Positions 1 to 64,000 of a stretch of DNA of 64,000 nt are shown piece by piece; the first letter of the stretch is position 1, and each line of letters starts with the position of its first letter. Position numbers and translations under genes: made by a program. This DNA comes from Gammaproteobacteria bacterium (GTDB lineage: Bacteria; Pseudomonadota; Gammaproteobacteria; Xanthomonadales; Wenzhouxiangellaceae). The notes beneath the pieces were generated by a model that saw only the letters and a program-made list of their open reading frames with translations, was not told the DNA's origin and did not search any database. Location of the stretch: positions 1 to 64,000 of the forward strand of contig JAJFKX010000004.1 of the NCBI GenBank assembly GCA_021772985.1. The letters are read 5' to 3'.

Positions 1-390
1 GGGACTTTCACCCGCAAGATTAAGGCCTTGTCGGCCGCTACCCTGACCCCATTGATTTCGGCGATGGAGACGCAATGGCAATATGTGTTTCCATCCAAGA
101 ATCGATCGGTCGACCCTCGTTCTGGCTGTGAACAGCGACATCATGTTCTGGAATCTGGGTTGCAGAAGGCGGTAAAAAGAGCGGCCGGTAGAGCAAATAT
201 TGACAAGCGTGTTACTTGTCATACCATGCGTCACAGTTTTGCTACCATGATGTTGGAAAACGGGATTAATATCCGTGTGTTGCAGGAGTTAATGGGGCAT
301 GCAGATGTGAAGACGACGGAGCGTTATACGCATGTCATGGACAAGGATATTTCACGTTTGAGTAGTCCACTTGAAGGGCTGGACTTGTAA
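1..390 (+). CDS. Integron-type tyrosine recombinase, C-terminal part (5' end outside window, possibly broken)
   Basis: This is the catalytic C-terminus of a tyrosine site-specific recombinase of the integron-integrase type. Visible hallmarks are WQYVFPS, VDPRSG, the HTMRH box (HxxR pair), GHADVKTTERYTHV with the nucleophilic Tyr, and the SSPLEGLDL tail. Family members cut and rejoin DNA at attC/attI sites. The frame is open from base 1, but the residues before WQYVFPS do not look like the family. A family-like stretch (LVGRYPD, compare LARKYPN) instead lies in frame 3 at about 27-47, after a TAA at 21-23. That suggests a frameshift between about 48 and 75 and an upstream nonsense codon. Recombinase C-terminus is secure; the pseudogene reading is an inference from remembered family motifs. 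Confidence 0.75.
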   Translation, partial: GTFTRKIKALSAATLTPLISAMETQWQYVFPSKNRSVDPRSGCEQRHHVLESGLQKAVKRAAGRANIDKRVTCHTMRHSFATMMLENGINIRVLQELMGHADVKTTERYTHVMDKDISRLSSPLEGLDL

Positions 391-473
391 CGGTTTATTT
401 TTGTAGATTCAGGAACATCTGGTATCTATGGAAAACGACTTTTATCACCATGAAAAAAGTGTCAGCGCTGTAG

Positions 474-500
474 GGTGTAATAACCGTAGGGCATTACACC
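474..500. repeat. REP-like palindrome
   Basis: GGTGTAAT at 474-481 is the exact reverse complement of ATTACACC at 493-500, with an 11-base spacer. The stem is preceded by TAG and the spacer contains CCGTAGGGC, giving the GTAGGGTG...CGTAGGGC pattern common in dispersed bacterial palindromic repeats. The family assignment is from memory; the palindrome is seen directly. Confidence 0.6.
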
Positions 501-548
501 ATTTGCGTAAGCAAAGCCAATGGGGAGCACAGCCAGATTGATCTTACT

Positions 549-577
549 GTTGGGGTTCGTTCCTCTCCCCAACCTAC
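549..577 (+). repeat. 29-bp inverted repeat, left copy, next to the toxin/antitoxin pair
   Basis: This element starts GTTGGGG and ends CCCCAACCTAC, so it can form its own hairpin (GTTGGGG/CCCCAAC). Its reverse complement recurs at 1182-1210 with a single mismatch (C562 against the complement of C1198). The two copies face each other and enclose only the toxin/antitoxin module. Confidence 0.8.
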
Positions 578-661
578 CGTGCCAACTCATCCTGAGGTCA
601 TAAATCTGATCATGGATTATGCCTTAGAAGTTGTATAAATTAGTTAAAGTATTGGCGTTAC

Positions 662-856
662 TTATAAACCTAAATCAGATATTACTTTTTCAAGTGGAAT
701 AGCTTGCTGCTCTTTTGCTTCCGCCTTTGCTGTTCGCAAGTCCATTAGATCTTCATAGTCATGCATTATGCTTGTTAATTCCTGGTATTCGTCAAAAGGA
801 AGAACGATAAATTCTTTTTTCCCTTCCTTTTCTATTATTTGTGGATGAAGTTCCAT
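662..856 (-). CDS. Type II antitoxin, Phd/YefM-like
   Basis: A 64-residue protein with the N-terminal pattern of Phd/YefM antitoxins: HPQIIEKEGKKEFIVLPFDEY, then DYEDLMDLRTAK, then an acidic/Gln-rich tail. Such proteins bind DNA with the N-terminal half and neutralise a partner toxin with the C-terminal half. The ATG at 856 has AAAGG seven bases upstream, just past the toxin stop. It follows the RelE-like toxin by only four bases on the same strand, so the order is toxin then antitoxin. The pair is bracketed by inverted repeats. Family assignment rests on residue pattern and partner, not a search. Confidence 0.8.
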   Translation of the reverse strand: MELHPQIIEKEGKKEFIVLPFDEYQELTSIMHDYEDLMDLRTAKAEAKEQQAIPLEKVISDLGL

Positions 857-860
857 AATA

Positions 861-1112
861 TTACCTTTGTATATATGTGTTTTTTCGATGCTTAATGCGA
901 TAAATTATTAGTTTATTACCATCTGTTTCGAAAAGAACCCTGTAATTACCAACGCGCATTCGGTATTCAGGACTGTAGTTTGTGAGTTTTTTGATATCAC
1001 CGGTCAAACCATTCTCAAGTGCCTTTATCTTTTCTATTATCTTTTTTGCTTCTGGTTTCTGTAGTTTTCTAAGATCTTTAATCGCCTTGGGCATTAATTC
1101 AACAATGTACAT
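861..1112 (-). CDS. Type II toxin, RelE/ParE superfamily
   Basis: About 83 residues with the RelE/ParE fold signature: YIVELMPKAIKDLRKL, then KKIIEKIKALE, then YRMRVGNYRVLFE and YRIKHRKNTY at the C-terminus. RelE-type members are ribosome-dependent mRNA interferases; ParE-type members act on gyrase. The C-terminal basic H-R-K...Y arrangement fits the RelE side, but this is inference. The ATG at 1112 is preceded in frame by a GTG at 1115, and GAGG lies at a distance that could serve either. It is first in a two-gene unit with the antitoxin downstream, the reverse of the common order. Confidence 0.82.
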   Translation of the reverse strand: MYIVELMPKAIKDLRKLQKPEAKKIIEKIKALENGLTGDIKKLTNYSPEYRMRVGNYRVLFETDGNKLIIYRIKHRKNTYIQR

Positions 1113-1181
1113 CACATTTTTGTCCTCATGTTATTTTGTGCACGTTCCTGACATTATCAAATCAAGGGGGCGACCAGAGCA

Positions 1182-1210
1182 GTAGGTTGGGGAGAGCAAC
1201 GAACCCCAAC
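1182..1210 (-). repeat. 29-bp inverted repeat, right copy
   Basis: This is the reverse complement of 549-577 with one mismatch. It starts GTAGGTTGGGG and ends AACCCCAAC. It lies about 70 bases upstream of the toxin start and may overlap the module's promoter region. Confidence 0.8.
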
Positions 1211-1272
1211 AAAACAACTACCCTCCACTAGTTTCACCCATTCTGTCCATAAGATATCTCACCAGCCCATAT

Positions 1273-1737
1273 TCACACACCACCCTTAAATCCATTCTGC
1301 CTCCAGGCTTCATAAATAACTGTGGCCACGGTATTGGATAAATTCAGGCTACGGCTTGCTGGTATCATTGGTACACGCAGACGATTCTGTTCTGGGATGC
1401 TTGCTAGTATTTCTGTGGGCAATCCGCAACTTTCTGCACCAAATAAGAATGTGTCATTTTCGCTGTAGCTTGTTAAGTCATAGCGTTGTTTGCCTTTGGT
1501 AGTTACCGCGAAAAATTGTTTGCTTGGTAGTTGGTCTAGACAATCTTGCCAGTTATTATGCACCTTCATATCGGCAAATTCATGATAATCCAGTCCAGAT
1601 CTAAGTAGTTGTTTGTCAGATAATATAAAGCCAAGTGGTTTAATTAAATGCAGCTTGGCCCCGGTGTTTGCGCATAGGCGTATGATGTTGCCAGTGTTGG
1701 GTGGGATTTCAGGTTGGTATAAGATTACGTTGAACAT
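1273..1737 (-). CDS. trmL: tRNA (cytidine/uridine(34)-2'-O)-methyltransferase TrmL
   Basis: TrmL (YibK) is a SPOUT-family methyltransferase that 2'-O-methylates the wobble nucleotide of tRNA-Leu isoacceptors. The 154-residue length is that of the minimal single-domain enzyme. Seen in order are the start MFNVILYQPEIPPNTGNIIR, the central LFGAESCGLP loop, and the C-terminal trefoil-knot segment with RVPM, SRSLNLSNTVA and YEAWRQ. The ATG at 1737 is clear. The comF-like gene lies 24 bases upstream on the same strand, so the two may be cotranscribed. Confidence 0.93.
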   Translation of the reverse strand: MFNVILYQPEIPPNTGNIIRLCANTGAKLHLIKPLGFILSDKQLLRSGLDYHEFADMKVHNNWQDCLDQLPSKQFFAVTTKGKQRYDLTSYSENDTFLFGAESCGLPTEILASIPEQNRLRVPMIPASRSLNLSNTVATVIYEAWRQNGFKGGV

Positions 1738-1761
1738 AGTGGTTGTAAATTGTGGTGTTTT

Positions 1762-2502
1762 TTAAGGTGCAGTAGAAAGGTCAAAATTTGCTGTGCTGCG
1801 CTGTATGATTGATGAAGGTAACGTTCTTGCGATTACCCAGCCGCTGATGGTTGTGGCACCTTGTTTGCGGATTACTTTGGCTAGTTCATTTAAGGTAGTG
1901 CCGGTGGTCATAACATCGTCTAATATTGCGATATGTTTTCCGGTTAAGTCTAGTGTGCAGTCGAAAGCATTACGGATATTCTTTTGTCGTTCCTTCCAGG
2001 GTAGTGCAGCTTGAAAAGGGGTGTTTCTATTTCGCTTGCAGGCATCTGCTAGCAAAGTTATTTTATAGACTTTAGCTATGCTTCGGCTGATTTCTAGGGC
2101 TTGATTAAAACCTCTTTCACGTAGTCGTTTTGGATGAAGCGGCATGGGAATAATAAAGTCTGGCAATTCTGTTGTGGTTAGTTTTTCGGTTAGTAGTTGG
2201 GCTAAAATCGGTGCAATGGCAAGGTTGGCTTGATATTTTAATGAATGAATCAATGCATTGACTGGGAAAGTATATTGTAGGGCCGCAATGCTTTGGGTAA
2301 ATGCAGGTGGTTTTTTTAGGCACGCACCACAGATATTTGCAGTTGTCACCGGTAATAGACATATTGGGCAATGGTTTTGTGGTAGTTGTGGCAAACTACG
2401 GCGGCATGCTTGACATAAATCATCGGTGTTAGATACTCCACAAAGCAAACAATTCTGCTGGGAAAATATTTGCGTGAAATTTAATTTTTTAGTCAGGAGC
2501 AT
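1762..2502 (-). CDS. comF: ComF/GntX-family phosphoribosyltransferase-like protein
   Basis: A 246-residue protein. The N-terminal zinc-finger region has CLLCG, CQAC, CPIC and CGAC pairs. A type I phosphoribosyltransferase domain follows, with the PRPP loop HIAILDDVMTTGTTL and the PMPLHPKRLRERGFNQA segment typical of ComF/GntX. These proteins are linked to use or uptake of external DNA in several bacteria, with the biochemical role unsettled. It is divergent from bioB with 74 bases between the starts, the usual neighbour of gammaproteobacterial bio operons. The name is by family; a role in competence is not shown here. Confidence 0.88.
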   Translation of the reverse strand: MLLTKKLNFTQIFSQQNCLLCGVSNTDDLCQACRRSLPQLPQNHCPICLLPVTTANICGACLKKPPAFTQSIAALQYTFPVNALIHSLKYQANLAIAPILAQLLTEKLTTTELPDFIIPMPLHPKRLRERGFNQALEISRSIAKVYKITLLADACKRNRNTPFQAALPWKERQKNIRNAFDCTLDLTGKHIAILDDVMTTGTTLNELAKVIRKQGATTISGWVIARTLPSSIIQRSTANFDLSTAP

Positions 2503-2576
2503 TTAATCTAGATCCGACAAGGGATCGTGGGTATGATGTGCACCATATTATAAATTAACATAGGAAAGATATTTGT

Positions 2577-3575
2577 ATGAATCAACTCACCACTGACTTA
2601 ACCGAGCAACAATCAAATCATAGCGCTGATGAAAGCGTAGGTTCGCTGCGTTGGAGTGTTGCTCAGATTCAGTCATTGTTGGATTTGCCATTTAATGATC
2701 TGATTCATCAAGCACAATTAGTTCATCGGCAATATCATAATGCAAATGAGGTGCAGTTATCGACCTTGATTTCAGTTAAGACCGGTGGTTGTCCAGAAGA
2801 TTGTGGTTATTGTCCGCAGGCGGCACGTTATCATACTGGTGTTGAAAATGAAGATATGTTGTCAGTAGATGAGGTGGTTAGTGCAGCAAAAGTAGCCAAG
2901 GAGCAAGGTGCTTCACGTTTTTGTATGGGGGCTGCTTGGCGTGGTCCGAAGCAACGTGATATCGATAAAGTGACAGAAATGATTCGTGGGGTAAAATCCT
3001 TGGGTTTAGAAACTTGTGCAACAATGGGCATGCTGAAACCAGGACAAGCTGAACAATTAGGTCAGGCCGGATTGGATTATTACAATCATAATCTTGATAC
3101 TTCCCCTGAATTCTATGAAAAAATTATTTCTACTAGAGATTATCAGGATAGGCTTGATACTTTAGGTGAAGTGCGTGAGGCAGGGATTAATGTATGTAGC
3201 GGTGGAATTGTCGGGATGGGTGAAACCCGCCATGCACGCGCAGGCTTAATCGCACAATTAGCAAATCTAGACCCTTATCCAGCCTCAGTTCCAATTAATA
3301 ATCTAGTGCAAGTTGAAGGAACACCGTTACATGGTACAGATGCACTTGATCCACTGGAATTTGTACGTACTATTGCGGCTGCACGTATTACTATGCCAAA
3401 AGCAAAAGTAAGGCTGTCGGCAGGTCGGCGTGAAATGTCTGAAGCAGTGCAAGCATTATGTTTTTTAGCTGGAGCTAATTCAGTTTTTTATGGTGATAAA
3501 TTATTAACCACCGGTAATCCTGATACTGCACGTGATCAAGCCTTATTTAAGAAGTTAGGACTTAGCACACAGTAA
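2577..3575 (+). CDS. bioB: Biotin synthase
   Basis: Radical SAM enzyme that inserts sulfur into dethiobiotin, the last step of biotin synthesis. The radical SAM motif CxxxCxxC is at Cys72, Cys76 and Cys79 ([12 protein letters not shown]). Likely [2Fe-2S] ligands follow in SRFCMGA, LETCATM, INVCSGG and the Arg of KVRLSAGR. The 332-residue length is normal for the family. ATG 2577 has AGGAAAG eight bases upstream, in the short spacer shared with divergent comF. It heads the bioB-F-H-C-D run on the plus strand. No BirA operator resembling the enterobacterial palindrome was seen in 2503-2576, so the mode of regulation is open. Confidence 0.97.
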
Positions 3576-3579
3576 CGTT

Positions 3580-4758
3580 TTGCATTCAGATCTTATACAA
3601 CAGTTACGTGCTAGAGAACAAAATGGCTTGCTGCGTCGCCGGCAAACCTTAGAAGGCCCACAAACCAGCCATATTTCAATGGCTGGCCAAAAATTTCTAT
3701 CTTTTTGTAGCAATGATTATTTGGGTTTGGCCAATCATCCAGCCTTGATTGCAGCTGCTTGCGAAGGTGCACAACAATATGGTGTTGGAGCTAGTGCCTC
3801 ACATTTGATTAGTGGTCACTGTTTGGCTCATCAGGTATTAGAAGAAAAATTGGCAGACTTTGTTGGCTTTCCCAAGGCTTTACTTTTTTCCAACGGCTAT
3901 ATGGCTAATATTGGCATTGTTACCGCTTTGTTAGGGCGTGGTGATGCAGTGTTTGCCGACAAGCTTAATCATGCCTCACTTAATGATGCAGCGTTACTTT
4001 CTCGCGCAAAATTAATTCGTTATCCACATCTTGATTTGTCAGTATTGGCACAGCGTTTAGCAGCATCTAAGGCTAAGCGTAAATTGGTGATGAGCGATGC
4101 GGTGTTTAGTATGGATGGTGATATAGCGCCAGTTGCTGAGTTATTAGCGCTATGTGAGCAATATGATGCTTGGTTATTACTAGATGATGCGCATGGTTTT
4201 GGAGTGTTAGGTAAACAAGGCCAGGGCATCTTATTTTCAGATGATTGTTTTAATTTCAATTCGCCTAATATTATCTATATGGCAACCTTGGGGAAAGCTG
4301 CAGGGGTGCAAGGTGCTTTTGTGGCAGCGCAACCAGCAGTTATTGAAACCTTGATTCAATTTGCCCGTAGTTATATATACACCACAGCGACACCGGCATT
4401 GTTGTCGCATAGCCTACTAAAAAGCCTAGAATTGATTGCGCAAGAAACATGGCGACGCGATCAATTGGCACAACTAATTATAAAATTAAAACATGAATTA
4501 CAATCTTTACGCTGGAAATTATCTCCTTCTACTACCCCAATCCAGCCATTGATTATTGGCGACAGTAAGATGGCTTTAAAAATCAGTGAAGCTTTGCGTG
4601 CGCAAGGTATTTTAGTGCCATCTATTCGTCCGCCAACCGTGCCTCAGGGGAGCGCTAGACTACGAATTTCTTTATCAGCACTGCACTGTGAAGAGGATAT
4701 CGTACGTTTGACTACTGCTTTAATTGGATTGTCAAAAAGTAGTGATTTGTTGATATGA
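3580..4758 (+). CDS. bioF: 8-amino-7-oxononanoate synthase
   Basis: PLP enzyme that condenses pimeloyl-ACP with L-alanine. Visible are FCSNDYLGLANHP near the N-terminus, SHLISGH, LDDAHGFGVLG (cofactor-stacking and acidic residues) and ATLGKAAG with the PLP lysine. The frame gives 392 residues with a TTG start at 3580. The first ATG in frame (3679) would cut into the conserved N-terminus, so TTG is preferred even though no strong ribosome site precedes it. The gene lies four bases after bioB and overlaps bioH by ATGA, consistent with coupled translation. Confidence 0.95.
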   Translation: MHSDLIQQLRAREQNGLLRRRQTLEGPQTSHISMAGQKFLSFCSNDYLGLANHPALIAAACEGAQQYGVGASASHLISGHCLAHQVLEEKLADFVGFPKALLFSNGYMANIGIVTALLGRGDAVFADKLNHASLNDAALLSRAKLIRYPHLDLSVLAQRLAASKAKRKLVMSDAVFSMDGDIAPVAELLALCEQYDAWLLLDDAHGFGVLGKQGQGILFSDDCFNFNSPNIIYMATLGKAAGVQGAFVAAQPAVIETLIQFARSYIYTTATPALLSHSLLKSLELIAQETWRRDQLAQLIIKLKHELQSLRWKLSPSTTPIQPLIIGDSKMALKISEALRAQGILVPSIRPPTVPQGSARLRISLSALHCEEDIVRLTTALIGLSKSSDLLI

Positions 4759-5510
4759 ATGATGTTCATGTGGAGGTGATGGGAACTGGCCCCGACTTGG
4801 TATTGTTACATGGCTGGGCAATGCATAGTGGAATTTGGCGTAATGTGCGTGACCAATTAGCGCAACATTATCGGTTACATTTAGTTGATTTGCCGGGGCA
4901 CGGGTGTAGTTCAGCTTGTGAAGCTGCAAGCTTGGCGCAACTAGCAGAAACTATTGTGTCTGTCTTGCCTGAAAAAGCGATTATCTGCGGTTGGTCGTTG
5001 GGTGGTCAAGTAGCGATGCAGCTTGCCTTGCAATACCCGGCACAAGTTAGCCAATTGGTATTGATTGCCACGACACCTTGCTTTGTGCAACGCTCAGATT
5101 GGCAGTGGGGAATGAATGCGGCAACCTTGCAATTATTTGTTAATAATATGGCACAAAATTATAAGGCGACGATTAACCGGTTTTTATCCTTGCAACTGAG
5201 TGGCAGTAACGATAGTAATGTCGTGTTGGCACAATTGAGGCAAAGTTTTTTTGAATATGACCAGCCTGGCAGTAGTACCTTAAAGGCTGGTTTAGAAATT
5301 TTACGCTCAATTGATTTACGTGCTCAATTGGCTGAAATTAGCCAGCCAGTTTTATTGTTACATGGCGATAATGATGTTATTACTGACGCGGATGCCGCTA
5401 GGTGGATGCATCAACAATTGCCAAATTCTAAATTAGTTATATTTGCAAACTGTGGGCATGCCCCATTCTTATCTTATCCAGATCAATTTATAAGTTGTCT
5501 TAATGAATGA
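4755..5510 (+). CDS. bioH: Pimeloyl-ACP methyl ester carboxylesterase
   Basis: Alpha/beta hydrolase that removes the methyl ester from pimeloyl-ACP methyl ester and ends the disguised fatty-acid cycle. The triad is visible: Ser81 in GWSLGG, Asp in HGDNDVITD and His in NCGHAPF. HGWAMHSGIW supplies the oxyanion-hole region. The 251 residues match known BioH. The start overlaps the bioF stop (ATGA), and the end overlaps bioC by eight bases. Its place between bioF and bioC makes a biotin role much more likely than a generic esterase role. Confidence 0.95.
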   Translation: MNDVHVEVMGTGPDLVLLHGWAMHSGIWRNVRDQLAQHYRLHLVDLPGHGCSSACEAASLAQLAETIVSVLPEKAIICGWSLGGQVAMQLALQYPAQVSQLVLIATTPCFVQRSDWQWGMNAATLQLFVNNMAQNYKATINRFLSLQLSGSNDSNVVLAQLRQSFFEYDQPGSSTLKAGLEILRSIDLRAQLAEISQPVLLLHGDNDVITDADAARWMHQQLPNSKLVIFANCGHAPFLSYPDQFISCLNE

Positions 5511-6381
5511 CCAACACACTTTAGATAAACGTCAAGTACGCCGCGCATTTGACCGTGCAGCTAGCAGTTACGATCAAGCCGCAGTGTTGCAACATGAAAT
5601 ATGTGAACGAATGTTGTCACGCCTTGATTATATTAAATTTGTACCAGATGCTGTACTTGATGTTGGTAGTGGCACTGGTTACGGCAATAGTAAATTAAGA
5701 TTACGCTACCCTGATACACAATTATTGGCACTTGATATTGCCTTGGCAATGCATTTTCAAGCACGCCCTAATATACCTGGATGGAAAAAATGGTTACCAA
5801 ATTTTAGTAAACAAACAGATTATATTTGTGGGGATGTCGAGCAACTACCGCTAACAGATAACTGTGTTGATTTAGTTTGGTCAAATCTAGCGTTGCAATG
5901 GTGTAATAATTTGGAGCAGACATTTTCTGAAATTCACCGTGTATTACGCATTAATGGCTTATTTATGTTTAGCACCTTTGGGCCGGATACTTTAAAAGAA
6001 TTACGTCAGGCTTTTAGTCATGCTGATGATTATCATCATGTGAATCGTTTTATAGATATGCATGATATTGGTGATCTGCTAGTACATAACGGTTTTGCGA
6101 CACCAGTGATGGATATGGAATATATAACCTTAACCTACGCTGAAGTAATAGACGTGATGCGTGACCTTAAAGCTATTGGTGCACATAATGTAACTAAAGG
6201 TAGACGACGTGGTTTAATGGGAAAAAATATCTGGCAACAATCTATTCGCCAGTATGAAACTCTACGCCAGGCAGGAAAACTTCCCGCAACCTTCGAAATT
6301 ATTTATGGCCACGCCTGGAAACCACAGCCACGCACTTCAATTCTTACCCCGGAAACCAGAAGAGAAATTGGCCTTGAATAA
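5503..6381 (+). CDS. bioC: Malonyl-ACP O-methyltransferase
   Basis: SAM-dependent methyltransferase that methylates malonyl-ACP so it can enter fatty-acid elongation on the way to pimelate. Motif I is VLDVGSGTGYG, followed by LALDIA, CGDVEQLPL and VWSNLALQW, all typical of BioC. The N-terminal KRQVRRAFDRAASSYDQAA segment is also characteristic. It is 292 residues, slightly longer than the enterobacterial protein because of a basic C-terminal extension. It overlaps bioH by eight bases and bioD by eight bases. Confidence 0.95.
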   Translation: MNDQHTLDKRQVRRAFDRAASSYDQAAVLQHEICERMLSRLDYIKFVPDAVLDVGSGTGYGNSKLRLRYPDTQLLALDIALAMHFQARPNIPGWKKWLPNFSKQTDYICGDVEQLPLTDNCVDLVWSNLALQWCNNLEQTFSEIHRVLRINGLFMFSTFGPDTLKELRQAFSHADDYHHVNRFIDMHDIGDLLVHNGFATPVMDMEYITLTYAEVIDVMRDLKAIGAHNVTKGRRRGLMGKNIWQQSIRQYETLRQAGKLPATFEIIYGHAWKPQPRTSILTPETRREIGLE

Positions 6382-7051
6382 TGGAAAAGGATTTTTTATT
6401 ACCGGCACTGATACTGGTGTTGGTAAAACATTAGTTAGTTGTGCGTTGTTACATGCATTTGCCGCAGGTGATAACACGGTTATTGGTATGAAACCGGTGG
6501 CAGCTGGTTGTGAAAATGGCAAGTGGATGGATGTAGAACTATTAGTTGCCGCTAGTAATGTTATGGCGCCACGTGAACAGGTGAATCCATACGCATTGAT
6601 ACCACCGCTTGCACCACATATTGCTGCAAAACAAGCAGGTATTGAAATTGAAGTTGAAGTCATTTATCAGGCTTATTTAGCGTTGCAGTCTATGGCGGAG
6701 ATAGTGGTGGTTGAAGGTGCAGGTGGTTTTCTGGTGCCATTTAGTGATCGTTTCGATAGCTCTGATCTAGCACAAAAACTAGGTTTGCCGGTGATATTAG
6801 TAGTTGGCTTACGTTTAGGTTGTATAAATCATGCATTATTAACAGCTCAGGCAGTACGAGCTGCTGGATTAACTTTAGCAGGCTGGGTTGCCAATAGCAT
6901 TGATCCACAAATGTTGAAAATGGAAGAAAATATTAAAGCTTTGGAACAGCGTTTGGAGTGTCCATTAATTGCATATTTACCGTATATGCAACCAGTTGAT
7001 GAGTTGCGTAGTTCAGAGTTGTTGGATATTACCGGTTTGATTAAAAATTAG
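6374..7051 (+). CDS. bioD: Dethiobiotin synthetase
   Basis: ATP-dependent carboxylase that closes the ureido ring of dethiobiotin. The P-loop GTDTGVGKT sits about ten residues from the proposed start. GMKPVAAG and VVEGAGGFLVP follow. An upstream ATG at 6254 is open in frame, but it would add 40 residues encoded inside bioC with no family resemblance. TTG 6374, with AGAAGAG upstream and an eight-base overlap with bioC, gives 225 residues, the usual BioD length. That overlap length equals the bioH/bioC one. It is the last gene of the biotin operon; no hairpin terminator was found directly after it. Confidence 0.93.
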   Translation: MNNGKGFFITGTDTGVGKTLVSCALLHAFAAGDNTVIGMKPVAAGCENGKWMDVELLVAASNVMAPREQVNPYALIPPLAPHIAAKQAGIEIEVEVIYQAYLALQSMAEIVVVEGAGGFLVPFSDRFDSSDLAQKLGLPVILVVGLRLGCINHALLTAQAVRAAGLTLAGWVANSIDPQMLKMEENIKALEQRLECPLIAYLPYMQPVDELRSSELLDITGLIKN

Positions 7052-7115
7052 GCATCTTTCATATTATCTACCGTAGCGAGATCGTTCCTTGTCTGAATCT
7101 CGCAATCTCATTCCC

Positions 7116-7236
7116 GCGCTCCTGCGTGGGAATGCATACCAATATTACTGAATAGCATGCAACCTCTTTTTTAATTTTATTATGTAGTTATAGGTAAGTA
7201 CGCGTTACCACGCAGGAGCGTGGGAACGAGAAAAAA
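7116..7236. repeat. 121-bp direct repeat with inverted ends, copy 1
   Basis: It begins CGCTCCTGCGTGG and ends CCACGCAGGAGCG followed by TGGGAACGAGAAAAA. The 13-base ends are perfect inverted repeats, and the symmetry extends imperfectly to about 24 bases. The interior is AT-rich. This resembles a small MITE/REP-type element of the widespread CTCCTGCGTGGGAA class. Confidence 0.85.
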
Positions 7237-7342
7237 ACTCAATGTTTTCAGTGGTGCTTTTCCCACCATACCATTAGGCGCCAAATAAATTAGATGTATC
7301 ACGTTGAAATTATTAGGTAATTTCCTTAACTTAATGGCAGTG

Positions 7343-7464
7343 GCGCTCCTGCGTGGGAATGCATACCAAATATTACTGAATAGCATGCAACCTCTTATTT
7401 AATTTTATTATGTAGTTATAGGTAAGTACGCGTTACCACGCAGGAGCGTGGGAACGAGAAAAAA
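7343..7464. repeat. 121-bp direct repeat with inverted ends, copy 2
   Basis: Same orientation as copy 1. The two differ by one inserted A after CATACC and one T-to-A change in the CTCTTTTTT tract. The separation is about 106 bases. This near identity implies a recent duplication or ongoing homogenisation. Confidence 0.85.
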
Positions 7465-7631
7465 TTCAGGAAAAGGCTTGAGTGCCCCAACTCTTGTCTT
7501 ACCGGATGGATTAGAGCTTGAAAGATGTGGGTATCCTGATCCTCGTCGTGACAGACAGCGATGCTCGCTCACAGCCCAAAACTGTTGTTCAATTTAGGTA
7601 GAACAAAAGACTGTATTTCAATCCACCGCGA

Positions 7632-8144
7632 TCAACCGCGTTGCATAAATAAATACCCACGCTGCTTCAATATTGATAACCAATTCCATTCCGATTGATC
7701 AAATATCGATTCGAACGCGGGAATGTTTGAATGCTGGTCAGCGATCAGCACTGCTCCATCCTCATTAGTATGGGTGAGCAGCTTCTGCAGAACTGAAAGC
7801 CGCTCATCGGGTTTGAGCATATGCAAGGTGCGATCAATTACCACAATATCGTATGCTCGAGGTGGCAGGTAATCACGTATATCTGCAATGTCTGCCTCTA
7901 TTCCCAAACATTCATCAGCGGCATCCTTAAGCATGTCGCGGATACCGGAAGGCGATTGATCTATTCCAGTAACGCGATGCCCAAGCCGAGCGATGAACAA
8001 CGCATCCCGGCCCTGCCCACAACCAACATCCAAAACCCATGCATGCGCTTTTTGGTATGTTTCAAAAAAGCTGACAAATTCCTTTGCAGGCTCACCAAGC
8101 GCGTGCCTGTTTTGTTTATAAACCTTGTCGTAATCAGTTGCCAT
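7632..8144 (-). CDS. Class I SAM-dependent methyltransferase, small
   Basis: About 170 residues. Motif I is VLDVGCGQGRDALFIA, with the acidic end of strand 2 at VTGIDQSP, then IEADIADI and YDIVVIDRTLHML. This is a complete Rossmann methyltransferase core similar to the TehB/UbiE-like group; the substrate is unknown. ATG 8144 is chosen over a TTG at 8150. It is isolated between repeat elements (7116-7464 and 8198-8231), transcribed away from the giant gene's region, and has no obvious partner. Confidence 0.8.
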   Translation of the reverse strand: MATDYDKVYKQNRHALGEPAKEFVSFFETYQKAHAWVLDVGCGQGRDALFIARLGHRVTGIDQSPSGIRDMLKDAADECLGIEADIADIRDYLPPRAYDIVVIDRTLHMLKPDERLSVLQKLLTHTNEDGAVLIADQHSNIPAFESIFDQSEWNWLSILKQRGYLFMQRG

Positions 8145-8197
8145 CAGCAAATACTGCCATAGAAAATTGCATCTGGCTAAGTGATTTTAGGATGGGT

Positions 8198-8231
8198 GGT
8201 ATGCATTACCACGCCGGAGCGTGGCAACGAG
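8198..8231. repeat. Solitary end fragment related to the 121-bp repeats
   Basis: This stretch keeps GGTATGCATTACCACGC, a one-base variant of the GGAGCGTGG end, and AACGAG. It matches the right end of the 7116/7343 elements with a few substitutions. It is a lone half-element between the methyltransferase gene and the giant gene's stop. Confidence 0.65.
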
Positions 8232-8308
8232 TAAATAACTTTACAGTTTGTTGTTCTATGCAGGCCGCCCGTTAAGGGCGGCCATGTATTATCGTTACCT
8301 GGTGATGC

Positions 8309-11300
8309 CTATTGCTGGCAGCTACCAATCCGCTGCTCCCAGCTGCCGTACTGCCACTCGCCATCACCCGACCGGTACAAAGTACGCGTCTCGATAACGC
8401 CATTTCGCAAACGTGCCTGCACCAGGCAAGCCCATTCACCGGCTGCATTGCGTTGCCTTTCAACAACCACATTGGCCTGATTTTCCTGCAAGGTAAGCAG
8501 CAGGAACTCCATGCCCTCGAAACCATCGGCGAACAATGTTGGACGACTCACATCGGAGGCGGTGTTGTCACTTTGATCAACATCGCCTGGAAAATCCACG
8601 GTAACTGTATTGGTGATCGGCATGCTTGCGTTGATTGATACTGTTGCCGACAGGATATAAGTCAAAGTACCACCAACTGGTACATCAACCGTATCGGTAA
8701 TGTTTCCGCTGCCGGTGGCAGCACACACACCACCAGCGCTTGCTGTACACGTCCACATTGCGCTGCTGAGATCACCCGGCAGAATATCGGTGACCGTTGC
8801 CCCCAGGACATTTTCAGTACCGATATTGCTGACCACTATGGTGTACTCAATCGGCTGGCCGGTATCTGCTGTGGCACGGAAATCATCTTTGGTAACCGAC
8901 AGATTCGGTCCATCACCGGTGGTGGTGGTGGTGAAGCTATCGGTGACGCCATTGATGTTGAGCAAGGTGTTCACGTTGGTCAATATGGTGGCTGCCGCAG
9001 TATGCTGCACCGCCACTGAATCACCGTTGTTCACGGTACCTGCTGCCGCGGTAAACGGCCCACCGTTGATCGAATACAGTCCATTGGTGACTGAAATCGG
9101 GGTGGCATCATTGATACCCATTACCGTTATTGGCGCTGATGTCACCGTTGCGGACAACGGCACATCAATTTGATCGACAAACATAAATTGATCTGGCTGG
9201 ATATCCTGTGCTTCAGTGGTGCTGGTAAAGGTATCCGTTACTCCGCCGATATCCAGCACGGTATCTATATCGGCCACAAACGCCGCCGAACTGGTGTGTT
9301 GAACTTGCACATCATCGCCATTGACCACATTACCGCCAGCCGCTATGAACGGACCACCGTTGACCGAATACAGCCCATTGGTGACTGAAATCGCGGTAGC
9401 ATCATTGATGCCTGTAACCGTAATTGCTGCTGATGTCACTGTTGCTGACAGCGGCACATCGGTTTGATCGATAAACATAAACTGATCGGGCACAATATCC
9501 TGCGCCAACGTGGTGCTGGTAAAGGTATCGGTCACTCCACCGACATCCAGTACCGTGTCCACCGCGGTCAGGAAGGTTGCAGCACTGGTGTGTTGAACCT
9601 GTACCATGTCGCCATTGCTGACCATACCCGGCGTGTCGACAAACCCACCGCCGTTAATTGCATAGAGTCCTCCTGTTACGGAAATCGGTGTCGCAGTATT
9701 AATGCCCGATATCGTTACCGTATTGGACGACTGCAGGGCTCCCAGCGCTACATCGGTTACATCGATAAAGATAAATTGATTCGGCATCTGGTCGGTAAAT
9801 TCGAACGCACCAAGATCAAAACCTGATCCGCCAGGCCGTGGATTACCGTCCAAGTCAAACACCGAGGCCGGAGCCTGAGCAGTGAAGTCGAGCCCAGCAT
9901 CAATCGCCGGTGACAGGTCGGTCAGATGGTAGTCCACTATTTCATAGTTGGCCATCTGGCCGATTCCGCTGAGATTATCCGAACGCAGGCTGATGGTAAT
10001 CGTGTCATCAGTGTTACCTGTGATCCGGTAGTGCAAACTTTGAGTAGCATCGGCCCGAATGAACTTGCCGATCAGCGAACCATCCGTCGGTAAGTTGGCG
10101 CCGGTAGCGTTAAGCAAAGCTACACCAGCCCCATTTGAAATGGTCGATCCAAACAATCCATCCAATTGCCCGCTGGGGCCACCAACAAAAGCAGCTGGCG
10201 GATCAGCCGGAACCGTTCCGGACTCGTTAACGGTGCCGATACCGGTATTAAAATTCAAGCTATTGCCATTGAACAATGTCTCCGCCAGCGTCAGCGTTTC
10301 GTTGGTGCTGCGCAATTCCAGCGCAGTGCCGTTGGGGTGGTCTTCCACGATACAGTTGCGTAATGTAGTGGTACCCGAATTCAGATACACGGCCTGGCCC
10401 TGGGTAACAGCCTTGTTCTGGCTGATCACGCAGTGAGTGGCTTCCATGATCCCGGTGGAGCCGGCAACGAACGCCCCGCCACCCTGGTCACCGGCAGTGT
10501 TGCCGGTAAGCAACAGGTTGGTGAATGTGTCAGTGGCGCTGCTGAAATATAACCCGCCACCGTCAGAACCTGCGCGGTTACCGCTGATCACGGTATCCAC
10601 AAAATCACTGGCTGAGTTCTGCGACATACCATCAAAGAACGAAGTGGTACTGTAGATACCACCACCGACACTGTTGGATTGGTTACTGATAAATTGACAG
10701 TTGGTAAAGCTTGAGCGATCAGCACTGCGCCAGATTCCACCACCACTGCTTGCGGAAAAGTTCAGCTCGAAAATACAGTTTTCAAAGGTAGCACTGGATC
10801 TGCTCAAATACGCGCCGCCACCATTGGAACTGGATAAATTGCTGGAAATCAGAACATTGCGCAAAGTGGGGCTGCCCTGCTCTATGATTAATCCGCCACC
10901 AAAACGATCCGGGTTCTGTGCACCTTGTGCATTGCCCAGACCGATACTGAAGCCATCGAGCACCGCACTCGCGTCGGTGCCGGAACCGTCAACCACATGA
11001 TAGCTGTTGTCAGTCTCGATATTCTGGAGACCAAGATTGCCCGAAAGCAACGTTCCATTGGTACGCGGATCGGTATTACGTTGATCACGACTGGTTTCCT
11101 GGGCCCCGCTCAGACCCTCGAACCCACCATACACACCAACGCCGGTTATTAACTGGAATGATTCATTGACGTCGTTGCTTGCCGAAGGCAGATAGGCCCC
11201 ATTGGCAACCCAGATTTCATCACCGGGAATAGCCGCCAGTAAGGCGTCACGCACTGACAGGAAAGCATTACTCCAGCTCAGGCCACTGCCATTACCAGCG

Positions 11301-14300
11301 CTGGCGTCCGGATCAACAAACAGCAGTTCCGCACTACCGCGTTGCACTTCGAAAGCACCCATGTCCACCACCGGTGACGAACCAACACCGGTATCGGGGA
11401 CTTCCAGGATATTGGCAATGCGGTCGAGGCCATCCAGATCCACCTGCACATCGGCCGGCACCCGGGTGCTGTCACCGGCATCAATCGCCGGCGAGCTGAT
11501 CTGCAGCCGCGGATTATCGTCCGCAGTACCAAACAGATCGTCTGCGCCGTCGGCATCAATAAATGCCGGGTCAACATTCAGAATATTGGTACCGGCAGCA
11601 AAACCGCCTTCAACCAATGAGTAATCGGCAAGCACCATACCGGTATCCAGAATAGCCACCGCACCGGTCGCTGTGTTACCCCAGATAATACTGCTGGCCA
11701 TATCTACCGTGGCGGTAGCATCCACCGCCAGGCCACCACCAGACCCTGACGAATCATTGCCGGTGATGGTCAGGTTGATCAGCATAGAGCTGGAGGTATT
11801 GGTGGCCAGAATTGCGCCGCCGTCACTGCCGGCAATATTACCATTGAACTGGGCATTGACAACCATGGGAGCAGAACTCAGCCCAACCGCAAGACCGGCG
11901 CCGCCATCTGCAGACTGATTGGCACGGACGATCAGGTTTTGCAGGATGGGGGCACCGTCATTGACAAAAATACCGGCGCCTATGTTTTCCGGCATGGTGC
12001 CATTGGCAAAACCATCAGCAATCGTGAAACCATCCAGGATGCCGGTGCTGCCACTGTTCACACTGACCACATGGTAGGCGTTGTCGCTACTATCCAATAA
12101 TGTACCGAGGTCACCGCTGAGTATAGTCGTGTTCTGTGACCAGTCTCTTTGGCTACGTTCTGTCTCCGAACCGATAAATCCACCGTAAACAGCAACGTTA
12201 GGAAGGTCGAATGTCGCCAACCGGGAAGCCGGCACTGAAGGCACATAACTGCCTTGTGCAACCCAGACTTCGGTAATTGCCGGCGAATTACAGGTACCAC
12301 CGGCCACCAGTGCAAGCGCATCCTGCAAGTCGGTAAATGCGTTGCCCCAGGTGCTGCCGTTGTTGGCACCAACGGCTAGCTCATTAACAAATAAAATTTC
12401 ATCGGGCGGGCACATCGAGATCAACCCGGCATCTACATTAAGTGTGCGTTGTGCCACGGTCAGCGTGATTGCCGGAGTACGTCCGGTAATTGGATCACCA
12501 CTGGCGGTACTCAAATCAACATCACTGTCAGTGCTGTCATCACCTACATCCTGCGGCGAAAAGCCGAAGCCGGCGGTACGCGACATAAACTCAACTGTAT
12601 AGTCGCCGGGCACCAGTCCGCTGAAGCGATATTCGCCGGTGGTGAAACCTGAAGTCTGGAACTCAAGCAGGTTGTTGGCTGCATCATAAAGACGAACATT
12701 GGTTCGCAGCGTTGGCTCGTCAAGATCACGCTGACCGTCCTGGTTGAGATCAAACCAGCTAACACCTGCGATCGAAGCCGCTTGTTCACCGAAATTGTAA
12801 TTGCTGGCGCTGGTGCCGGAACCCAGGTTAATGTCTTCAATCACATCATTGGTGGTGTTGGTACCACCGGCTGTGCCGATGCTCTCAAGGCCATCATTGA
12901 TGTTCGCAGGCTGGGTCTCGGTGATCTGATAGGTACCCGGAGGTAATGAATTGAAAGAATAGAAACCGTTGCTGCTTGGATCGGAATTATCGAAGAAGGT
13001 GGTTCTCATTATTGGTCCGACCGTATTGCCTTCGAAATCGGTGCCATCGAGCTGCAGCATCACACCACCAATGCCAGCTTCGCGGATCGGGGATGTTTGT
13101 CGAACCCCATCACCATTGACATCGTCGTATACGAAACCTCTTATGCTTCCACTGGTTCGCAATACGCCAAAGTTATATTCCTCACCCTGGTCGCCCAGTA
13201 CCACCGGTACATCACTGATCACATCATCACCGATGGTGCCGCTGTTGGTGCCGCCCAAGCTGCCGATTTGATTGAACCATTCCTGGACTGTGCTCCCGGA
13301 TGGATCATCGATCTGGGTAATGATGTAAGTACCCGGACGCAAGAAATCGAACACATACTGACCAAAGGGGTTGTCAAAGTTGGTTTCAGCAGTACGATTA
13401 ACCGGGCCCCGGTCGTCGACGCCGGTGAGTTGAATGGTTAACGACTCGAAACCGCCTTCACCAACATCCCTGACCTGATTCAGGTTGACATCGGTATACA
13501 CAAAGCCGGACAAACTGGCAGGTTGCAGCAACACGGTCTCGTCGCTGAATGGCAGATTTGAGCTATCCAGCGGGTTGCCTGCCAGATCTGTAATACCGGT
13601 TGCATCATTTAGACTGATGCCCAGGCTGCCGTTAACGGTTGTTGCATAACCGGTTACAAACACCGTTTGCATATCACCATTGTCCGTGACCCGATCAACC
13701 ACCGCCCCCGGTTGACTTGGGGTAACCGTGAACGCAGCTGTGGTAACACCTAATACCGGACGATTGAAAACCACATTGAAGGCAACTTCCTCATCAGCGC
13801 TGGGATTCTCACCAGGGAAGCTGATTGCAGTAACCTGAGGCATAGACTTGAACACCCCGGCCAACTCACCTTCAACAACACTTGCGCCTGTGCCGTTTAA
13901 TGCCCGTCCACTGACATCTCCAACAATACTGTCGTCATCAACCAGATTGAGCCGGAACTCACCCTCGTTGGCCGGGCCAGAGGTATCAACCATGATCGAG
14001 TAAGTACTGCCACTACCAGTGGGAGCAGCCATAATCGGTGTAATTGCACCACTGACAACCGCTATTGCAAAATCACTCGCGTCTACACCGGTCACCGTCT
14101 CGCTAAACTGAATCTGGTATTCGACTGATTCGGTATTGGCTGGATTGGCGCCAACCACAGTCAGTACTGCATCAGGAGCGAATACATCGATCACCCCATA
14201 TACATCTGCGGTATCGGACAGCACGCCCGGTGTGTAACCTGTGCCGGTACCGTTAGCAGCCTGATTACCAGAGAATGTCAGGTTAGTCCCTTCAACCGTG

Positions 14301-15403
14301 GCATCAGGATGAATAAAAATGCCGCCGCCCTTGCGTTTGGGGTTGCCACTGCCGCTGGCTATTTCGGAATTGTTGTTGACAAAAGATACGCCCTGCAGCT
14401 GCAACAGGCCATTGCGGGCAAAAATAGCCCCACCCAGACCGGCGCCGCCGCCGCCGGCTCCACGCCTGCCATCACCACCCAACCGCACGCCGCCATCTAT
14501 AGTGCCGCCCCCCTGAGCGCCACTGCCATTGTTGCCGCCACCGCCGCCGCCACCGCCGTAACCGCCGGGGCCACCGTTCTGTGCGTTCTGGTTGGCTGCC
14601 GACTGGGCGCCACCACCGCCAGCACCACCGAAGCCGCCACCGGTTGCTGTTGAACCATTGTTGTTGTTGCCGCCTCTGCCGCCACCACCACCAAAGGGGT
14701 TGCCATTACCGCCACTGCCTTCAATGGCATTGGGTGAGTTGCCGCCGTTACCGTTGACGCCGCCGCCGCCACCACCACCGCTGTTACCGCCACCGGCATT
14801 GCTGCCGCCGCGAGCGCGATTACCGGAAAAGCTGACATCCTCGATGAATACATTGCCATCATTCAGGAAAAAGGCGCCGCCCAGGCCAGCGGCACCGCCG
14901 CCACCACCACCGCCGCTTCCGCCCCTGCCGCCCTGTGCGAGGGCGTTTGCCAAGCTCAGGTTGGTCAGCGTGAAGTTGCCGGAGGCGTCGTTAACAAAAA
15001 AGATACGCTTATTGAACTCAGAAGTAATTGCCGCAGCATCCAGGGTGATGTTGTTGGCTTGCCCGTCGATCGTCAAATCCCCGGTAATGGTTGGCAGTAT
15101 CGAACCAAGCGCTACGCTGCCGTTAGCCAGACTGGCATCGAAGATGATCAGGTCGGCGCCGCTGCCGGTTTCTCCGAGGTCGGTGGTGGTATCGTCACGC
15201 GCTGCATTAATCGCTTCGCGCAAAGTCACCAGGCCATCACTGGCGGTGGTGTCATCAGCAAGTGAATTGACGGTCAGCGTTGCGGCGCTGATGGTCATTG
15301 GCACAAGCCCGAATGCACAGGCACATAAGATGGCTCTGAAACCATTGTTGAAATTATTAAATAGCCAGCTCTGGCCACCACATACTCGTGAATTTATACT
15401 CAT
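8309..15403 (-). CDS. Giant secreted beta-helix protein with Gly-rich, SdrD-B-like, 98-residue repeat and DUF11 regions
   Basis: 2364 residues. A signal peptide ends near residue 40 (ISA). TLREAINAARDD follows, the CSLREAI-type motif seen before parallel beta-helices. Residues 148-325 are extremely glycine-rich with asparagine. Three SdrD B-like modules lie near 631, 752 and 878 (SGFVYTDVN, RGFVYDDVN, AGVSWFDLN). Two beta-helix blocks, each opening with a GSTWGNAF/GLSWSNAF-like motif, start near 1003 and 1361. A choice-of-anchor-like LSPAIDAG...DLGAFEF segment is near 1825. Three tandem 98-residue repeats cover about 1873-2160, followed by a DUF11-like module and a C-terminus containing FADGFEG. 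ATG 15403 has AGGA nearby (TAGGACGAGTC). The product is probably surface-bound or exported and adhesin-like; no secretion partner gene is adjacent. Function is inferred from architecture only. Confidence 0.85.
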   Translation of the reverse strand: MSINSRVCGGQSWLFNNFNNGFRAILCACAFGLVPMTISAATLTVNSLADDTTASDGLVTLREAINAARDDTTTDLGETGSGADLIIFDASLANGSVALGSILPTITGDLTIDGQANNITLDAAAITSEFNKRIFFVNDASGNFTLTNLSLANALAQGGRGGSGGGGGGGAAGLGGAFFLNDGNVFIEDVSFSGNRARGGSNAGGGNSGGGGGGGVNGNGGNSPNAIEGSGGNGNPFGGGGGRGGNNNNGSTATGGGFGGAGGGGAQSAANQNAQNGGPGGYGGGGGGGGNNGSGAQGGGTIDGGVRLGGDGRRGAGGGGAGLGGAIFARNGLLQLQGVSFVNNNSEIASGSGNPKRKGGGIFIHPDATVEGTNLTFSGNQAANGTGTGYTPGVLSDTADVYGVIDVFAPDAVLTVVGANPANTESVEYQIQFSETVTGVDASDFAIAVVSGAITPIMAAPTGSGSTYSIMVDTSGPANEGEFRLNLVDDDSIVGDVSGRALNGTGASVVEGELAGVFKSMPQVTAISFPGENPSADEEVAFNVVFNRPVLGVTTAAFTVTPSQPGAVVDRVTDNGDMQTVFVTGYATTVNGSLGISLNDATGITDLAGNPLDSSNLPFSDETVLLQPASLSGFVYTDVNLNQVRDVGEGGFESLTIQLTGVDDRGPVNRTAETNFDNPFGQYVFDFLRPGTYIITQIDDPSGSTVQEWFNQIGSLGGTNSGTIGDDVISDVPVVLGDQGEEYNFGVLRTSGSIRGFVYDDVNGDGVRQTSPIREAGIGGVMLQLDGTDFEGNTVGPIMRTTFFDNSDPSSNGFYSFNSLPPGTYQITETQPANINDGLESIGTAGGTNTTNDVIEDINLGSGTSASNYNFGEQAASIAGVSWFDLNQDGQRDLDEPTLRTNVRLYDAANNLLEFQTSGFTTGEYRFSGLVPGDYTVEFMSRTAGFGFSPQDVGDDSTDSDVDLSTASGDPITGRTPAITLTVAQRTLNVDAGLISMCPPDEILFVNELAVGANNGSTWGNAFTDLQDALALVAGGTCNSPAITEVWVAQGSYVPSVPASRLATFDLPNVAVYGGFIGSETERSQRDWSQNTTILSGDLGTLLDSSDNAYHVVSVNSGSTGILDGFTIADGFANGTMPENIGAGIFVNDGAPILQNLIVRANQSADGGAGLAVGLSSAPMVVNAQFNGNIAGSDGGAILATNTSSSMLINLTITGNDSSGSGGGLAVDATATVDMASSIIWGNTATGAVAILDTGMVLADYSLVEGGFAAGTNILNVDPAFIDADGADDLFGTADDNPRLQISSPAIDAGDSTRVPADVQVDLDGLDRIANILEVPDTGVGSSPVVDMGAFEVQRGSAELLFVDPDASAGNGSGLSWSNAFLSVRDALLAAIPGDEIWVANGAYLPSASNDVNESFQLITGVGVYGGFEGLSGAQETSRDQRNTDPRTNGTLLSGNLGLQNIETDNSYHVVDGSGTDASAVLDGFSIGLGNAQGAQNPDRFGGGLIIEQGSPTLRNVLISSNLSSSNGGGAYLSRSSATFENCIFELNFSASSGGGIWRSADRSSFTNCQFISNQSNSVGGGIYSTTSFFDGMSQNSASDFVDTVISGNRAGSDGGGLYFSSATDTFTNLLLTGNTAGDQGGGAFVAGSTGIMEATHCVISQNKAVTQGQAVYLNSGTTTLRNCIVEDHPNGTALELRSTNETLTLAETLFNGNSLNFNTGIGTVNESGTVPADPPAAFVGGPSGQLDGLFGSTISNGAGVALLNATGANLPTDGSLIGKFIRADATQSLHYRITGNTDDTITISLRSDNLSGIGQMANYEIVDYHLTDLSPAIDAGLDFTAQAPASVFDLDGNPRPGGSGFDLGAFEFTDQMPNQFIFIDVTDVALGALQSSNTVTISGINTATPISVTGGLYAINGGGFVDTPGMVSNGDMVQVQHTSAATFLTAVDTVLDVGGVTDTFTSTTLAQDIVPDQFMFIDQTDVPLSATVTSAAITVTGINDATAISVTNGLYSVNGGPFIAAGGNVVNGDDVQVQHTSSAAFVADIDTVLDIGGVTDTFTSTTEAQDIQPDQFMFVDQIDVPLSATVTSAPITVMGINDATPISVTNGLYSINGGPFTAAAGTVNNGDSVAVQHTAAATILTNVNTLLNINGVTDSFTTTTTGDGPNLSVTKDDFRATADTGQPIEYTIVVSNIGTENVLGATVTDILPGDLSSAMWTCTASAGGVCAATGSGNITDTVDVPVGGTLTYILSATVSINASMPITNTVTVDFPGDVDQSDNTASDVSRPTLFADGFEGMEFLLLTLQENQANVVVERQRNAAGEWACLVQARLRNGVIETRTLYRSGDGEWQYGSWEQRIGSCQQ
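8909..9784 (-). repeat. Three tandem 294-bp repeats (98 residues each) inside the giant gene
   Basis: Units begin at 9784, 9490 and 9196, each coding P(N/D)QF(I/M)F(I/V)D followed by DVPLSATVTS, SVTNGLYS(V/I)NGGPF and GGVTDTFTSTT. Units 2 and 3 are more alike than unit 1. The period is exactly 294 bp for the first two units, so this is a coding duplication in frame. Confidence 0.85.
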
Positions 15404-15979
15404 GACTCGTCCTATTACCCGCCTATTTGCTTTTGGACAGCCGCATGGCCGCCGTTATCTGATCACATAATATCCGCACCCAAAGTGCGATATCACCCTG
15501 CACCTGCTTTAATGCAAATATCTGTAGCACTGCCCAAGGCAACATCGCCACATAACTATTCCAATAGTATGGATCAGATGCATTTTTAAGTCATGAGTTT
15601 TTGCAAACCCAGTTATGATTTTTTCTTTTCTCAAATACGTATAACTATTTGTTTATAAAAGAGTTTATAATTATGAGAAAGTTATGAAGTAATTATGAAG
15701 TTATTCGTACCCTCTAGATGCGGCTTTTTAAGCTCATTTATACAATAGGCTATGTCTTCACTACTGCTCACAATGTTATCCATCAATAGCTCGCATCGTG
15801 CCTAAAATGGTTGACGCTGGTTTACGAACAACGCATTTTGCATGTTTGTTTTGAGCAAGCAGGATTTACTGCTACCAGAACTTCCTTAAATAGATTTAAT
15901 GCTTTCTTTCAAATGAGCATACGGGGCCGGGCTTGATATTTTTGGAAGATTTAATCTGCACTGAGGGATTTGGGATAAT
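15404..15979. other. Upstream region of the giant gene
   Basis: 576 bases with no supported gene. The middle (about 15600-15710) is very AT-rich and holds three helically phased TTATGA(A)G repeats. The part nearer 15980 shows nothing recognisable. This is the probable promoter and control region of the giant secreted protein. Confidence 0.6.
15671..15700 (-). promoter_or_regulatory. Three 11-bp-phased direct repeats, candidate operator
   Basis: TTATGAG starts at 15671 and TTATGAAG at 15682 and 15693, exactly 11 bases apart. Read on the gene's strand they are CTTCATAA, CTTCATAA and CTCATAA. An 11-bp direct-repeat period is typical of OmpR/PhoB-family response-regulator sites, and the half-sites loosely resemble the TGTCATA of a Pho box. 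They lie about 270-300 bases upstream of the giant gene's ATG. The regulator identity is speculative. Confidence 0.4.
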
Positions 15980-16552
15980 CTAAAATCGATTACCCGGATA
16001 CATCACACATTCATTTACTGGCCCAGTCGTTTGTCCTCCAAGCCCGCTTAAACCCGCATAACTGATCAGATAGCATTGCTTGAAAATTGAACAATAACAA
16101 ATCTCCAGACTGATCTCAGATTCAATACTATGCGCTGCCTGTGCCTGTTCTGCAGCGGCATAGTTCAATAAATTGACACTTTCACCCTGGCCCATAAAAC
16201 CACCACTCAACATAGCCTGCCCATAGATACGAACCTGGTCACCCATGATCGACTGATAAGCTTCTGACCAATCGTGATATCTACTGCTGCCTCTGGAAAC
16301 ACTGACCGCTTTGATATGTGACGGGCCGGTACCTTTATTAGCCACATTGATTTGATAACTGTCCACATCTTAGCTGGTCCACATATCTAGAATGAGTAAT
16401 ACCGATATCCGCTGTTGCTGGCGGTTGATGTAAACCTCATAAATCGACACCCCAAGTGCAATCAGGCTGACAAAACCAGCGGCAATGGCAGTTAGCTGAG
16501 TGTTTTTAACTAACTGGGCAAAGTTACCGGACTGTTTATTCTCGTTATCCAT
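15980..16552 (-). pseudogene. Small membrane-anchored protein gene interrupted by an in-frame TAA
   Basis: From ATG 16552 the frame codes a short hydrophilic start, one membrane helix (AIAAGFVSLIALGVSIYEVY) and NRQQQRISV, then meets TAA at 16370-16372. The same frame then continues uninterrupted for another 129 codons (DVDSYQINVANKGTGPSHIKAVSV...) to a stop at 15980. The joined product resembles one-helix proteins with a YxxxLxRxQQRxxVWP segment followed by a 'NKGxGPAxIKxV' beta domain, so the two halves look like one gene. No start with a ribosome site precedes the second half (only a GTG). It is either a nonsense pseudogene or a case of stop-codon readthrough. Family resemblance is from memory; function unknown. 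Confidence 0.65.
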
Positions 16553-16710
16553 TGACAGTTCGCGTTGTAAATGGCGTAGTTGATATTGCTTCTAGAGTCA
16601 GACGTTTTGATTGCTCAAAGGGTTTAAGCTTATCGGTCATCTGATCCTCGCACCAAGGTAATTCTTGTTGAGTTACGGCTGGGCGCACTCAGCTTATTTA
16701 CATTGGTTGA

Positions 16711-17304
16711 TCAACTTTTGAATTTTGTTGACCATACACTGGCAGTACTTTCATCACTGACAGCCGATTCCTCAGGTTTACTGACTGCCGATTTCTCGGT
16801 TTTACTGACAACCGATTTCTCAGTATTACTGGCAGTCGATTTTTCAGGCTTACGGTATTTAAGCTGCATGCCTTTTAAAAAACTGCGTAAACTCTGATCT
16901 TTGCATTCACGAAAATGTTTATGCCCTTCCTTACGGAACAAAGCACTTAACTCATGTTTGCTCATTTCAAAATTAGCAGAACTCAGCATTGCCAAAATAT
17001 CATCAGCTTTCAGGTTCAATGCAATTCTCAACTTGGTGAAAATCATGTTGTTGGTTAAGCGTTTTTCCGGAATCGGCATAGGCCCTTCTTTTTTGCCACG
17101 CTTGTCGGTAATCAAGCCATTCAGAAAAGTCGCCAACATGGCATCGCTGCAATTTTGATAGGCTGGATCATCTTCTTTTTTTAGCCAATCACTAATCTCT
17201 GCGCGTGTCGCTGCATGCCCGGCCAAAGCAAATAAGGCCATCATCTTGGCATCATCAAAATCAAAGATATAACGAATCCGGCGTAATACATCATTATTGG
17301 TCAT
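16711..17304 (-). CDS. DUF1456 (YehS-like) protein with repetitive C-terminal tail
   Basis: Two DUF1456 repeats are visible: MTNNDVLRRIRYIFDFDD...ISDWLKKEDDP...LATFLNGLI, and LTNNMIFTKLRIALNLKADDIL...LSALFRKEGHKHF...LRSFLKGM. Family members are small cytosolic proteins of unknown role, about 155 residues in E. coli. Here an extra C-terminal tail of about 45 residues is built from eight-residue units (EKSTASNT, EKSVVSKT, EKSAVSKP, EESAVSDE). ATG 17304 has AGGAAGA upstream and removes a 19-codon extension that would overlap the DUF3622 gene. It lies four bases after that gene, so they are probably cotranscribed. Confidence 0.85.
   Translation of the reverse strand: MTNNDVLRRIRYIFDFDDAKMMALFALAGHAATRAEISDWLKKEDDPAYQNCSDAMLATFLNGLITDKRGKKEGPMPIPEKRLTNNMIFTKLRIALNLKADDILAMLSSANFEMSKHELSALFRKEGHKHFRECKDQSLRSFLKGMQLKYRKPEKSTASNTEKSVVSKTEKSAVSKPEESAVSDESTASVWSTKFKS
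16750..16845 (-). repeat. Four tandem 24-bp coding repeats in the DUF1456 gene tail
   Basis: Imperfect 24-base units coding the eight-residue pattern (E/-)EKSxxSxT. On the plus strand the recurring words are CCGATTTCTC and ACTGAC. They are confined to the extension that follows the DUF1456 domains. Confidence 0.6.
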
Positions 17305-17308
17305 TGGT

Positions 17309-17668
17309 CTATTCTTCCTCTGCTTGTTCCTGGCTGGGCAGTTTCCATACGGAAGCGGCATCTGTGGATGTGCTGGTCAATTCAGCCAGCCTGGCTGCTT
17401 TTGCCAATGCCTGATCATGCTTTTTTTGCTCAAGCTGTTTGGCTTTCAGTGCGCGTTTTTCCGAGTGGCGCTTGTTGCGTTCACTCAGGTTTTCAGTGAA
17501 TAATTTCAATGCTTCCCGAGCCCAGGTCTGAGCTTTCGTCTCGCTCGAAAAACCATCCTGTTGTTTGGACACCATGGTTTTTTTTGAGGTTACCTGTCTG
17601 ACAATTTCTACTCGCCAGTCCGCACCCTGCTGCACAACCCGATAATCGTATTTTTTGCCTTTCGACAT
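17309..17668 (-). CDS. DUF3622 protein
   Basis: 119 residues. It starts SKGKKYDYRVVQQGADWRVEIVRQVTSKKT, then VSKQQDGFSSETKAQTWA...LKLFTENLSERNKRHSEKRA, the pattern of DUF3622 proteins of gammaproteobacteria. The second half is highly charged, probably helical. Function is unknown. It precedes the DUF1456 gene by four bases. The upstream 250 bases (17669-17921) contain no gene and presumably hold the promoter. Confidence 0.8.
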   Translation of the reverse strand: MSKGKKYDYRVVQQGADWRVEIVRQVTSKKTMVSKQQDGFSSETKAQTWAREALKLFTENLSERNKRHSEKRALKAKQLEQKKHDQALAKAARLAELTSTSTDAASVWKLPSQEQAEEE

Positions 17669-17921
17669 AGTTTGATTCCAATTCGCTTTATAAGCCTGAT
17701 AAGGGTCCGGTCGATGGGGTATCCATGATTCTCTGACACGATGCTACAGCAATTCCAGCTGTTGTCATTAACTTCTACAAAATGGGCCCACAACCTGGAC
17801 TGTCAATAGGCAATGTTGGACCAGATTCATGAAATAGCCGTCATTTGATGGCACATTCAAATTCGCAGTTGAGAATATTAGACCAATATGGCTGATTTAC
17901 CGAACGGCAATGAGCAGCACC

Positions 17922-18353
17922 CTACAAATATGAGGCCAGCAAAAACAGCATAAATGCAATTCCACTGGCTATACTTCGCAGCCAGTGCAACCTGGCCCAG
18001 CGATTCAATAGCTGCTCGGTTTGCTCCGTTTCCAGCTCACCTGCCAGCAATTTATCATTAATCGGCTTAATCATGATCAAGGTGTAAGGAATCACTGAAA
18101 CCAGCAAGATCGCCCCGAACAACCACCAGATACCAGAGCCCAGCAACCATTGAAACAAGCCTGCGAAGCTGCCCAGGAAAGCAAGCAGCACCTGAATCGG
18201 TGCAGCCTTCAGGTACATTGGCCCAAAGAACCGACCGGCGAAATCAATCCCGGTACTGATCATCGCCGGATGTTGCACCAGCGACATATAAACGGCGATC
18301 CCAAAAAAAACGCCTGCACAAAAGACTGAAAGAATCTGAAACATCGGGTCCAT
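17922..18353 (-). CDS. DUF1772 / anthrone-oxygenase-like membrane protein
   Basis: 143 residues with four hydrophobic segments (about 5-25, 50-70, 75-95, 122-142). SLVQHPAM near residue 25 and RWARLHWLRS near the end are the conserved landmarks of DUF1772 proteins, which are related in sequence to fungal anthrone oxygenases. The bacterial role is unknown. It is a single gene, divergent from the multiheme cytochrome with about 330 bases between starts. ATG at 18353 or the fourth codon could be used. Confidence 0.75.
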   Translation of the reverse strand: MDPMFQILSVFCAGVFFGIAVYMSLVQHPAMISTGIDFAGRFFGPMYLKAAPIQVLLAFLGSFAGLFQWLLGSGIWWLFGAILLVSVIPYTLIMIKPINDKLLAGELETEQTEQLLNRWARLHWLRSIASGIAFMLFLLASYL

Positions 18354-18685
18354 AGAATTACCTGTTATGTCTATTATTTTTGGTAATGCCAGCAGTGCAA
18401 TAGGTGCTTGTTGCCAGCACCTTCATGTTAACTCAACATATGTGAATGTCAGCTGAAGCCTGGTGGCCAAAAATGCTTTACCAGCATAAACTTCGCAAAA
18501 ATCAGTACCTTGGTTGTCACCCTATTTCGATGGGCAACAGACCTGGTCGGTCAGATTTGCGCTTGAAAGCAGAATCGAGCTGCAATTCAGGTAACGGCAT
18601 AACCGCCTTTCTCCTGGCGAGCAATCCCAAGTCTAATCTGCTATCTTTAGCGCCGAAAGATACTATAAATGGCAGGGGAGATGTT
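18354..18685. other. Divergent promoter region between DUF1772 and cytochrome genes
   Basis: 332 bases. The cytochrome frame is open back to 18446, but those 80 codons have no family look and would bury the signal peptide. AGGGGAG at 18674-18680 is the ribosome site for ATG 18686. No riboswitch or palindromic operator was recognised. Confidence 0.55.
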
Positions 18686-21600
18686 ATGGAAGTTAGTATT
18701 CTTGGTACCAGCGATAATACCGCTTTTCACGGTAACCACCGGCACTTATTCGCAAGTTCGATTTTATTCATTGCCCTGATCTGCATGGCAGGCACCGCCA
18801 CCGCGGTTGATTTTCTGCCCGCTGATCCGGCTGATTGGGTCTGTCCCAGCAGTGAAATCGAGCCCACCCAGGCGCAAATAGAATCACTCTGCGGCAAGCT
18901 GCCCTGGGACGCTCAAAACCCGAAACCCGATTTTGGCAAACCAGCGGTATTGCCACCACCTGCCACACTCCACGACCTGGCAGCTAAAAATCGCTATGAC
19001 GAAGCCCTGGTGACGTTTATCAATCAGCGGCAGTACATCAAAGACGGTTGGAAATCTGACTTGAACTGGCGCATGACCGGCCCCTATGTCGGCAAAATCG
19101 GCTCTGGTAAAACCTTTGGTGTGCACCCGGCAGTAAAAATCTACTACTCACCGGCAGTCACCGAGTGGTTGTGCAAAGACCGTGAAGGTCCGATCCCCGA
19201 TAATGCCATGATCGTCAAGGAAATGCGCAATATTGACGATAATCTGAATATTCAGCTGAATAACGAAGGCTGCATGGAAATTCCTGATCCCGATTTAGAG
19301 GCTGAATCCTGGGCGATTATGGTCAAGCACAAACAAATCAGTCACGATGGCTGGTATTGGGCCGGTTTTTCTCAGAGCCCGGAAGACCCGAAAAACCCCG
19401 ACAAAGTTAAATTGATTGGCAATCCACCGATCAACGACAAAACCGCTGTTACTACCGCAGCTGCTGAATTTTTTGGTCCGCCACCGGTAAAACGAGACTC
19501 GCTGTGGTATCCCACCGGTGTGCTGTTTGAACCGCTGCCACAGGGTGCACAAAAACCCAATGCAGTGTTCCCCTACAACTCCTTCGGCAACTATTGCGTG
19601 AACTGCCATGCTTCTGCAATGAGCGAGGCAACCTACTCTTCGTTGGATAATATCCTGACACCCGGACTGGAGTACAAAGGCTACAACCTGGATGGCCTGA
19701 TGAAAAGAATTATCCCTGCCAGCGAACTGCGTTCCATCGATAATGCACTGCTTGCTGACAAACATGCCCGGGATGGCCTTGCGCTGACTGCTTTATCGGC
19801 TGCCAAAACCAAGACTTATCAAACGCCGTTTGCTGACCCATTACCTGAAAGCAATGCGAGGTTCCTGGCTTTTTATAATCAATTACCTGATATGAGTTTT
19901 GAGCAGGCGCTTAACCTTCGACTACCGGCCGAGACTTTTGATCATCGTATGTCAGGTCCCAATGGTCCGCAGGGCTTTCTGACTTCCGACCAATGCATTG
20001 GTTGCCATGACGGTACTTACTCGAACTCGGCCATACCCAATATGGTGATCGAAGATCCGGACACTAATGAACTGGTCAATCTTTCACCCTATGGTGAATG
20101 GCGGGCTTCACCAATGGGCCTGGCCGGACGTGACCCGATCTTTTTCTCGCAGCTGCAAAGCGAAACCAACCACCTGCCGGAAATGACCCAGTGTATTCAA
20201 AACACCTGTCTGCATTGCCATGGTGTGATGGGGCAACGGCAACAGGCCATAGATACCCAGGGCTATGGCGGTGATACCTGTGAGGAAATTTTTGCCATCC
20301 CACCACCGGAGGGTGTGCCCTTCGGTAAACCGTTTGCGCTGGAACAGGTCACTCAATGGCAGGATTCCGAGCACGTTGATCCCAAATATGGCTCACTGGC
20401 GCGGGACGGAATTTCCTGTGCAGTATGTCATCACATGACCAATGAAGAATTTGGCAAGGAACCTTCATTCACCGGGAACTTTGTTACCGGTCCGTTTGAT
20501 GTGTTTTACGGTCCATTCGAAAATGACACCATTGCCAGAAAACCGATGCAACGCGCACTTGGCGTGACGCCAGAATACGGCCAACAGATCAGGGGCTCAG
20601 GCTTATGCGGCAGCTGCCATAACATTCTTTTGCCGATCTTCAACAACGATGGTACGCCACATACTTTCGAGCACGATGGTCAAACCTTATCCGCTACTTA
20701 CGAACAAACCACTCACCTGGAGTGGGTCAACAGCGATTTTTCCAAACCGGGCACACTCAAGTCCTGCCGTGATTGTCATATGGGTGACAAGTACAAGGAC
20801 AACCCCCTGGAACAGGAAAACCTGGCTGGTGAAGTACAACCGTTCCGGATTGCTAATATCGAAGATGATACTTTTGCACCAACCACCCACCGGATGCCGA
20901 ATGACAAAATTACCCAGACACCGCGACCGGACTATCGCCGTCATCAACTGCATGGCTTGAATGTATTTCTAAATGAGTTCTTCCAGCAATTCCCGGTCAT
21001 TCTGGGGGTGCGTCAAATCGATTATATGACCGGCAGCGGGGTAACACCGCCGTTGATTACCGGACGTGAATCAATGCTGGAGATGGCAGAAAATGAAACT
21101 GCAGAAGTCAGCATAGAGTCGTTCAAGAAAACTGCCGCAAACCAGTTGACTGCAGAGCTGCTGGTCACCAATAAGGTTGGCCATTATTTCCCTTCCGGGG
21201 TTGGCTTCCGGCGAGTATTCCTGGAAGTATTGTTACAGGACAAAGACAACAACAATTTGTGGGCTTCGGGACGCACCAATGAATTGGGTGCTATTTTGTA
21301 TGGCACGACCAATCAGGTGCTACCCAGCGAACAACCGGTTAAATTTCCGCATATGCCGTTCCAGCAGCATTACCAAACCATTACCAGCGGTGATCAGGTG
21401 CAAATTTATCAGGAGTTGATCGAAGACTCTGCAGGAAATCTGACCACCAGCTTTATGCGACGGGTCAAACATGTCAAAGACAATCGTTTGCGGCCCAAAG
21501 GGTTTGACCCGCAGGTCTTTTTAGATAACCCATCACCGTACATTCAAATTATCGGTGAAATCGATGGCCAAGCCGAACATGACCCTTATTACTACAACCC

Positions 21601-21901
21601 GGAGCTTACCGGTGCAGATAAAATTAAATATCAGATGACCATGGACACTGCGACCATGGCCAAAGTGGATCATATCAAGGTAACCATTTACAGCCAGTCC
21701 ATTCCACCGTTTTACTTACAGGAACGTTTCCGGGACGCCAATGCAGGAAAAGATCCTAAGAAGAACGAAATCCAGCGATTGTTTTATTTGACCAGTCACT
21801 TGAATACGGCAGCCACCGATAACAATGGTGAAACCTATATCAAAGACTGGAAACTGAAAGTAACCGATACCTGTGCCACGCTTAGCGGGCCATGTAAATA
21901 A
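18686..21901 (+). CDS. Exported multiheme c-type cytochrome with P460-like N-terminus
   Basis: 1071 residues after choosing ATG 18686, which follows a GGGGAG ribosome site and puts a signal peptide (FASSILFIALICMAGTATA) at residues 24-42. Six CxxCH haem-attachment motifs are seen: CVNCH 304, CIGCH 437, CLHCH 508, CAVCH 578, CGSCH 641, CRDCH 694. Residues 90-310 resemble cytochrome P460: a GVHPAVKIYYSP and GPIPDNAMIVKE pair ends in the first CxxCH. The last 370 residues lack haem motifs and look beta-rich. It is likely a periplasmic or outer-surface redox protein; substrate unknown. P460 homology is an inference from motif memory. It is followed by a truncated patatin gene. Confidence 0.85.
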   Translation: MEVSILGTSDNTAFHGNHRHLFASSILFIALICMAGTATAVDFLPADPADWVCPSSEIEPTQAQIESLCGKLPWDAQNPKPDFGKPAVLPPPATLHDLAAKNRYDEALVTFINQRQYIKDGWKSDLNWRMTGPYVGKIGSGKTFGVHPAVKIYYSPAVTEWLCKDREGPIPDNAMIVKEMRNIDDNLNIQLNNEGCMEIPDPDLEAESWAIMVKHKQISHDGWYWAGFSQSPEDPKNPDKVKLIGNPPINDKTAVTTAAAEFFGPPPVKRDSLWYPTGVLFEPLPQGAQKPNAVFPYNSFGNYCVNCHASAMSEATYSSLDNILTPGLEYKGYNLDGLMKRIIPASELRSIDNALLADKHARDGLALTALSAAKTKTYQTPFADPLPESNARFLAFYNQLPDMSFEQALNLRLPAETFDHRMSGPNGPQGFLTSDQCIGCHDGTYSNSAIPNMVIEDPDTNELVNLSPYGEWRASPMGLAGRDPIFFSQLQSETNHLPEMTQCIQNTCLHCHGVMGQRQQAIDTQGYGGDTCEEIFAIPPPEGVPFGKPFALEQVTQWQDSEHVDPKYGSLARDGISCAVCHHMTNEEFGKEPSFTGNFVTGPFDVFYGPFENDTIARKPMQRALGVTPEYGQQIRGSGLCGSCHNILLPIFNNDGTPHTFEHDGQTLSATYEQTTHLEWVNSDFSKPGTLKSCRDCHMGDKYKDNPLEQENLAGEVQPFRIANIEDDTFAPTTHRMPNDKITQTPRPDYRRHQLHGLNVFLNEFFQQFPVILGVRQIDYMTGSGVTPPLITGRESMLEMAENETAEVSIESFKKTAANQLTAELLVTNKVGHYFPSGVGFRRVFLEVLLQDKDNNNLWASGRTNELGAILYGTTNQVLPSEQPVKFPHMPFQQHYQTITSGDQVQIYQELIEDSAGNLTTSFMRRVKHVKDNRLRPKGFDPQVFLDNPSPYIQIIGEIDGQAEHDPYYYNPELTGADKIKYQMTMDTATMAKVDHIKVTIYSQSIPPFYLQERFRDANAGKDPKKNEIQRLFYLTSHLNTAATDNNGETYIKDWKLKVTDTCATLSGPCK

Positions 21902-21913
21902 CAGGATGGGGTG

Positions 21914-22099
21914 ATGGCTTTTAAAATACTCAGTAGTGACGGTGGCGGCATCCGTGGCCTGATTACCGTTTTATTGATTCAGAATCTGGATGAAGATTTT
22001 GATGTCATCAGCAAAGCCGACGGTTTTGCCGGCACATCGACCGGCGGACTGATTTCCCTGGGCCTGGCTAATGGCGTGGCGATTAAGGACTTCTGGTAA
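21914..22099 (+). pseudogene. Truncated patatin-like phospholipase
   Basis: Only the first 61 residues of a patatin domain remain. They include the oxyanion loop DGGGIRG and the nucleophile elbow GTSTGG, the two hallmark N-terminal motifs of these acyl hydrolases. The frame stops at 22097-22099, before the catalytic Asp and most of the fold. The next 216 bases contain no frame that continues the domain recognisably. The ATG is 12 bases after the cytochrome stop, with AGGA upstream. Remnant of a longer gene; almost certainly inactive. Confidence 0.8.
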
Positions 22100-22315
22100 C
22101 CGATACCCCAGGTATGTATGAAGCCCCCTGCCTGGGGTGCGGTGTGCAGCTGGGTGCAAAAGAACTGGAAATAATTCAGTCCGAAACCGTAGGAGTGTAC
22201 TATGGCCGCGACCAACCCACCCGATATGCCGGGTCGCCTCCATGCCGGGTTGCTACAATGATTTTCAAACGCTGACCTATCTGAAGCTCCAGGAGCAGGT
22301 TATGGCCGCGAACTT

Positions 22316-22918
22316 TTAATCAATAAATCGGCAGGCATCCACTTCACAAAGTATCCTGACATTATTAAAGCCAACCGCAAATGCCCGTTTGGTTATATCA
22401 GCATTGGTAAAGGTTTTACTGGCTTTGTTTTCACAGGCCAGCTTGGCCATTTCCGCCCGGCTCATTTCGCCCCGGTTATCAACAAAAATTTTGCCTTCGT
22501 AAACCGGATTTATCCAGACCACAAAGTCTTGCGTATCTCCGGGTCTTATTTCCACCCCGCTGATGCCTTTGCCTTTAGGGTCGGTATAGCCACATTCCGT
22601 CCAACGATTGTTTCTGGAATTGGTCAGTTTAATTGGAACCTGGGTAGGTTTATTGCAAATGCGGTTCCAGCGGGTTTTTTTCTCAAAAAAGTCGCCAAAA
22701 CAATAGTCAATTCCACAATCCGGCTGACAAGCCCTGAACCCATCATCACGGCTTACCCGAATAGGGCAACGTTCCAATTCACTCTGGTAACATTTAGGCC
22801 CAATCACATCATAGTTAAACAGGGTCTTTTCCTGTCCGAAAACGCTACTTACAACCAGCAGCAATAATAATGGTATCCCGTTGATAAGTTGGATTGGTTT
22901 CGGTATTTGCAACAGCAT
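22316..22918 (-). CDS. Secreted cysteine-rich protein of unknown function
   Basis: 200 residues. A hydrophobic signal segment (PLLLLLVVSSVFG) ends near residue 28. The mature part holds ten cysteines, an even number suiting disulfides in the periplasm or outside. They cluster as KCYQSELERC, ACQPDCGIDYC and RICNK, with four more towards the C-terminus. ATG 22918 has GGGAGAAG upstream. I do not recognise a family. It faces the cytochrome and patatin remnant convergently. Confidence 0.65.
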   Translation of the reverse strand: MLLQIPKPIQLINGIPLLLLLVVSSVFGQEKTLFNYDVIGPKCYQSELERCPIRVSRDDGFRACQPDCGIDYCFGDFFEKKTRWNRICNKPTQVPIKLTNSRNNRWTECGYTDPKGKGISGVEIRPGDTQDFVVWINPVYEGKIFVDNRGEMSRAEMAKLACENKASKTFTNADITKRAFAVGFNNVRILCEVDACRFID

Positions 22919-22968
22919 TTATCACTTCTCCCATTTTAATGACCCTATCAATCTGGCAGGATCGCCGC

Positions 22969-23484
22969 TCATAGCGTTCGCTGCCAATAAGCAACATCTA
23001 TCCATTGGCCAAACTTAAATCCGATTTCACTGAAGTGCGCGACTTTGCGTAGCCCAAATTTTTCATGCAGTGCAACACAACCCGGATTGGGCTGTGCGAT
23101 ACCCGCCACTACACTATGTACCTGTTGTTTTCGCAAAGCGGCAAACAATGCCTGATAAAGCCGGGCACCCAACCCTGAAGCGGTATGCCCAGTCTCGATA
23201 TACACAGCAATTTCCACCGCATGTCGGTATGCACTGCGAGCCTTCCAGGCACAGGCATAACAATAGCCAGCCAACTTACCTTCAAACTCTACAACCAACC
23301 AGGGTAATGATTGCGCAGTAATTGCATCAATACGCTGCACCATTTGTTCTGCTACAACCGCCTGTTCTTCGAATGTGGCAATGGTGTTCAGCACATAATG
23401 ATTATAAATCTGAGCAATGGCTGCACTGTCCTGTCCGACAACTTCTCTGATCAATACCTCGGCTGTTACAGGCAGCGGCTGCAC
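22969..23484 (-). CDS. GNAT N-acetyltransferase, phosphinothricin/methionine-derivative type
   Basis: 171 residues. LIREVVGQDSAAIAQIYNHYV, TFEEQ, GYCYACAWKARSAYRH and the acetyl-CoA site region VEIAVYIETGHTASGLGARLY are typical of the MnaT/phosphinothricin acetyltransferase group, as is the ending PNPGCVALHEKFGL. These enzymes acetylate free amines of amino-acid analogues. The actual substrate here is unknown. Start is GTG 23484, four bases after the stop of the upstream membrane-protein gene, so translation is probably coupled. Confidence 0.85.
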   Translation of the reverse strand: MQPLPVTAEVLIREVVGQDSAAIAQIYNHYVLNTIATFEEQAVVAEQMVQRIDAITAQSLPWLVVEFEGKLAGYCYACAWKARSAYRHAVEIAVYIETGHTASGLGARLYQALFAALRKQQVHSVVAGIAQPNPGCVALHEKFGLRKVAHFSEIGFKFGQWIDVAYWQRTL

Positions 23485-23487
23485 TCG

Positions 23488-23946
23488 TTAAACTTTTTGT
23501 TCTATGCCGAAATAGGCATAACCGGCGCCAACTGCTATACCTAGCCACCCCTGGCCCAGATCAGCCAACGGTGGCAAGACACCTGGATGACTCAGATAAC
23601 CATAGAAAAAGGCAGTCAAGCCGGTCAGTAACCACACCCCCAGGTATATGCCGGTGACAATTTTCAGTGACCTTCTGCCGAAAGTAGTTTGTTGCCCGGC
23701 GGTTAATAATCGTGATGCAGGGGCCTCGCCTGGTTTGGTGGCTGCCAGTTCAGCAATAACCAGCGCAGACACCAACCCACCGATCAATGCCATTGAAGAA
23801 GCCATACGGTCATTGAAATCCTCAGGCGTTGGTGAAGCACAGCTGGCTGAGCCGGAACAAATGACCACATCCACCGCCTTCCAAACCAGATACACATAAA
23901 TAACCAATAGAACTGTTGATACAATTGCGCCGAATGCCGCTTTCAT
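23488..23946 (-). CDS. Four-helix membrane protein of unknown function
   Basis: 152 residues with hydrophobic segments near 5-25, 50-67, 93-113 and 125-147. A loop with two cysteines (VICSGSASC) follows the first helix. ATG 23946 has a strong GGGGAG site. It sits directly upstream of the GNAT gene with a three-base gap. No family recognised. Confidence 0.65.
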   Translation of the reverse strand: MKAAFGAIVSTVLLVIYVYLVWKAVDVVICSGSASCASPTPEDFNDRMASSMALIGGLVSALVIAELAATKPGEAPASRLLTAGQQTTFGRRSLKIVTGIYLGVWLLTGLTAFFYGYLSHPGVLPPLADLGQGWLGIAVGAGYAYFGIEQKV

Positions 23947-24156
23947 AAATTGTCTCCCCGATCAGATAACACCAATTATTCCAGTTAGCTGCGCATTTCA
24001 GCAACCTGGACTAAAAGCCCAATGCAAGCACTTAACGCCTGCAACAAGCTGCAATTCAGGAAACAGCCCGCCGCATAAACAGCATGAGCATTGGCCATTT
24101 CTTTAAGTAATTTTTAAATAATTATCTATTTTCAGTATAGCTGATGTTTACAGCAT

Positions 24157-24181
24157 AAAAAAAGGCTGAATAAATCAGCCT
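24157..24181 (-). terminator. Intrinsic terminator of dps
   Basis: Read on the minus strand: AGGCTGA, a five-base loop, TCAGCCT, then seven T residues. This is a perfect seven-base-pair stem with a U tract, 31 bases beyond the dps stop. Confidence 0.85.
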
Positions 24182-24212
24182 AAATTCTGAGCTGGAGGGG
24201 ATTAAAATATGT

Positions 24213-24680
24213 CTAACCGAGTAAACTGCGTAGCATCCAGGCAGTTTTTTCATGGAACTGCATACGCTGGGTGAGCAAATCACAGGTTGGTTCATCACCG
24301 GCTTCACCAGCTAGACCAAAAGCCTTACGTGCAGTCCGAGCTACCGTTTCATGACCAATCACCAGATTGCGTATCATCTGTTCTGCTGCAGGATGTCCCT
24401 GTTCTTCTTCGATTGACGTTAATTCTGAAAAAGCCTTATATGACCCGGGTGCAAAATGTCCCAGTGCGCGAATACGTTCAGCAATTTCATCCACCGCAAT
24501 GGCCAGTTCAGTATAGTGCTGTTCGAACAAGCCATGTAATGAGTGGAACTGAGGCCCGGTGACATTCCAATGGTAATTGTGGGTTTTGATATATAGCGTG
24601 TAACTGTCTGCCAGCAAGCGTGCAAGACTGGCGGAAACGTCTTCCCGCTGCTGGGCTGTTAAACCGATCTGAATATCCAT
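24213..24680 (-). CDS. dps: Dps-family DNA-binding ferritin-like protein
   Basis: Dps proteins form 12-subunit shells that oxidise Fe(II) with peroxide and protect DNA. At 155 residues it has the expected size. The ferroxidase ligands are visible: [13 protein letters not shown] (His), and [20 protein letters not shown] (Asp/Glu). The C-terminal [11 protein letters not shown] is standard. ATG 24680 has CAGGAG eight bases upstream. The gene is monocistronic with its own terminator. The start of the protein lacks a long lysine-rich DNA-binding tail, so DNA binding may be weak. No OxyR site was resolved by eye. Confidence 0.93.
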
Positions 24681-24783
24681 GACGACTCCTGAAGTGACCT
24701 GTTGCTTGTTAATATGTGTCCAGATTAACCCATTAACAATGATAAATGAAATTGATTATTTATCTATATTCAATTGGTTTTAC

Positions 24784-25371
24784 CTATAGAGCGGGCCGGG
24801 CTAAACGACTCGCCATCAATACCTTCTCCCATGGAAATAACGGCCCAGGATCAATCTTTCGGGCTACCGACAAACCGGGGTCATTGCTGGCCGTTACCAG
24901 CCGGGTATCCAGATCTTGGTGTCCCGTGATCCAGTTCAGTTCCGGTAAGGTCTGTTCCAGTTGCTGCAACAAACTGATCAAAGCGGTTATTTGTGCTTCC
25001 GGATAAACATCCTGCGGCTGTTGATGCTCACTGTGCATCCACTCGGGCCAGCGTCCCCGATTGACCAGTTCGATACCGATGGTGTTTTGGTTGTAGCCGG
25101 ATACGTGATGAGCAACCCGGATAAGCGGCACATACTGTTCAATCCGACCATCCAGGTCGATGTAGAAATGGCCGCTGTTGCCGGTTTGCGAACCACTGTA
25201 AACAATTCTTTCACCAAACTCTCTGGCGGTTTCAATATCCGGCGTCTCAGTGCAATGAATAACCACGCCCTGGATACTTTCCAGCACTCTGATTTCCAGG
25301 CGCTCTGCGTAAGGCAGCGGGTGTTGTGTAATCATCAGAGCACCGGCCAGCAGTGTTGCATTAAGCGGCAT
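24784..25371 (-). CDS. N-acetylmuramoyl-L-alanine amidase, AmpD-like (Amidase_2)
   Basis: Zinc amidase that splits the lactyl bond of peptidoglycan fragments. Zinc ligands are apparent in GVVIHCTET, VAHHVSGYN and the C-terminal KIDPGPLFPW, where an Asp replaces or accompanies the usual third ligand. GNSGHFYID and NTIGIELVNRG are core strands. 195 residues with no clear signal peptide, although a short hydrophobic start precedes Met13. ATG 25371 and ATG 25335 are both possible and neither has a good ribosome site. It follows the exported amidohydrolase by about 35 bases. Confidence 0.85.
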   Translation of the reverse strand: MPLNATLLAGALMITQHPLPYAERLEIRVLESIQGVVIHCTETPDIETAREFGERIVYSGSQTGNSGHFYIDLDGRIEQYVPLIRVAHHVSGYNQNTIGIELVNRGRWPEWMHSEHQQPQDVYPEAQITALISLLQQLEQTLPELNWITGHQDLDTRLVTASNDPGLSVARKIDPGPLFPWEKVLMASRLARPAL

Positions 25372-25405
25372 TTATGACGGTCTGGGAATGCACGATAAGC
25401 CAGCG

Positions 25406-26755
25406 TTAGTCCGCATTGGTCAGTGCCGCCAGCCAGCTGTCCAGCTGTGCTCGGTCATGCCATTTACCCTGACGCATGACACCCAGAATCCCGGACGTAT
25501 GGCGGATATCTTCCAGAGGGTTTTCAGCCACCAATACTAAATTTGCCGGCGAGCCCGGTTTAAGCATCCCCCAGCCTTCGCGACCAAAGAATTTGCCTAC
25601 ATTGCGGGTACCCATGGATAAGGCTTGTGCTGGTGATAATCCGGCTGCCACCATCGCCTGTAATTCCCGGTGAATGGAAAATCCAGGCACATTTAATATT
25701 TGTGGGGCATCCGAACCCAGCAATAAGCCGGCACCATGCTGTTGTAGCGCCAGTAACAATTGCTGGCGCATGGCCAGTAACCGCTGCCGCTGTTGTTTGG
25801 AATATTCAGCCCTCAGTGATTTGACACTGTTACCCCAACGGCTCAAGGTATCAGCATCGATATAGCGCATCTCCGGCCAATCAAGCATGGTCTGCAATGG
25901 GGTATTACCCAGGGTGTGCAGCATTAGAGTTTCTGTTGGAACGTTCCAGACGCCCTGGTTGGCTGTCCGAATGGCCAGTTGTTCAATCCGGTCAAAGTCC
26001 ATATCCGCTGCGATTGCTGCACCAAAGAAACCTGGATCACGTCGCAACGCATCACTACCTTCAGCCAACAGTCCACGGGCATAACCATCCAGATGGTCAA
26101 TGGTTGCCTGTTTTGAGTTCAGGGTTAATTCCAGGCCGACTTCCTGAGAAACATGACCTGCCAGTTGAATGTCGACGCGTTTGGCTTCTTTCACAGCTTG
26201 CTGATATTCAGTTCTGCTCAAGCCAGGATGCAGCTTGATAAAATCATAGCCTGCCGCCTGCTGTTCACGCACCAGCTTACCTGCCTGCTGCCGCGAGCTG
26301 ACTGACTGCCCGTTTAAAGAAGGCCCACTGGTAACCAGCTCTGGTCCGATCCGTTCACCGTTGGCTAATGATTCCCGTAGCGCCAAATGCCCGGGCTCAC
26401 CCAACATGCCACGCGCCAGCACAATGCCATTGGCCAGATAGAGCTTTAAGACCTTGTCAATTTCAGCCTGCCCGGATCGAGTTGCAGGAATGTGCGCATG
26501 CATCTCAGCCAGACCCGGCAACAGATATCCTCCGTTTCCTGCAATGCGCTGCCCGTCAAAATCTACCTGCTCGGTGCCTGCAGGATCAACCGCAACCACC
26601 TTGCCAGACTCGATCAGCACCGTTTGATTGAGTAGCAGTTCAGGGGCATCCATGGTGATCACATTGACGTTTTCGATCCTGAATGTCTGCGCCACAACCA
26701 GTGAACTGAAACCTACCAGCAGTACAGTTAATCGTTGCAAAAAAAATCTTGGCAT
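25406..26755 (-). CDS. Exported amidohydrolase
   Basis: 449 residues from ATG 26755, with a signal peptide (FLQRLTVLLVGFSSLVVA). Metal-site signatures of the amidohydrolase superfamily are in order: LPGLAEMHAHIP (HxH), the Lys of YDFIKLHPG, LAGHVSQEV and TIDHLDG (two His), and LLGSDAPQ (Asp). The closing KPGSPANLVLVAENPL is typical. Relatives include imidazolonepropionase-like and prolidase-like exported enzymes; substrate not predictable. A TTG seven codons upstream (26773) is an alternative start. Confidence 0.88.
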   Translation of the reverse strand: MPRFFLQRLTVLLVGFSSLVVAQTFRIENVNVITMDAPELLLNQTVLIESGKVVAVDPAGTEQVDFDGQRIAGNGGYLLPGLAEMHAHIPATRSGQAEIDKVLKLYLANGIVLARGMLGEPGHLALRESLANGERIGPELVTSGPSLNGQSVSSRQQAGKLVREQQAAGYDFIKLHPGLSRTEYQQAVKEAKRVDIQLAGHVSQEVGLELTLNSKQATIDHLDGYARGLLAEGSDALRRDPGFFGAAIAADMDFDRIEQLAIRTANQGVWNVPTETLMLHTLGNTPLQTMLDWPEMRYIDADTLSRWGNSVKSLRAEYSKQQRQRLLAMRQQLLLALQQHGAGLLLGSDAPQILNVPGFSIHRELQAMVAAGLSPAQALSMGTRNVGKFFGREGWGMLKPGSPANLVLVAENPLEDIRHTSGILGVMRQGKWHDRAQLDSWLAALTNAD

Positions 26756-26792
26756 ATATTTGTGCTCTTTCAATGTAATAATTGCTGGAGTG

Positions 26793-27908
26793 CTAGCCTT
26801 GTTCCAGTAAACTACGCAGGTCGATTATTGCAGCGTTGGCTCTGGCAATGTAATTGGCCATCACCAACGAGTGATTGGAAAACAAGCCGAATGCCGAGCC
26901 ATTCAAGATCATCGGGCTACCAATTGAGCGCTGGGTGGCTTCCAGTTCACGGATTATCTGCCGATAACTGACTTCAGCATTTTTATCGGCTAATACATTG
27001 GCAAAATCCACTTCCATGGCACGAAAGTAGTGGATCAGTGCCCAGGTAGTACCACGCGCTTCAAAAAATACGTTATCAATTTGCAGCCATGGTGTTTTAA
27101 CACTGATTTCGGTAGGTGCAGACGTTGATTGCCGGGCAGTTGAATCACCGCTGAGGTCGGTATTCAAACGTTGCTGACCAATACTGGCTGATAACCTTTG
27201 ACTGATACTACCCAGCCGTTTTTCGACCTGCGCCAGATAATCCCGCAGGTTATCCGCACGGGCAAAAAACTGGGCGTTGGTATCATCAGTGTCAGCCAAC
27301 CGCTGTTGATAGCGGCTCATCGCCACAATGGCTTCCTGATATTCATGCTCAGTAGCCGGCAACAACCAGGCATTGTGATTAAAGTGCAATTGCGGGTCAG
27401 CGATCGCCAGATCAACATCTTCGGTCGATTGTGTTTGTGAACGACTGATATCATTGCGCATCACCCGTGCCAAATCACGGGTTTGCAGTAACACACCAAA
27501 TTCCCAACTGGGCATATTGTCCAGGAATACAAAAGGCGGGGTAAGATCATTGCTGATATAACCACCACGTTTGTCGAGCAGTGTTTCGGCAATCTCAATC
27601 ATGGTTGCAGTGGTCACAGAACCGGTAACCACCGGTTGTCCATTGCGGTCGGCGTGCTGTTGCGCCACGCGTTCCACATCAAACAATGGTGGTTCCTGGC
27701 TAACCCAGAACATGATGACGCTGAACAAAGCCCCCAGCAGCAGCACTGCCAGCCAAAACCAGCGACGCCGGCCGGTAAATAACCAATAGCGAATTTCAGT
27801 GAATAAATAACGGATAGATCGAAATACCATAAGATTACCCAGTCTGTGCAGATGCTTCAGGAGATCTCTGATTGGATCTGACATGACAGCCGACGAGTTT
27901 TGATACAT
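26793..27908 (-). CDS. DUF2333 membrane-anchored protein
   Basis: 371 residues. Basic N-terminus, one membrane helix (WFWLAVLLLGALFSVIMFWV, near 50-70), then a large periplasmic helical domain with ISNDLTPPFVFLDNMPSWEFGVLLQ and DLARVMRNDISRSQ, the landmarks of DUF2333. Function unknown. It starts at ATG 27908 or ATG 27884. The second lies inside a 20-bp inverted repeat shared with the spacer. It is followed 37 bases later by the exported amidohydrolase. Confidence 0.82.
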   Translation of the reverse strand: MYQNSSAVMSDPIRDLLKHLHRLGNLMVFRSIRYLFTEIRYWLFTGRRRWFWLAVLLLGALFSVIMFWVSQEPPLFDVERVAQQHADRNGQPVVTGSVTTATMIEIAETLLDKRGGYISNDLTPPFVFLDNMPSWEFGVLLQTRDLARVMRNDISRSQTQSTEDVDLAIADPQLHFNHNAWLLPATEHEYQEAIVAMSRYQQRLADTDDTNAQFFARADNLRDYLAQVEKRLGSISQRLSASIGQQRLNTDLSGDSTARQSTSAPTEISVKTPWLQIDNVFFEARGTTWALIHYFRAMEVDFANVLADKNAEVSYRQIIRELEATQRSIGSPMILNGSAFGLFSNHSLVMANYIARANAAIIDLRSLLEQG

Positions 27909-27947
27909 TTTTCGCGGTCAGGCGGTTCATGGCAGATCCAATCAGAG
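27866..27947. repeat. 20-bp inverted repeat spanning the DUF2333 start
   Basis: CATG then one variable base then CAGATCCAATCAGAG occurs on the plus strand at 27928-27947 and on the minus strand at 27885-27866, with one mismatch in 20. The arms are 42 bases apart. The minus-strand copy encodes MSDPIR of DUF2333, and the plus-strand copy would encode MADPIR. Confidence 0.75.
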
Positions 27948-27952
27948 GTTTC

Positions 27953-28579
27953 TTATTTTGCGCCAAGTTCACGCGCAATCAATCCGCTATTAGTCACGGT
28001 CACCCGGTAAATCGCTCCATCACGCATGGGCAGATAAGTGGCAGTACCGTAGGTAGCATCAATCATTGGCGTTAACCGCGGTCGCTGCTGGGCAAATTCC
28101 CACAAGTCCAATTGAGCCGGTAAACCCCGGCCAGACACCAGGTCGATCACACTGTGCTCTGCCTGTCGCTCCTGTTCGATATCCTGATATCGCCCCGCTA
28201 GCCTTTCCAGCCGAAACTGTGGCTCCAAACCCAATACGGTAGCCCAGCCTTTCCATTTCAAAAACTGAGCTTCCACCCGCCAGTCATCTCCAGCCAGCAG
28301 ATACTGTTCACGGCGGCCATCGGGATATTCCATTTCCGCCTGGAATGCCTGTTCACCTATTTGAGAAAAGCGCAAATCCACCACCGGTAGCTCATCTGTC
28401 AAACGCGCATAGGTCTGCAAATTCAATAACAACAGTGCAATCATCACACCCGTTAACAGCGGCACCAGCCCGCAAGTGCAACGAAACAATCCTTTCACAG
28501 GGTGACGTCGACCGTGTTTTATGCCGTGTGTTACGATCCATAAGCCGATGATCGACAGTATTAATGCGATATAAACCAT
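27953..28579 (-). CDS. Two-helix membrane protein of unknown function
   Basis: 208 residues from ATG 28579 (a TTG at 28594 is the alternative). Two N-terminal membrane helices (IALILSIIGLWIVTHGI, and VPLLTGVMIALLLLNLQTYA) precede a soluble domain with YPDGRREQYLLAGDDWRVEAQFLKWKGWATVLGLEP. Similar proteins occur in several gammaproteobacteria under uninformative names. It is upstream of DUF2333 on the same strand and may be cotranscribed. Confidence 0.7.
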   Translation of the reverse strand: MVYIALILSIIGLWIVTHGIKHGRRHPVKGLFRCTCGLVPLLTGVMIALLLLNLQTYARLTDELPVVDLRFSQIGEQAFQAEMEYPDGRREQYLLAGDDWRVEAQFLKWKGWATVLGLEPQFRLERLAGRYQDIEQERQAEHSVIDLVSGRGLPAQLDLWEFAQQRPRLTPMIDATYGTATYLPMRDGAIYRVTVTNSGLIARELGAK

Positions 28580-28665
28580 GCCCCAAGTATGCAACGCAGC
28601 CGCATCAGTGGCAAACTAGGCCCAGATAACAACCATCATTCATCCTGTTTCCGGGAAACCATTCT

Positions 28666-31059
28666 ATGAACCATTCAAAACACTACCTGGTGATTTGCTT
28701 CGGCTTACTGTTGTACGCATTTGCCGCCAGTTCGCAACCGGCCATAACACCATCAATAGAACTTGAACAGATTATGGCCGAATCAGATTGGATCGGCCAT
28801 CGCGTGGAACAGGCCTGGTGGAGCACTGATGGCCAACGGATTTATTACCGGGTCCGGCAAGCCGATAGTGTGCTGCGCGAGCTGCATGCGATCGAAATCA
28901 ACGATGGTTTTGATCAAAATCTATCGCTGGAGCAGCAAACCTCGATTAACGATGGCAATGCTGTATACGACACAGATCAACGGCGAGCATTGTTTATTCG
29001 TCACGGTGATGTTTTCCTGCAACACCTGACAAGCAACCAGGTGATCCAGTTAACCCGAAGTGCTGCGCTTGAGCAGCAACCGATGTTCATGCGTGATACC
29101 CGCCACATCATGTACCAGCGAGGCCAGGATTGGCTGATCCATGACCTGTCCAGCGGTCTGGTATATCCAGTTGCCGATTTGCGTGCGGAAGACCAGCCTG
29201 ACGACCCCGATCATGGTCCATTGGCAGAACAACAATCGCGATTGTTTCAAACATTGCAACGGCAACTGGATGAGCAGCAGGCTGAACAGCAGCAACAGGA
29301 AACCCTGGAACAACTCACCAACAGTGATGTGGAACAACCCTGGTATTTGGGCGCTGATCGTCAGGTTGCCAGCACCAGTCTTTCACCCAGTGGCAACTGG
29401 TTGCTGGTGGTCACGGAAGAACAAGATGACGATAACGGCCGCAGCGGAAAAATGCCGCATTATGTAACCCAGTCAGGTTATCTGGATATTGAGGATGTGC
29501 GCACCCGGGTAGGTCAGGATGTCCCAGCTGGCCATGAGTTGTTGTTGCTGGACCTTAACAACCATGAACTGCATCCGCTGAGCAGTGACAACTTACCGGG
29601 TATTGATGATGACCCACTGGCTGACCTGCGTCTGGAACAGGGTTTGGAGGCCATAGACGGCAACCGTGCTGCCTGGGTAATGGATATTCACTGGAATGTT
29701 CAGGGTGATCAAGCAGCAATCCAGTGGCGCGCCGTAGACAATAAAGACCGCTGGCTGGCGACCGTTGATTTTGCTGAACATCAGCTGCAACCCCGACATC
29801 GGCTAACCGATCCGGGCTGGATTAACTGGAATTTTAATGAATTTGGCTGGCTGCCAAAAACCGATACGCAGACTGATCCGGTGCTGTGGTTTGTCTCTGA
29901 AGAAACAGGCTATGCGCATTTTTATACTCTGGCGCTGATCGACCGCCGGCCACAGCAACGCACCACCGGCAACTGGGAAGTCTATGACCCGGTGGTCAGC
30001 CGGGACGGCAGTCACGTCACTTTCATTGCCAACCGCGAGCGCCCGATTGAATATGAACTGTACCGTATGCAGTTGTTGGATAATAATATCCAGGTATTAA
30101 CCGATCTGAATGGCGTGGAAGGCTTCAGTTTGTCTCCTGACCAATCATCAGCATTGGTCCAATACTCGGGCAGTTATCTACCCACACAAATAGCGTTGAC
30201 CGGCAATGGCCAAACCCGGGTTTTGACCGATACCCGCACAGATACCTTCAAAGCCTATCAGTGGCAACAACCACAGTTTGTTCAGGTGCCATCACAGCAT
30301 GCCGCCGGGCAACCGATCTGGTCCAAACTTTACCTCCCGGATTTTGACCTGCACACCGGTCCCCGCCCGATTGTGCTGTTTGCACATGGCGCAGGCTATA
30401 CCCAGAACACACATCAACGTTATCCGTATTATTTCCATGAACAAATGTTCCATAACCTGCTGACACAACGTGGTTACATTGTGCTGGACATGGATTTTCG
30501 GGCATCTGAAGGTTACGGTCGCGATTGGCGTAACGCTATTTATCAGCAAATGGGCCATCCGGAGCTGGAAGATTTACTGGATGGCCTGGATTGGCTATCT
30601 GAAAACTACCCGGTTGACCGTCAACGCACAGGCGTTTATGGCGGTTCTTATGGCGGCTTTATGGCATTGATGGCGATGTTCCGTGCACCCGATCAATTTC
30701 AGGCCGGCGCTGCGTTGCGACCGGTTACTGACTGGGTTGCGTATAACCATGGCTACACTTCAAATATTTTGAATACACCCGAAGTAGACCCGGAAGCTTA
30801 TCTGAAAAGCTCGCCGATCGAGCATGCTGAAGGTTTGCAAGGGCACTTGCTGATCGCCCACGGTATGCTGGACAACAATGTGTTCTATCAGGATTCAGTG
30901 CGGCTGGCACAAAAATTGATTGAATTACGCAAATCCAATTGGGAACTTGCCAGTTATCCACTGGAGCGACATAGCTTTATTTATGCAGACAGCTGGTACG
31001 ATGAGTACCGTCGAATTCTGGCCTTATTCGAAACTGTGATTGGGGATAATGCACCCTAA
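28666..31059 (+). CDS. Exported S9-family serine peptidase (prolyl oligopeptidase/DPP-like)
   Basis: 797 residues. Signal peptide (VICFGLLLYAFAASS) to about residue 24, then a beta-propeller region to about 540 that contains a Gln-rich helical insertion (near 185-220), then the catalytic alpha/beta hydrolase domain. The triad is complete: Ser in GVYGGSYGGFM, Asp in HGMLDNNV, His in ERHSFIY. Family members cleave dipeptides or oligopeptides, often after proline, in the periplasm. The gene is alone on the plus strand, divergent from the two-helix protein and convergent with the DegQ-like gene. Confidence 0.92.
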   Translation: MNHSKHYLVICFGLLLYAFAASSQPAITPSIELEQIMAESDWIGHRVEQAWWSTDGQRIYYRVRQADSVLRELHAIEINDGFDQNLSLEQQTSINDGNAVYDTDQRRALFIRHGDVFLQHLTSNQVIQLTRSAALEQQPMFMRDTRHIMYQRGQDWLIHDLSSGLVYPVADLRAEDQPDDPDHGPLAEQQSRLFQTLQRQLDEQQAEQQQQETLEQLTNSDVEQPWYLGADRQVASTSLSPSGNWLLVVTEEQDDDNGRSGKMPHYVTQSGYLDIEDVRTRVGQDVPAGHELLLLDLNNHELHPLSSDNLPGIDDDPLADLRLEQGLEAIDGNRAAWVMDIHWNVQGDQAAIQWRAVDNKDRWLATVDFAEHQLQPRHRLTDPGWINWNFNEFGWLPKTDTQTDPVLWFVSEETGYAHFYTLALIDRRPQQRTTGNWEVYDPVVSRDGSHVTFIANRERPIEYELYRMQLLDNNIQVLTDLNGVEGFSLSPDQSSALVQYSGSYLPTQIALTGNGQTRVLTDTRTDTFKAYQWQQPQFVQVPSQHAAGQPIWSKLYLPDFDLHTGPRPIVLFAHGAGYTQNTHQRYPYYFHEQMFHNLLTQRGYIVLDMDFRASEGYGRDWRNAIYQQMGHPELEDLLDGLDWLSENYPVDRQRTGVYGGSYGGFMALMAMFRAPDQFQAGAALRPVTDWVAYNHGYTSNILNTPEVDPEAYLKSSPIEHAEGLQGHLLIAHGMLDNNVFYQDSVRLAQKLIELRKSNWELASYPLERHSFIYADSWYDEYRRILALFETVIGDNAP

Positions 31060-31136
31060 ATAGTATGCTGCGAAGTGTGCTTATCAGCTCACCAGCAGCA
31101 AACCGATCCTTGTCAGACTTGATCGATTCAAGCTTT

Positions 31137-31161
31137 ATCGGCTACCCGACCGGTAGCCGAT
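31137..31161. terminator. Convergent stem-loop between S9 peptidase and DegQ genes
   Basis: ATCGGCTACC at 31137-31146 and GGTAGCCGAT at 31152-31161 make a perfect ten-base-pair stem with a five-base loop. There is no long T tract on either side, so it is a probable but weak bidirectional terminator. Confidence 0.6.
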
Positions 31162-31192
31162 TCTGAATACTGAATGACTGCAAACCCAATAC

Positions 31193-32563
31193 TTACAATT
31201 CCACCAGATAAGCCCTTCGGCCTCGTTGAATCTGCAAGAATAATGCCTGGCGACCACTTAGATTTTTCAACAAATCACGCAACCGCTCTATACCGTTAAA
31301 ACGTACCCGGTTGATCGCCGTGACGACATCCCCGGCCCGCAATCCTGTCTCAGCAGCCAGACTATCCTGGTCTATGGATTCGATAATTGCCCCATTCAAA
31401 CCACTGCGTTCCGGCATTCCATCTAAAATCATACCTGCCAGCTTGGGGTGTAACTGACCACCTGGTACGTGTCTGTCCAACGGCATTGCTGTGGTTAAAT
31501 TTACCTGTCGTTGTCTGCCATCACGCAAATAAACCAATTCAACTGACTCGCCCAATGGCGTTAAACCTTCAATATTCATCAACGCCTGAGTATTGCGAAC
31601 CAGTTCCCCATTGGCTTCGATAATAACGTCACCCGGCTGCAGCCCTGCGGTATCTGCCGGGGTTTGCTCCAATACTCTGACGATCACTGCGCCCTGGCTA
31701 ATATCCAGACCAAAACCAGCCGCCAGCGCAGCCGTTAAATCCTGCGTTTCAAGGCCCAGTGTGCCGCGACTGACAACGCCGTATTCAGTTAATTGATTGA
31801 GCACCAATTCAGCCATCCTGATCGGGATCGCAAAACCAATGCCGACATTGCCCCCACTAGGGGTAAAAATGGCGGTATTAATACCTACCAACTCACCCCT
31901 TAGATTGATCAGTGCACCACCGGAGTTACCCGGGTTGATGGAGGCATCGGTTTGGATAAAGTTTTGGAACTCCAGCCGGTTGAGCGCGCTGCGACCCAAG
32001 GCACTGACAATACCTGAGGTGACGGTCTGACCCAGGCCAAATGGATTGCCTACAGCTACCACAAAATCACCAACCCGCAAGCTATCTGCGATATTCAAAG
32101 ACAAAGCACGCAGATTTTGTTCCTCGGCATCGATTTTGATCACCGCCAGATCGGTCGCTTCATCACTGCCGATCAGTTCTGCATCAAAGCTGCGCCCATC
32201 GACCAGTGTTACCGCGATGTCGTCAGCATCATTAATCACATGATGGTTGGTCAGGATATATCCATTGGCGGCATCCACAATTACCCCCGATCCCAGGCTT
32301 CTGGAGACGCGTTCCCGGGGCACATCCGGAAGATTAAAAAACCGGCGAAAAAAAGGGTCTTCCATAAATGGGCTGCGTACCTGCACGCGTGTCTCGGTAT
32401 AAATATTCACAACCGATGGCACTACCTGCTCCAACACCGGTGCCAGCGATGGCAATGGCTGATCGCCCACCGCCACCGGCAGTCCGGCCTTAGCCTGTGA
32501 TGCCAGCAGCAGCAACAGGCATAATGCGCCTGTTAAGCGGGTTAATTTAATGCAACAATTCAT
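31193..32563 (-). CDS. degQ: Periplasmic serine endoprotease, DegQ/DegP family
   Basis: 456 residues. Signal peptide (LTGALCLLLLLASQAKA), trypsin-like domain with triad His in LTNHHVI, Asp in ATDLAVIKI and Ser in NPGNSGGAL, then two PDZ domains (about 260-350 and 375-456). DegQ-type proteases clear misfolded periplasmic proteins and can act as cages. The LA loop between PFMEDPFFRRFF and RSLGSG is short, favouring DegQ/DegS-like over DegP, and two PDZ domains exclude DegS. It is a single gene with AAGGAA upstream of ATG 32563. Confidence 0.9.
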   Translation of the reverse strand: MNCCIKLTRLTGALCLLLLLASQAKAGLPVAVGDQPLPSLAPVLEQVVPSVVNIYTETRVQVRSPFMEDPFFRRFFNLPDVPRERVSRSLGSGVIVDAANGYILTNHHVINDADDIAVTLVDGRSFDAELIGSDEATDLAVIKIDAEEQNLRALSLNIADSLRVGDFVVAVGNPFGLGQTVTSGIVSALGRSALNRLEFQNFIQTDASINPGNSGGALINLRGELVGINTAIFTPSGGNVGIGFAIPIRMAELVLNQLTEYGVVSRGTLGLETQDLTAALAAGFGLDISQGAVIVRVLEQTPADTAGLQPGDVIIEANGELVRNTQALMNIEGLTPLGESVELVYLRDGRQRQVNLTTAMPLDRHVPGGQLHPKLAGMILDGMPERSGLNGAIIESIDQDSLAAETGLRAGDVVTAINRVRFNGIERLRDLLKNLSGRQALFLQIQRGRRAYLVEL

Positions 32564-32753
32564 TGGTCATCTTTTCCTTTCAGCAAGTATCGATTGTATC
32601 CGGAATTTTGACGCAGACTTCAGACAATCGTTCGCCCAAGTCATACTGATGTCACCTACTACAGCTATTCTGTTAATCACGGAAAAGTATAAACATGTGG
32701 CTAAATTATTTTTTCATAAGTTGTCATAATACTCTCACAATAAGGAGGTATCC

Positions 32754-32798
32754 GTGGGTGCCCAAGCCAAGCCGGTACTTGCTTTTTCTGAAAAATAA
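32754..32798 (+). CDS. Candidate 14-codon leader ORF with very strong ribosome site
   Basis: TAAGGAGGT at 32741-32749 is a nine-base perfect match to the 16S anti-Shine-Dalgarno sequence. It lies four bases before GTG 32754, which opens a 14-codon frame (MGAQAKPVLAFSEK) ending in TAA at 32796-32798, nine bases before the HNH gene ATG. The HNH start itself has no good ribosome site. It may be a leader peptide that couples translation into HNH, or a fortuitous site. No similar peptide is known to me. Confidence 0.35.
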   Translation: MGAQAKPVLAFSEK

Positions 32799-32806
32799 TA
32801 GAATAT

Positions 32807-33481
32807 ATGCAAGTACGCTTACCCGGACAACACAATATGTTGTGTTTTGAGACCGAAAAAGCTCTAGCGAAACCAGATTTGCATCAACAAGTGCTCCGCA
32901 CCGATGTCTCCGGCATGCCGCTGGAATGGATTAATCATGGTGAAGCCGTGCGGCTGCTTTGCCTGGAGCGGGTGGCGTATTCATTAGGCGGGATTATCTA
33001 TACCTTACGCGGCGGAATTAACGCTATTTCCGGGAAACAAAGCATTCTTGATGTGAATGCCATACTGGCAACCAGGGGGCAGCATCCGATCAGCCATCTG
33101 TTTTCCAAAGATTACAGCCCGCCACTCAGCAATCGGGCGCTGTTCAAACGTGATCAGAATCTGTGCTTATATTGCGGACAGCGGTTCCTGGATCGGGACT
33201 TGTCCCGTGATCACATCAGTCCGATCAGTCAAAACGGGATAGACACATGGGCCAATGTAGTGACTGCCTGCAAACGCTGCAACAACCACAAAGCCGGCCG
33301 AACACCTGAGCAGGCTGGAATGCAATTGCTTGCGATTCCATTTGTTCCTACTCATGCGGAGTATGTTTTTTTACAGGGCCGTCGAATTCTCGCTGACCAA
33401 ATGGACTTTTTACTGACCCACTTCCCTCGCAACAGCTTATTGCGCGAACGTGTCAAACATGCCGCCAACCTGGCACATTGA
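32807..33481 (+). CDS. HNH endonuclease
   Basis: 224 residues. The HNH nuclease motif is in the second half: NLCLYCGQRF (first zinc CxxC), LSRDHISPISQNGIDTWANVVTACKRCNNHKAGRTPEQA (catalytic DH, N, second CxxC and H). The N-terminal half (SGMPLEWINHGEAVRLLCLERVAYSLGG) is shared by a chromosomal HNH family common in gammaproteobacteria; its job is unknown. The stop overlaps the ATG of the exonuclease gene by one base (TGATG), so the two are cotranslated. Confidence 0.88.
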   Translation: MQVRLPGQHNMLCFETEKALAKPDLHQQVLRTDVSGMPLEWINHGEAVRLLCLERVAYSLGGIIYTLRGGINAISGKQSILDVNAILATRGQHPISHLFSKDYSPPLSNRALFKRDQNLCLYCGQRFLDRDLSRDHISPISQNGIDTWANVVTACKRCNNHKAGRTPEQAGMQLLAIPFVPTHAEYVFLQGRRILADQMDFLLTHFPRNSLLRERVKHAANLAH

Positions 33482-34398
33482 TGCCTGATCAGAATAACCC
33501 CGGTGTTGCTGCAAGCAACGATATCACCTACCTGATTGACGCCAGTATCTATGTGTTTCGGGCATGGTTTTCAGTACCCGATGACTTTTCCGACCCACAG
33601 GGACGACCGACCAATGCAGTCTACGGGTTCGCACATTTTTTATGTGAAGTGCTGGAAAGCACCCAGGCCAGACACATTGCTGTTGCTTTTGACGAGGCAC
33701 TTGAAGGTTCATTCCGCAATAACATTTACCCACAATATAAGGCCAACCGTGAATCTGCGCCGAAAGAGTTAAAGGATCAATTCGCCTGGTGTCGGCAGAT
33801 GGCCGAAGCATTGGGTTTACCCTGTTATTCTGATAGCCAATACGAAGCCGACGATTTGATTGGCGGTCTGGCCAGACACGCTCAGTCCAACCAGCAACAG
33901 GTTGCTATATTATCTGCCGATAAGGATTTGTCTCAGTTGCTGATCGACGACGATTATTTATGGGATTATGCGCGCCGCAAGCGTTTAAGCAGTCTCGATA
34001 TTCACAAACGTTTTGGTGTTTACCCTGAACAGATAGCTGACTTCCTGGCACTGACCGGCGACTCGGTGGACAATATTCCTGGCGTTCCGGGTATCGGTCC
34101 AAAAACTGCCGCCATCTTGCTGAAGCATTATGAGAATCTGGACACTCTGTGGCAGCGGCTGGATGAAATATCCTATCTATCAATTCGAGGTGCCAAGGGT
34201 ATCGCCAAAAAACTTCGAGAACACCAAGCAACCGCTGAACTGGCCCGTCGGTTGACCGGTATTGCCACCGATTGTATTAACTATACGCCGATCACCCGCC
34301 GCCAGGCGGGCAATCAACAACAACTTGACACATTGTGTGATGATTTGGGCTTCGGCCGACTGCTACGTAGCCGTTGCCAGTCATTAATCAAAACCTGA
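33481..34398 (+). CDS. 5'-3' exonuclease / flap-endonuclease-like protein
   Basis: 305 residues, resembling the N-terminal 5' nuclease domain of DNA polymerase I without a polymerase. Acidic metal-site residues are in YLIDASIYVFRAW, VAFDEALEGSFRN, YEADDLIGG and LSADKDLSQLL. The helix-hairpin-helix is TGDSVDNIPGVPGIGPKTA. It is longer than Xni and close to PolA-type stand-alone exonucleases. ATG 33481 is preferred to the in-frame TTG at 33478. Pairing with HNH suggests DNA processing or repair. Confidence 0.9.
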   Translation: MPDQNNPGVAASNDITYLIDASIYVFRAWFSVPDDFSDPQGRPTNAVYGFAHFLCEVLESTQARHIAVAFDEALEGSFRNNIYPQYKANRESAPKELKDQFAWCRQMAEALGLPCYSDSQYEADDLIGGLARHAQSNQQQVAILSADKDLSQLLIDDDYLWDYARRKRLSSLDIHKRFGVYPEQIADFLALTGDSVDNIPGVPGIGPKTAAILLKHYENLDTLWQRLDEISYLSIRGAKGIAKKLREHQATAELARRLTGIATDCINYTPITRRQAGNQQQLDTLCDDLGFGRLLRSRCQSLIKT

Positions 34399-34407
34399 TC
34401 AGATTAC

Positions 34408-34426
34408 CTGTAATATATTGTTACAG
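34408..34426. terminator. Short convergent hairpin, weak
   Basis: CTGTAA at 34408-34413 and TTACAG at 34421-34426 form a six-base-pair stem with a seven-base AT loop in the 22-base gap between convergent stops. The stop codon of the minus-strand gene is part of the stem. Terminator function is uncertain. Confidence 0.35.
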
Positions 34427-35920
34427 ACCACTTTGACCACTATTGTCATCCGGCTTTGCCAATAGTGGTGGTGGCGCATTCCGTTGCTGTTCCTGGCGCT
34501 GGCGCAGCACATCCTCCAGCCCGGGCGGTTGATTAGCCGCAGGATCTACCGGCGCTAGAGCCAGTTTCATTACCGGCACAGGTTGCAGTGAACTACCAGG
34601 CAGCCGATTCCCATTCAGGTCAAAAGCAGTCCAATGGCTCGCCCCCATGTAGTAATACTCATCACCCGCAACCACGCCATAATTGGGTGCATGGTATTCA
34701 GGATGATTAACATCAAGTGCGATGGCATTTAATACGGCTTTGCCGTTAGGGCTGAGCAGCAATTGCATAACTCGATTTGGCTGCATTCCCGGTTGCACAA
34801 TCAACAGGTGACCATTCCAATAGTCCAGCCCTTCTATGCCGCCAAGATTAAGCTTATCGGGAACCGTCACCAGGTAGGGTTTGCGGTCATTCAAATCAAT
34901 AAATGCCAAACCACGGTTTTGATCCGCCAGATAGAGCAAATTATTGTCTTCGCTTAATGCGATACCACGAATGCCAGGCAACGCAGCGCCACCAGCCAAT
35001 ACCGTCAGATTTTCACTACCTGGCGCCAAGGTATAGATCAAAGGTGAGCGCAAATCAGCAACGTATACAGTGCCATCTTTGGCCAGTGCCAGGTTACCCA
35101 GCCCATGCGGTTGCCCATCAGGTTGAATTTGATATTCCCCAATTAACTCACCACTATCCAGATTAAACTTTAACAATGCATTTTTGCCGTAGTCGGCTTG
35201 TTTAAAACCCTTTTGCTGACCCACCGCCGTGGTTGCAGCCCATAGTTCACGCCGCTGACTGTCAATGGCAATGTCAAACACTGCCATCTGTTTATCGCTG
35301 ACAAACTGTGGCGCAGAATCGGCCGGTTGTCCATCGGCATTCAATATCACAACATTGGCATCACGCACTGTACCAATAATAAAATGTCCGGTTTCAGCAT
35401 CCCAAGCAATTGCTTCCGGCAACACCGCTTCAGCAGGTAACTGGAATGCCATTTTACTGGTCACCAGGGGCTCAGCCGCTTTTTTCAGCAGGTCATTGAT
35501 GTAGACATACGACTCGGTGTCACGAATATACTGGGTCTGTGGAATCCGATCAAAGTCAAAAAACAAGCCCTGCTGCTGCATAGCCAACATCAGGTTGTAT
35601 GCTTTGGTGCGTTCTTTTTGTAACGCATAAGCAGCAACCAGTTGCGACATCAAAGCTCCATCATAAGGCCGGAAGTTCAGCGCATGGGTAGTGATCCGTA
35701 CGACTTCATCATAATTGCTTTCGGAAAACGCCCGCACCGACATCGCCTGCAAAGTCGGGTAATGATTCGGCAACTGCTCTGGAAAAACTGTTTTCGCTGG
35801 TACTTCATTTTCAGTTACTGAACCAGTTTGTTGTGCACCAGCCTGAAAACAGACCATACACACCAACACCATCATCAAACTATTTTTATAAATCATAGTA
35901 GATATTGCTTTGATAACCAT
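34421..35920 (-). CDS. Exported TPR-like plus NHL/SMP-30-type beta-propeller protein
   Basis: 499 residues. Signal segment (LMMVLVCMVCFQAGA), then a helical tetratricopeptide-like region (about 55-140: ATYALQ/AYNLMLAMQQQG pattern), then a six-bladed propeller (about 150-460) with repeated AIAWDAETGHFIIGT, FDIAIDSQRRELWAA, GNLALAKDGTVYVAD and GIALSEDNNLLYLADQ. Propellers of this SMP-30/NHL kind bind metals, lactones or proteins; no catalytic identity can be read. A Pro/Gln-rich tail follows. Start ATG 35920 or 35896; neither has a good ribosome site. Confidence 0.78.
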   Translation of the reverse strand: MVIKAISTMIYKNSLMMVLVCMVCFQAGAQQTGSVTENEVPAKTVFPEQLPNHYPTLQAMSVRAFSESNYDEVVRITTHALNFRPYDGALMSQLVAAYALQKERTKAYNLMLAMQQQGLFFDFDRIPQTQYIRDTESYVYINDLLKKAAEPLVTSKMAFQLPAEAVLPEAIAWDAETGHFIIGTVRDANVVILNADGQPADSAPQFVSDKQMAVFDIAIDSQRRELWAATTAVGQQKGFKQADYGKNALLKFNLDSGELIGEYQIQPDGQPHGLGNLALAKDGTVYVADLRSPLIYTLAPGSENLTVLAGGAALPGIRGIALSEDNNLLYLADQNRGLAFIDLNDRKPYLVTVPDKLNLGGIEGLDYWNGHLLIVQPGMQPNRVMQLLLSPNGKAVLNAIALDVNHPEYHAPNYGVVAGDEYYYMGASHWTAFDLNGNRLPGSSLQPVPVMKLALAPVDPAANQPPGLEDVLRQRQEQQRNAPPPLLAKPDDNSGQSGL

Positions 35921-36015
35921 AGGTAATATTATTGTTTTCTTAACAGCGCTGTCAGACTCATAACTAAAAGGATGGTTCGAAACAATATGAATAGAACCTG
36001 CCTGATTGACCCTGG

Positions 36016-36552
36016 ATGCCTGCTGATGCCAACATAGTCACTATGAACAAAACTCATTACCAGGGACGCTATCTGATCCTTAAAGAAACCGACGGCTGGG
36101 AGTATGTCAGCCGCCGTGGCCGCAGCGATGTCGTTATTATTGTGGCCGTTACACCTGATAACAAGCTATTAATGGTCGAACAATATCGCATTCCAGTTGC
36201 TTCATTCACGATTGAATTACCAGCTGGTCTGGTCGGTGATGTCGCTGGGCAATCTGATGAATCATTGCAACAAGCAGCTCATCGCGAGTTATTGGAAGAA
36301 ACCGGTTACCAGGCCGATTCGCTAAGCCTGTTACATCGGGGACCAACATCCGCCGGCTTATGTGATGAGCAGGTAGTAATATTTCAGGCACATGGCCTGC
36401 AGCGTATTGATGCGGGCGGCGGTGATGACAGTGAAGACATCACCGTGCATAGCATTAGCCTTGACCAGCTGCATAGCTGGCTGCAAAGCCAGCTAAAAGC
36501 CGGTAAGTTATTGGACCCGAAAATTTACGCCGCGCTGTATTGGCTTAAATAA
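36016..36552 (+). CDS. Nudix hydrolase, ADP-ribose pyrophosphatase-like
   Basis: 178 residues. The Nudix box is AGQSDESLQQAAHRELLEETGYQADSL (REx2EExG core visible as RELLEETG), preceded by VEQYRIPVASFTIELPAGLV, the pattern of ADP-ribose/sugar-nucleotide pyrophosphatases. It probably hydrolyses nucleoside diphosphate derivatives in the cytosol. Start ATG 36016 is used; ATG 36043 is possible because the conserved part begins only there. It converges with the MAPEG gene eight bases away. Confidence 0.9.
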   Translation: MPADANIVTMNKTHYQGRYLILKETDGWEYVSRRGRSDVVIIVAVTPDNKLLMVEQYRIPVASFTIELPAGLVGDVAGQSDESLQQAAHRELLEETGYQADSLSLLHRGPTSAGLCDEQVVIFQAHGLQRIDAGGGDDSEDITVHSISLDQLHSWLQSQLKAGKLLDPKIYAALYWLK

Positions 36553-36560
36553 ATTGTGCT

Positions 36561-36962
36561 TCAATACAGAGATGACAGCACTGCGTAATATAGATTTGCC
36601 AGTGATGTAATCAAAATAACGCCCCAGGTAAACAGTGTGCCGGTGACCCGCCCGAAACTGGTGCCTGGATTGCGGGTAAATCCCCAGGCATGCAGGCACC
36701 GGCCAAGTACCAGCAAACCACCCAGGATATGCATTGCCCAATGGGGGAACGCAGTATGCTCAAGCACCAATAGCAATATCAGTGCTAATGGCACGTACTC
36801 AGTAAAGTTGGCATGTGCGCGGACTGCACGGGCCAGCTCTTTACCTTCACCCAATCCATAATCCACCTGTTCACGGCGGCGAAACTTTACTGTACGGATC
36901 GATAAATAGATAAACAGCAGCCCTAACAAGCTGCCGTAGATAGCCACTATATGTGCGTGCAT
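36561..36962 (-). CDS. MAPEG-family membrane protein
   Basis: 133 residues with four membrane helices. GEGKELARAVRAHANFTEYVPLAL is the MAPEG signature (R...HxNxxEY..), followed by GRCLHAWGFTRNPG. MAPEG proteins are glutathione-dependent or related membrane enzymes; the bacterial role is unclear. The frame is open to 37142, but ATG 36962 with a perfect AGGAGG eight bases upstream is the start. The upstream part would overlap the divergent isoaspartyl peptidase gene. Confidence 0.88.
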   Translation of the reverse strand: MHAHIVAIYGSLLGLLFIYLSIRTVKFRRREQVDYGLGEGKELARAVRAHANFTEYVPLALILLLVLEHTAFPHWAMHILGGLLVLGRCLHAWGFTRNPGTSFGRVTGTLFTWGVILITSLANLYYAVLSSLY

Positions 36963-37041
36963 GATGCCTCCTGTTATCATTGACATGGTAAAAATTATAT
37001 ACCATGGATTATATCGCTGATCATGCTCGGGAACTGCATTC

Positions 37042-38058
37042 ATGAACAAACTTTGCCTTCGATCGATACGTTTGGACGGCCTGTTATTGATTTTTCTGCT
37101 GGCACAACCGGTAATGGCTGAAAACCCGATTGCCATTGCCATTCACGGTGGCGCCGGCACTATTCAAAAACAGGACCTTTCAGCTGAAAAGGAAGCTTCC
37201 ATACGTGCTGACCTGGAAGCCGCAGTCAAAGCTGGTCATGCCCTTCTGGAAGCTGGCGGCAGCAGTACTGACGCAGTCCTGAAAGCGATTACCATGTTGG
37301 AAGATTCAGCTAATTTTAATGCCGGCAAAGGCGCTGTATTAAATCAGGATGGCAATGTTGAGCTGGATGCTTCGATCATGACCGGTGACGACCGTAACGC
37401 AGGCGCAATCGCCGGCGTGTATGGCGTTAAAAATCCAATTTTATTAGCCCATAAAGTACTGACCGATTCCCCACATGTGCTGTTATCCGGTGAAGGCGCG
37501 GAAATTTTTGCGCGACAAAGCAACATCCAGTTTGAAAATGCCGATTATTTCAAAACCCCTTATCGTATTGAGCAACTTAAACAAATTCAGGATCAGGAAA
37601 AAGCTCAGACTTCGCTCGACAACAGCTATCGGGAAAGCTGGTTTTCCACAGTTGGCGCGGTAGCCATCGACAAATTCGGTCACCTAGCTGCCGGTACCTC
37701 AACAGGTGGCACCGCCAACAAACGTTGGGGACGCATTGGAGATTCTCCGATCATAGGTGCCGGCACCTACGCTGATGACAGATATTGTGCCGTTAGCGCC
37801 ACAGGTCATGGCGAATACTTTATCCGTGCTGCTGTTACCCACGACATTTGTGCGCGCGTTGCCTATCAGAATCTATCCATCAGCGCAGCTGTTGATCAAG
37901 TGGTTAAAAAGGATTTGGTAGAAATGGGCGGTGATGGCGGTGTTATTGCTGTTGCACCTGATGGTGAAATCGCCATGAGTTTTAATACCGCAGGTATGTA
38001 TCGTGCTGCCATCGACCAGCAGGGCCAGCTAACCATCGCCATTTATGCTGATGACTAA
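37042..38058 (+). CDS. Exported isoaspartyl peptidase / type III L-asparaginase
   Basis: 338 residues. Signal peptide (GLLLIFLLAQPVMA), then IAIHGGAGTI at the start of the N-terminal nucleophile hydrolase. GGSSTDAVLKAI and FNAGKGAVLN follow. The precursor is expected to cut itself before the nucleophile Thr in AAGTSTGGTANKRWGRIGDSPIIGAGTYAD. Such enzymes hydrolyse beta-aspartyl dipeptides and asparagine. The signal peptide places it in the periplasm. It is divergent from MAPEG. Confidence 0.92.
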   Translation: MNKLCLRSIRLDGLLLIFLLAQPVMAENPIAIAIHGGAGTIQKQDLSAEKEASIRADLEAAVKAGHALLEAGGSSTDAVLKAITMLEDSANFNAGKGAVLNQDGNVELDASIMTGDDRNAGAIAGVYGVKNPILLAHKVLTDSPHVLLSGEGAEIFARQSNIQFENADYFKTPYRIEQLKQIQDQEKAQTSLDNSYRESWFSTVGAVAIDKFGHLAAGTSTGGTANKRWGRIGDSPIIGAGTYADDRYCAVSATGHGEYFIRAAVTHDICARVAYQNLSISAAVDQVVKKDLVEMGGDGGVIAVAPDGEIAMSFNTAGMYRAAIDQQGQLTIAIYADD

Positions 38059-38167
38059 ACACAGGTATTAAGTATGGGCTACGCTGATCAAATATCTCAC
38101 CTACAGCTTAGTTGAGCTTACCTGTTCGAGATGATTACCAAGGAGCTGCTGATTAAATCAGCGGTTA

Positions 38168-39580
38168 CTAAACCTGACGCAATTTCCAGCGTCCCCGTCT
38201 AAACACCCATACCGCCATAACTGCCAACAACGATTCCGCCACCATAACACCCCAAAACACGCCTTCCGGCCCCATTTCCCTGGGGATTGCCAACCACCAG
38301 GCCAAGGGTAACTGAAATACCCAATAACCGAAGAAATTGATGATTGTTGGCGTATCAGTATCTCCAGCACCATTGATCGCCTGCACCATAATCATCCCGA
38401 TTGCAAAAAAGCCATAACCGTAACTAACGATTCGCAGGCAATCCACACCATAATCGATAACGGTCTGCTCGGTCGTGAAAACCTGCATAATATTTGGCGC
38501 GAAAACGATAAAAACAAAACTGACCAAGACCATGAATATGACATTGTAACGAGCTGCCATCCAGGCAGATTTGGCAGCCCGCTCCGGCTGGCCGGCACCC
38601 AGGTTTTGCCCAACCAGTGTGGCTGCAGCATTACCCATACCCCAGGCTGGTAAAATAGTGAACATAATCACCCTTACCGCAATGGTATAACCAGCCACGG
38701 CATCACTGCCGAATGGCGCCACTATACGCATCAGAAATACCCAGGCAGTGGTGGCAATAACAAATTGCATGACACCACCTGCGGATACCCGTAACAACCG
38801 TAACATCACCCGCATATTGATGTTCAACCGGCGCCAATGCATTTGCAGCCGGCTACTACCATCAAACAAATGCCATAACTGGTAACACACACCGGTGCCC
38901 CGGCCAATGGTGGTTGCCACTGCAGCACCGGTTACACCCATTTCCGGGAATGGACCGAGGCCGAATATCAACAACGGGTCCAATACAATATTAATTGCAT
39001 TGGCTAACCACAGTGAGCGCATCGCAATAGCTGCATCACCCGCCCCTCGAAAAATCGAATTTAACAGGAACAGGTACATCACCGTAACTGAGCCACCCAG
39101 GATAATCATGGTGTAGCCCTGACCATCGGCAATCACACTATCTTCAGCACCCATTAAAGCCAGAATTTCGCCGGGGAAAGCCAAACCTGCAAATGCCACC
39201 ACACTTGAGGTTATCAGACCCACCCACAGAATCTGGGCCGTAGCAATCTGGGCACCCGGTTTATCCTGTTCCCCGGTACGCCGGGCAATCATTGCGGTAG
39301 CTGCCATTGACATGCCTATGGCCACTGCATAAACCAGGGTCAGCACCGCTTCGGTTAAACCTACTGCGGTGACCGCTTCCGAACCGAGTCGACTGACAAA
39401 AAAGATATCGGTAACTGCAAATACCGATTCCAGTGCCATTTCCAAGACCATCGGCACAGACAACAGAAATACTGCTCGGCGGATTGGTCCGCGAGTATAG
39501 TCGCGCTCGTCACCACGCAAAGCCATACGCCACAATGCAACACGGCGACGCCAGGCGAACCGGGAACGATAATTGAACAT
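38168..39580 (-). CDS. MATE-family efflux transporter
   Basis: 470 residues with about twelve membrane helices. FLLSVPMVLEMALESVFAVTDIFFVSRLG at the N-terminus and the second-half repeat (GMGNAAATLVGQNLGAGQPERA) are typical of MATE Na+/H+-drug antiporters of the NorM/DinF-like type. Start ATG 39580 leaves a basic N-terminal tail; a second ATG 17 codons on is possible. It is a single gene and its substrates cannot be predicted. Confidence 0.9.
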   Translation of the reverse strand: MFNYRSRFAWRRRVALWRMALRGDERDYTRGPIRRAVFLLSVPMVLEMALESVFAVTDIFFVSRLGSEAVTAVGLTEAVLTLVYAVAIGMSMAATAMIARRTGEQDKPGAQIATAQILWVGLITSSVVAFAGLAFPGEILALMGAEDSVIADGQGYTMIILGGSVTVMYLFLLNSIFRGAGDAAIAMRSLWLANAINIVLDPLLIFGLGPFPEMGVTGAAVATTIGRGTGVCYQLWHLFDGSSRLQMHWRRLNINMRVMLRLLRVSAGGVMQFVIATTAWVFLMRIVAPFGSDAVAGYTIAVRVIMFTILPAWGMGNAAATLVGQNLGAGQPERAAKSAWMAARYNVIFMVLVSFVFIVFAPNIMQVFTTEQTVIDYGVDCLRIVSYGYGFFAIGMIMVQAINGAGDTDTPTIINFFGYWVFQLPLAWWLAIPREMGPEGVFWGVMVAESLLAVMAVWVFRRGRWKLRQV

Positions 39581-39721
39581 GTCTTTCAGAATCAGAGCAG
39601 GTCTATGGAGGCGTAGTGTAAACCAGATTTAACAAATTGTTAACAGTTCAAACCCGTCCTGCACTACAACCACAGATCTATCGAACTTAGCAGTTGCTCG
39701 CTTGGGAAAATCCGAAAAATA

Positions 39722-41872
39722 CTAACTGAATAATTGGAATATCAGCAATGCAGAAAAATAGCCCAGCCCGGTCATATACACCCAGGCAATAATCGGCCAG
39801 CGCCAGCCATTGGTTTCACGCCGCATCACTGCAATCGTTGAGGCACATTGCAAACACAATGCATAAAATACCAGTAACCCCACCACCATCGGTAAGTTAA
39901 ATACCAACCGCCCATCCGGCCAGGTTGTTTCAGTCAGGCGTTGTGCGAGTGTGTGCTCATCAGCGTCATCACCAACCGCATAAATTGTACCCAGCACCGC
40001 CACCATTATTTCTCGTGCGGGGAAACCGGCAATAACCGCGGCAGAGACTTTCCAATCCCAACCCAATGGTTTGAAAGCCGGCTCGACAAATTTTCCGGCA
40101 CGACCAAGGAAGCTATTTTCCAGCTGATTGGCTGCCTGTTGGTTTTCCAATTCCTCGATGTCGACGCCAGATAAGCCTGTTGTATCAATTGCTTCACTGC
40201 GCGGAAAATAAGCCAATGCCCAGACAATCACGGTGACAGCAAAAATTACCCGCCCGGCGCGCCGCAGAAAAACCCGCACCCTGTCCAGCAATTGCATGGT
40301 GACCGTACGAAAATTGGGCAACCTGAAATCCGGCAGGCTCATAGCGAAGCCGCTACGCTCGCCTTTACTGAGCAACTTGTTAACAATCAATGCAGTTACT
40401 CCAGCCCCAACAATACCCAGCAGATACAACCCAAACAGTACCATTCCCTGAAGGCTGAAGCCCACATATCGAGTGGCAGGAACAAAGGCACCAATTAATA
40501 ATGCATAAATCGGCAATCGCGCTGAACAAGTGATAAACGGTGTTGCCAGAATTGTAGCCAGGCGCTCCCTGGGTGTCGCGATTACCCGGGTGGACATTAT
40601 TGCCGGCACCGCACAGGCAAAACTGGCTACCAGCGGTATAACCGATTGCCCCGACATACCCAGTGCGCGCATCGCGCGATCCATCAGAAAAGCTGAACGG
40701 GCCAGGTAACCACTGTCTTCCAGCACAATTATGAATAGAAACAGGATCATAATTTGTGGCAGAAAGATAAGCACACTGCCTACACCAGCAATAATGCCAT
40801 CTACAATCAAGCTGTTAATCAGCCCTGGCGGCAACAGTGTTTGCACCCACAAACCCAAACTGCTGATAGCAGTATCAATACCATCCATTAAGGGCGTCGC
40901 CCAGGCAAACACTGCTTGAAAAACCAGGAACATCACGACAAAAAACAACAGCATCGCCGGCACCGGCTGTTGAATAAACGCAATTATCTTATGTCCGATA
41001 TGACTCAGGCCCTGATGTTCGTCAATCAATCCTTGCAACTGTTGCCCGGCCCAGGCATGACCATAGCGTGCTTCCTGTGCCAAAGCAGGCGCTGAATCAA
41101 ACAGCTTTCGGCGTTGTAATATCAGCTCCCTGACTGCCGACTCGCCAATTTGCTGCTGCAGCTCAGTGGCCAAAATACTTTGCTGATCAACCAACGCCCG
41201 TTCAATTTCACTCAGGTCAATTTGTTTGCTATTTTCGGCTTTGTTTAACACAGCTTGTGCGGCATCACGTAAGGCCGGCCAACTATGCTCACGTTTGCTT
41301 TCCACTGTATCGAATATCGCACCCAGGGCAATACGCAGTTGCTCGAGATTTTCCCCGGTGGTCGCCACCACCGGAATAATTGGGACACCACCCAAACGTT
41401 CGGATAATGCTTCACAGTCAATCCGCAGCCCCCGCCGTTGTCCGGCATCGGTCATGGTCAATGCCACCAGCAGCGGAATATTTAGATCCAGCAATTGTCG
41501 TAACAAATACATACCTTGCTGGATACGGGTAACATCCAGCACTGCCAACAGACTATCCGGCCTGGGTGTATCTGCACGTCTGCCCAGCAATACATCCAAA
41601 GTGATCTGCTCGTCTATTGAATCAGGGCTCAAAGAATAGATGCCGGGCAGGTCAATGGCTTCCAACAGTACTTTATCAGCACGCAGTCGCCCGGCCTTTT
41701 TTTCAACCGTGACCCCTGGGTAATTGGCGGTTTTCTGGCGCAGCCCGGTCAACTGGTTAAACAGCGTGCTTTTGCCGGAATTGGGCGGCCCCACAAGCGC
41801 GACTGTCCCTGCCAGTTTGGGCAGAGTTGTTATCGAACTGATTGGAATATGTGTTTGTTGTCTGCCCGCCAT
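39722..41872 (-). CDS. feoB: Ferrous iron transporter B
   Basis: 716 residues. The N-terminal G domain has G1 GPPNSGKST, the switch NYPGVTVEKK and G3 DLPGIYSL, with ALTMTDAG as the G4 equivalent. It is followed by the membrane channel with two Gate-type repeats. The G4 motif normally reads NxxD; here it is MTDA after ALT, so nucleotide specificity is worth a look. FeoB imports Fe(II) across the inner membrane. ATG 41872 lies four bases after feoA. No feoC follows. Confidence 0.95.
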   Translation of the reverse strand: MAGRQQTHIPISSITTLPKLAGTVALVGPPNSGKSTLFNQLTGLRQKTANYPGVTVEKKAGRLRADKVLLEAIDLPGIYSLSPDSIDEQITLDVLLGRRADTPRPDSLLAVLDVTRIQQGMYLLRQLLDLNIPLLVALTMTDAGQRRGLRIDCEALSERLGGVPIIPVVATTGENLEQLRIALGAIFDTVESKREHSWPALRDAAQAVLNKAENSKQIDLSEIERALVDQQSILATELQQQIGESAVRELILQRRKLFDSAPALAQEARYGHAWAGQQLQGLIDEHQGLSHIGHKIIAFIQQPVPAMLLFFVVMFLVFQAVFAWATPLMDGIDTAISSLGLWVQTLLPPGLINSLIVDGIIAGVGSVLIFLPQIMILFLFIIVLEDSGYLARSAFLMDRAMRALGMSGQSVIPLVASFACAVPAIMSTRVIATPRERLATILATPFITCSARLPIYALLIGAFVPATRYVGFSLQGMVLFGLYLLGIVGAGVTALIVNKLLSKGERSGFAMSLPDFRLPNFRTVTMQLLDRVRVFLRRAGRVIFAVTVIVWALAYFPRSEAIDTTGLSGVDIEELENQQAANQLENSFLGRAGKFVEPAFKPLGWDWKVSAAVIAGFPAREIMVAVLGTIYAVGDDADEHTLAQRLTETTWPDGRLVFNLPMVVGLLVFYALCLQCASTIAVMRRETNGWRWPIIAWVYMTGLGYFSALLIFQLFS

Positions 41873-41876
41873 AGCC

Positions 41877-42098
41877 TTAAGGTTTTACTGAGAAACGACG
41901 AGCCTGCTCACAGCGGATTGACAAACTGCAACCTGAAACATGCACTTCCAGTGGATCACCACCGAGTGCAGCTTTACCCTGCTGTACTGTTACACCTTCG
42001 ACCATACCCAATACCATCAGCCTCAGTACAGTCTGATCATTGGTATCTATTTGGGTAATGACGGCACACTCACCGGTGCGCAAATCAGCTAGTGTCAC
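41877..42098 (-). CDS. feoA: Ferrous iron transport protein A
   Basis: 73 residues, an SH3-like cytosolic partner of FeoB. It has MTLADLRTGECAVI, LRLMVLGMVEGVTV and GDPLEVHVSGCSLSIRCEQA in the order normal for FeoA. It is the first gene of a feoAB unit. A palindrome resembling a Fur site lies just upstream, so iron repression is likely. Confidence 0.93.
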   Translation of the reverse strand: MTLADLRTGECAVITQIDTNDQTVLRLMVLGMVEGVTVQQGKAALGGDPLEVHVSGCSLSIRCEQARRFSVKP

Positions 42099-42113
42099 TT
42101 AATACAACCTAAT

Positions 42114-42134
42114 TGCGAATGAAATACATTCGCA
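42114..42134 (-). promoter_or_regulatory. Candidate Fur box upstream of feoAB
   Basis: TGCGAATG at 42114-42121, AAATA, then CATTCGCA at 42127-42134 form a perfect eight-base inverted repeat. The core GCGAATGAAATACATTCGC agrees with the 19-base Fur consensus at 12 positions. It lies 16-36 bases before the feoA ATG. Confidence 0.55.
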
Positions 42135-42179
42135 TTCTGCCACAATTTGATGGCTATATCAGCAATCAGCTGATAATCG

Positions 42180-44261
42180 TTAGAAAGTACCGCTGATAGT
42201 TAAATTCAAAATTAACCCAAAATTACGTATACGCTGTTCCTGAAAAGATACCGGACCATCATTCCGGTTAACAAAGACAGTCCTGGAAAAACGCTCATCG
42301 TTGCCCAGAAAGTTAAATAATGCAGCATTCACCCTTAATCCAAATACATCTTTGTGTTCTACAAATGCACCCAGATCACCCGGCGTGGCTATGAAACGGC
42401 GAATTTCATCCAAACGCACTGTTCGGGTTTCCCGCTGTTCAAAATAGGTTACTCCATAGGCCCAATCCGTGGCTGGAATATCATGCCGCAGCTCGGCCTC
42501 AATTTCTCGAACCAGGGTATCGCTGATCGATCTTGACATACCAGTCAACGGATCATCAACCGAGCTATCCTGCAATTGCAAATCGACATCCAGGCGAGCA
42601 CCGGGCCAGCCCAGTTGATCAAACAACAAAGTGCTGTTCAACTCCAGGCCATAGATGGTGGCGCTGTCGATGTTTCCTGGTGCTTCACCATCAGCACCAA
42701 TCGGAACCTGATCAACTATATCGGTAATCAGCTCACCAAATAACCTCAGGTTGGCAGACCCGTAGTCACCAAATTTATGTGTCAGTACCATTTCTCCGAT
42801 CCAGCTTTGCTGTGGCACCAGATCGGGGTTGGATACATTTTGATTGGCCAGGTCCACATTCACAGAAGCGACAAAATCAAAAAAATCCAACTGGCCAACA
42901 TCACGCTCCACTCGAAAGGTGAAATTGGTATTGGCACCCGCTCGCCAGGTCGCTGCAAGAAAACCCTTGGGACGGACAAACGAACGCGTCTGACCTGTTT
43001 CACCACTTTGATCAATTTGTGAATATTCAGCTCCCAGCGATGTCTGCAGTGACCAGTTGTCTGACAAAGGGGTAGCGTAAGTAGCAGCTAGCTCGCCACG
43101 TATTTCCTCAACCCTGGAGGTGGCACCTGGCAAATCTTCCAATATAAACTCACCCTCCGGACTTAAGACCTCCAAAGCTGATTCAATATCCAGAAAATTA
43201 TATGCACCCTCAGCAGCAATTTGCCAATCAGAACCACCGACAGGCTTCCAATTGTATTCAGACCGAAAAATACTTTCGCCTTCATCGGCAACCCGATCAA
43301 AACGGCTGCCTGTAGTAGCTGCCTGATCGGCAAAATCGGTCAATAACAAATTGACTGTTGGACTGTGTTCAAACCGCTGGAAACCAATTAATTTAAGCCG
43401 CCCACGTCCTAAATCAAACTCATAATCCCCACTACCTTCGAAATTCCATTCATTTTCAACACCGGTAAAATTCCGATTCCGGTCAACCTGATTCGGACCA
43501 CTGCGCAAGGATTCTTCATGCCGGGCAAAATCAAACTCGGCATACGCTAAATCCAGATTAGCCACTGCTCCAGCTTCACCAGAATAGTCCAGCGCCACAC
43601 TGAAGATTGGATTGTCACCTGAAAAACGGGCGTCCTCATCGCGTATGTCAATCAAATCACCGTTACTGTCAAACACCAGCTCTTCACCTGCGGAGCCGCT
43701 GCGAAATGCATCGTTTTCGAATGATACGGTGTAATCAAAATCCGCAAATTTTCCACTGACCGATGCTTCACCCGCAAAAAAATTGGGAGAAACCCGCCTT
43801 AAGCGAAACTGAGGGCGCCATTCAAATTGGCCACTGATGCCCTCTGCATTTGCCGATTGCACATTGACAACCTGGCCAGATAAGCCCGGGATATCCAGCG
43901 TTGCACCTTCCAGAATTTCAATGCGGATAACATTTTCTGCAGCAATCCGGCTCAAAGCAGTGACCGCATCATTGCTCTTGCCGGATATCCGCTTGCCATT
44001 CAGCAACACATTATCTGTGGCCTGGCCGAGCCCACGGCGATCATCAGCTTCACTGATGGTAAAACCAGGAATCTGCTGCACCATGTCCAAAGCAGTGCGT
44101 GGTGAAAAACGGGAAAAATCTTCGGGGGTAAACACTTTTACACCATCAATGGTTTCTGACGTCACTGCCTGTTGCGCGCTAACCGGCAGCACCGCAGCCA
44201 CCATCAACAGCAGCCCAAGCGCAGTAATTTGCTTTAACAATTTTTTATGTGGCACTTTCAC
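42180..44261 (-). CDS. TonB-dependent outer-membrane receptor
   Basis: About 693 residues from GTG 44261, which has AGGGA upstream and gives a clean signal peptide (KLLKQITALGLLLMVAAVLPVSA). An ATG at 44309 or the far one at 44402 would lengthen the N-terminus. The plug domain is seen in RTALDMVQQIPGFTISEADDRRG, NVLLNGKRISGKSNDAV and IEILEGATLDIPGLSGQVVNV. A long beta-barrel ends in Phe (LILNLTISGTF). Ligand unknown. It is downstream of feoAB's divergent-looking spacer but on the same strand and transcribed towards feoA, so an iron link is only suggested by proximity. Confidence 0.88.
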   Translation of the reverse strand: MKVPHKKLLKQITALGLLLMVAAVLPVSAQQAVTSETIDGVKVFTPEDFSRFSPRTALDMVQQIPGFTISEADDRRGLGQATDNVLLNGKRISGKSNDAVTALSRIAAENVIRIEILEGATLDIPGLSGQVVNVQSANAEGISGQFEWRPQFRLRRVSPNFFAGEASVSGKFADFDYTVSFENDAFRSGSAGEELVFDSNGDLIDIRDEDARFSGDNPIFSVALDYSGEAGAVANLDLAYAEFDFARHEESLRSGPNQVDRNRNFTGVENEWNFEGSGDYEFDLGRGRLKLIGFQRFEHSPTVNLLLTDFADQAATTGSRFDRVADEGESIFRSEYNWKPVGGSDWQIAAEGAYNFLDIESALEVLSPEGEFILEDLPGATSRVEEIRGELAATYATPLSDNWSLQTSLGAEYSQIDQSGETGQTRSFVRPKGFLAATWRAGANTNFTFRVERDVGQLDFFDFVASVNVDLANQNVSNPDLVPQQSWIGEMVLTHKFGDYGSANLRLFGELITDIVDQVPIGADGEAPGNIDSATIYGLELNSTLLFDQLGWPGARLDVDLQLQDSSVDDPLTGMSRSISDTLVREIEAELRHDIPATDWAYGVTYFEQRETRTVRLDEIRRFIATPGDLGAFVEHKDVFGLRVNAALFNFLGNDERFSRTVFVNRNDGPVSFQEQRIRNFGLILNLTISGTF

Positions 44262-44493
44262 TGCAATATCCCTGATGAACCAGCATACCGGTAGTTGGTT
44301 TCTCAACATCATTTTTATTTGTGGCAACAGCTTGATGCTGAAATTAATTATTTGGTTCAAAGACAGGCAGTTTGCAATAAAGTCCCTTGGCTGTTTTATC
44401 AATTCGATCAGACGGTCTTTTTACAGGACTGTCGGTTGCCTGCTGTTTTGATTTAAATTTGTACCCCCGCACAGTTCAACCAACTGTGTAATG

Positions 44494-45321
44494 CTAGTCT
44501 TGATGCAGATTCCTGAGAATTTTCAAGGTCGCATTCGCTCGATTGAGTGTATAGAAATGCAACCCGCTGACACCGCCGGCCAGCAGTTGCTCACATAATC
44601 TGGTCACAACTTCTTCTCCAAACGCTCGGATAGAAGCGCCATCATCTCTATAACCCTGCAGGCGCTTACGTATCCATATCGGAATTTCAGCCCCGCACAT
44701 GGTCGAGAATCTGGCCAGTTGCTGGTAATTGGTGATCGGCATGATCCCTGGCGTGATCGGCACATCGATACCATCAGCATGGCAATCATCCAATAATCGA
44801 AAGTAAGCATCGGCATTAAAAAAATACTGGGTAATGGCGCCATTGGCACCTGCTTTGATTTTGTTTTTGAAATACTGCAATTCATCAGCAGGGTTAACTG
44901 ACTCTGGGTGAAATTCCGGGTAACAGGCGACTTCGATAAAAAACCGCTCACCAAATTCTTCGCGAATAAATCGCACCAGGTCTTCGGCATATGCAAATGC
45001 ACCACTTGGTGGTTTTTCATCCGGCCGGTCTCCACGCAGCACCACCAACCGGTTAACCCCGGCCTGTTGGTATGTTGTCAGCAATTCCCTGATAGCATTT
45101 TTGTCCGGGGCCATGCAGGAAATATGCGGGACTGCCTGTACCGGCCAGTTTTGTTGAATCTGTAAAACAGTCTGACGGGTTCGTTTCAGGGTGGACCCAC
45201 CTGCACCAAATGTAACTGAAATATATTCCGGCACAGATCGCACTAACTTCTCCAGAGTGGATTCCAGCACTAATTGCTGAGCTTCATCCTTGGCTGGAAA
45301 AACTTCAAAGGAAACTTGCAA
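44494..45321 (-). CDS. metF: 5,10-methylenetetrahydrofolate reductase
   Basis: Flavoenzyme making 5-methyl-THF for methionine synthesis. It is 275 residues, short because the N-terminus begins at VSFEVFPAK. Landmarks are SVTFGAGGST, RLVVLRGDRP, AYADLVRFI, CYPEFHPES and ITQYFFNADAYFR. The start is TTG 45321 with AGGGA upstream: an in-frame TAA lies just before and no ATG or GTG is available without losing conserved sequence. It is last in metK-ahcY-metF, 119 bases after ahcY with two hairpins in the spacer. Confidence 0.94.
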   Translation of the reverse strand: MQVSFEVFPAKDEAQQLVLESTLEKLVRSVPEYISVTFGAGGSTLKRTRQTVLQIQQNWPVQAVPHISCMAPDKNAIRELLTTYQQAGVNRLVVLRGDRPDEKPPSGAFAYAEDLVRFIREEFGERFFIEVACYPEFHPESVNPADELQYFKNKIKAGANGAITQYFFNADAYFRLLDDCHADGIDVPITPGIMPITNYQQLARFSTMCGAEIPIWIRKRLQGYRDDGASIRAFGEEVVTRLCEQLLAGGVSGLHFYTLNRANATLKILRNLHQD

Positions 45322-45373
45322 ACCGTCAGTCCCTGATGCTTAAAAACATTTGTCGCTAGACTTTGCTTCAGGC

Positions 45374-45433
45374 GGGTTAAGCCAAAGGCTTAGCCCGGCC
45401 AGAGTGTCCGTGGCTCAATTCGAGCCACCGGAC
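45374..45433 (-). promoter_or_regulatory. Two stable hairpins in the ahcY-metF spacer
   Basis: Hairpin one: GTCC plus GTGGCTC (45406-45416) pairs with GAGCCAC and GGAC (45422-45433) with one bulged base and a five-base loop. Hairpin two: GGGTTAAGCC (45374-45383) pairs with GGCTTAGCCC (45387-45396) with one mismatch. No U tract follows. They may be processing or attenuation elements; they do not match the SAH riboswitch pattern I know. Confidence 0.45.
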
Positions 45434-45440
45434 CAGCTGC

Positions 45441-46862
45441 TTAATACCGGTAATGATCTGGTTTATACGGACCAGCCGGATCAACATGAATGTATTCAGC
45501 CTGTTCCTGGCTTAATTCGGTCAAATTCACGCCTATGCGCCGCAAATGTAACCGGGCAACTTTTTCATCCAGATGTTTGGGTAACACGTAAACTTCATTG
45601 CCGTACTCTTCATTGTTGTTCCATAACTCCATCTGAGCCAGTACCTGGTTAGTGAAAGAGTTAGACATCACAAAGCTTGGGTGACCGGTGGCACAACCCA
45701 GATTAACCAGCCGGCCTTCAGCCAGTAGAATAATCTTGTTGCCATTCGGGAAGCTGATGTGGTCAACCTGAGGCTTGATATTTTCCCACTGATACTTGCG
45801 GATACCGGCAACATCGATTTCATTATCAAAATGACCGATGTTGCAGACGATAGATTCGTTCTTCATCTGCTCCATGTGAGCCGCCGTGATGACATTGAAG
45901 TTGCCGGTAGCGGTGACAAAAATATCGACCTGATCAACCACATCATCCATCCTGACCACTCGATAACCTTCCATGGCCGCCTGCAATGCACAAATCGGGT
46001 CAATTTCCGTCACCATAACGGTGGCGCCCAGACCTCTCAGCGACTGTGCGCAACCTTTGCCGACATCACCGTAACCGGCAACCACTGCGACTTTACCAGC
46101 GATCATCACATCTGTAGCCCGTTTGATGCCATCGACCAGCGATTCGCGGCAGCCATAAAGATTGTCAAACTTGGATTTGGTGACTGAATCATTCACATTG
46201 ATCGCCGGGAACAACAGGCTTCCAGCTTTCTGCATGCGATACAAACGTCCAACACCCGTGGTCGTTTCTTCGGTTACACCCTGGATACCGCCCAATACTT
46301 TGCTATACCAACCTGGTTGACTGGTCAGTCGTTTTTTGATCGCAGCATACATAGCGACTTCTTCCTCGCTGCCGGGGTTGTCCAGCACCGAGGGGTCACT
46401 TTCAGCCGAAGCACCCAGACTGATCAACAGGGTCGCATCACCACCATCGTCCAAAATCATATTGGCGGTTTTGCCATTGCCCCAGTCAAAAATCTGATGA
46501 GTGAACTCCCAGTACTCATCCAGAGTTTCACCTTTAAAGGCAAATACCGGTACACCACTATCAGCAATTGCTGCTGCTGCATGATCCTGGGTTGAATAAA
46601 TATTGCACGATGCCCAGCGCACTTCGGCGCCCAAAGCAGTCAGGGTTTCAATCAATACAGCGGTCTGAATGGTCATATGCAGAGAACCGGCGACCCGAGC
46701 ACCTTTTAATGGCTGGGTTTGACCGAACTCACGGCGCAAGGCCATCAAGCCCGGCATTTCAGTTTCAGCAATGGCCATTTCCTTGCGGCCATAATCGGCC
46801 TGACTGATATCGGCAACATAATAATCAGGTTTGTCCTGATCAATGGATACTGCAGTACTCAT
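45441..46862 (-). CDS. ahcY: S-adenosylhomocysteine hydrolase
   Basis: NAD-dependent enzyme that clears SAH to adenosine and homocysteine. It is 473 residues from ATG 46862 (GGAGAG site upstream), discarding 18 codons of a longer open frame. [37 protein letters not shown], the NAD-binding [24 protein letters not shown] and the C-terminal KPDHYRY are diagnostic. It lies about 54 bases after metK, forming the methyl-cycle operon. Confidence 0.97.
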
Positions 46863-46916
46863 AAAATACTCTCCAAATATATTTCGTTTTGTGTTCTGTT
46901 TCGCAACCCCAGCCAA

Positions 46917-48089
46917 TCAAATGGCTGCGGCCAGGATCTCCGCTTTATCGGTTTTCTCCCAACTGACGCCAAGGTCTTCACGACCCATATGTCCGTAGGC
47001 AGCGGTTGCCCGATAAATCGGTTTAATTAAATCCAGCATTTTCAATATGCCGTATGGGCGCAGGTCAAAATGCTCACGCACCAATGCTTCTATACGCTTG
47101 TCATCCAGCTTGCCGGTGCCAAAAGTCTCCACGCTGATCGAAGTCGGTTCTGCCACGCCGATGGCATAAGAAACCTGGATTTCGCATTTTTCGGCTAACC
47201 CGGCGGCGACAATGTTTTTGGCCACATAACGACATGCATAAGCAGCAGAACGGTCAACTTTGGATGGGTCCTTGCCTGAGAAAGCACCACCACCATGACG
47301 AGCCATACCACCATACGTATCAACAATGATTTTTCGCCCAGTCAGGCCGGCATCACCCACAGGACCACCGATCTCAAACTTTCCCGTCGGGTTGATGTGA
47401 AACTTGGTTTGGTTATCCAGCCATTCAGCCGGCAGCACCGGCTTGATGACCTGTTCCATTACCAATTGTTGCAGGTCAGACTGCTCAATTTCCGGGCTAT
47501 GCTGTGTGGATAAGACCACGGCATCAATCCCCACCGGCTTGCCATTCTGGTAACGAAAGGTCACCTGGCTTTTGGCGTCAGGTCGCAAATACCGTTGACC
47601 ATCAGCGGTGCTGCGACGGACATCAGCCTGCTTTTTCACCAATTCGTGTGAATAATAAATCGGTGCCGGCATCAGCACTGGCGTTTCATTGCTGGCATAG
47701 CCAAACATTAAGCCCTGATCACCCGCACCTTGTTCTTCAGGATTGGTGCGATCGACACCCTGGGCAATATCCGGTGATTGTTTACCAATGACATTGATAA
47801 CACCACAGGTATGGCCATCAAAACCGACTGCTGATGAATCATAGCCGATATCCACAATCACCTGACGAATCAGCTCTTCCAGATCCACCCAGGCCGTGGT
47901 GGTGATTTCACCACCAACAATCGCCACGCCGGTTTTAACAAACGTCTCACAAGCGACTCTTGCCGCCTTATCCTGTTCCAGAATAGCGTCCAGAATGGCA
48001 TCAGAAATCTGGTCAGCCAGTTTGTCCGGGTGACCCTCGCTCACCGACTCTGAGGTGAACAAATAGTTATCAGTGGGATAACTGCTCAT
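46917..48089 (-). CDS. metK: S-adenosylmethionine synthetase
   Basis: Makes SAM from methionine and ATP. The signatures are [36 protein letters not shown] and [22 protein letters not shown] 48089, preceded by AAGGA, gives 390 residues and fits known enzymes; the open frame continues to 48152 without need. It heads the metK-ahcY-metF unit and is divergent from nhaB. A plausible sigma70 promoter lies 35-63 bases upstream. Confidence 0.97.
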
Positions 48090-48123
48090 GGGCATATATC
48101 CTTCAATCCGCATAAAGAGATAT

Positions 48124-48152
48124 ATTCTACCGGGTTTAATGTTCAATACCAA
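48124..48152 (-). promoter_or_regulatory. Candidate sigma70 promoter of metK
   Basis: On the minus strand, TTGGTA and TAGAAT are separated by exactly 17 bases. The -10 box ends about 35 bases before the metK ATG. No riboswitch or MetJ-like box was recognised in the 155-base divergent spacer. Confidence 0.45.
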
Positions 48153-48244
48153 TTAAATCGGCACCTCTAAGACAAATTAGCTGGTGAGAAAGCTGTTCGG
48201 AGGATACAATCCCCCGCTGGTCTTTCGGTTTTTGGATAACAACT

Positions 48245-49744
48245 ATGAGTAGAACCATCGCCAACGCTTTCGCCCATAACTTCCTGGGTAATTCAGCCAG
48301 CTGGTACAAGTTAACCATCATCGCATTTTTGGTGCTTAATCCGATTATCTGGCAGATCAATGGCTTTTTAGCCGGTTGGGTCCTGGTGCTCGAGTTTATT
48401 TTCTGCTTGGCGATGGCATTGAAATGCTACCCGCTGCAACCCGGCGGCCTGTTGGCATTGGAAGCTGTAGTCCTGGGTATGACCCACCCAGAAACCGTAT
48501 TTATGGAAATACAAAACAACTTCGAGGTGATTTTACTACTGATCTTTATGGTAGCCGGCATCTTCTTTTTGAAAAATATGCTGTTGTATGTTTTCACTAA
48601 GATTTTGCTGGGCATCCGTTCCAAAACATTGCTATCACTGCTGTTTTGTTTCGTCGCCGCATTCTTATCGGCATTTCTGGATGCGCTGACTGTAACGGCT
48701 GTTGTTATTACCGTAGCATCTGGTTTTTATGGGGTGTACCACAAGGTGTCGTCAGGTAAGGGTTTTGATGGTGACCACGACCATGCCGATGACTCCGGCA
48801 TCGGCGATGAAACTCGAACCGACCTGGAACAATTCCGTGCGTTCCTGCGAAACCTGATGATGCACGCTGCAGTGGGTACCGCACTGGGCGGCGTTACCAC
48901 TCTGGTCGGCGAACCACAAAACCTGTTAATCGCAAATATAGCGGGCTGGGATTTTATTGAGTTCTTCAATCGGATGGCGCATATCACCATGCCGGTATTA
49001 GCTGCCGGCCTTGCAACCTGTATCGTGGTCGAAAAAACCAAAATTTTTGGTTATGGGGCACAGATTCCGATAGCGGCTCGGCGGATCCTGGAAGAGTTCG
49101 ACCGTATCGAAGATGAAAAACGCACACTGAATGAAAAGGCTGCCCTGATCATGCAAGCGCTGGTAGCTGTTTTTCTGGTGGTTGCGCTGGCTTTTCATTG
49201 GGCTGCAGTAGGTGTGATTGGGCTGGCGGTTATTGTACTGGCCACTGCTTTTACCGGAATTGTTGAAGAGCACCGGCTGGGTCATGCCTTTGAGGAAGCA
49301 TTACCTTTCACTGCACTGCTGGCGGTGTTTTTTGCCATTGTCGGTGTAATTCACGACCAGCACTTGTTTAAACCTATTATTGATTTCGTATTCAGCCTGC
49401 CGCAACAATCCCAGGCGCCGGTCTTTTATATGGCCAATGGCGTGCTCTCGATGATCAGTGACAATGTGTTTGTGGCTACTGTTTATATCAATGAGATCAA
49501 AGCCGCACTGGATGCCGGAAATATTACCCGCGAGCACTTTGATGTATTAGCTATAGCGGTCAATACCGGCACTAACATCCCCAGCGTCGCAACCCCTAAC
49601 GGTCAGGCTGCTTTCCTGTTTCTGCTGACTTCGGCGATTGCTCCGCTGATTCGTTTGTCGTATGTAAGGATGGTGGTTTTAGCCTTGCCGTATACCATTG
49701 TGATGAGCATCGTTGGTTTGTTGGCGACTATTTACCTAAGCTAG
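48245..49744 (+). CDS. nhaB: Na+/H+ antiporter NhaB
   Basis: 499 residues with about twelve membrane helices. The N-terminus ([21 protein letters not shown]), [50 protein letters not shown] and [15 protein letters not shown] match NhaB closely. It exports Na+ in exchange for protons and suits a salt-exposed bacterium. It heads a plus-strand run with a small protein, a Rieske protein and ilvE; functional links among these are not evident. Confidence 0.95.
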
Positions 49745-49758
49745 GGTCAAGCAAGATT

Positions 49759-50106
49759 ATGCCTAAAAAACCGGATAGTGATTTCCACAAGCAGCAAGAT
49801 GACAGCCGCTGGGAAATGCTCAGCCATCTGATCGTATTTCAATTGAAGTTGATTATGGATGGCTTGCGTGATGCCGCACTTATTCCAGTTTCGATTTCAG
49901 CAGGATTGGCAGGTTTTTTCTTTCGCCGTGAAGACCCATGGCTATGGTATCGCGAAGTGCTTAATTGGGGTCGTGCGACTGATCACTGGATTGATCTGTT
50001 TGATGCCCATAAAGATGAAGCTCCACCGAATTTCGATGAAATGGTCGAAAAAACCAAACAACGGCTGGACGCTAATGACACTGACAAATCCGGCCCTGAG
50101 CAGTGA
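49759..50106 (+). CDS. Small protein of unknown function
   Basis: 115 residues, charged ends around one semi-hydrophobic segment (LRDAALIPVSISAGLAGFFF), then REDPWLWYREVLNWGRATDHWIDLF. It may be membrane-associated. It lies 14 bases after nhaB and overlaps the Rieske gene by four bases (GTGA). Comparable small genes are seen near nhaB in other gammaproteobacteria as I recall, but no function is known. Confidence 0.65.
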   Translation: MPKKPDSDFHKQQDDSRWEMLSHLIVFQLKLIMDGLRDAALIPVSISAGLAGFFFRREDPWLWYREVLNWGRATDHWIDLFDAHKDEAPPNFDEMVEKTKQRLDANDTDKSGPEQ

Positions 50107-50456
50107 GTTCAGCACCCACTCTGGAGCAGTTGCCTCAGCAACAACCGGTGGCTTATTCAGACCAGGAATTACCGGCTGAAGTCATACTCATAAGAGACGG
50201 GCAACAAGTTGCCGCCTGGTTAAATATTTGCCCACATCAGGGCCGCCCACTGAACTATGCACCTAACAAGTTTTTGCAAACACCGGATGGTTACTTGATG
50301 TGCGCTGCACATGGCGCCACCTTTAATATGCAAACGGGTGAATGTGTCAATGGCCCATGTATTGGTGCCAGTCTGAGAGCCGTGCCGGCAACTGTGAACC
50401 AGCAGGGGCAGATTCAACTGAGTGCACCTGAACCTTACAACCCAACAGCAAATTAG
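50103..50456 (+). CDS. Rieske [2Fe-2S] protein
   Basis: 117 residues. The cluster motifs are CPHQG (CxH) near residue 43 and CAAHG (CxxH) near residue 67, separated by 21 residues as in stand-alone Rieske ferredoxins of the NirD/BphF type. The 2Fe-2S cluster would be bound by two Cys and two His. It has no signal peptide, so it is cytosolic. It starts with GTG 50103 overlapping the previous stop. No oxygenase or nitrite reductase partner is next to it. Confidence 0.85.
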   Translation: MSSAPTLEQLPQQQPVAYSDQELPAEVILIRDGQQVAAWLNICPHQGRPLNYAPNKFLQTPDGYLMCAAHGATFNMQTGECVNGPCIGASLRAVPATVNQQGQIQLSAPEPYNPTAN

Positions 50457-50464
50457 AATCGACT

Positions 50465-51460
50465 ATGACCGCTCCTTTTGGAACCAAGTTCGCACCTTTA
50501 ATCAGTGTAAGCCACTACGCAGACGGCCATTGGTCAACTGCCCAACTGCAACCCGCTGAGTCACTGCCACTACACCCCGCCAGCCATGTACTGCACTATT
50601 CCAGCAGTTGTTTTGAAGGCTTAAAAGCCTACCGGGGTAGCACCGGCGAGGTCCACATCTACCGATTGGATATGCACATCCAGCGGATGCAGAACAGTGC
50701 CAGACTGTTGCACTTGCCACAGCCCGACACAGCATTACTGGAAACCCTGATGTTATCCGTGGTCAGCCAGCAACTTGATCTGGTCCCGGCTTTCCCGGGC
50801 TCTTTGTATCTAAGACCGACACTGATCGGTATTGATGAAATGATTGGCAGTGCGGGCAAGGCATCTGGTTCTGCTATTTTGTACGTACTGGCATCGCCGG
50901 TCGGCGATTACTTCGGTGGCAGTGAAAAAACCCTGCGGCTGCTGATAGATGATCAGAATATGCGCACCACGCCGTCTTTTGGCGAAGCCAAAACCGGTGG
51001 CAATTATGCCGCCGCGCTGCGTTTTATTGCCCAGGCCAAAGCTGAACACAATTGTGATCAGGTATTGTTTTGCCCAAATAGCAACGTCCAGGAAACCGGC
51101 GCAGCCAACTTTTTCCTAATTAATGGCAACAGCTTAATCACCAAGCCATTGGATGGCAGTATTTTACCGGGGGTTACCCGTGACTCGCTGCTGACACTGG
51201 CACGGGAACTGGGTTATACGATTGAAGAACGTGATTTTACCGTCGATGAATTACTGGACTCGACAGCTGACTCGGAGTGCGTATTGTCCGGAACTGCAGC
51301 GGTGCTTACCTCGGTCAGCGAACTGGTCCATAACGACACCACCTATCAAGTCGGGAACGGGCATGTTGGGCCACATACCCAAAAGCTGCGCCAGGCACTA
51401 ACCGATATTCAGGCAGGCAAAAATCAGAACTACAGTCATTGGTTAAGACCCGTAGTGTGA
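50465..51460 (+). CDS. ilvE: Branched-chain amino acid aminotransferase
   Basis: Fold-type IV PLP enzyme for the last step of Val/Leu/Ile synthesis. It has HYSSSCFEGLKAYRG, the PLP-lysine segment EAKTGGNYAAAL, and ETGAANFF with the catalytic-site glutamate region. At 331 residues it is the length of type II BCATs. The stop codon lies in a perfect palindrome shared with the convergent permease gene. It is eight bases after the Rieske gene. Confidence 0.93.
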   Translation: MTAPFGTKFAPLISVSHYADGHWSTAQLQPAESLPLHPASHVLHYSSSCFEGLKAYRGSTGEVHIYRLDMHIQRMQNSARLLHLPQPDTALLETLMLSVVSQQLDLVPAFPGSLYLRPTLIGIDEMIGSAGKASGSAILYVLASPVGDYFGGSEKTLRLLIDDQNMRTTPSFGEAKTGGNYAAALRFIAQAKAEHNCDQVLFCPNSNVQETGAANFFLINGNSLITKPLDGSILPGVTRDSLLTLARELGYTIEERDFTVDELLDSTADSECVLSGTAAVLTSVSELVHNDTTYQVGNGHVGPHTQKLRQALTDIQAGKNQNYSHWLRPVV

Positions 51461-51487
51461 ATTGGATTTATTTAATAAATCCAATTC
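51459..51487. terminator. 29-base palindrome bridging two convergent stop codons
   Basis: GAATTGGATTTATT at 51459-51472 is the exact reverse complement of AATAAATCCAATTC at 51474-51487, with one central T. It contains part of the ilvE TGA (51458-51460) and the permease TAA (51472-51474), so both genes end inside it. Probable bidirectional terminator, AT-rich rather than classical. Confidence 0.7.
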
Positions 51488-53295
51488 ACCATTGCCACTA
51501 AAACGGCTATATATAAAACACTCAAACCAATGCCTGCCCGCATAAAGTCCACCACCCGGTAGTTACCTGGCCCCATGGTCAATGCATTAACCTGATGGGT
51601 GGGCAACAGAAAAGCATTGGATGTAGCCAGCACCACTACCAAAGCCATAGCGGCTGGGTCGGTATTAGTAGCGATTGCAATGTTAATCGCCAATGGCACC
51701 AGGATAATAGTCGCGCCGACATTGGACATCATCAAAGTAAACAGTGTTGCCAGTATTGCTAAAGTGATTTGCAATACCAACGGTGAAACATCTCCCAACA
51801 AACTGATCAAGCCTTCCGCCATCCAGGCTGCGGTGGCAGTGGATTCCATCGCGTTACCCAGTGGAATCAGACAGGCAAGTAAAAAGACCGTTTTCCAGCT
51901 AACCGCTGAATATGCTTCGTCCATGCTCAACACGCCTGTTAATACCATCCCGATCGCACCAACCAGCAGTGCCAGCGACAGGCGCAAATCAGTAAACAGT
52001 ACCAAGCTCAAAGCAATGGCAAAAAACAGCAATGCAAAACTGACTTTTTGTGGGCGCGCTTCATCTTTGGGTAAATCCGAAGCCACCAAAAAGTCTCGAT
52101 CTTTATCCAGTTTGGCCAGATCCTTCCAGCTGGAATGACTGACCAGACAATCACCCGCCTCCAGTTTCACATTGCGTAATTCCTCAGTAATTATCTCTCC
52201 GCGCCGATTCACCGCCAACACGCTGATACCAAAACGGCTGCGCAGTCTTACCTCACCAATGGTTGATCCGATTAACCTTGATGCAGGTGGAATAACCACT
52301 TCGGTAATACCAGCCAGTGCCGGATTAAATAAATGCCCGAAGGTACGCAATCGCGGCTGTAACCGGCATTCCTGTTTTTCGCAGAATTCAACTACCTGCT
52401 CACGGGTACCCATCACACCCAGAATCGTACCCACCCAAATCATGTCTTCCGAGGGTGGTGCCAGACGAGGAGCTTCGGTATTGCGAATGGCTAAAATCAA
52501 AGGCGCATCAATCAGTTTTTCGGCATCACCAACTTTCATTCCCACCAATGGGCTGTCCATGGTTACCAGTAACTCAAATATATCACCACGAATGCCATAT
52601 ACATCTGCAAAATACGTTTTGGGCCGTTTATTGCCGCCAACAGCGGTTTTTACTTTGGGCATCAAAAACCGCCCGAATAACAAAAAGTAGATAATCCCCA
52701 TTAAAATCAATGCAATACCAATGGGTGTGACATCAAATAAATTAAAGGCTTCCAGTGAGCTGGCACCTGGTGGTAACGATGCATTAGCGTTGGCGATCAG
52801 GTCATTGAGCAGAATTAATGGAGAAGAACCAACCAGGGTTAAAGTACCACCGAGAATTGCACAATATCCCATCGGCATTAACAGCCTCGATTGTGGAATA
52901 TTGGTTCGAGCAGAAATGCGACTGACCAACGGGATGAATAAAGCCGCTGCACCCACATTCTGCATAAACCCGGAAATCACCGCAACACAACCGGAAATCA
53001 TGGCCATAATGCGTTGTTCTGTTCGTCCGCCAAGCTTGACGATCAATGCAGCCACTACGGTCATTGCACCGGTGCGGTCCAAACCTGCACCCAGGATCAT
53101 CACCGCAATCACTGAAATTACTGCGTTGGATGAAAACCCATTAAACAATTGTCCGGATGGCACCAGACCCAATAGCCCAAGGATAACCAGTATCAGTACC
53201 GCAGTGACATCCACCCGGACCAACTCGGTAATAAATAATGTTGCTGCGAAAACAAGTATGCCCAGCACCAACAGCATGTCGGTTGTTAGTTCCAT
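51472..53295 (-). CDS. SLC13/DASS-type permease with two TrkA-C domains
   Basis: About 607 residues from ATG 53295. Membrane halves flank two cytosolic TrkA-C/RCK_C domains near 210-290 and 300-385 (VFELLVTMDSPLVGMKVGDAEK, and VVIPPASRLIGSTIGEVRLRSRFGISVLAVNRRGE). FMQNVGAAALFIPLVSRIS and MSNVGATIILVPLAINIA are the paired helix-turn motifs of this sodium/anion transporter group. Substrate not known (sulfate, citrate or dicarboxylates are options). It overlaps the trmB stop by one base (TGATG). Confidence 0.9.
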   Translation of the reverse strand: MELTTDMLLVLGILVFAATLFITELVRVDVTAVLILVILGLLGLVPSGQLFNGFSSNAVISVIAVMILGAGLDRTGAMTVVAALIVKLGGRTEQRIMAMISGCVAVISGFMQNVGAAALFIPLVSRISARTNIPQSRLLMPMGYCAILGGTLTLVGSSPLILLNDLIANANASLPPGASSLEAFNLFDVTPIGIALILMGIIYFLLFGRFLMPKVKTAVGGNKRPKTYFADVYGIRGDIFELLVTMDSPLVGMKVGDAEKLIDAPLILAIRNTEAPRLAPPSEDMIWVGTILGVMGTREQVVEFCEKQECRLQPRLRTFGHLFNPALAGITEVVIPPASRLIGSTIGEVRLRSRFGISVLAVNRRGEIITEELRNVKLEAGDCLVSHSSWKDLAKLDKDRDFLVASDLPKDEARPQKVSFALLFFAIALSLVLFTDLRLSLALLVGAIGMVLTGVLSMDEAYSAVSWKTVFLLACLIPLGNAMESTATAAWMAEGLISLLGDVSPLVLQITLAILATLFTLMMSNVGATIILVPLAINIAIATNTDPAAMALVVVLATSNAFLLPTHQVNALTMGPGNYRVVDFMRAGIGLSVLYIAVLVAMVNWIY

Positions 53296-53999
53296 CAAGC
53301 CTGGTTGCTTATCTTTGTTAGCAGCAGATCATACACCTGATGGCCCAAACGTTCCCCACGGCGTTCAAATTTAGTTTGCGGCCGGGTGGCAGGCCTCCGG
53401 CTGTATTGACCGATACCGGCAGTGTTTTCAAATGCAGGATGAGCATCACACACAGCCAGCATGTGCAACGCATAGTGTTCCCAGTCGGTGGCTAAATGCA
53501 GACCACCTTCAGTTTTAATCACCCGCGCCAACAAATTCAGAAACTGTGTTTGGACCAAACGCCTTTTGTGGTGGCGTTTTTTAGGCCATGGATCAGGAAA
53601 GAAAATCTGCACCCCTGCCAGACAGTCAGGCTTGAGTCGATCAGCAACTATTCCAACAGCATCTTCAGTGGCCACCCTGATATTTTTAAGCCCCTGCTCT
53701 GCGATCCGCATCAATAAGTGCCCGACACCGGGACGATGCACTTCAATACCAAGATAATTATTGTCAGGGTTTTCGATGGCATTTTGAACCAGCGAATCAC
53801 CATTGCCAAAGCCGATTTCCAAAATAACCGGCTTGAAGTTGCCAAACAAATCCTCGCAGTCGATGATTGCATCACTTTCGGCTACACCGTAATCTGGCAA
53901 TAGTTCATCCAGCGCATGCCGCTGACCGGCTGTTAATCGGCCTCCACGCCGCACAAAACTGCGCAGCGTACGATGACGTTCAGAGGCGGCCTGGGACAT
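53295..53999 (-). CDS. trmB: tRNA (guanine-N7)-methyltransferase
   Basis: Methylates G46 of tRNA variable loops. 234 residues, with VILEIGFGNGDSLVQNA (SAM motif I), YLGIEVHRPGVGHLL, IQIFFPDPWPKKRHHKRRLVQTQFL and RPATKFERRGERLGHQVYDLL, all TrmB markers. It follows thiG by 28 bases and is coupled to the permease downstream. Confidence 0.95.
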   Translation of the reverse strand: MSQAASERHRTLRSFVRRGGRLTAGQRHALDELLPDYGVAESDAIIDCEDLFGNFKPVILEIGFGNGDSLVQNAIENPDNNYLGIEVHRPGVGHLLMRIAEQGLKNIRVATEDAVGIVADRLKPDCLAGVQIFFPDPWPKKRHHKRRLVQTQFLNLLARVIKTEGGLHLATDWEHYALHMLAVCDAHPAFENTAGIGQYSRRPATRPQTKFERRGERLGHQVYDLLLTKISNQA

Positions 54000-54027
54000 A
54001 ACTGGGACAGTATAGTTTTAATCAGGG

Positions 54028-54837
54028 CTATTCAATCAGCCCCTCAATTGGTGATGATGCACTGGCAAAACGTTTTCTAGGTATACGTCCGGCCTGATAC
54101 GCCAACCGCCCGGCCTGGATTGCCAGACGCATGGCATACGCCATGGCAACCGGATGTTTGGCGCCGGCTATGGCTGTGTTCATTAATACCCCATCACAAC
54201 CGAGTTCCATTGCCACGGCTGCATCAGATGCAGTACCGACACCGGCATCAACCAGAATCGGAACGGTTGCTTCCTCCACGATGGTCATAATATTGTACCG
54301 GTTCTGAACGCCTAAACCGGACCCAATCGGTGCTGCCAGCGGCATCACTGCAACACAACCCATCTCCGCTAATCGACGGGCAATGATCGGATCATCATTG
54401 GTATATACCATGACATCGAAACCATCCTTAATCAGGGCTTCAGCGGCTTCCAGTGTTGCAGTAATATCCGGGAACAGGGTTTTTTTATCACCCAGCACTT
54501 CCAGCTTGACCAGCTTATGCCCGTCCAGCAGTTCGCGGGCCAGCTGGCAAGTGCGAATTGCATCACTGGCTGTAAAGCAGCCTGCAGTATTAGGCAAAAT
54601 AGTGAACTCATCCGGCGGCAACACTTCCAGCAAACTGGGCTCTTCGGGATTTTGTCCGATATTGGTGCGTCGAATGGCTACAGTCACAATTTGAGCACCT
54701 GCAGCTGCGGTAGCATCCCGGGTTTCCTGTAAGTCTCGGTACTTACCGGTACCTGTGAGCAGCCGTGAGTGATAGGTATTACCAGCAATCTCCAATGGAT
54801 CTTCGGGCAGGTACGATGGTTCGGTTTGGTCCAACAT
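54028..54837 (-). CDS. thiG: Thiazole synthase
   Basis: Forms the thiazole phosphate of thiamine using ThiS thiocarboxylate. 269 residues, with [21 protein letters not shown], the catalytic-lysine segment [33 protein letters not shown] and [33 protein letters not shown]. It follows thiS by 72 bases. No TPP riboswitch was seen before thiS or thiG. Confidence 0.96.
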
Positions 54838-54909
54838 GGTTAGTACTCTAGTACTCCTTACAATGTGATAATGCGGGGTTCAGTTAGTTTTTCATTGTTT
54901 ATGACCAGA

Positions 54910-55110
54910 TTATCCACCACCAATGGCGTGAACAATTTCAATCTGATCACCTGGCTGCAACTGATGATTTGGATGCAGCGAACGCGGAATAATAGTCCGG
55001 TTTACTTCAACAGCCACTGACTTTTTAGTCAGTTCCAGTTGCACCAGCAAATCAATAATATTGGCCGGTTGATCCAACTGCAAAGGTTTACCGTTGACCA
55101 TCAAGTCCAT
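54910..55110 (-). CDS. thiS: Sulfur carrier protein ThiS
   Basis: 66 residues of the ubiquitin-like fold: MDLMVNGKPLQLDQP at the start and the required C-terminal Gly-Gly (HAIGGG) that is thiocarboxylated. ATG 55110 is chosen for its AGGAG eight bases upstream and its position one base after the pyrB stop; a longer open frame overlaps pyrB and is not needed. It is translationally linked to pyrB. Confidence 0.93.
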   Translation of the reverse strand: MDLMVNGKPLQLDQPANIIDLLVQLELTKKSVAVEVNRTIIPRSLHPNHQLQPGDQIEIVHAIGGG

Positions 55111-55111
55111 C

Positions 55112-56056
55112 TCAGCACTCCTGCTCAACTGTGGGTTGCTCAACCAGCATCTCCAGCATCACCGCCATGCGCACAAATACACCATAATATACTTGTTGCA
55201 TGACCAGTGACTGCGGCCCATTCAGCACTTCACTGGCAATTTCCACACCACGATTCACCGGCCCTGGATGTAATACCCTGCAATCCTCGCCGGCAAGCGA
55301 CAGGCGGTCCTCGGTTAATCCCCAGCGACGGTAATAGCTGTTGTTATCTGGAATTTCCAGTTCTGAGATACGTTCTTTCTGAATGCGCAACATCATGATT
55401 GCATCGGCGCCGGGAATAGCACTATCAAAATCATCAAATTCGACCAGATTACCGGGCGGCATTGGCCTGATTTGCATTTCCGGTGGAGCCGCCAGACGCA
55501 CTTCAGCGGCGCCCAGCATATTCAACAGTGCGATATTGGATCGCGCAACCCGCGAATGCCTTAGGTCACCGGCAATCACTATGGTTTTACCGGCGACCTC
55601 ACCCAAAGCTTCCCGTAAGGTATAGGCATCCAGCAAAGCCTGGGTCGGATGTGCATGAACACCATCACCTGCATTGATGATGTGCGCACCCGCTGGTGCT
55701 ACTTCAACCAGCTGATGGGGTGAGCCTACCTGCGGATGACGCAAACAAAACAACCTGATACCCATCGCGCACAGGTTGTGAAAAGTGTCGGCCAGACTTT
55801 CGCCCTTAGTAACGGAGCTGACCTGGGATTGCACATTGATCACATGCATGCCCAACTGCTTGGCAGCCAACTCTAGCGCCACCCGGGTTCGGGTGGAAGC
55901 CTCATAAAATAAATTAACCATCGCAATGCCTTCAAGAGGCCGCAACGGCATTTGTTTACGCAAACGATCAGTGCAGGCAAACAACCGCATCACTGTCGCA
56001 CTGTTTAATGATGCAATATCAATCAGGTGCTGCATATTGGGTAAATTATTGCTCAC
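55112..56056 (-). CDS. pyrB: Aspartate carbamoyltransferase catalytic subunit
   Basis: Makes N-carbamoyl-aspartate in pyrimidine synthesis. The carbamoyl-phosphate site FYEASTRTRVALELAAKQLG, GESLADTF, the RHPQVGSPHQL loop, GDGVHAHPTQALLD and HPGPVNRGVEIAS are all present in 314 residues. It starts with GTG 56056 overlapping ruvX by 11 bases, with ATG 56035 as an alternative. The usual gammaproteobacterial neighbours pyrR and pyrC-like genes are absent; thiS follows instead. Confidence 0.95.
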   Translation of the reverse strand: MSNNLPNMQHLIDIASLNSATVMRLFACTDRLRKQMPLRPLEGIAMVNLFYEASTRTRVALELAAKQLGMHVINVQSQVSSVTKGESLADTFHNLCAMGIRLFCLRHPQVGSPHQLVEVAPAGAHIINAGDGVHAHPTQALLDAYTLREALGEVAGKTIVIAGDLRHSRVARSNIALLNMLGAAEVRLAAPPEMQIRPMPPGNLVEFDDFDSAIPGADAIMMLRIQKERISELEIPDNNSYYRRWGLTEDRLSLAGEDCRVLHPGPVNRGVEIASEVLNGPQSLVMQQVYYGVFVRMAVMLEMLVEQPTVEQEC

Positions 56057-56474
56057 TCATCCAGGATTCAAGAATTATGCACGCTGCCACTGCATCCAAT
56101 TGGCGGGCTTGTTTGGCTTTGGCCTTACCTTGCTTTCGCGCTTCGGCAAAGTGCGATTCGGCTGCTTTGGATGTCAATCGCTCATCATGCATTTCAACCT
56201 TTATATGATACCGCGAGGACACTGCTGCTGAGAACTGCTCGGCTGCTTTGGTCATTTCTGATGCTGCACCATCAGCATGCAGAGGCCTGCCGACCACAAT
56301 AATATTGGGCCGCCACTCCTTGACCATTTGATCCAACCGATTCCAGTCCGGTTCGCCTTTGCTGCAACGCAGCACTGCCAACGGCCGAGCAATGCCGGTC
56401 AATGCCTGACCAATGGCAACACCAATCCGTGCAAAACCAAAATCCAGCGCCAGCCAGATACCCGTTGCTGCCAT
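56046..56474 (-). CDS. ruvX: Putative pre-16S rRNA nuclease / Holliday junction resolvase-like protein
   Basis: YqgF/RuvX family, RNase H-like fold. 142 residues with LALDFGFARIGVAIG (first catalytic Asp), IIVVGRPLHADG, MHDERLTSKAAE (Glu/Arg loop) and KQARQLDAVAACIIL (last Asp). Processing of 16S rRNA ends is the best-supported role in the family. It lies between yqgE and pyrB as in many gammaproteobacteria. Confidence 0.94.
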   Translation of the reverse strand: MAATGIWLALDFGFARIGVAIGQALTGIARPLAVLRCSKGEPDWNRLDQMVKEWRPNIIVVGRPLHADGAASEMTKAAEQFSAAVSSRYHIKVEMHDERLTSKAAESHFAEARKQGKAKAKQARQLDAVAACIILESWMSEQ

Positions 56475-56501
56475 TAGCGTGTTGTGAAATAACTATTCAA
56501 A

Positions 56502-57080
56502 TCAAGCATGCCCACCGGTCATACTCAACTGATTCAGATTGACACCGATACTGTCCAGTGCTTTTTTCCAGCGCTGATCAAGCGGCGCATGAAAAATGAT
56601 GGCCTTGTCAGCATCAGCATTAAGCCAGGCATTCTCACGCAATTCCTCTTCCAGCTGACCAGCCGCCCAACTGGCATAACCTAGTGCAATTAGAAAATTG
56701 TCAGGCCCCTCACCTTTGGCCATATCGATCAGAACATCGCGGGAAGTGGTCAGAAACAGCCCATCCGTCAATTTGATGCTGGATTCCCATTGTGATTCGG
56801 GCCCTTGCGGATGACCATCGTGGAGTACAAAGCCCCGTTCCGGCTGCACGGGTCCACCATGCAATACAATGGTTTCACCAACTTTCGGATTATCGCACTC
56901 AATTTCCATTTGCGAAAAAATATCGCCCAACTGCATTTCTGTAGCATGGTTGATATTGATACCCAGTGCTCCGTCAGCATTGTGCTGGCACAACAATGTA
57001 ACACCACGCTTGAAGTTGGGGTCTTCCAATCCCGGCATCGCAATCAAAAATCGTTGGTTGAGGTATTCACCTTGCATCAT
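56502..57080 (-). CDS. yqgE: YqgE/AlgH family protein
   Basis: About 192 residues, with YLNQRFLIAMPGLEDPNFKRGVTLLCQHN, GALGININHATEMQLG, VLHGGPVQPERGFVLH and LIALGYASWAAGQLEEELRENAWL, all YqgE hallmarks. Function is unsettled; it is named AlgH in pseudomonads for an effect on alginate. ATG 57080 or 57077 is preferred to the open-frame start at 57140. It is the usual upstream partner of ruvX. Confidence 0.93.
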   Translation of the reverse strand: MMQGEYLNQRFLIAMPGLEDPNFKRGVTLLCQHNADGALGININHATEMQLGDIFSQMEIECDNPKVGETIVLHGGPVQPERGFVLHDGHPQGPESQWESSIKLTDGLFLTTSRDVLIDMAKGEGPDNFLIALGYASWAAGQLEEELRENAWLNADADKAIIFHAPLDQRWKKALDSIGVNLNQLSMTGGHA

Positions 57081-57159
57081 ATTTTGGCTCTGTGAGCTAT
57101 CCAAGTATCTGGCAAGATGTGGTGGCCTTCTAGAATACATACAAGCCAGTGTTTATATC

Positions 57160-58632
57160 TTACGCCACATCACTCAAAGATTCTTTTGAAATTGCTTCAG
57201 CTCCGTACCAGTGCAGACTATGCGCCAGACCGGCAACCTGCCCAAGCAACAACATTGACGGTGATTTTATCTGATTATTACGTGCGGTTTCAGGTAAATC
57301 ATGTAACACACCGGTGATCACACGCTGATTACTGCGACTGCCATTTTCTACTAGTGCAAACGGCGTATTTGGATTTTTTCCGTGCGCCAGTAATCGATCA
57401 CGTAACAGTGATAATTGCCCAACCCCCATATACACCGCCAATGTTTGATTGTCATCAGCGAGCGCCGCCCAATCCAGTCGATCCATGGAATCCTGGCAGT
57501 GTGCCGTTACCAGACGTACCGACTGGGCATAATCCCGATGGGTCAACGGCACCCCGGCATAAGCACCACATGCCATTGCCGCAGATATTCCCGGCACTAC
57601 CGCAAATTCAATGTCATGCTGACGCAATACCTGTAACTCTTCTCCACCTCGGCCGAATACAAACGGATCACCACCTTTTAAACGGACAACACGCTTCCCG
57701 GCCTGAGCTTCACGTATCAGAATCTGATGTATCTGATTTTGGGTTGTCTCGTGCTGGCCGGCGCGTTTGGCGACCAAAATGCGTTCAGCATCCCGCCTTG
57801 CCAGTTCCAGCACCTCGTCACTGACCAGCCGATCATGCACGATGACATCAGCCTGCTGCAATTCCCGCAGTGCCTGAATGGTCAACAAACCTGGATCACC
57901 AGGGCCGGCCCCTACCAAAATCACCTTGCCTGGCTTAGGCTGTTTGATCAGCTGCATACCCGTTGCTGCCAGCGAGCGTGATAACAATTGTTCTGCTTCG
58001 CTTAACTGTCGTGCTTTAACCAGTTCGGAAAATTCACTGTCGAGTAACTGATCGTACCATTGCCGGCGTTTGCCAACATCCGGCAATGCCTGTTTGATAC
58101 GTTCCCGCCATTCACTCAGCAGGCCGGCTGCCTGACCAACAGACTCATCCAATAACAGCTCCAGTTTTGCGCGCATCCGTCGCGCCATAACCGGCGCCAC
58201 TCCAGCGCTGGAGATGGCTGCCTGTATAGGACCTCGCTGCAGTACTGCCGGCACCTGGAATTGGGTCAATTCCAAATCATCAACTACATTCGTAAATACC
58301 CGGCAACGTTTGCCCAATGCTGCCGTATAACGATTCAAATCTTTATTATCAGTGGCCGCAATCACCAGCCATGCCTGTTGCACGGCACGCTGCAAACGCC
58401 AACGGCCATACCATCCGGCAACGCCTGATAACAACACATTCTGCCGCAGCACATTAATATGTTGTGCACTTGCCCATTGTTGTACAGCAGGCGTTGTGTG
58501 GCGGGCCAGCACCTGTATATCTGCTCCAGTATCCAGTAATGCTGCAATTTTACGTTCAGCCACCAGGCCACCACCAATCACCAAAACCCGGCGATCGCGC
58601 AAATCAGCAAATATTGGATAAAGCCTGTTCAT
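57160..58632 (-). CDS. cysG: Siroheme synthase CysG (fused)
   Basis: 490 residues joining precorrin-2 dehydrogenase/ferrochelatase and uroporphyrinogen III methyltransferase. N-terminal half: RRVLVIGGGLVAERKIAAL (NAD site), TNVVDDLELTQFQVPA, ISSAGVAPVMARRMRAKLE. C-terminal half: ILVGAGPGDPGLLTIQALREL, HDRLVSDEVL and RLKGGDPFVFGRGGEE. It makes siroheme for sulfite and nitrite reductases. It may start the long minus-strand run towards yqgE (80 bases on), and it faces the cysB-like gene with a 149-base spacer. Confidence 0.96.
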   Translation of the reverse strand: MNRLYPIFADLRDRRVLVIGGGLVAERKIAALLDTGADIQVLARHTTPAVQQWASAQHINVLRQNVLLSGVAGWYGRWRLQRAVQQAWLVIAATDNKDLNRYTAALGKRCRVFTNVVDDLELTQFQVPAVLQRGPIQAAISSAGVAPVMARRMRAKLELLLDESVGQAAGLLSEWRERIKQALPDVGKRRQWYDQLLDSEFSELVKARQLSEAEQLLSRSLAATGMQLIKQPKPGKVILVGAGPGDPGLLTIQALRELQQADVIVHDRLVSDEVLELARRDAERILVAKRAGQHETTQNQIHQILIREAQAGKRVVRLKGGDPFVFGRGGEELQVLRQHDIEFAVVPGISAAMACGAYAGVPLTHRDYAQSVRLVTAHCQDSMDRLDWAALADDNQTLAVYMGVGQLSLLRDRLLAHGKNPNTPFALVENGSRSNQRVITGVLHDLPETARNNQIKSPSMLLLGQVAGLAHSLHWYGAEAISKESLSDVA

Positions 58633-58781
58633 CAGATCAAAATAGGCGCCTCATCAGTATAAGAAAAATGAACATCGCTTGGCTGCTTATAACCAAACGT
58701 TATATCAAACATCATCACAGTAGTGGTGCTTATCTCATGAACGAATTATGCTTACCACCAGTAAATAATTGATAGCCATCA

Positions 58782-59774
58782 ATGACCCTGACCCAACTTC
58801 GTTACCTGGTAGCCATTGCTGATGCCGGCCTGAACATTACCCAGGCGGCTGAACGCGTGTTTGCTACCCAACCCGGCCTGTCCAAACAACTGCGCCATTT
58901 GGAAGATGAACTCGGTCTGCAAATGTTTTCACGCAGTGGCCGCAGTCTGGAAGCAGTTACTCCCGCAGGTGCATTGGTTATCGAACGCGCCCGCAAGATA
59001 ATTGATGAAGCTGAAAGTATTCGTGCACTGGCCGCCAATATGCGGCACGAATCAACCGGCGAGTTGCGAATCGCAACCACCCATACCCAGGCGCGCTTTG
59101 TACTGCCACCAGCCATCGCCAAACTCAAACATGAGTTCCCTGACGTCAATATCCACCTGATGCCCGGTGGTGATGCAGAGCTGCTGGAACTGCTGCATCG
59201 TGATGAAATCGACATGGCTATTATGAGTGGTACCAGCAGTCCACCGTCAGGCTATATTGCTGTTCCAGTATTTGACTGGGAACGGGTGATCATGATGCCC
59301 AATACGCATCCATTAACCGATGTGGGAGATGATATTACCCTCTCACAACTGGCAGACTATCCTTTGGTCAGTTATGAATCTGCCACATCCCCGGACTCAT
59401 CATTGCGCAAAGCTTTCGCGGCAATTGAATTGGCGCCTCGGATTGCCTGTACGGCCCGCGATGCAGACCTGATTAAAACCTATGTTCGTGCTGGTTTGGG
59501 TGTGGGTATTCTGGCGGAAATGGCGATTCTGCCTGAAGACAGAGCCGATCTGGAATTACGCTGCATAGACAACCTGCTGCCAACCTGTACAACCTGGATA
59601 CTGGTGCGTCAGGATCGTTTGTTACGCGAATACGCTTTGGCATTTATCAGTGGTCTGGCGCCTCAGATAGAACGCAAAAAATTGCCCCGCATGCTTAACC
59701 CTGATGAACCTGATCAATTTCCAGCGCCATTTCACTGGCGCGACCTGCATGGCTCAAATTGCCCAAATAGCTAG
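58782..59774 (+). CDS. cysB: CysB-family LysR transcription regulator
   Basis: 330 residues. Winged helix-turn-helix at the N-terminus (LNITQAAERVFATQPGLSKQLRHLEDELGLQMFSRSGR), then the periplasmic-binding-like effector domain with TTHTQARFVLPPAI and TYVRAGLGVGILAEMA, as in CysB/Cbl. CysB activates sulfur assimilation when N-acetylserine or thiosulfate signals change. Its position next to cysG suits control of siroheme or sulfur genes. CysB or Cbl cannot be told apart firmly. Confidence 0.92.
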   Translation: MTLTQLRYLVAIADAGLNITQAAERVFATQPGLSKQLRHLEDELGLQMFSRSGRSLEAVTPAGALVIERARKIIDEAESIRALAANMRHESTGELRIATTHTQARFVLPPAIAKLKHEFPDVNIHLMPGGDAELLELLHRDEIDMAIMSGTSSPPSGYIAVPVFDWERVIMMPNTHPLTDVGDDITLSQLADYPLVSYESATSPDSSLRKAFAAIELAPRIACTARDADLIKTYVRAGLGVGILAEMAILPEDRADLELRCIDNLLPTCTTWILVRQDRLLREYALAFISGLAPQIERKKLPRMLNPDEPDQFPAPFHWRDLHGSNCPNS

Positions 59775-59826
59775 ACAGCAACAATACCTAACTGCATAGA
59801 CTTTAATCTATAAGTGACCTATTTAT

Positions 59827-60360
59827 ATGCTCAGCTATCGCAAAGCAAAATTCAGTGATGCAGAACAAATTGGATTGCTGCATGCCGACAGCTGGAAACG
59901 TCATTATCGGGGAATGCTGGAAGATGATTTTCTTGACCATCGGGCCGCTAGCAACCGGATACAGGTTTGGCTGACCCGCCTGGATAATCCTGCCGCTAAC
60001 CAATGGGTTTTGCTGGCCGAAGAAGACAGCAGATTATTGGGTTTTATTTGTGTTTACAGCAAGGATGACCCAACCTGGGGTTCCTTGATTGATAACCTGC
60101 ACGTGGCACACAACAGTCAGGGCAAAGGCATCGGCACCTGGTTAATGATGCAGGCACGCTGTTGGCTGGAAGATCATTTTGCCGGTACCGGTGTGTACCT
60201 ATGGGTTATGCAGGATAATCCTTCCGCCCGCCGATTTTACGAGATGCTCGGTGCCAGCGAGCAAGATACTGTTGATAAACCCAACCCTGCAGGTGGCGGA
60301 TCGGCTTTTAATTGCCGCTATAGCTGGGCAACCCCTGGCGATATTATCGTTGCTGCATAG
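59827..60360 (+). CDS. GNAT N-acetyltransferase
   Basis: 177 residues. The acetyl-CoA loop is LHVAHNSQGKGIGTWLM (Q/RxxGxG/A core as QGKGIG), with LWVMQDNPSARRFYEMLGA as the closing segment. Substrate unknown. It lies 52 bases after the cysB-like gene on the same strand, perhaps cotranscribed. Confidence 0.88.
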   Translation: MLSYRKAKFSDAEQIGLLHADSWKRHYRGMLEDDFLDHRAASNRIQVWLTRLDNPAANQWVLLAEEDSRLLGFICVYSKDDPTWGSLIDNLHVAHNSQGKGIGTWLMMQARCWLEDHFAGTGVYLWVMQDNPSARRFYEMLGASEQDTVDKPNPAGGGSAFNCRYSWATPGDIIVAA

Positions 60361-60418
60361 CAGCATGCATACCCGTTAATCGACCAGGACACATGGCACA
60401 TAGTGACAACGATGCTAT

Positions 60419-60452
60419 ATGCCGCCTGCACTCAATTGAGTACAGGCGGCAT
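60419..60452. terminator. Long perfect stem-loop between convergent genes
   Basis: ATGCCGCCTG at 60419-60428 pairs with CAGGCGGCAT at 60443-60452. The interior ACTCAATTGAGT is itself a perfect palindrome, so nearly all 34 bases can pair apart from one C/A mismatch. There is no U tract. It fits a bidirectional terminator between the GNAT gene and the large VWA gene. Confidence 0.6.
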
Positions 60453-60482
60453 GGAAAACCTGCCAGTATTACAAAATAGCAG

Positions 60483-63400
60483 TCACGGGCGTTGCGACCT
60501 TAACCAAAAAATGATGGCCAGAATCAGTGCCAAAGCCAATGCTATCAAAAGTATCAAAATGATCAGCCATAGCTTGGATTGCAGTATATCCAGCAAGTCG
60601 CCATTATCAGCAGACGAGTTACTGCTATCTGCCGGGCGTGGCTCAATATCCAATTCATCAAGCGGATCCGATCCTTGACCAACCTCGGCACCATCTGGAA
60701 TATTATCGCCATCGCTGTCCGCAATATTCGGATTGGCGCCAGCGTTCCATTCACCTACATTATCCAAACCATCAAGGTCGGGATCCTGGTTGCTATCGGC
60801 ACGGTTAGGATCTGTCCCGTATATAATTTCCCAGATATCAGGCACTTTGTCATTGTCTGAATCTATCCCTGCCTGTTGGTCATCAGCAGGGTCACGTGGA
60901 TCCAATCTGAGTTTGATCTCAACTCCATCCAGTGCGCCACCAGCATCGGTATCCCTTACTCTTGGGTCAGTGTGGTTGTAACGTTCAACAATGTTTCTGG
61001 CACCATCACGATCGGGATCACCGAACGCGTCTGCTGAGCCGATCACAAAGCCGTGCAACTGTTCCCAAAGATCAGGTAAACGGTCGGCATCTGCATCCCG
61101 GTAAGGAACAAACAATCCTTGCTCTGCTACTCTGCGGAACGCAGCTCCGGCATTCGAGGTTCCCCTAGCGCGAACCTCAATTGAATATCCGCCACCGAGA
61201 ACAGGGACAAACACCCCGGTATACAGACCATCTCCTGCTGTTGCATCCGGCCTGTTGCCATCGTCCTTGAGTGCTACCCCATATGGGCGGTTGTCTGAAT
61301 CAATAAAGGCAGCTTCCAGCTGTGCGTTACGAATCGGTGCGGTGTCGCTGACTGACGCCATCACCACAACTTCTTGATCAACTTCAAGTTGCTGCTGCGG
61401 TGTCAGAATAAACGCATCAACAGTCAGGGTGCTTTCACCATCAAGACTGGCAACATAGGGAACCAATGATTTCTTGCTGAAGACCTCAATACTCCAAAAA
61501 CCCGGCTTCGGCAAAGGGAAGTGATACACAATATGCCGATTGGACGAGCGAATATCAGCGCCAGCATAATTGGCATCAACACGAACACCATCCGGATCCA
61601 CTAACACAACATCCAAAGGATCACTGGGATCGGTCCAATTAACCGACAATGTCGCGTTTTTCAGATCGTCAATCAAGAAAGCTGTCTCAGGATCATCTTC
61701 CAGCAAAATTTTCGGACCATGCCGCAGCGCTGCAAACGCGCCAGGCGGAAATTGCACGCCAAGCCGATTAATATTGACATTTATAATACTGTCGTTGGGT
61801 TGCTCGATTGGAGTTGACTCAATAATTTGTCGCGGCGGAGAGGCCACATGTGACGATTGCCAGACACGTTGGTTATTGCGCACCAACTCACCAGCGGTAC
61901 GATAAGCATCCGGCAATCTGTTAACCAATGAGAGCTCTCCTGCTGCCTTGGCATAGGCTGACGACATCAGCGGTAAGTTAAATGCCATCTCTGCAACATC
62001 CTCTGGGTCCAGAGCCACATGAATATGGTGCCCACGCTCACCAAGATCAGCATCGATATCCTGCATCAGCGATGATGCATCGGGACCAACAGATATACCG
62101 AAAATATAGGTGTCGTCATATACGCCGCCATTTTGGAACTTATCTTTAAGCGGATCAGATGGTGGTGGCGAATAGCCAAGCCCTGCAGGTGGACCATCCC
62201 AGAACGGTGGCGTATTTTCCAAACCATCTGAAATAACCACTATTGCTTTCACCGCACTGTTATCGGTAATCGCATCAATCAACTGCTGACCTTCTTCCAG
62301 CCCAAGACCTACGGAGGTGGCACCACCGGGCATCAGACCATCAATCAGATTACTCACCGCTTCACGGTTGGTGTCATTGGACATCAGCGGTGCTGGTGTC
62401 AGCTTATCGCTGGTGCTGGAAAACCAGGCAGCACCGATCTGTTCACTGTCCTGGGTTACGTTGATCAGCAGTGCCGCTGCTGCCTGTGCGGAGGTCATTT
62501 TTTCGAAATCACGCATACTGCCGGAGCGATCCATCACAAAAATCTGGTGCGCCAATGGACGCGGTTCATATCTGAGCGACCCGGTACGTTGTGCGGTCAG
62601 TGTTTGACCGCAGAGGGTCGTGCTCACTTCAAGATCGAACAAAATCTCACCAGGAGTTGGTGGGTTCGGTGCCTGTACCAGCAACCAATATTCATTCTGC
62701 ACCCGCCAAACATTGATAATGGTTGCCGAGGTTAACGGTGGAGTGGCAATCGAACCGATCGAAACAGAGAAATCCCCAATATCCAGTTCACGCACAACCG
62801 GGTCCATGGCTACCCGCACATAAAACTTTTCCGGCGAACTCGGCGCGCCGACTGGAATGATTTCACCCGGGCTGAATGCTGTCGCAGCTCGTGGCCGGGT
62901 TAGATTGAAACCGAGATCTGTTTGCAAAGTACCGTTAGTGGTGCTTTCAAAGCCTGTGCGATCGCGTGCATGGATAGTAAAAGCCGTTGTCGCATCTAAC
63001 GACAGTTGCGTGCAGGAAAGCTCAGCACGATACATATAACCGCCCATTTCAATCATCGGTGTTTTATCCGTCGAACCGCTGATTTGCACCCAAACCGAAG
63101 GATCCGGGTGATCACTACGGATTGATTGTGCAATCCCATAGCGGCCACGATTGTCATAGACAGTGGCGGTGACTTCGAAGTCACGGGTTTCATTGCCTGC
63201 ATCGGGCAACACCCTGGTGTCGACAAATTCAATCCGTGGCACCACCGGCGTAGCCGTTTCATCTGGCGTTGCCGTCCAACTCTCGCCGGGGTTATCAGTA
63301 TTGCGATAAACCGCTGCTGCACCGGATTCAACAGTGTTGTGCATAGAACCACCAACAATCAGATCAAGGTCACCATCATTATCAAGGTCACCCACATCTG

Positions 63401-64000
63401 TGGATAAACGAAACAGCATGTCATCAGCTGCAGTCTGTTGTCCCACGCCTGATCCGGATGATGCATTCGCACCCAGCGGTGACGCGGTAGTCTCCACAAA
63501 ATTTCCGGAATTTTGCAGTGAAAACACCCGGATATCACCACCCAGGTGGAAATCAATCATCACTACATCCATTTGTCCGTCACCATCAAAATCAGCCTGC
63601 CGGGAATCATAGGTAGACCAGGATTCGCTACCGGGCATTTTGGCAAATGTGTTGAAACCAGGACCAAACAGAACCCCTTCATTGGCTCGCTGTTGTGCTG
63701 TACCCCGTTCTGAATAACCGAGCACAACATCCAAAGCACCGTCACCATCCATATCAAGAATGTCTTCAACCGTGGCCGGCCCACTGCAATTAGAACTCGG
63801 ATTACCGGTATCGCAGGTTCCTGGGTATTCCAGTTTTTCGTCAAGGACAAACTGGCTGCCGTCCCATCTATACAATCGATTATCTTCAGATCCGACCGCA
63901 CCTCCACCGGTAAGCGCCAGATCGAGATCACCATCCCAATCGTAATCTGCAAGAAATACAGAATGCGTATCTGCTGCATCACCGGCATCAACTTCCTGAA
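60483..64000 (-). CDS. Large exported FG-GAP/VWA/calcium-repeat protein with C-terminal membrane anchor (5' end outside window)
   Basis: At least 1172 codons; the frame runs off the window's right edge. In order from the visible N-terminus: FG-GAP/VCBS repeats with calcium loops (LADYDWDGDLDLALTG, LDMDGDGALDVVLG, ADFDGDGQMDVVMID, GDLDNDGDLDLIVGG), a beta region, then a von Willebrand A domain with an intact MIDAS (DRSGS, the Thr of GGATSVGLGL, and VVISDG). A beta-sandwich part and a choice-like GDGLYTGVFVPVLGGGYSIEVRA follow, then thrombospondin-type-3-like repeats (DSDNDKVPD, DPDLDGLDN, DSDGDNIPDGAEVG). A Ser/Asp linker leads to a 25-residue membrane helix and a basic end (WLRSQRP). It is probably anchored facing the periplasm or surface and binds calcium or metal and ligand. 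Function unknown. Confidence 0.85.
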   Translation of the reverse strand, partial: QEVDAGDAADTHSVFLADYDWDGDLDLALTGGGAVGSEDNRLYRWDGSQFVLDEKLEYPGTCDTGNPSSNCSGPATVEDILDMDGDGALDVVLGYSERGTAQQRANEGVLFGPGFNTFAKMPGSESWSTYDSRQADFDGDGQMDVVMIDFHLGGDIRVFSLQNSGNFVETTASPLGANASSGSGVGQQTAADDMLFRLSTDVGDLDNDGDLDLIVGGSMHNTVESGAAAVYRNTDNPGESWTATPDETATPVVPRIEFVDTRVLPDAGNETRDFEVTATVYDNRGRYGIAQSIRSDHPDPSVWVQISGSTDKTPMIEMGGYMYRAELSCTQLSLDATTAFTIHARDRTGFESTTNGTLQTDLGFNLTRPRAATAFSPGEIIPVGAPSSPEKFYVRVAMDPVVRELDIGDFSVSIGSIATPPLTSATIINVWRVQNEYWLLVQAPNPPTPGEILFDLEVSTTLCGQTLTAQRTGSLRYEPRPLAHQIFVMDRSGSMRDFEKMTSAQAAAALLINVTQDSEQIGAAWFSSTSDKLTPAPLMSNDTNREAVSNLIDGLMPGGATSVGLGLEEGQQLIDAITDNSAVKAIVVISDGLENTPPFWDGPPAGLGYSPPPSDPLKDKFQNGGVYDDTYIFGISVGPDASSLMQDIDADLGERGHHIHVALDPEDVAEMAFNLPLMSSAYAKAAGELSLVNRLPDAYRTAGELVRNNQRVWQSSHVASPPRQIIESTPIEQPNDSIINVNINRLGVQFPPGAFAALRHGPKILLEDDPETAFLIDDLKNATLSVNWTDPSDPLDVVLVDPDGVRVDANYAGADIRSSNRHIVYHFPLPKPGFWSIEVFSKKSLVPYVASLDGESTLTVDAFILTPQQQLEVDQEVVVMASVSDTAPIRNAQLEAAFIDSDNRPYGVALKDDGNRPDATAGDGLYTGVFVPVLGGGYSIEVRARGTSNAGAAFRRVAEQGLFVPYRDADADRLPDLWEQLHGFVIGSADAFGDPDRDGARNIVERYNHTDPRVRDTDAGGALDGVEIKLRLDPRDPADDQQAGIDSDNDKVPDIWEIIYGTDPNRADSNQDPDLDGLDNVGEWNAGANPNIADSDGDNIPDGAEVGQGSDPLDELDIEPRPADSSNSSADNGDLLDILQSKLWLIILILLIALALALILAIIFWLRSQRP

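Follow-up and report, generated by a model that had tools for sequence, protein, structure and literature searches.

A predicted fusion of a cytochrome P460/c'-beta-type domain with a c552/PHC-type pentahaem module

The question raised by this locus is whether one reading frame joins a cytochrome P460-like domain to a multi-haem cytochrome and, if so, what such a chain might do. The window (the whole stretch of DNA analysed, 64,000 nucleotides) contains the frame 18686-21901 together with the sequence patterns named in the original prediction, both as described there. The gene ends with a stop codon at 21901 and begins with an ATG at 18686, downstream of AGGGGAG. The longest mechanically called frame begins upstream at 18446 (1151 residues); we prefer 18686 as the probable start because of the ribosome-binding-like sequence and the signal-like start that accompany it.

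18686..21901, + strand: whole gene, P460-pentahaem fusion protein of 1071 residues (ORF and full-length relatives)
18674..18685, + strand: probable ribosome-binding site AGGGGAGATGTT, directly 5' of the ATG, as read in the sequence
18686..18805, + strand: probable Sec signal peptide, residues 1-40 (...GTATA/V), as read in the sequence

The full-length structure model has a pLDDT of 89.2 and a pTM of 0.90, with pLDDT values below 50 at residues 1-17. Judging from its N-terminus, the protein is probably exported to the periplasm. Lipobox-like starts replace the Sec-type signal in some of the fusion relatives, which probably carry a lipid anchor. An assembly artefact was ruled out as the source of the fusion, which also occurs in named strains including two complete genomes (L162 and L168).

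A motif scan located six CxxCH in the protein, at residues 304, 437, 508, 578, 641 and 694; chance was ruled out by 2000 shuffles of the protein, which gave a mean of 0.0095 motifs and a maximum of 1. One motif ends the P460-type part and five follow within 262 residues, in line with the ca. 260 initially estimated. Each of the following was defined by motif and alignment.

19595..19609, + strand: haem 1 motif CVNCH, residues 304-308, haem of the P460-type domain
19994..20008, + strand: haem 2 motif CIGCH, residues 437-441
20207..20221, + strand: haem 3 motif CLHCH, residues 508-512
20417..20431, + strand: haem 4 motif CAVCH, residues 578-582
20606..20620, + strand: haem 5 motif CGSCH, residues 641-645
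20765..20779, + strand: haem 6 motif CRDCH, residues 694-698, followed by an invariant Met699

The best 80 of 319 relatives carry names from nine phyla (record titles placed by the NCBI taxonomy; MAGs make up many of these records), and the counts given here concern these nearest relatives. The patterns used to scan for relatives lie in the pentahaem half, so that the P460 half was not selected for, though longer matches may have been ranked higher. The alignment comprises 75 proteins, namely the window copy and 74 of the 80 loci. Six loci were left out: L138, in which the P460 and pentahaem parts lie in two frames with a break near haem 1; L147, L153 and L157, each truncated where its contig stops (the last part of the P460 domain can still be seen in L147 and L157, and L153 begins too late to tell); L145, which encodes 1552 residues with a large insertion and has the P460 domain; and L185, which also has it and in which one CxxCH reads CxxRH. 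Every one of these six that reaches far enough has the P460 part. All six haem motifs are retained in 75/75 aligned proteins, a count that is partly due to selection since L185 was left out. The fusion, initially regarded as an unusual one-protein redox machine, is thus real; with 74 relatives aligned, it represents a conserved family and not a curiosity.

In a tree of the pentahaem half, a single branch (SH-aLRT 100) separates the 75 fused copies from 17 unfused ones; intermediates may exist, and a long-branch warning applies to L112 and L176. The unfused copies include L055 and L112, the latter from the window's own genome. When a profile of the P460-type domain was run against 398 genomes from the phylum of the window, eight gave matches, each lying in a frame of 997-1151 residues; with scoring limited to seven candidates per genome, a domain that stands alone and scores weakly might have escaped notice. 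Among 23 free proteins of the P460 family, the same profile reaches E<1e-5 with six. Three of these six have both Lys and Phe, but the other three (L082 twice, L091) have no Lys at the aligned position, where the alignment is unsure; this result counts against the reading preferred here.

Residues 93-325 are predicted to adopt the cytochrome P460/c'-beta fold. When this domain was modelled alone and compared with 998 aligned chains, the 17 best structural rows were all P460 or c'-beta proteins (Z 7.6-11.1) and the best other row reached Z 4.7. The top match is a c'-beta protein (7ead, Z 11.1), not a P460; with the full-length model, 7ead gives Z 10.3 and 6amg Z 8.7. Foldseek hits for this half are weak, with E 0.017 for 7ead from the full-length model and, as the best value, E 0.0017 for 6hiu from the isolated domain; the fold call rests on the Z-scores and their gap to unrelated rows. 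At E<=0.01 the Pfam P460 family (PF16694) is detected in 60/75 N-terminal domains, with 1.7e-11 as the best value; the copy in the window scores E 3.1e-5 and 24.8 bits, just below the curated cut-off of 27, and profile-profile comparison gives a probability of 97.9 over 78 columns. Single-sequence searches were too weak, and detection came from family profiles, profile-profile and fold comparison: the whole protein as a single sequence reaches only E 0.02 against Pfam P460, phmmer with it against the PDB gave no match, and a first single-sequence scan of genome contigs gave no relative. A profile built from six N-terminal domains also found no P460 in the PDB. The P460-like N-terminal domain first proposed is nonetheless supported by the family, profile-profile and fold results.

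18962..19660, + strand: cytochrome P460/c'-beta-type domain, residues 93-325 (profiles, profile-profile and fold comparison)
19124..19126, + strand: His147, invariant in 75/75, candidate pocket residue (alignment)
19217..19219, + strand: Lys178, at the position of the Lys that cross-links the haem (Lys70 of NeP460, Lys106 of NsP460)
19313..19315, + strand: Ala210, in the alignment column of the catalytic carboxylate (Glu96 of NeP460, Ala131 of NsP460)

The two patterns that had drawn attention to this domain, HPAVKIYYSP and IPDNAMIVKE, correspond to residues 147-156 and 170-179. The second contains Lys178, which pairs with Lys106 of NsP460 in the profile-profile alignment and is Lys in 75/75, a position that the original prediction had singled out for checking. 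Also invariant in 75/75 are Arg129, His147, Tyr154, Trp223 and the haem-1 motif, which sits late in the domain as in the P460/c'-beta superfamily. The carboxylate position (equivalent to Glu96/Asp102) is never acidic, being Thr in 60, Ala in 12, Val in 2 and Ser in 1; a carboxylate for this role might come from another part of the chain. The domain thus resembles cytochromes P460 (NeP460 2je3, McP460 6hiu, NsP460 6amg) in fold, late CxxCH, cross-link Lys and 'PDGxxxxKE' and 'xMVKD..GW' blocks, but those in the PDB are monohaem proteins of ca. 160-200 residues, to which the fusion adds five haems, and its mostly Thr or Ala carboxylate position is like that of the inactive NsP460. With cytochromes c'-beta (7ead, 6hih, 7s5o) it shares the fold and the non-acidic carboxylate position, whereas these are monohaem, unfused and lack the cross-link Lys, with Phe or Met instead.

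For the second half, residues 423-1066 align with cytochrome c552 of Thermochromatium tepidum (5ze8) at Z 18.7 (rmsd 2.9, 351 residues aligned, target of 385), a match also found by Foldseek with the full-length model (E 6.8e-10) and by hmmsearch (E 5.4e-5 for the whole sequence, 0.0053 for the best stretch). This fold and the five CxxCH at 437-698 are those of a PHC/c552-type pentahaem cytochrome, as anticipated when a five-haem cytochrome was proposed to be joined to the P460-like domain.

19952..21883, + strand: pentahaem module, c552/PHC type, residues 423-1066 (5ze8 fold and sequence matches)
21089..21886, + strand: C-terminal beta-sandwich region within the pentahaem module, residues 802-1067, with a GHxxPSGVxFRR-type motif (alignment, model and fold comparison; cf. 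the Ig-like domain described for PHC proteins, PMC11976967)

The last 373 residues have no CxxCH and are modelled with many strands, which agrees with the 370-residue haem-free, beta-rich end described earlier. This end was not found to be separate, however: because 423-1066 aligns with one known pentahaem protein, it belongs to the pentahaem module, an unknown third domain is ruled out and the protein is modelled as two modules, not three. No single Pfam or NCBIfam family spans the whole length, so that the outcome named in advance as contrary to a fusion, one known family over the entire protein and no P460 match, is not what was observed. For residues 802-1067 the fold comparison gives numerous beta-sandwich domains with Z 6.5-8.2, values that are common according to the tool. 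In the Foldseek list of the full model, Brr2-helicase rows rank between the 5ze8 and P460 rows; such rows align at 805-1067 and are taken as beta-sandwich matches of this region.

Five haems and a predicted C-terminal beta-sandwich are common to the fusion, T. tepidum c552 and the PHC family (ExtKL, Gsu2801 and the sPHC and lPHC proteins of cable bacteria). The PHC family is only distantly related in sequence: the ExtKL model (NCBIfam NF040886) gives the window protein 17.2 bits against a cut-off of 250. Some lPHC proteins carry an extra haem domain, which is a truncated haemoglobin there and of P460 type in the fusion. A glucose/sorbosone dehydrogenase domain occurs on 2 of 6 related pentahaem proteins scanned by Pfam, which is what one would expect of an all-purpose electron relay.

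Given the computed modules and folds, the conserved fusion, the Lys at the cross-link position and the six haem sites, the best explanation, to which a probability of ca. 0.6 is given, is an exported redox protein in which a P460-type haem serves as ligand-binding or active site and is wired, within one polypeptide, to a pentahaem module of the c552/PHC type. The P460-type haem would probably be Lys-cross-linked and high-spin, the pentahaem module would give electrons to it or take them from it, and NO or a related small N-oxide, or another small oxidant, would be bound or turned over. We infer a putative heme-Lys178 cross-link, a distance between haem 1 and the other five that allows electron transfer, NO or a related small N-oxide as ligand and, likewise, the chemistry and direction of electron flow. 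NO binding or turnover is expected over hydroxylamine oxidation of the NeP460 type because the carboxylate position is Thr, Ala, Val or Ser throughout. Of the two roles first named for P460 proteins, hydroxylamine oxidation and NO detoxification, the former is therefore less likely here, and the fusion is best read as a "halfway house" P460 and not as a nitrifier's hydroxylamine oxidase. It counts against this reading that open catalytic sites might also lie among the haems of the pentahaem module, as has been suggested for PHC proteins (PMC11976967).

A self-wired hydroxylamine oxidase, in which the P460 haem oxidises NH2OH to NO or N2O and the five haems take the electrons, would be a functional parallel of the octahaem HAO made from other parts. 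HAO has eight haems and another fold; its cross-linked catalytic haem and haem relay are like those of the fusion by analogy only, the fusion chain having six CxxCH. The HAO cross-link is a Tyr from a neighbouring subunit (PMC12758564). The adjoining multi-haem module and the invariant Lys fit this oxidase, the active cytochromes P460 in Table 2 of PMC11928373 having the cross-link Lys and cross-link-deficient ones being inactive. It is nevertheless improbable: the proton-accepting carboxylate position is acidic in 0/75, NsP460 with Ala there is inactive and gains activity by Ala131Glu (PMC11928373), and AMO was detected in 1/50 host genomes, leaving 49 with no evident route to NH2OH through ammonia oxidation. 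Electrons may instead flow the other way, from the pentahaem module to a P460-type haem that reduces NO, NH2OH or peroxide. The low potentials of P460 haems (-300 to -424 mV) and a review naming NO reduction to N2O by NOR or cytochrome P460 (both PMC11928373) speak for such a reductase, and loss of the carboxylate should matter less in this direction, but no reductive enzyme of this build appears in the literature passages searched and a conserved partner gene is absent; we hold it to be possible, on less than even terms.

Gas binding or sensing is a more doubtful candidate, with the P460-like domain binding NO or CO, as proposed for cytochromes c'-beta, and modulating or protecting the pentahaem relay. 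The c'-beta protein as best fold match, the non-acidic carboxylate position and the truncated haemoglobins attached to some PHC proteins of cable bacteria (PMC11976967) agree with it, but the c'-beta proteins listed in Table 2 of PMC11928373 carry Phe or Met where all 75 aligned proteins have the cross-link Lys. A cytochrome for electron transfer or extracellular reduction only, with the P460-like domain as a structural cap, recalls the role in extracellular electron transfer proposed for the PHC relative ExtKL (PMC11976967), whose model weakly matches 7/11 fusion members (E<=0.01). Here the invariant haem-1 motif, Lys178, His147, Arg129, Tyr154 and Trp223 argue for a working haem pocket, which makes a mere cap quite unlikely.

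The genomic context does not point to NO, since no neighbour is widely conserved and regulator sites were not found. Among ORFs within 5.5 kb of the 80 loci, some of them cut by contig ends, the largest cluster covers 8 loci (ABC-type ATPases by eye, at varied distances), another 6 loci (a Popeye-like membrane protein, at 5/6 loci no more than 200 bases away, with Pfam checks on two of these six) and another 5 loci (protein kinases by eye). FNR-, NnrR- and NsrR-like sites were each found in 0/74 upstream regions, against 0.05-0.7 in mononucleotide shuffles, the patterns used being of low power. NirK exceeds its curated cut-off in only 8/50 hosts, the window's own genome included. The lack of a conserved neighbour and of NO-regulator sites, the few hosts with NirK and the c'-beta top fold match count against the best explanation.

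No published description of a P460-pentahaem fusion was found among the matches listed and the passages searched. We know of no settled natural electron partner of cytochrome P460, and the conserved fusion directly names a partner module. It is also a natural experiment in which, over the 75 aligned proteins, the cross-link Lys is always and the catalytic carboxylate never kept. A broader, tentative view is of a widespread and undescribed enzyme class, in mostly non-nitrifying bacteria of nine phyla, in which a P460 haem, cross-linked to Lys and served by a pentahaem wire of its own, would turn over NO or hydroxylamine without the distal carboxylate; if true, it would also reveal a c552-type pentahaem protein as a natural electron partner for haems of this kind. 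Singulisphaera (L168), a member of the Isosphaeraceae, has the fusion. At least one metagenome study reads a PF16694 domain as a sign that hydroxylamine is oxidised to N2O and reports the domain from 6/7 Isosphaeraceae genomes (PMC9938248), so that the fusion bears on genome annotation. Finally, two plasmid records have a match, one of which covers 92% of the protein and labels it 'hypothetical protein'.

The fusion gene, whose ATG at 18686 is preceded by AGGGGAG, lies among genes that look unrelated to it:

17922-18353, opposite strand, Anthrone_oxy-family protein, adjacent, before the fusion gene
18686-21901, forward strand, P460-pentahaem fusion gene, open frame of 1071 aa
22316-22918, opposite strand, protein without Pfam match, adjacent, after the fusion gene
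After the fusion gene, opposite strand, adjacent, GNAT acetyltransferase

Its product carries six CxxCH motifs (positions 304, 437, 508, 578, 641 and 694), versus a mean of 0.0095 and a maximum of 1 in 2000 shuffles of the same letters. Judged from sequence, residues 1-40 look like a Sec signal and the starts of some relatives look lipoprotein-like. Elsewhere in the window, 8309-15403 on the reverse strand encodes a probable surface protein of 2364 aa, which matches SdrD_B in three stretches and also contains a DUF11 domain.

The Pfam model PF16694 (Cytochrome_P460) matches the whole protein weakly (E 0.02) and its N-terminal domain at E 3.1e-5 (24.8 bits, below the cut-off of 27), and the fusion protein was not among the matches listed in a PF16694 search of the genome. 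The same model matches 60 of the 75 N-terminal domains of the family at E<=0.01 (best 1.7e-11), so that the family-wide link to P460 is clear, though weak for this copy alone. Profile-profile comparison with NsP460 and 23 single-domain proteins, chosen by motif pattern among P460 loci of the genome search, gave a probability of 97.9 over 78 aligned columns. The isolated domain was also modelled with AlphaFold (pLDDT 81.0); against 998 solved chains, the top 17 rows for this model were all cytochrome c'-beta or P460, from Z 11.1 (7ead) to Z 7.6 (2je2), the following row being at Z 4.7; within the full-length model, the domain scored Z 10.3 with 7ead and 8.7 with 6amg. These results bear out the P460-like N-terminal part of the original prediction.

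According to the available text of a 2025 review (PMC11928373), the cross-link residue of cytochrome P460 is Lys70/78/106 and the catalytic carboxylate Glu96/Asp102, replaced by Ala131 in the inactive NsP460; in c'-beta proteins Phe or Met takes the place of the Lys. In the profile alignment K178 falls on Lys106 and A210 on Ala131. All 75 members have Lys at position 178; at position 210 they have Thr (60), Ala (12), Val (2) or Ser (1), so the fused family keeps the Lys but lacks the carboxylate, as do the "halfway house" P460s described in that text. His147, Tyr154, Trp161, Arg129 and Trp223 are also invariant. The 23 single-domain proteins comprise Lys+Glu (7), Lys+Phe (3), Phe+Gly (5) and other combinations or a gap (8).

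Single-domain P460 genes also occur in the own genome, as two tandem pairs (contig C11, 487401-488407, reverse strand; C18, 92621-93760, forward strand). One copy of the C11 pair has Lys+Glu and the other Lys+Phe, and the C18 pair, one copy of which was read by eye, looks the same. With the profile of the fused domain, the Lys+Phe copies rank among the best-scoring free P460s. A second, different P460 fusion of 860 aa (contig C30, L110:5841-8423, reverse strand) begins as a P460-type protein, has a CMQCH motif further on and ends in a CVNH (cyanovirin-type) region.

The predicted five-haem cytochrome was recovered in the last five CxxCH motifs and in the full-length model (pLDDT 89.2, pTM 0.90), in which residues 423-1066 match the T. 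tepidum pentahaem cytochrome c552 (5ze8, 385 residues) over 351 residues with Z 18.7, rmsd 2.9 and 19% identity. Foldseek gave E 6.8e-10 for this module; the hmmsearch E-value was 5.4e-5 over the whole sequence and 0.0053 for the best stretch. The supposed haem-free C-terminal end is indeed beta-type, residues 802-1067 resembling Ig-like sandwiches at Z-scores of a range that is common (6.5-8.2), but it is not a separate end, being within the 5ze8 match. In the available text of PMC11976967, the PHC family (ExtKL, Gsu2801 and cable-bacterium proteins) is structurally like c552 and some members bear added truncated-haemoglobin domains, a precedent for an extra haem domain but of a different kind from the P460-type domain here. 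One of six unfused pentahaem proteins scanned has a Calx-beta domain, and two combine an N-terminal glucose/sorbosone dehydrogenase domain with F5/8C domains; given these varied domains, the pentahaem unit looks like a relay joined to different partners. The dehydrogenase combination occurs at L048:4329-7790 and L049:2543-6070 (both forward strand), possibly as a self-wired sugar dehydrogenase. A divergent five-haem protein of 598 aa with a carboxypeptidase-regulatory-like domain (L112:2622-4418, forward strand) lies at ~84.6-86.4 kb of the window's contig.

In a profile search, GTDB contigs yielded 319 relatives; record names place the best 80 in Pseudomonadota (30), Acidobacteriota (15), Planctomycetota (11), Myxococcota (7), Bacteroidota (6), Thermodesulfobacteriota (2), Verrucomicrobiota (2), Candidatus Binatota (1) and Gemmatimonadota (1), with 5 unassigned. 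Of these 80, 74 were aligned with the window protein. The six excluded comprise fragments, a sequence with a broken frame, one with an altered motif and one with a large insertion; those long enough to tell all have the P460 domain. The domain profile matched 8 of 398 genomes of the window's phylum (Pseudomonadota, to judge by the close relative L113, which bears the name of a gammaproteobacterium), always in a frame of 997-1151 aa (a smaller profile gave the same 8), and, among 30 multihaem proteins, 10/10 full-length fusions and 0/20 others. Any match at all occurred in 20 of the 369 genomes of the class sample: two (own genome and G367) have the full-length fusion and 18 have pentahaem-type proteins only. 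In a quick LG+G4 tree of the pentahaem half, with long-branch warnings for L112 and L176, one branch divides 75 fused from 17 unfused copies (SH-aLRT 100). Distances in the two halves correlate (r 0.74, 2775 pairs), as shared ancestry alone would also yield. In one MAG (L045 and L138:5251-8381) the two parts occur in two overlapping frames that break near haem 1, either a real split or a sequencing error.

With both module identities, Lys178, the missing carboxylate and the six haem sites established computationally, we favour a wired P460-type site (probability about 0.6). A Lys-haem bond would form at haem 1, the ligand would be an N-oxide, and electrons may pass between haem 1 and the pentahaem relay, by a putative path and in either direction. 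Reductive use of the site is a tentative reading, gas binding is somewhat less probable and other chemistry is doubtful; hydroxylamine oxidation is unlikely, and a P460-like domain acting as a structural cap is least probable. A search of 50 hosts (49 genomes from relatives plus the own one) found AMO in one of them and NirK above its curated cut-off in 8, including the own genome; among 14 control genomes NirK did so in 1. None of 74 upstream regions has NO-type regulator sites, and the largest cluster of neighbour genes covers 8 of the best 80 loci. This context says that the fusion gene stands alone in hosts that are mostly not nitrifiers, and does not name a substrate.

No such fusion is described in titles or abstract starts among the open PMC matches listed, subscription literature being mostly outside this scope, or in the available text of PMC12758564, PMC6934571, PMC6703420, PMC9938248, PMC4429474 and PMC6427953; the terms "fused", "fusion" and "multi-domain" are absent from that of PMC11928373. 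Finally, 6 of the best 80 loci, in planctomycete and acidobacterial records, encode a Popeye-like membrane protein (POPDC1-3) close to the fusion (L174:9728-10225 and L190:5107-5766, both reverse strand, and four others; Pfam was run on two of the six), that of L190 additionally having a cyclic-nucleotide domain.
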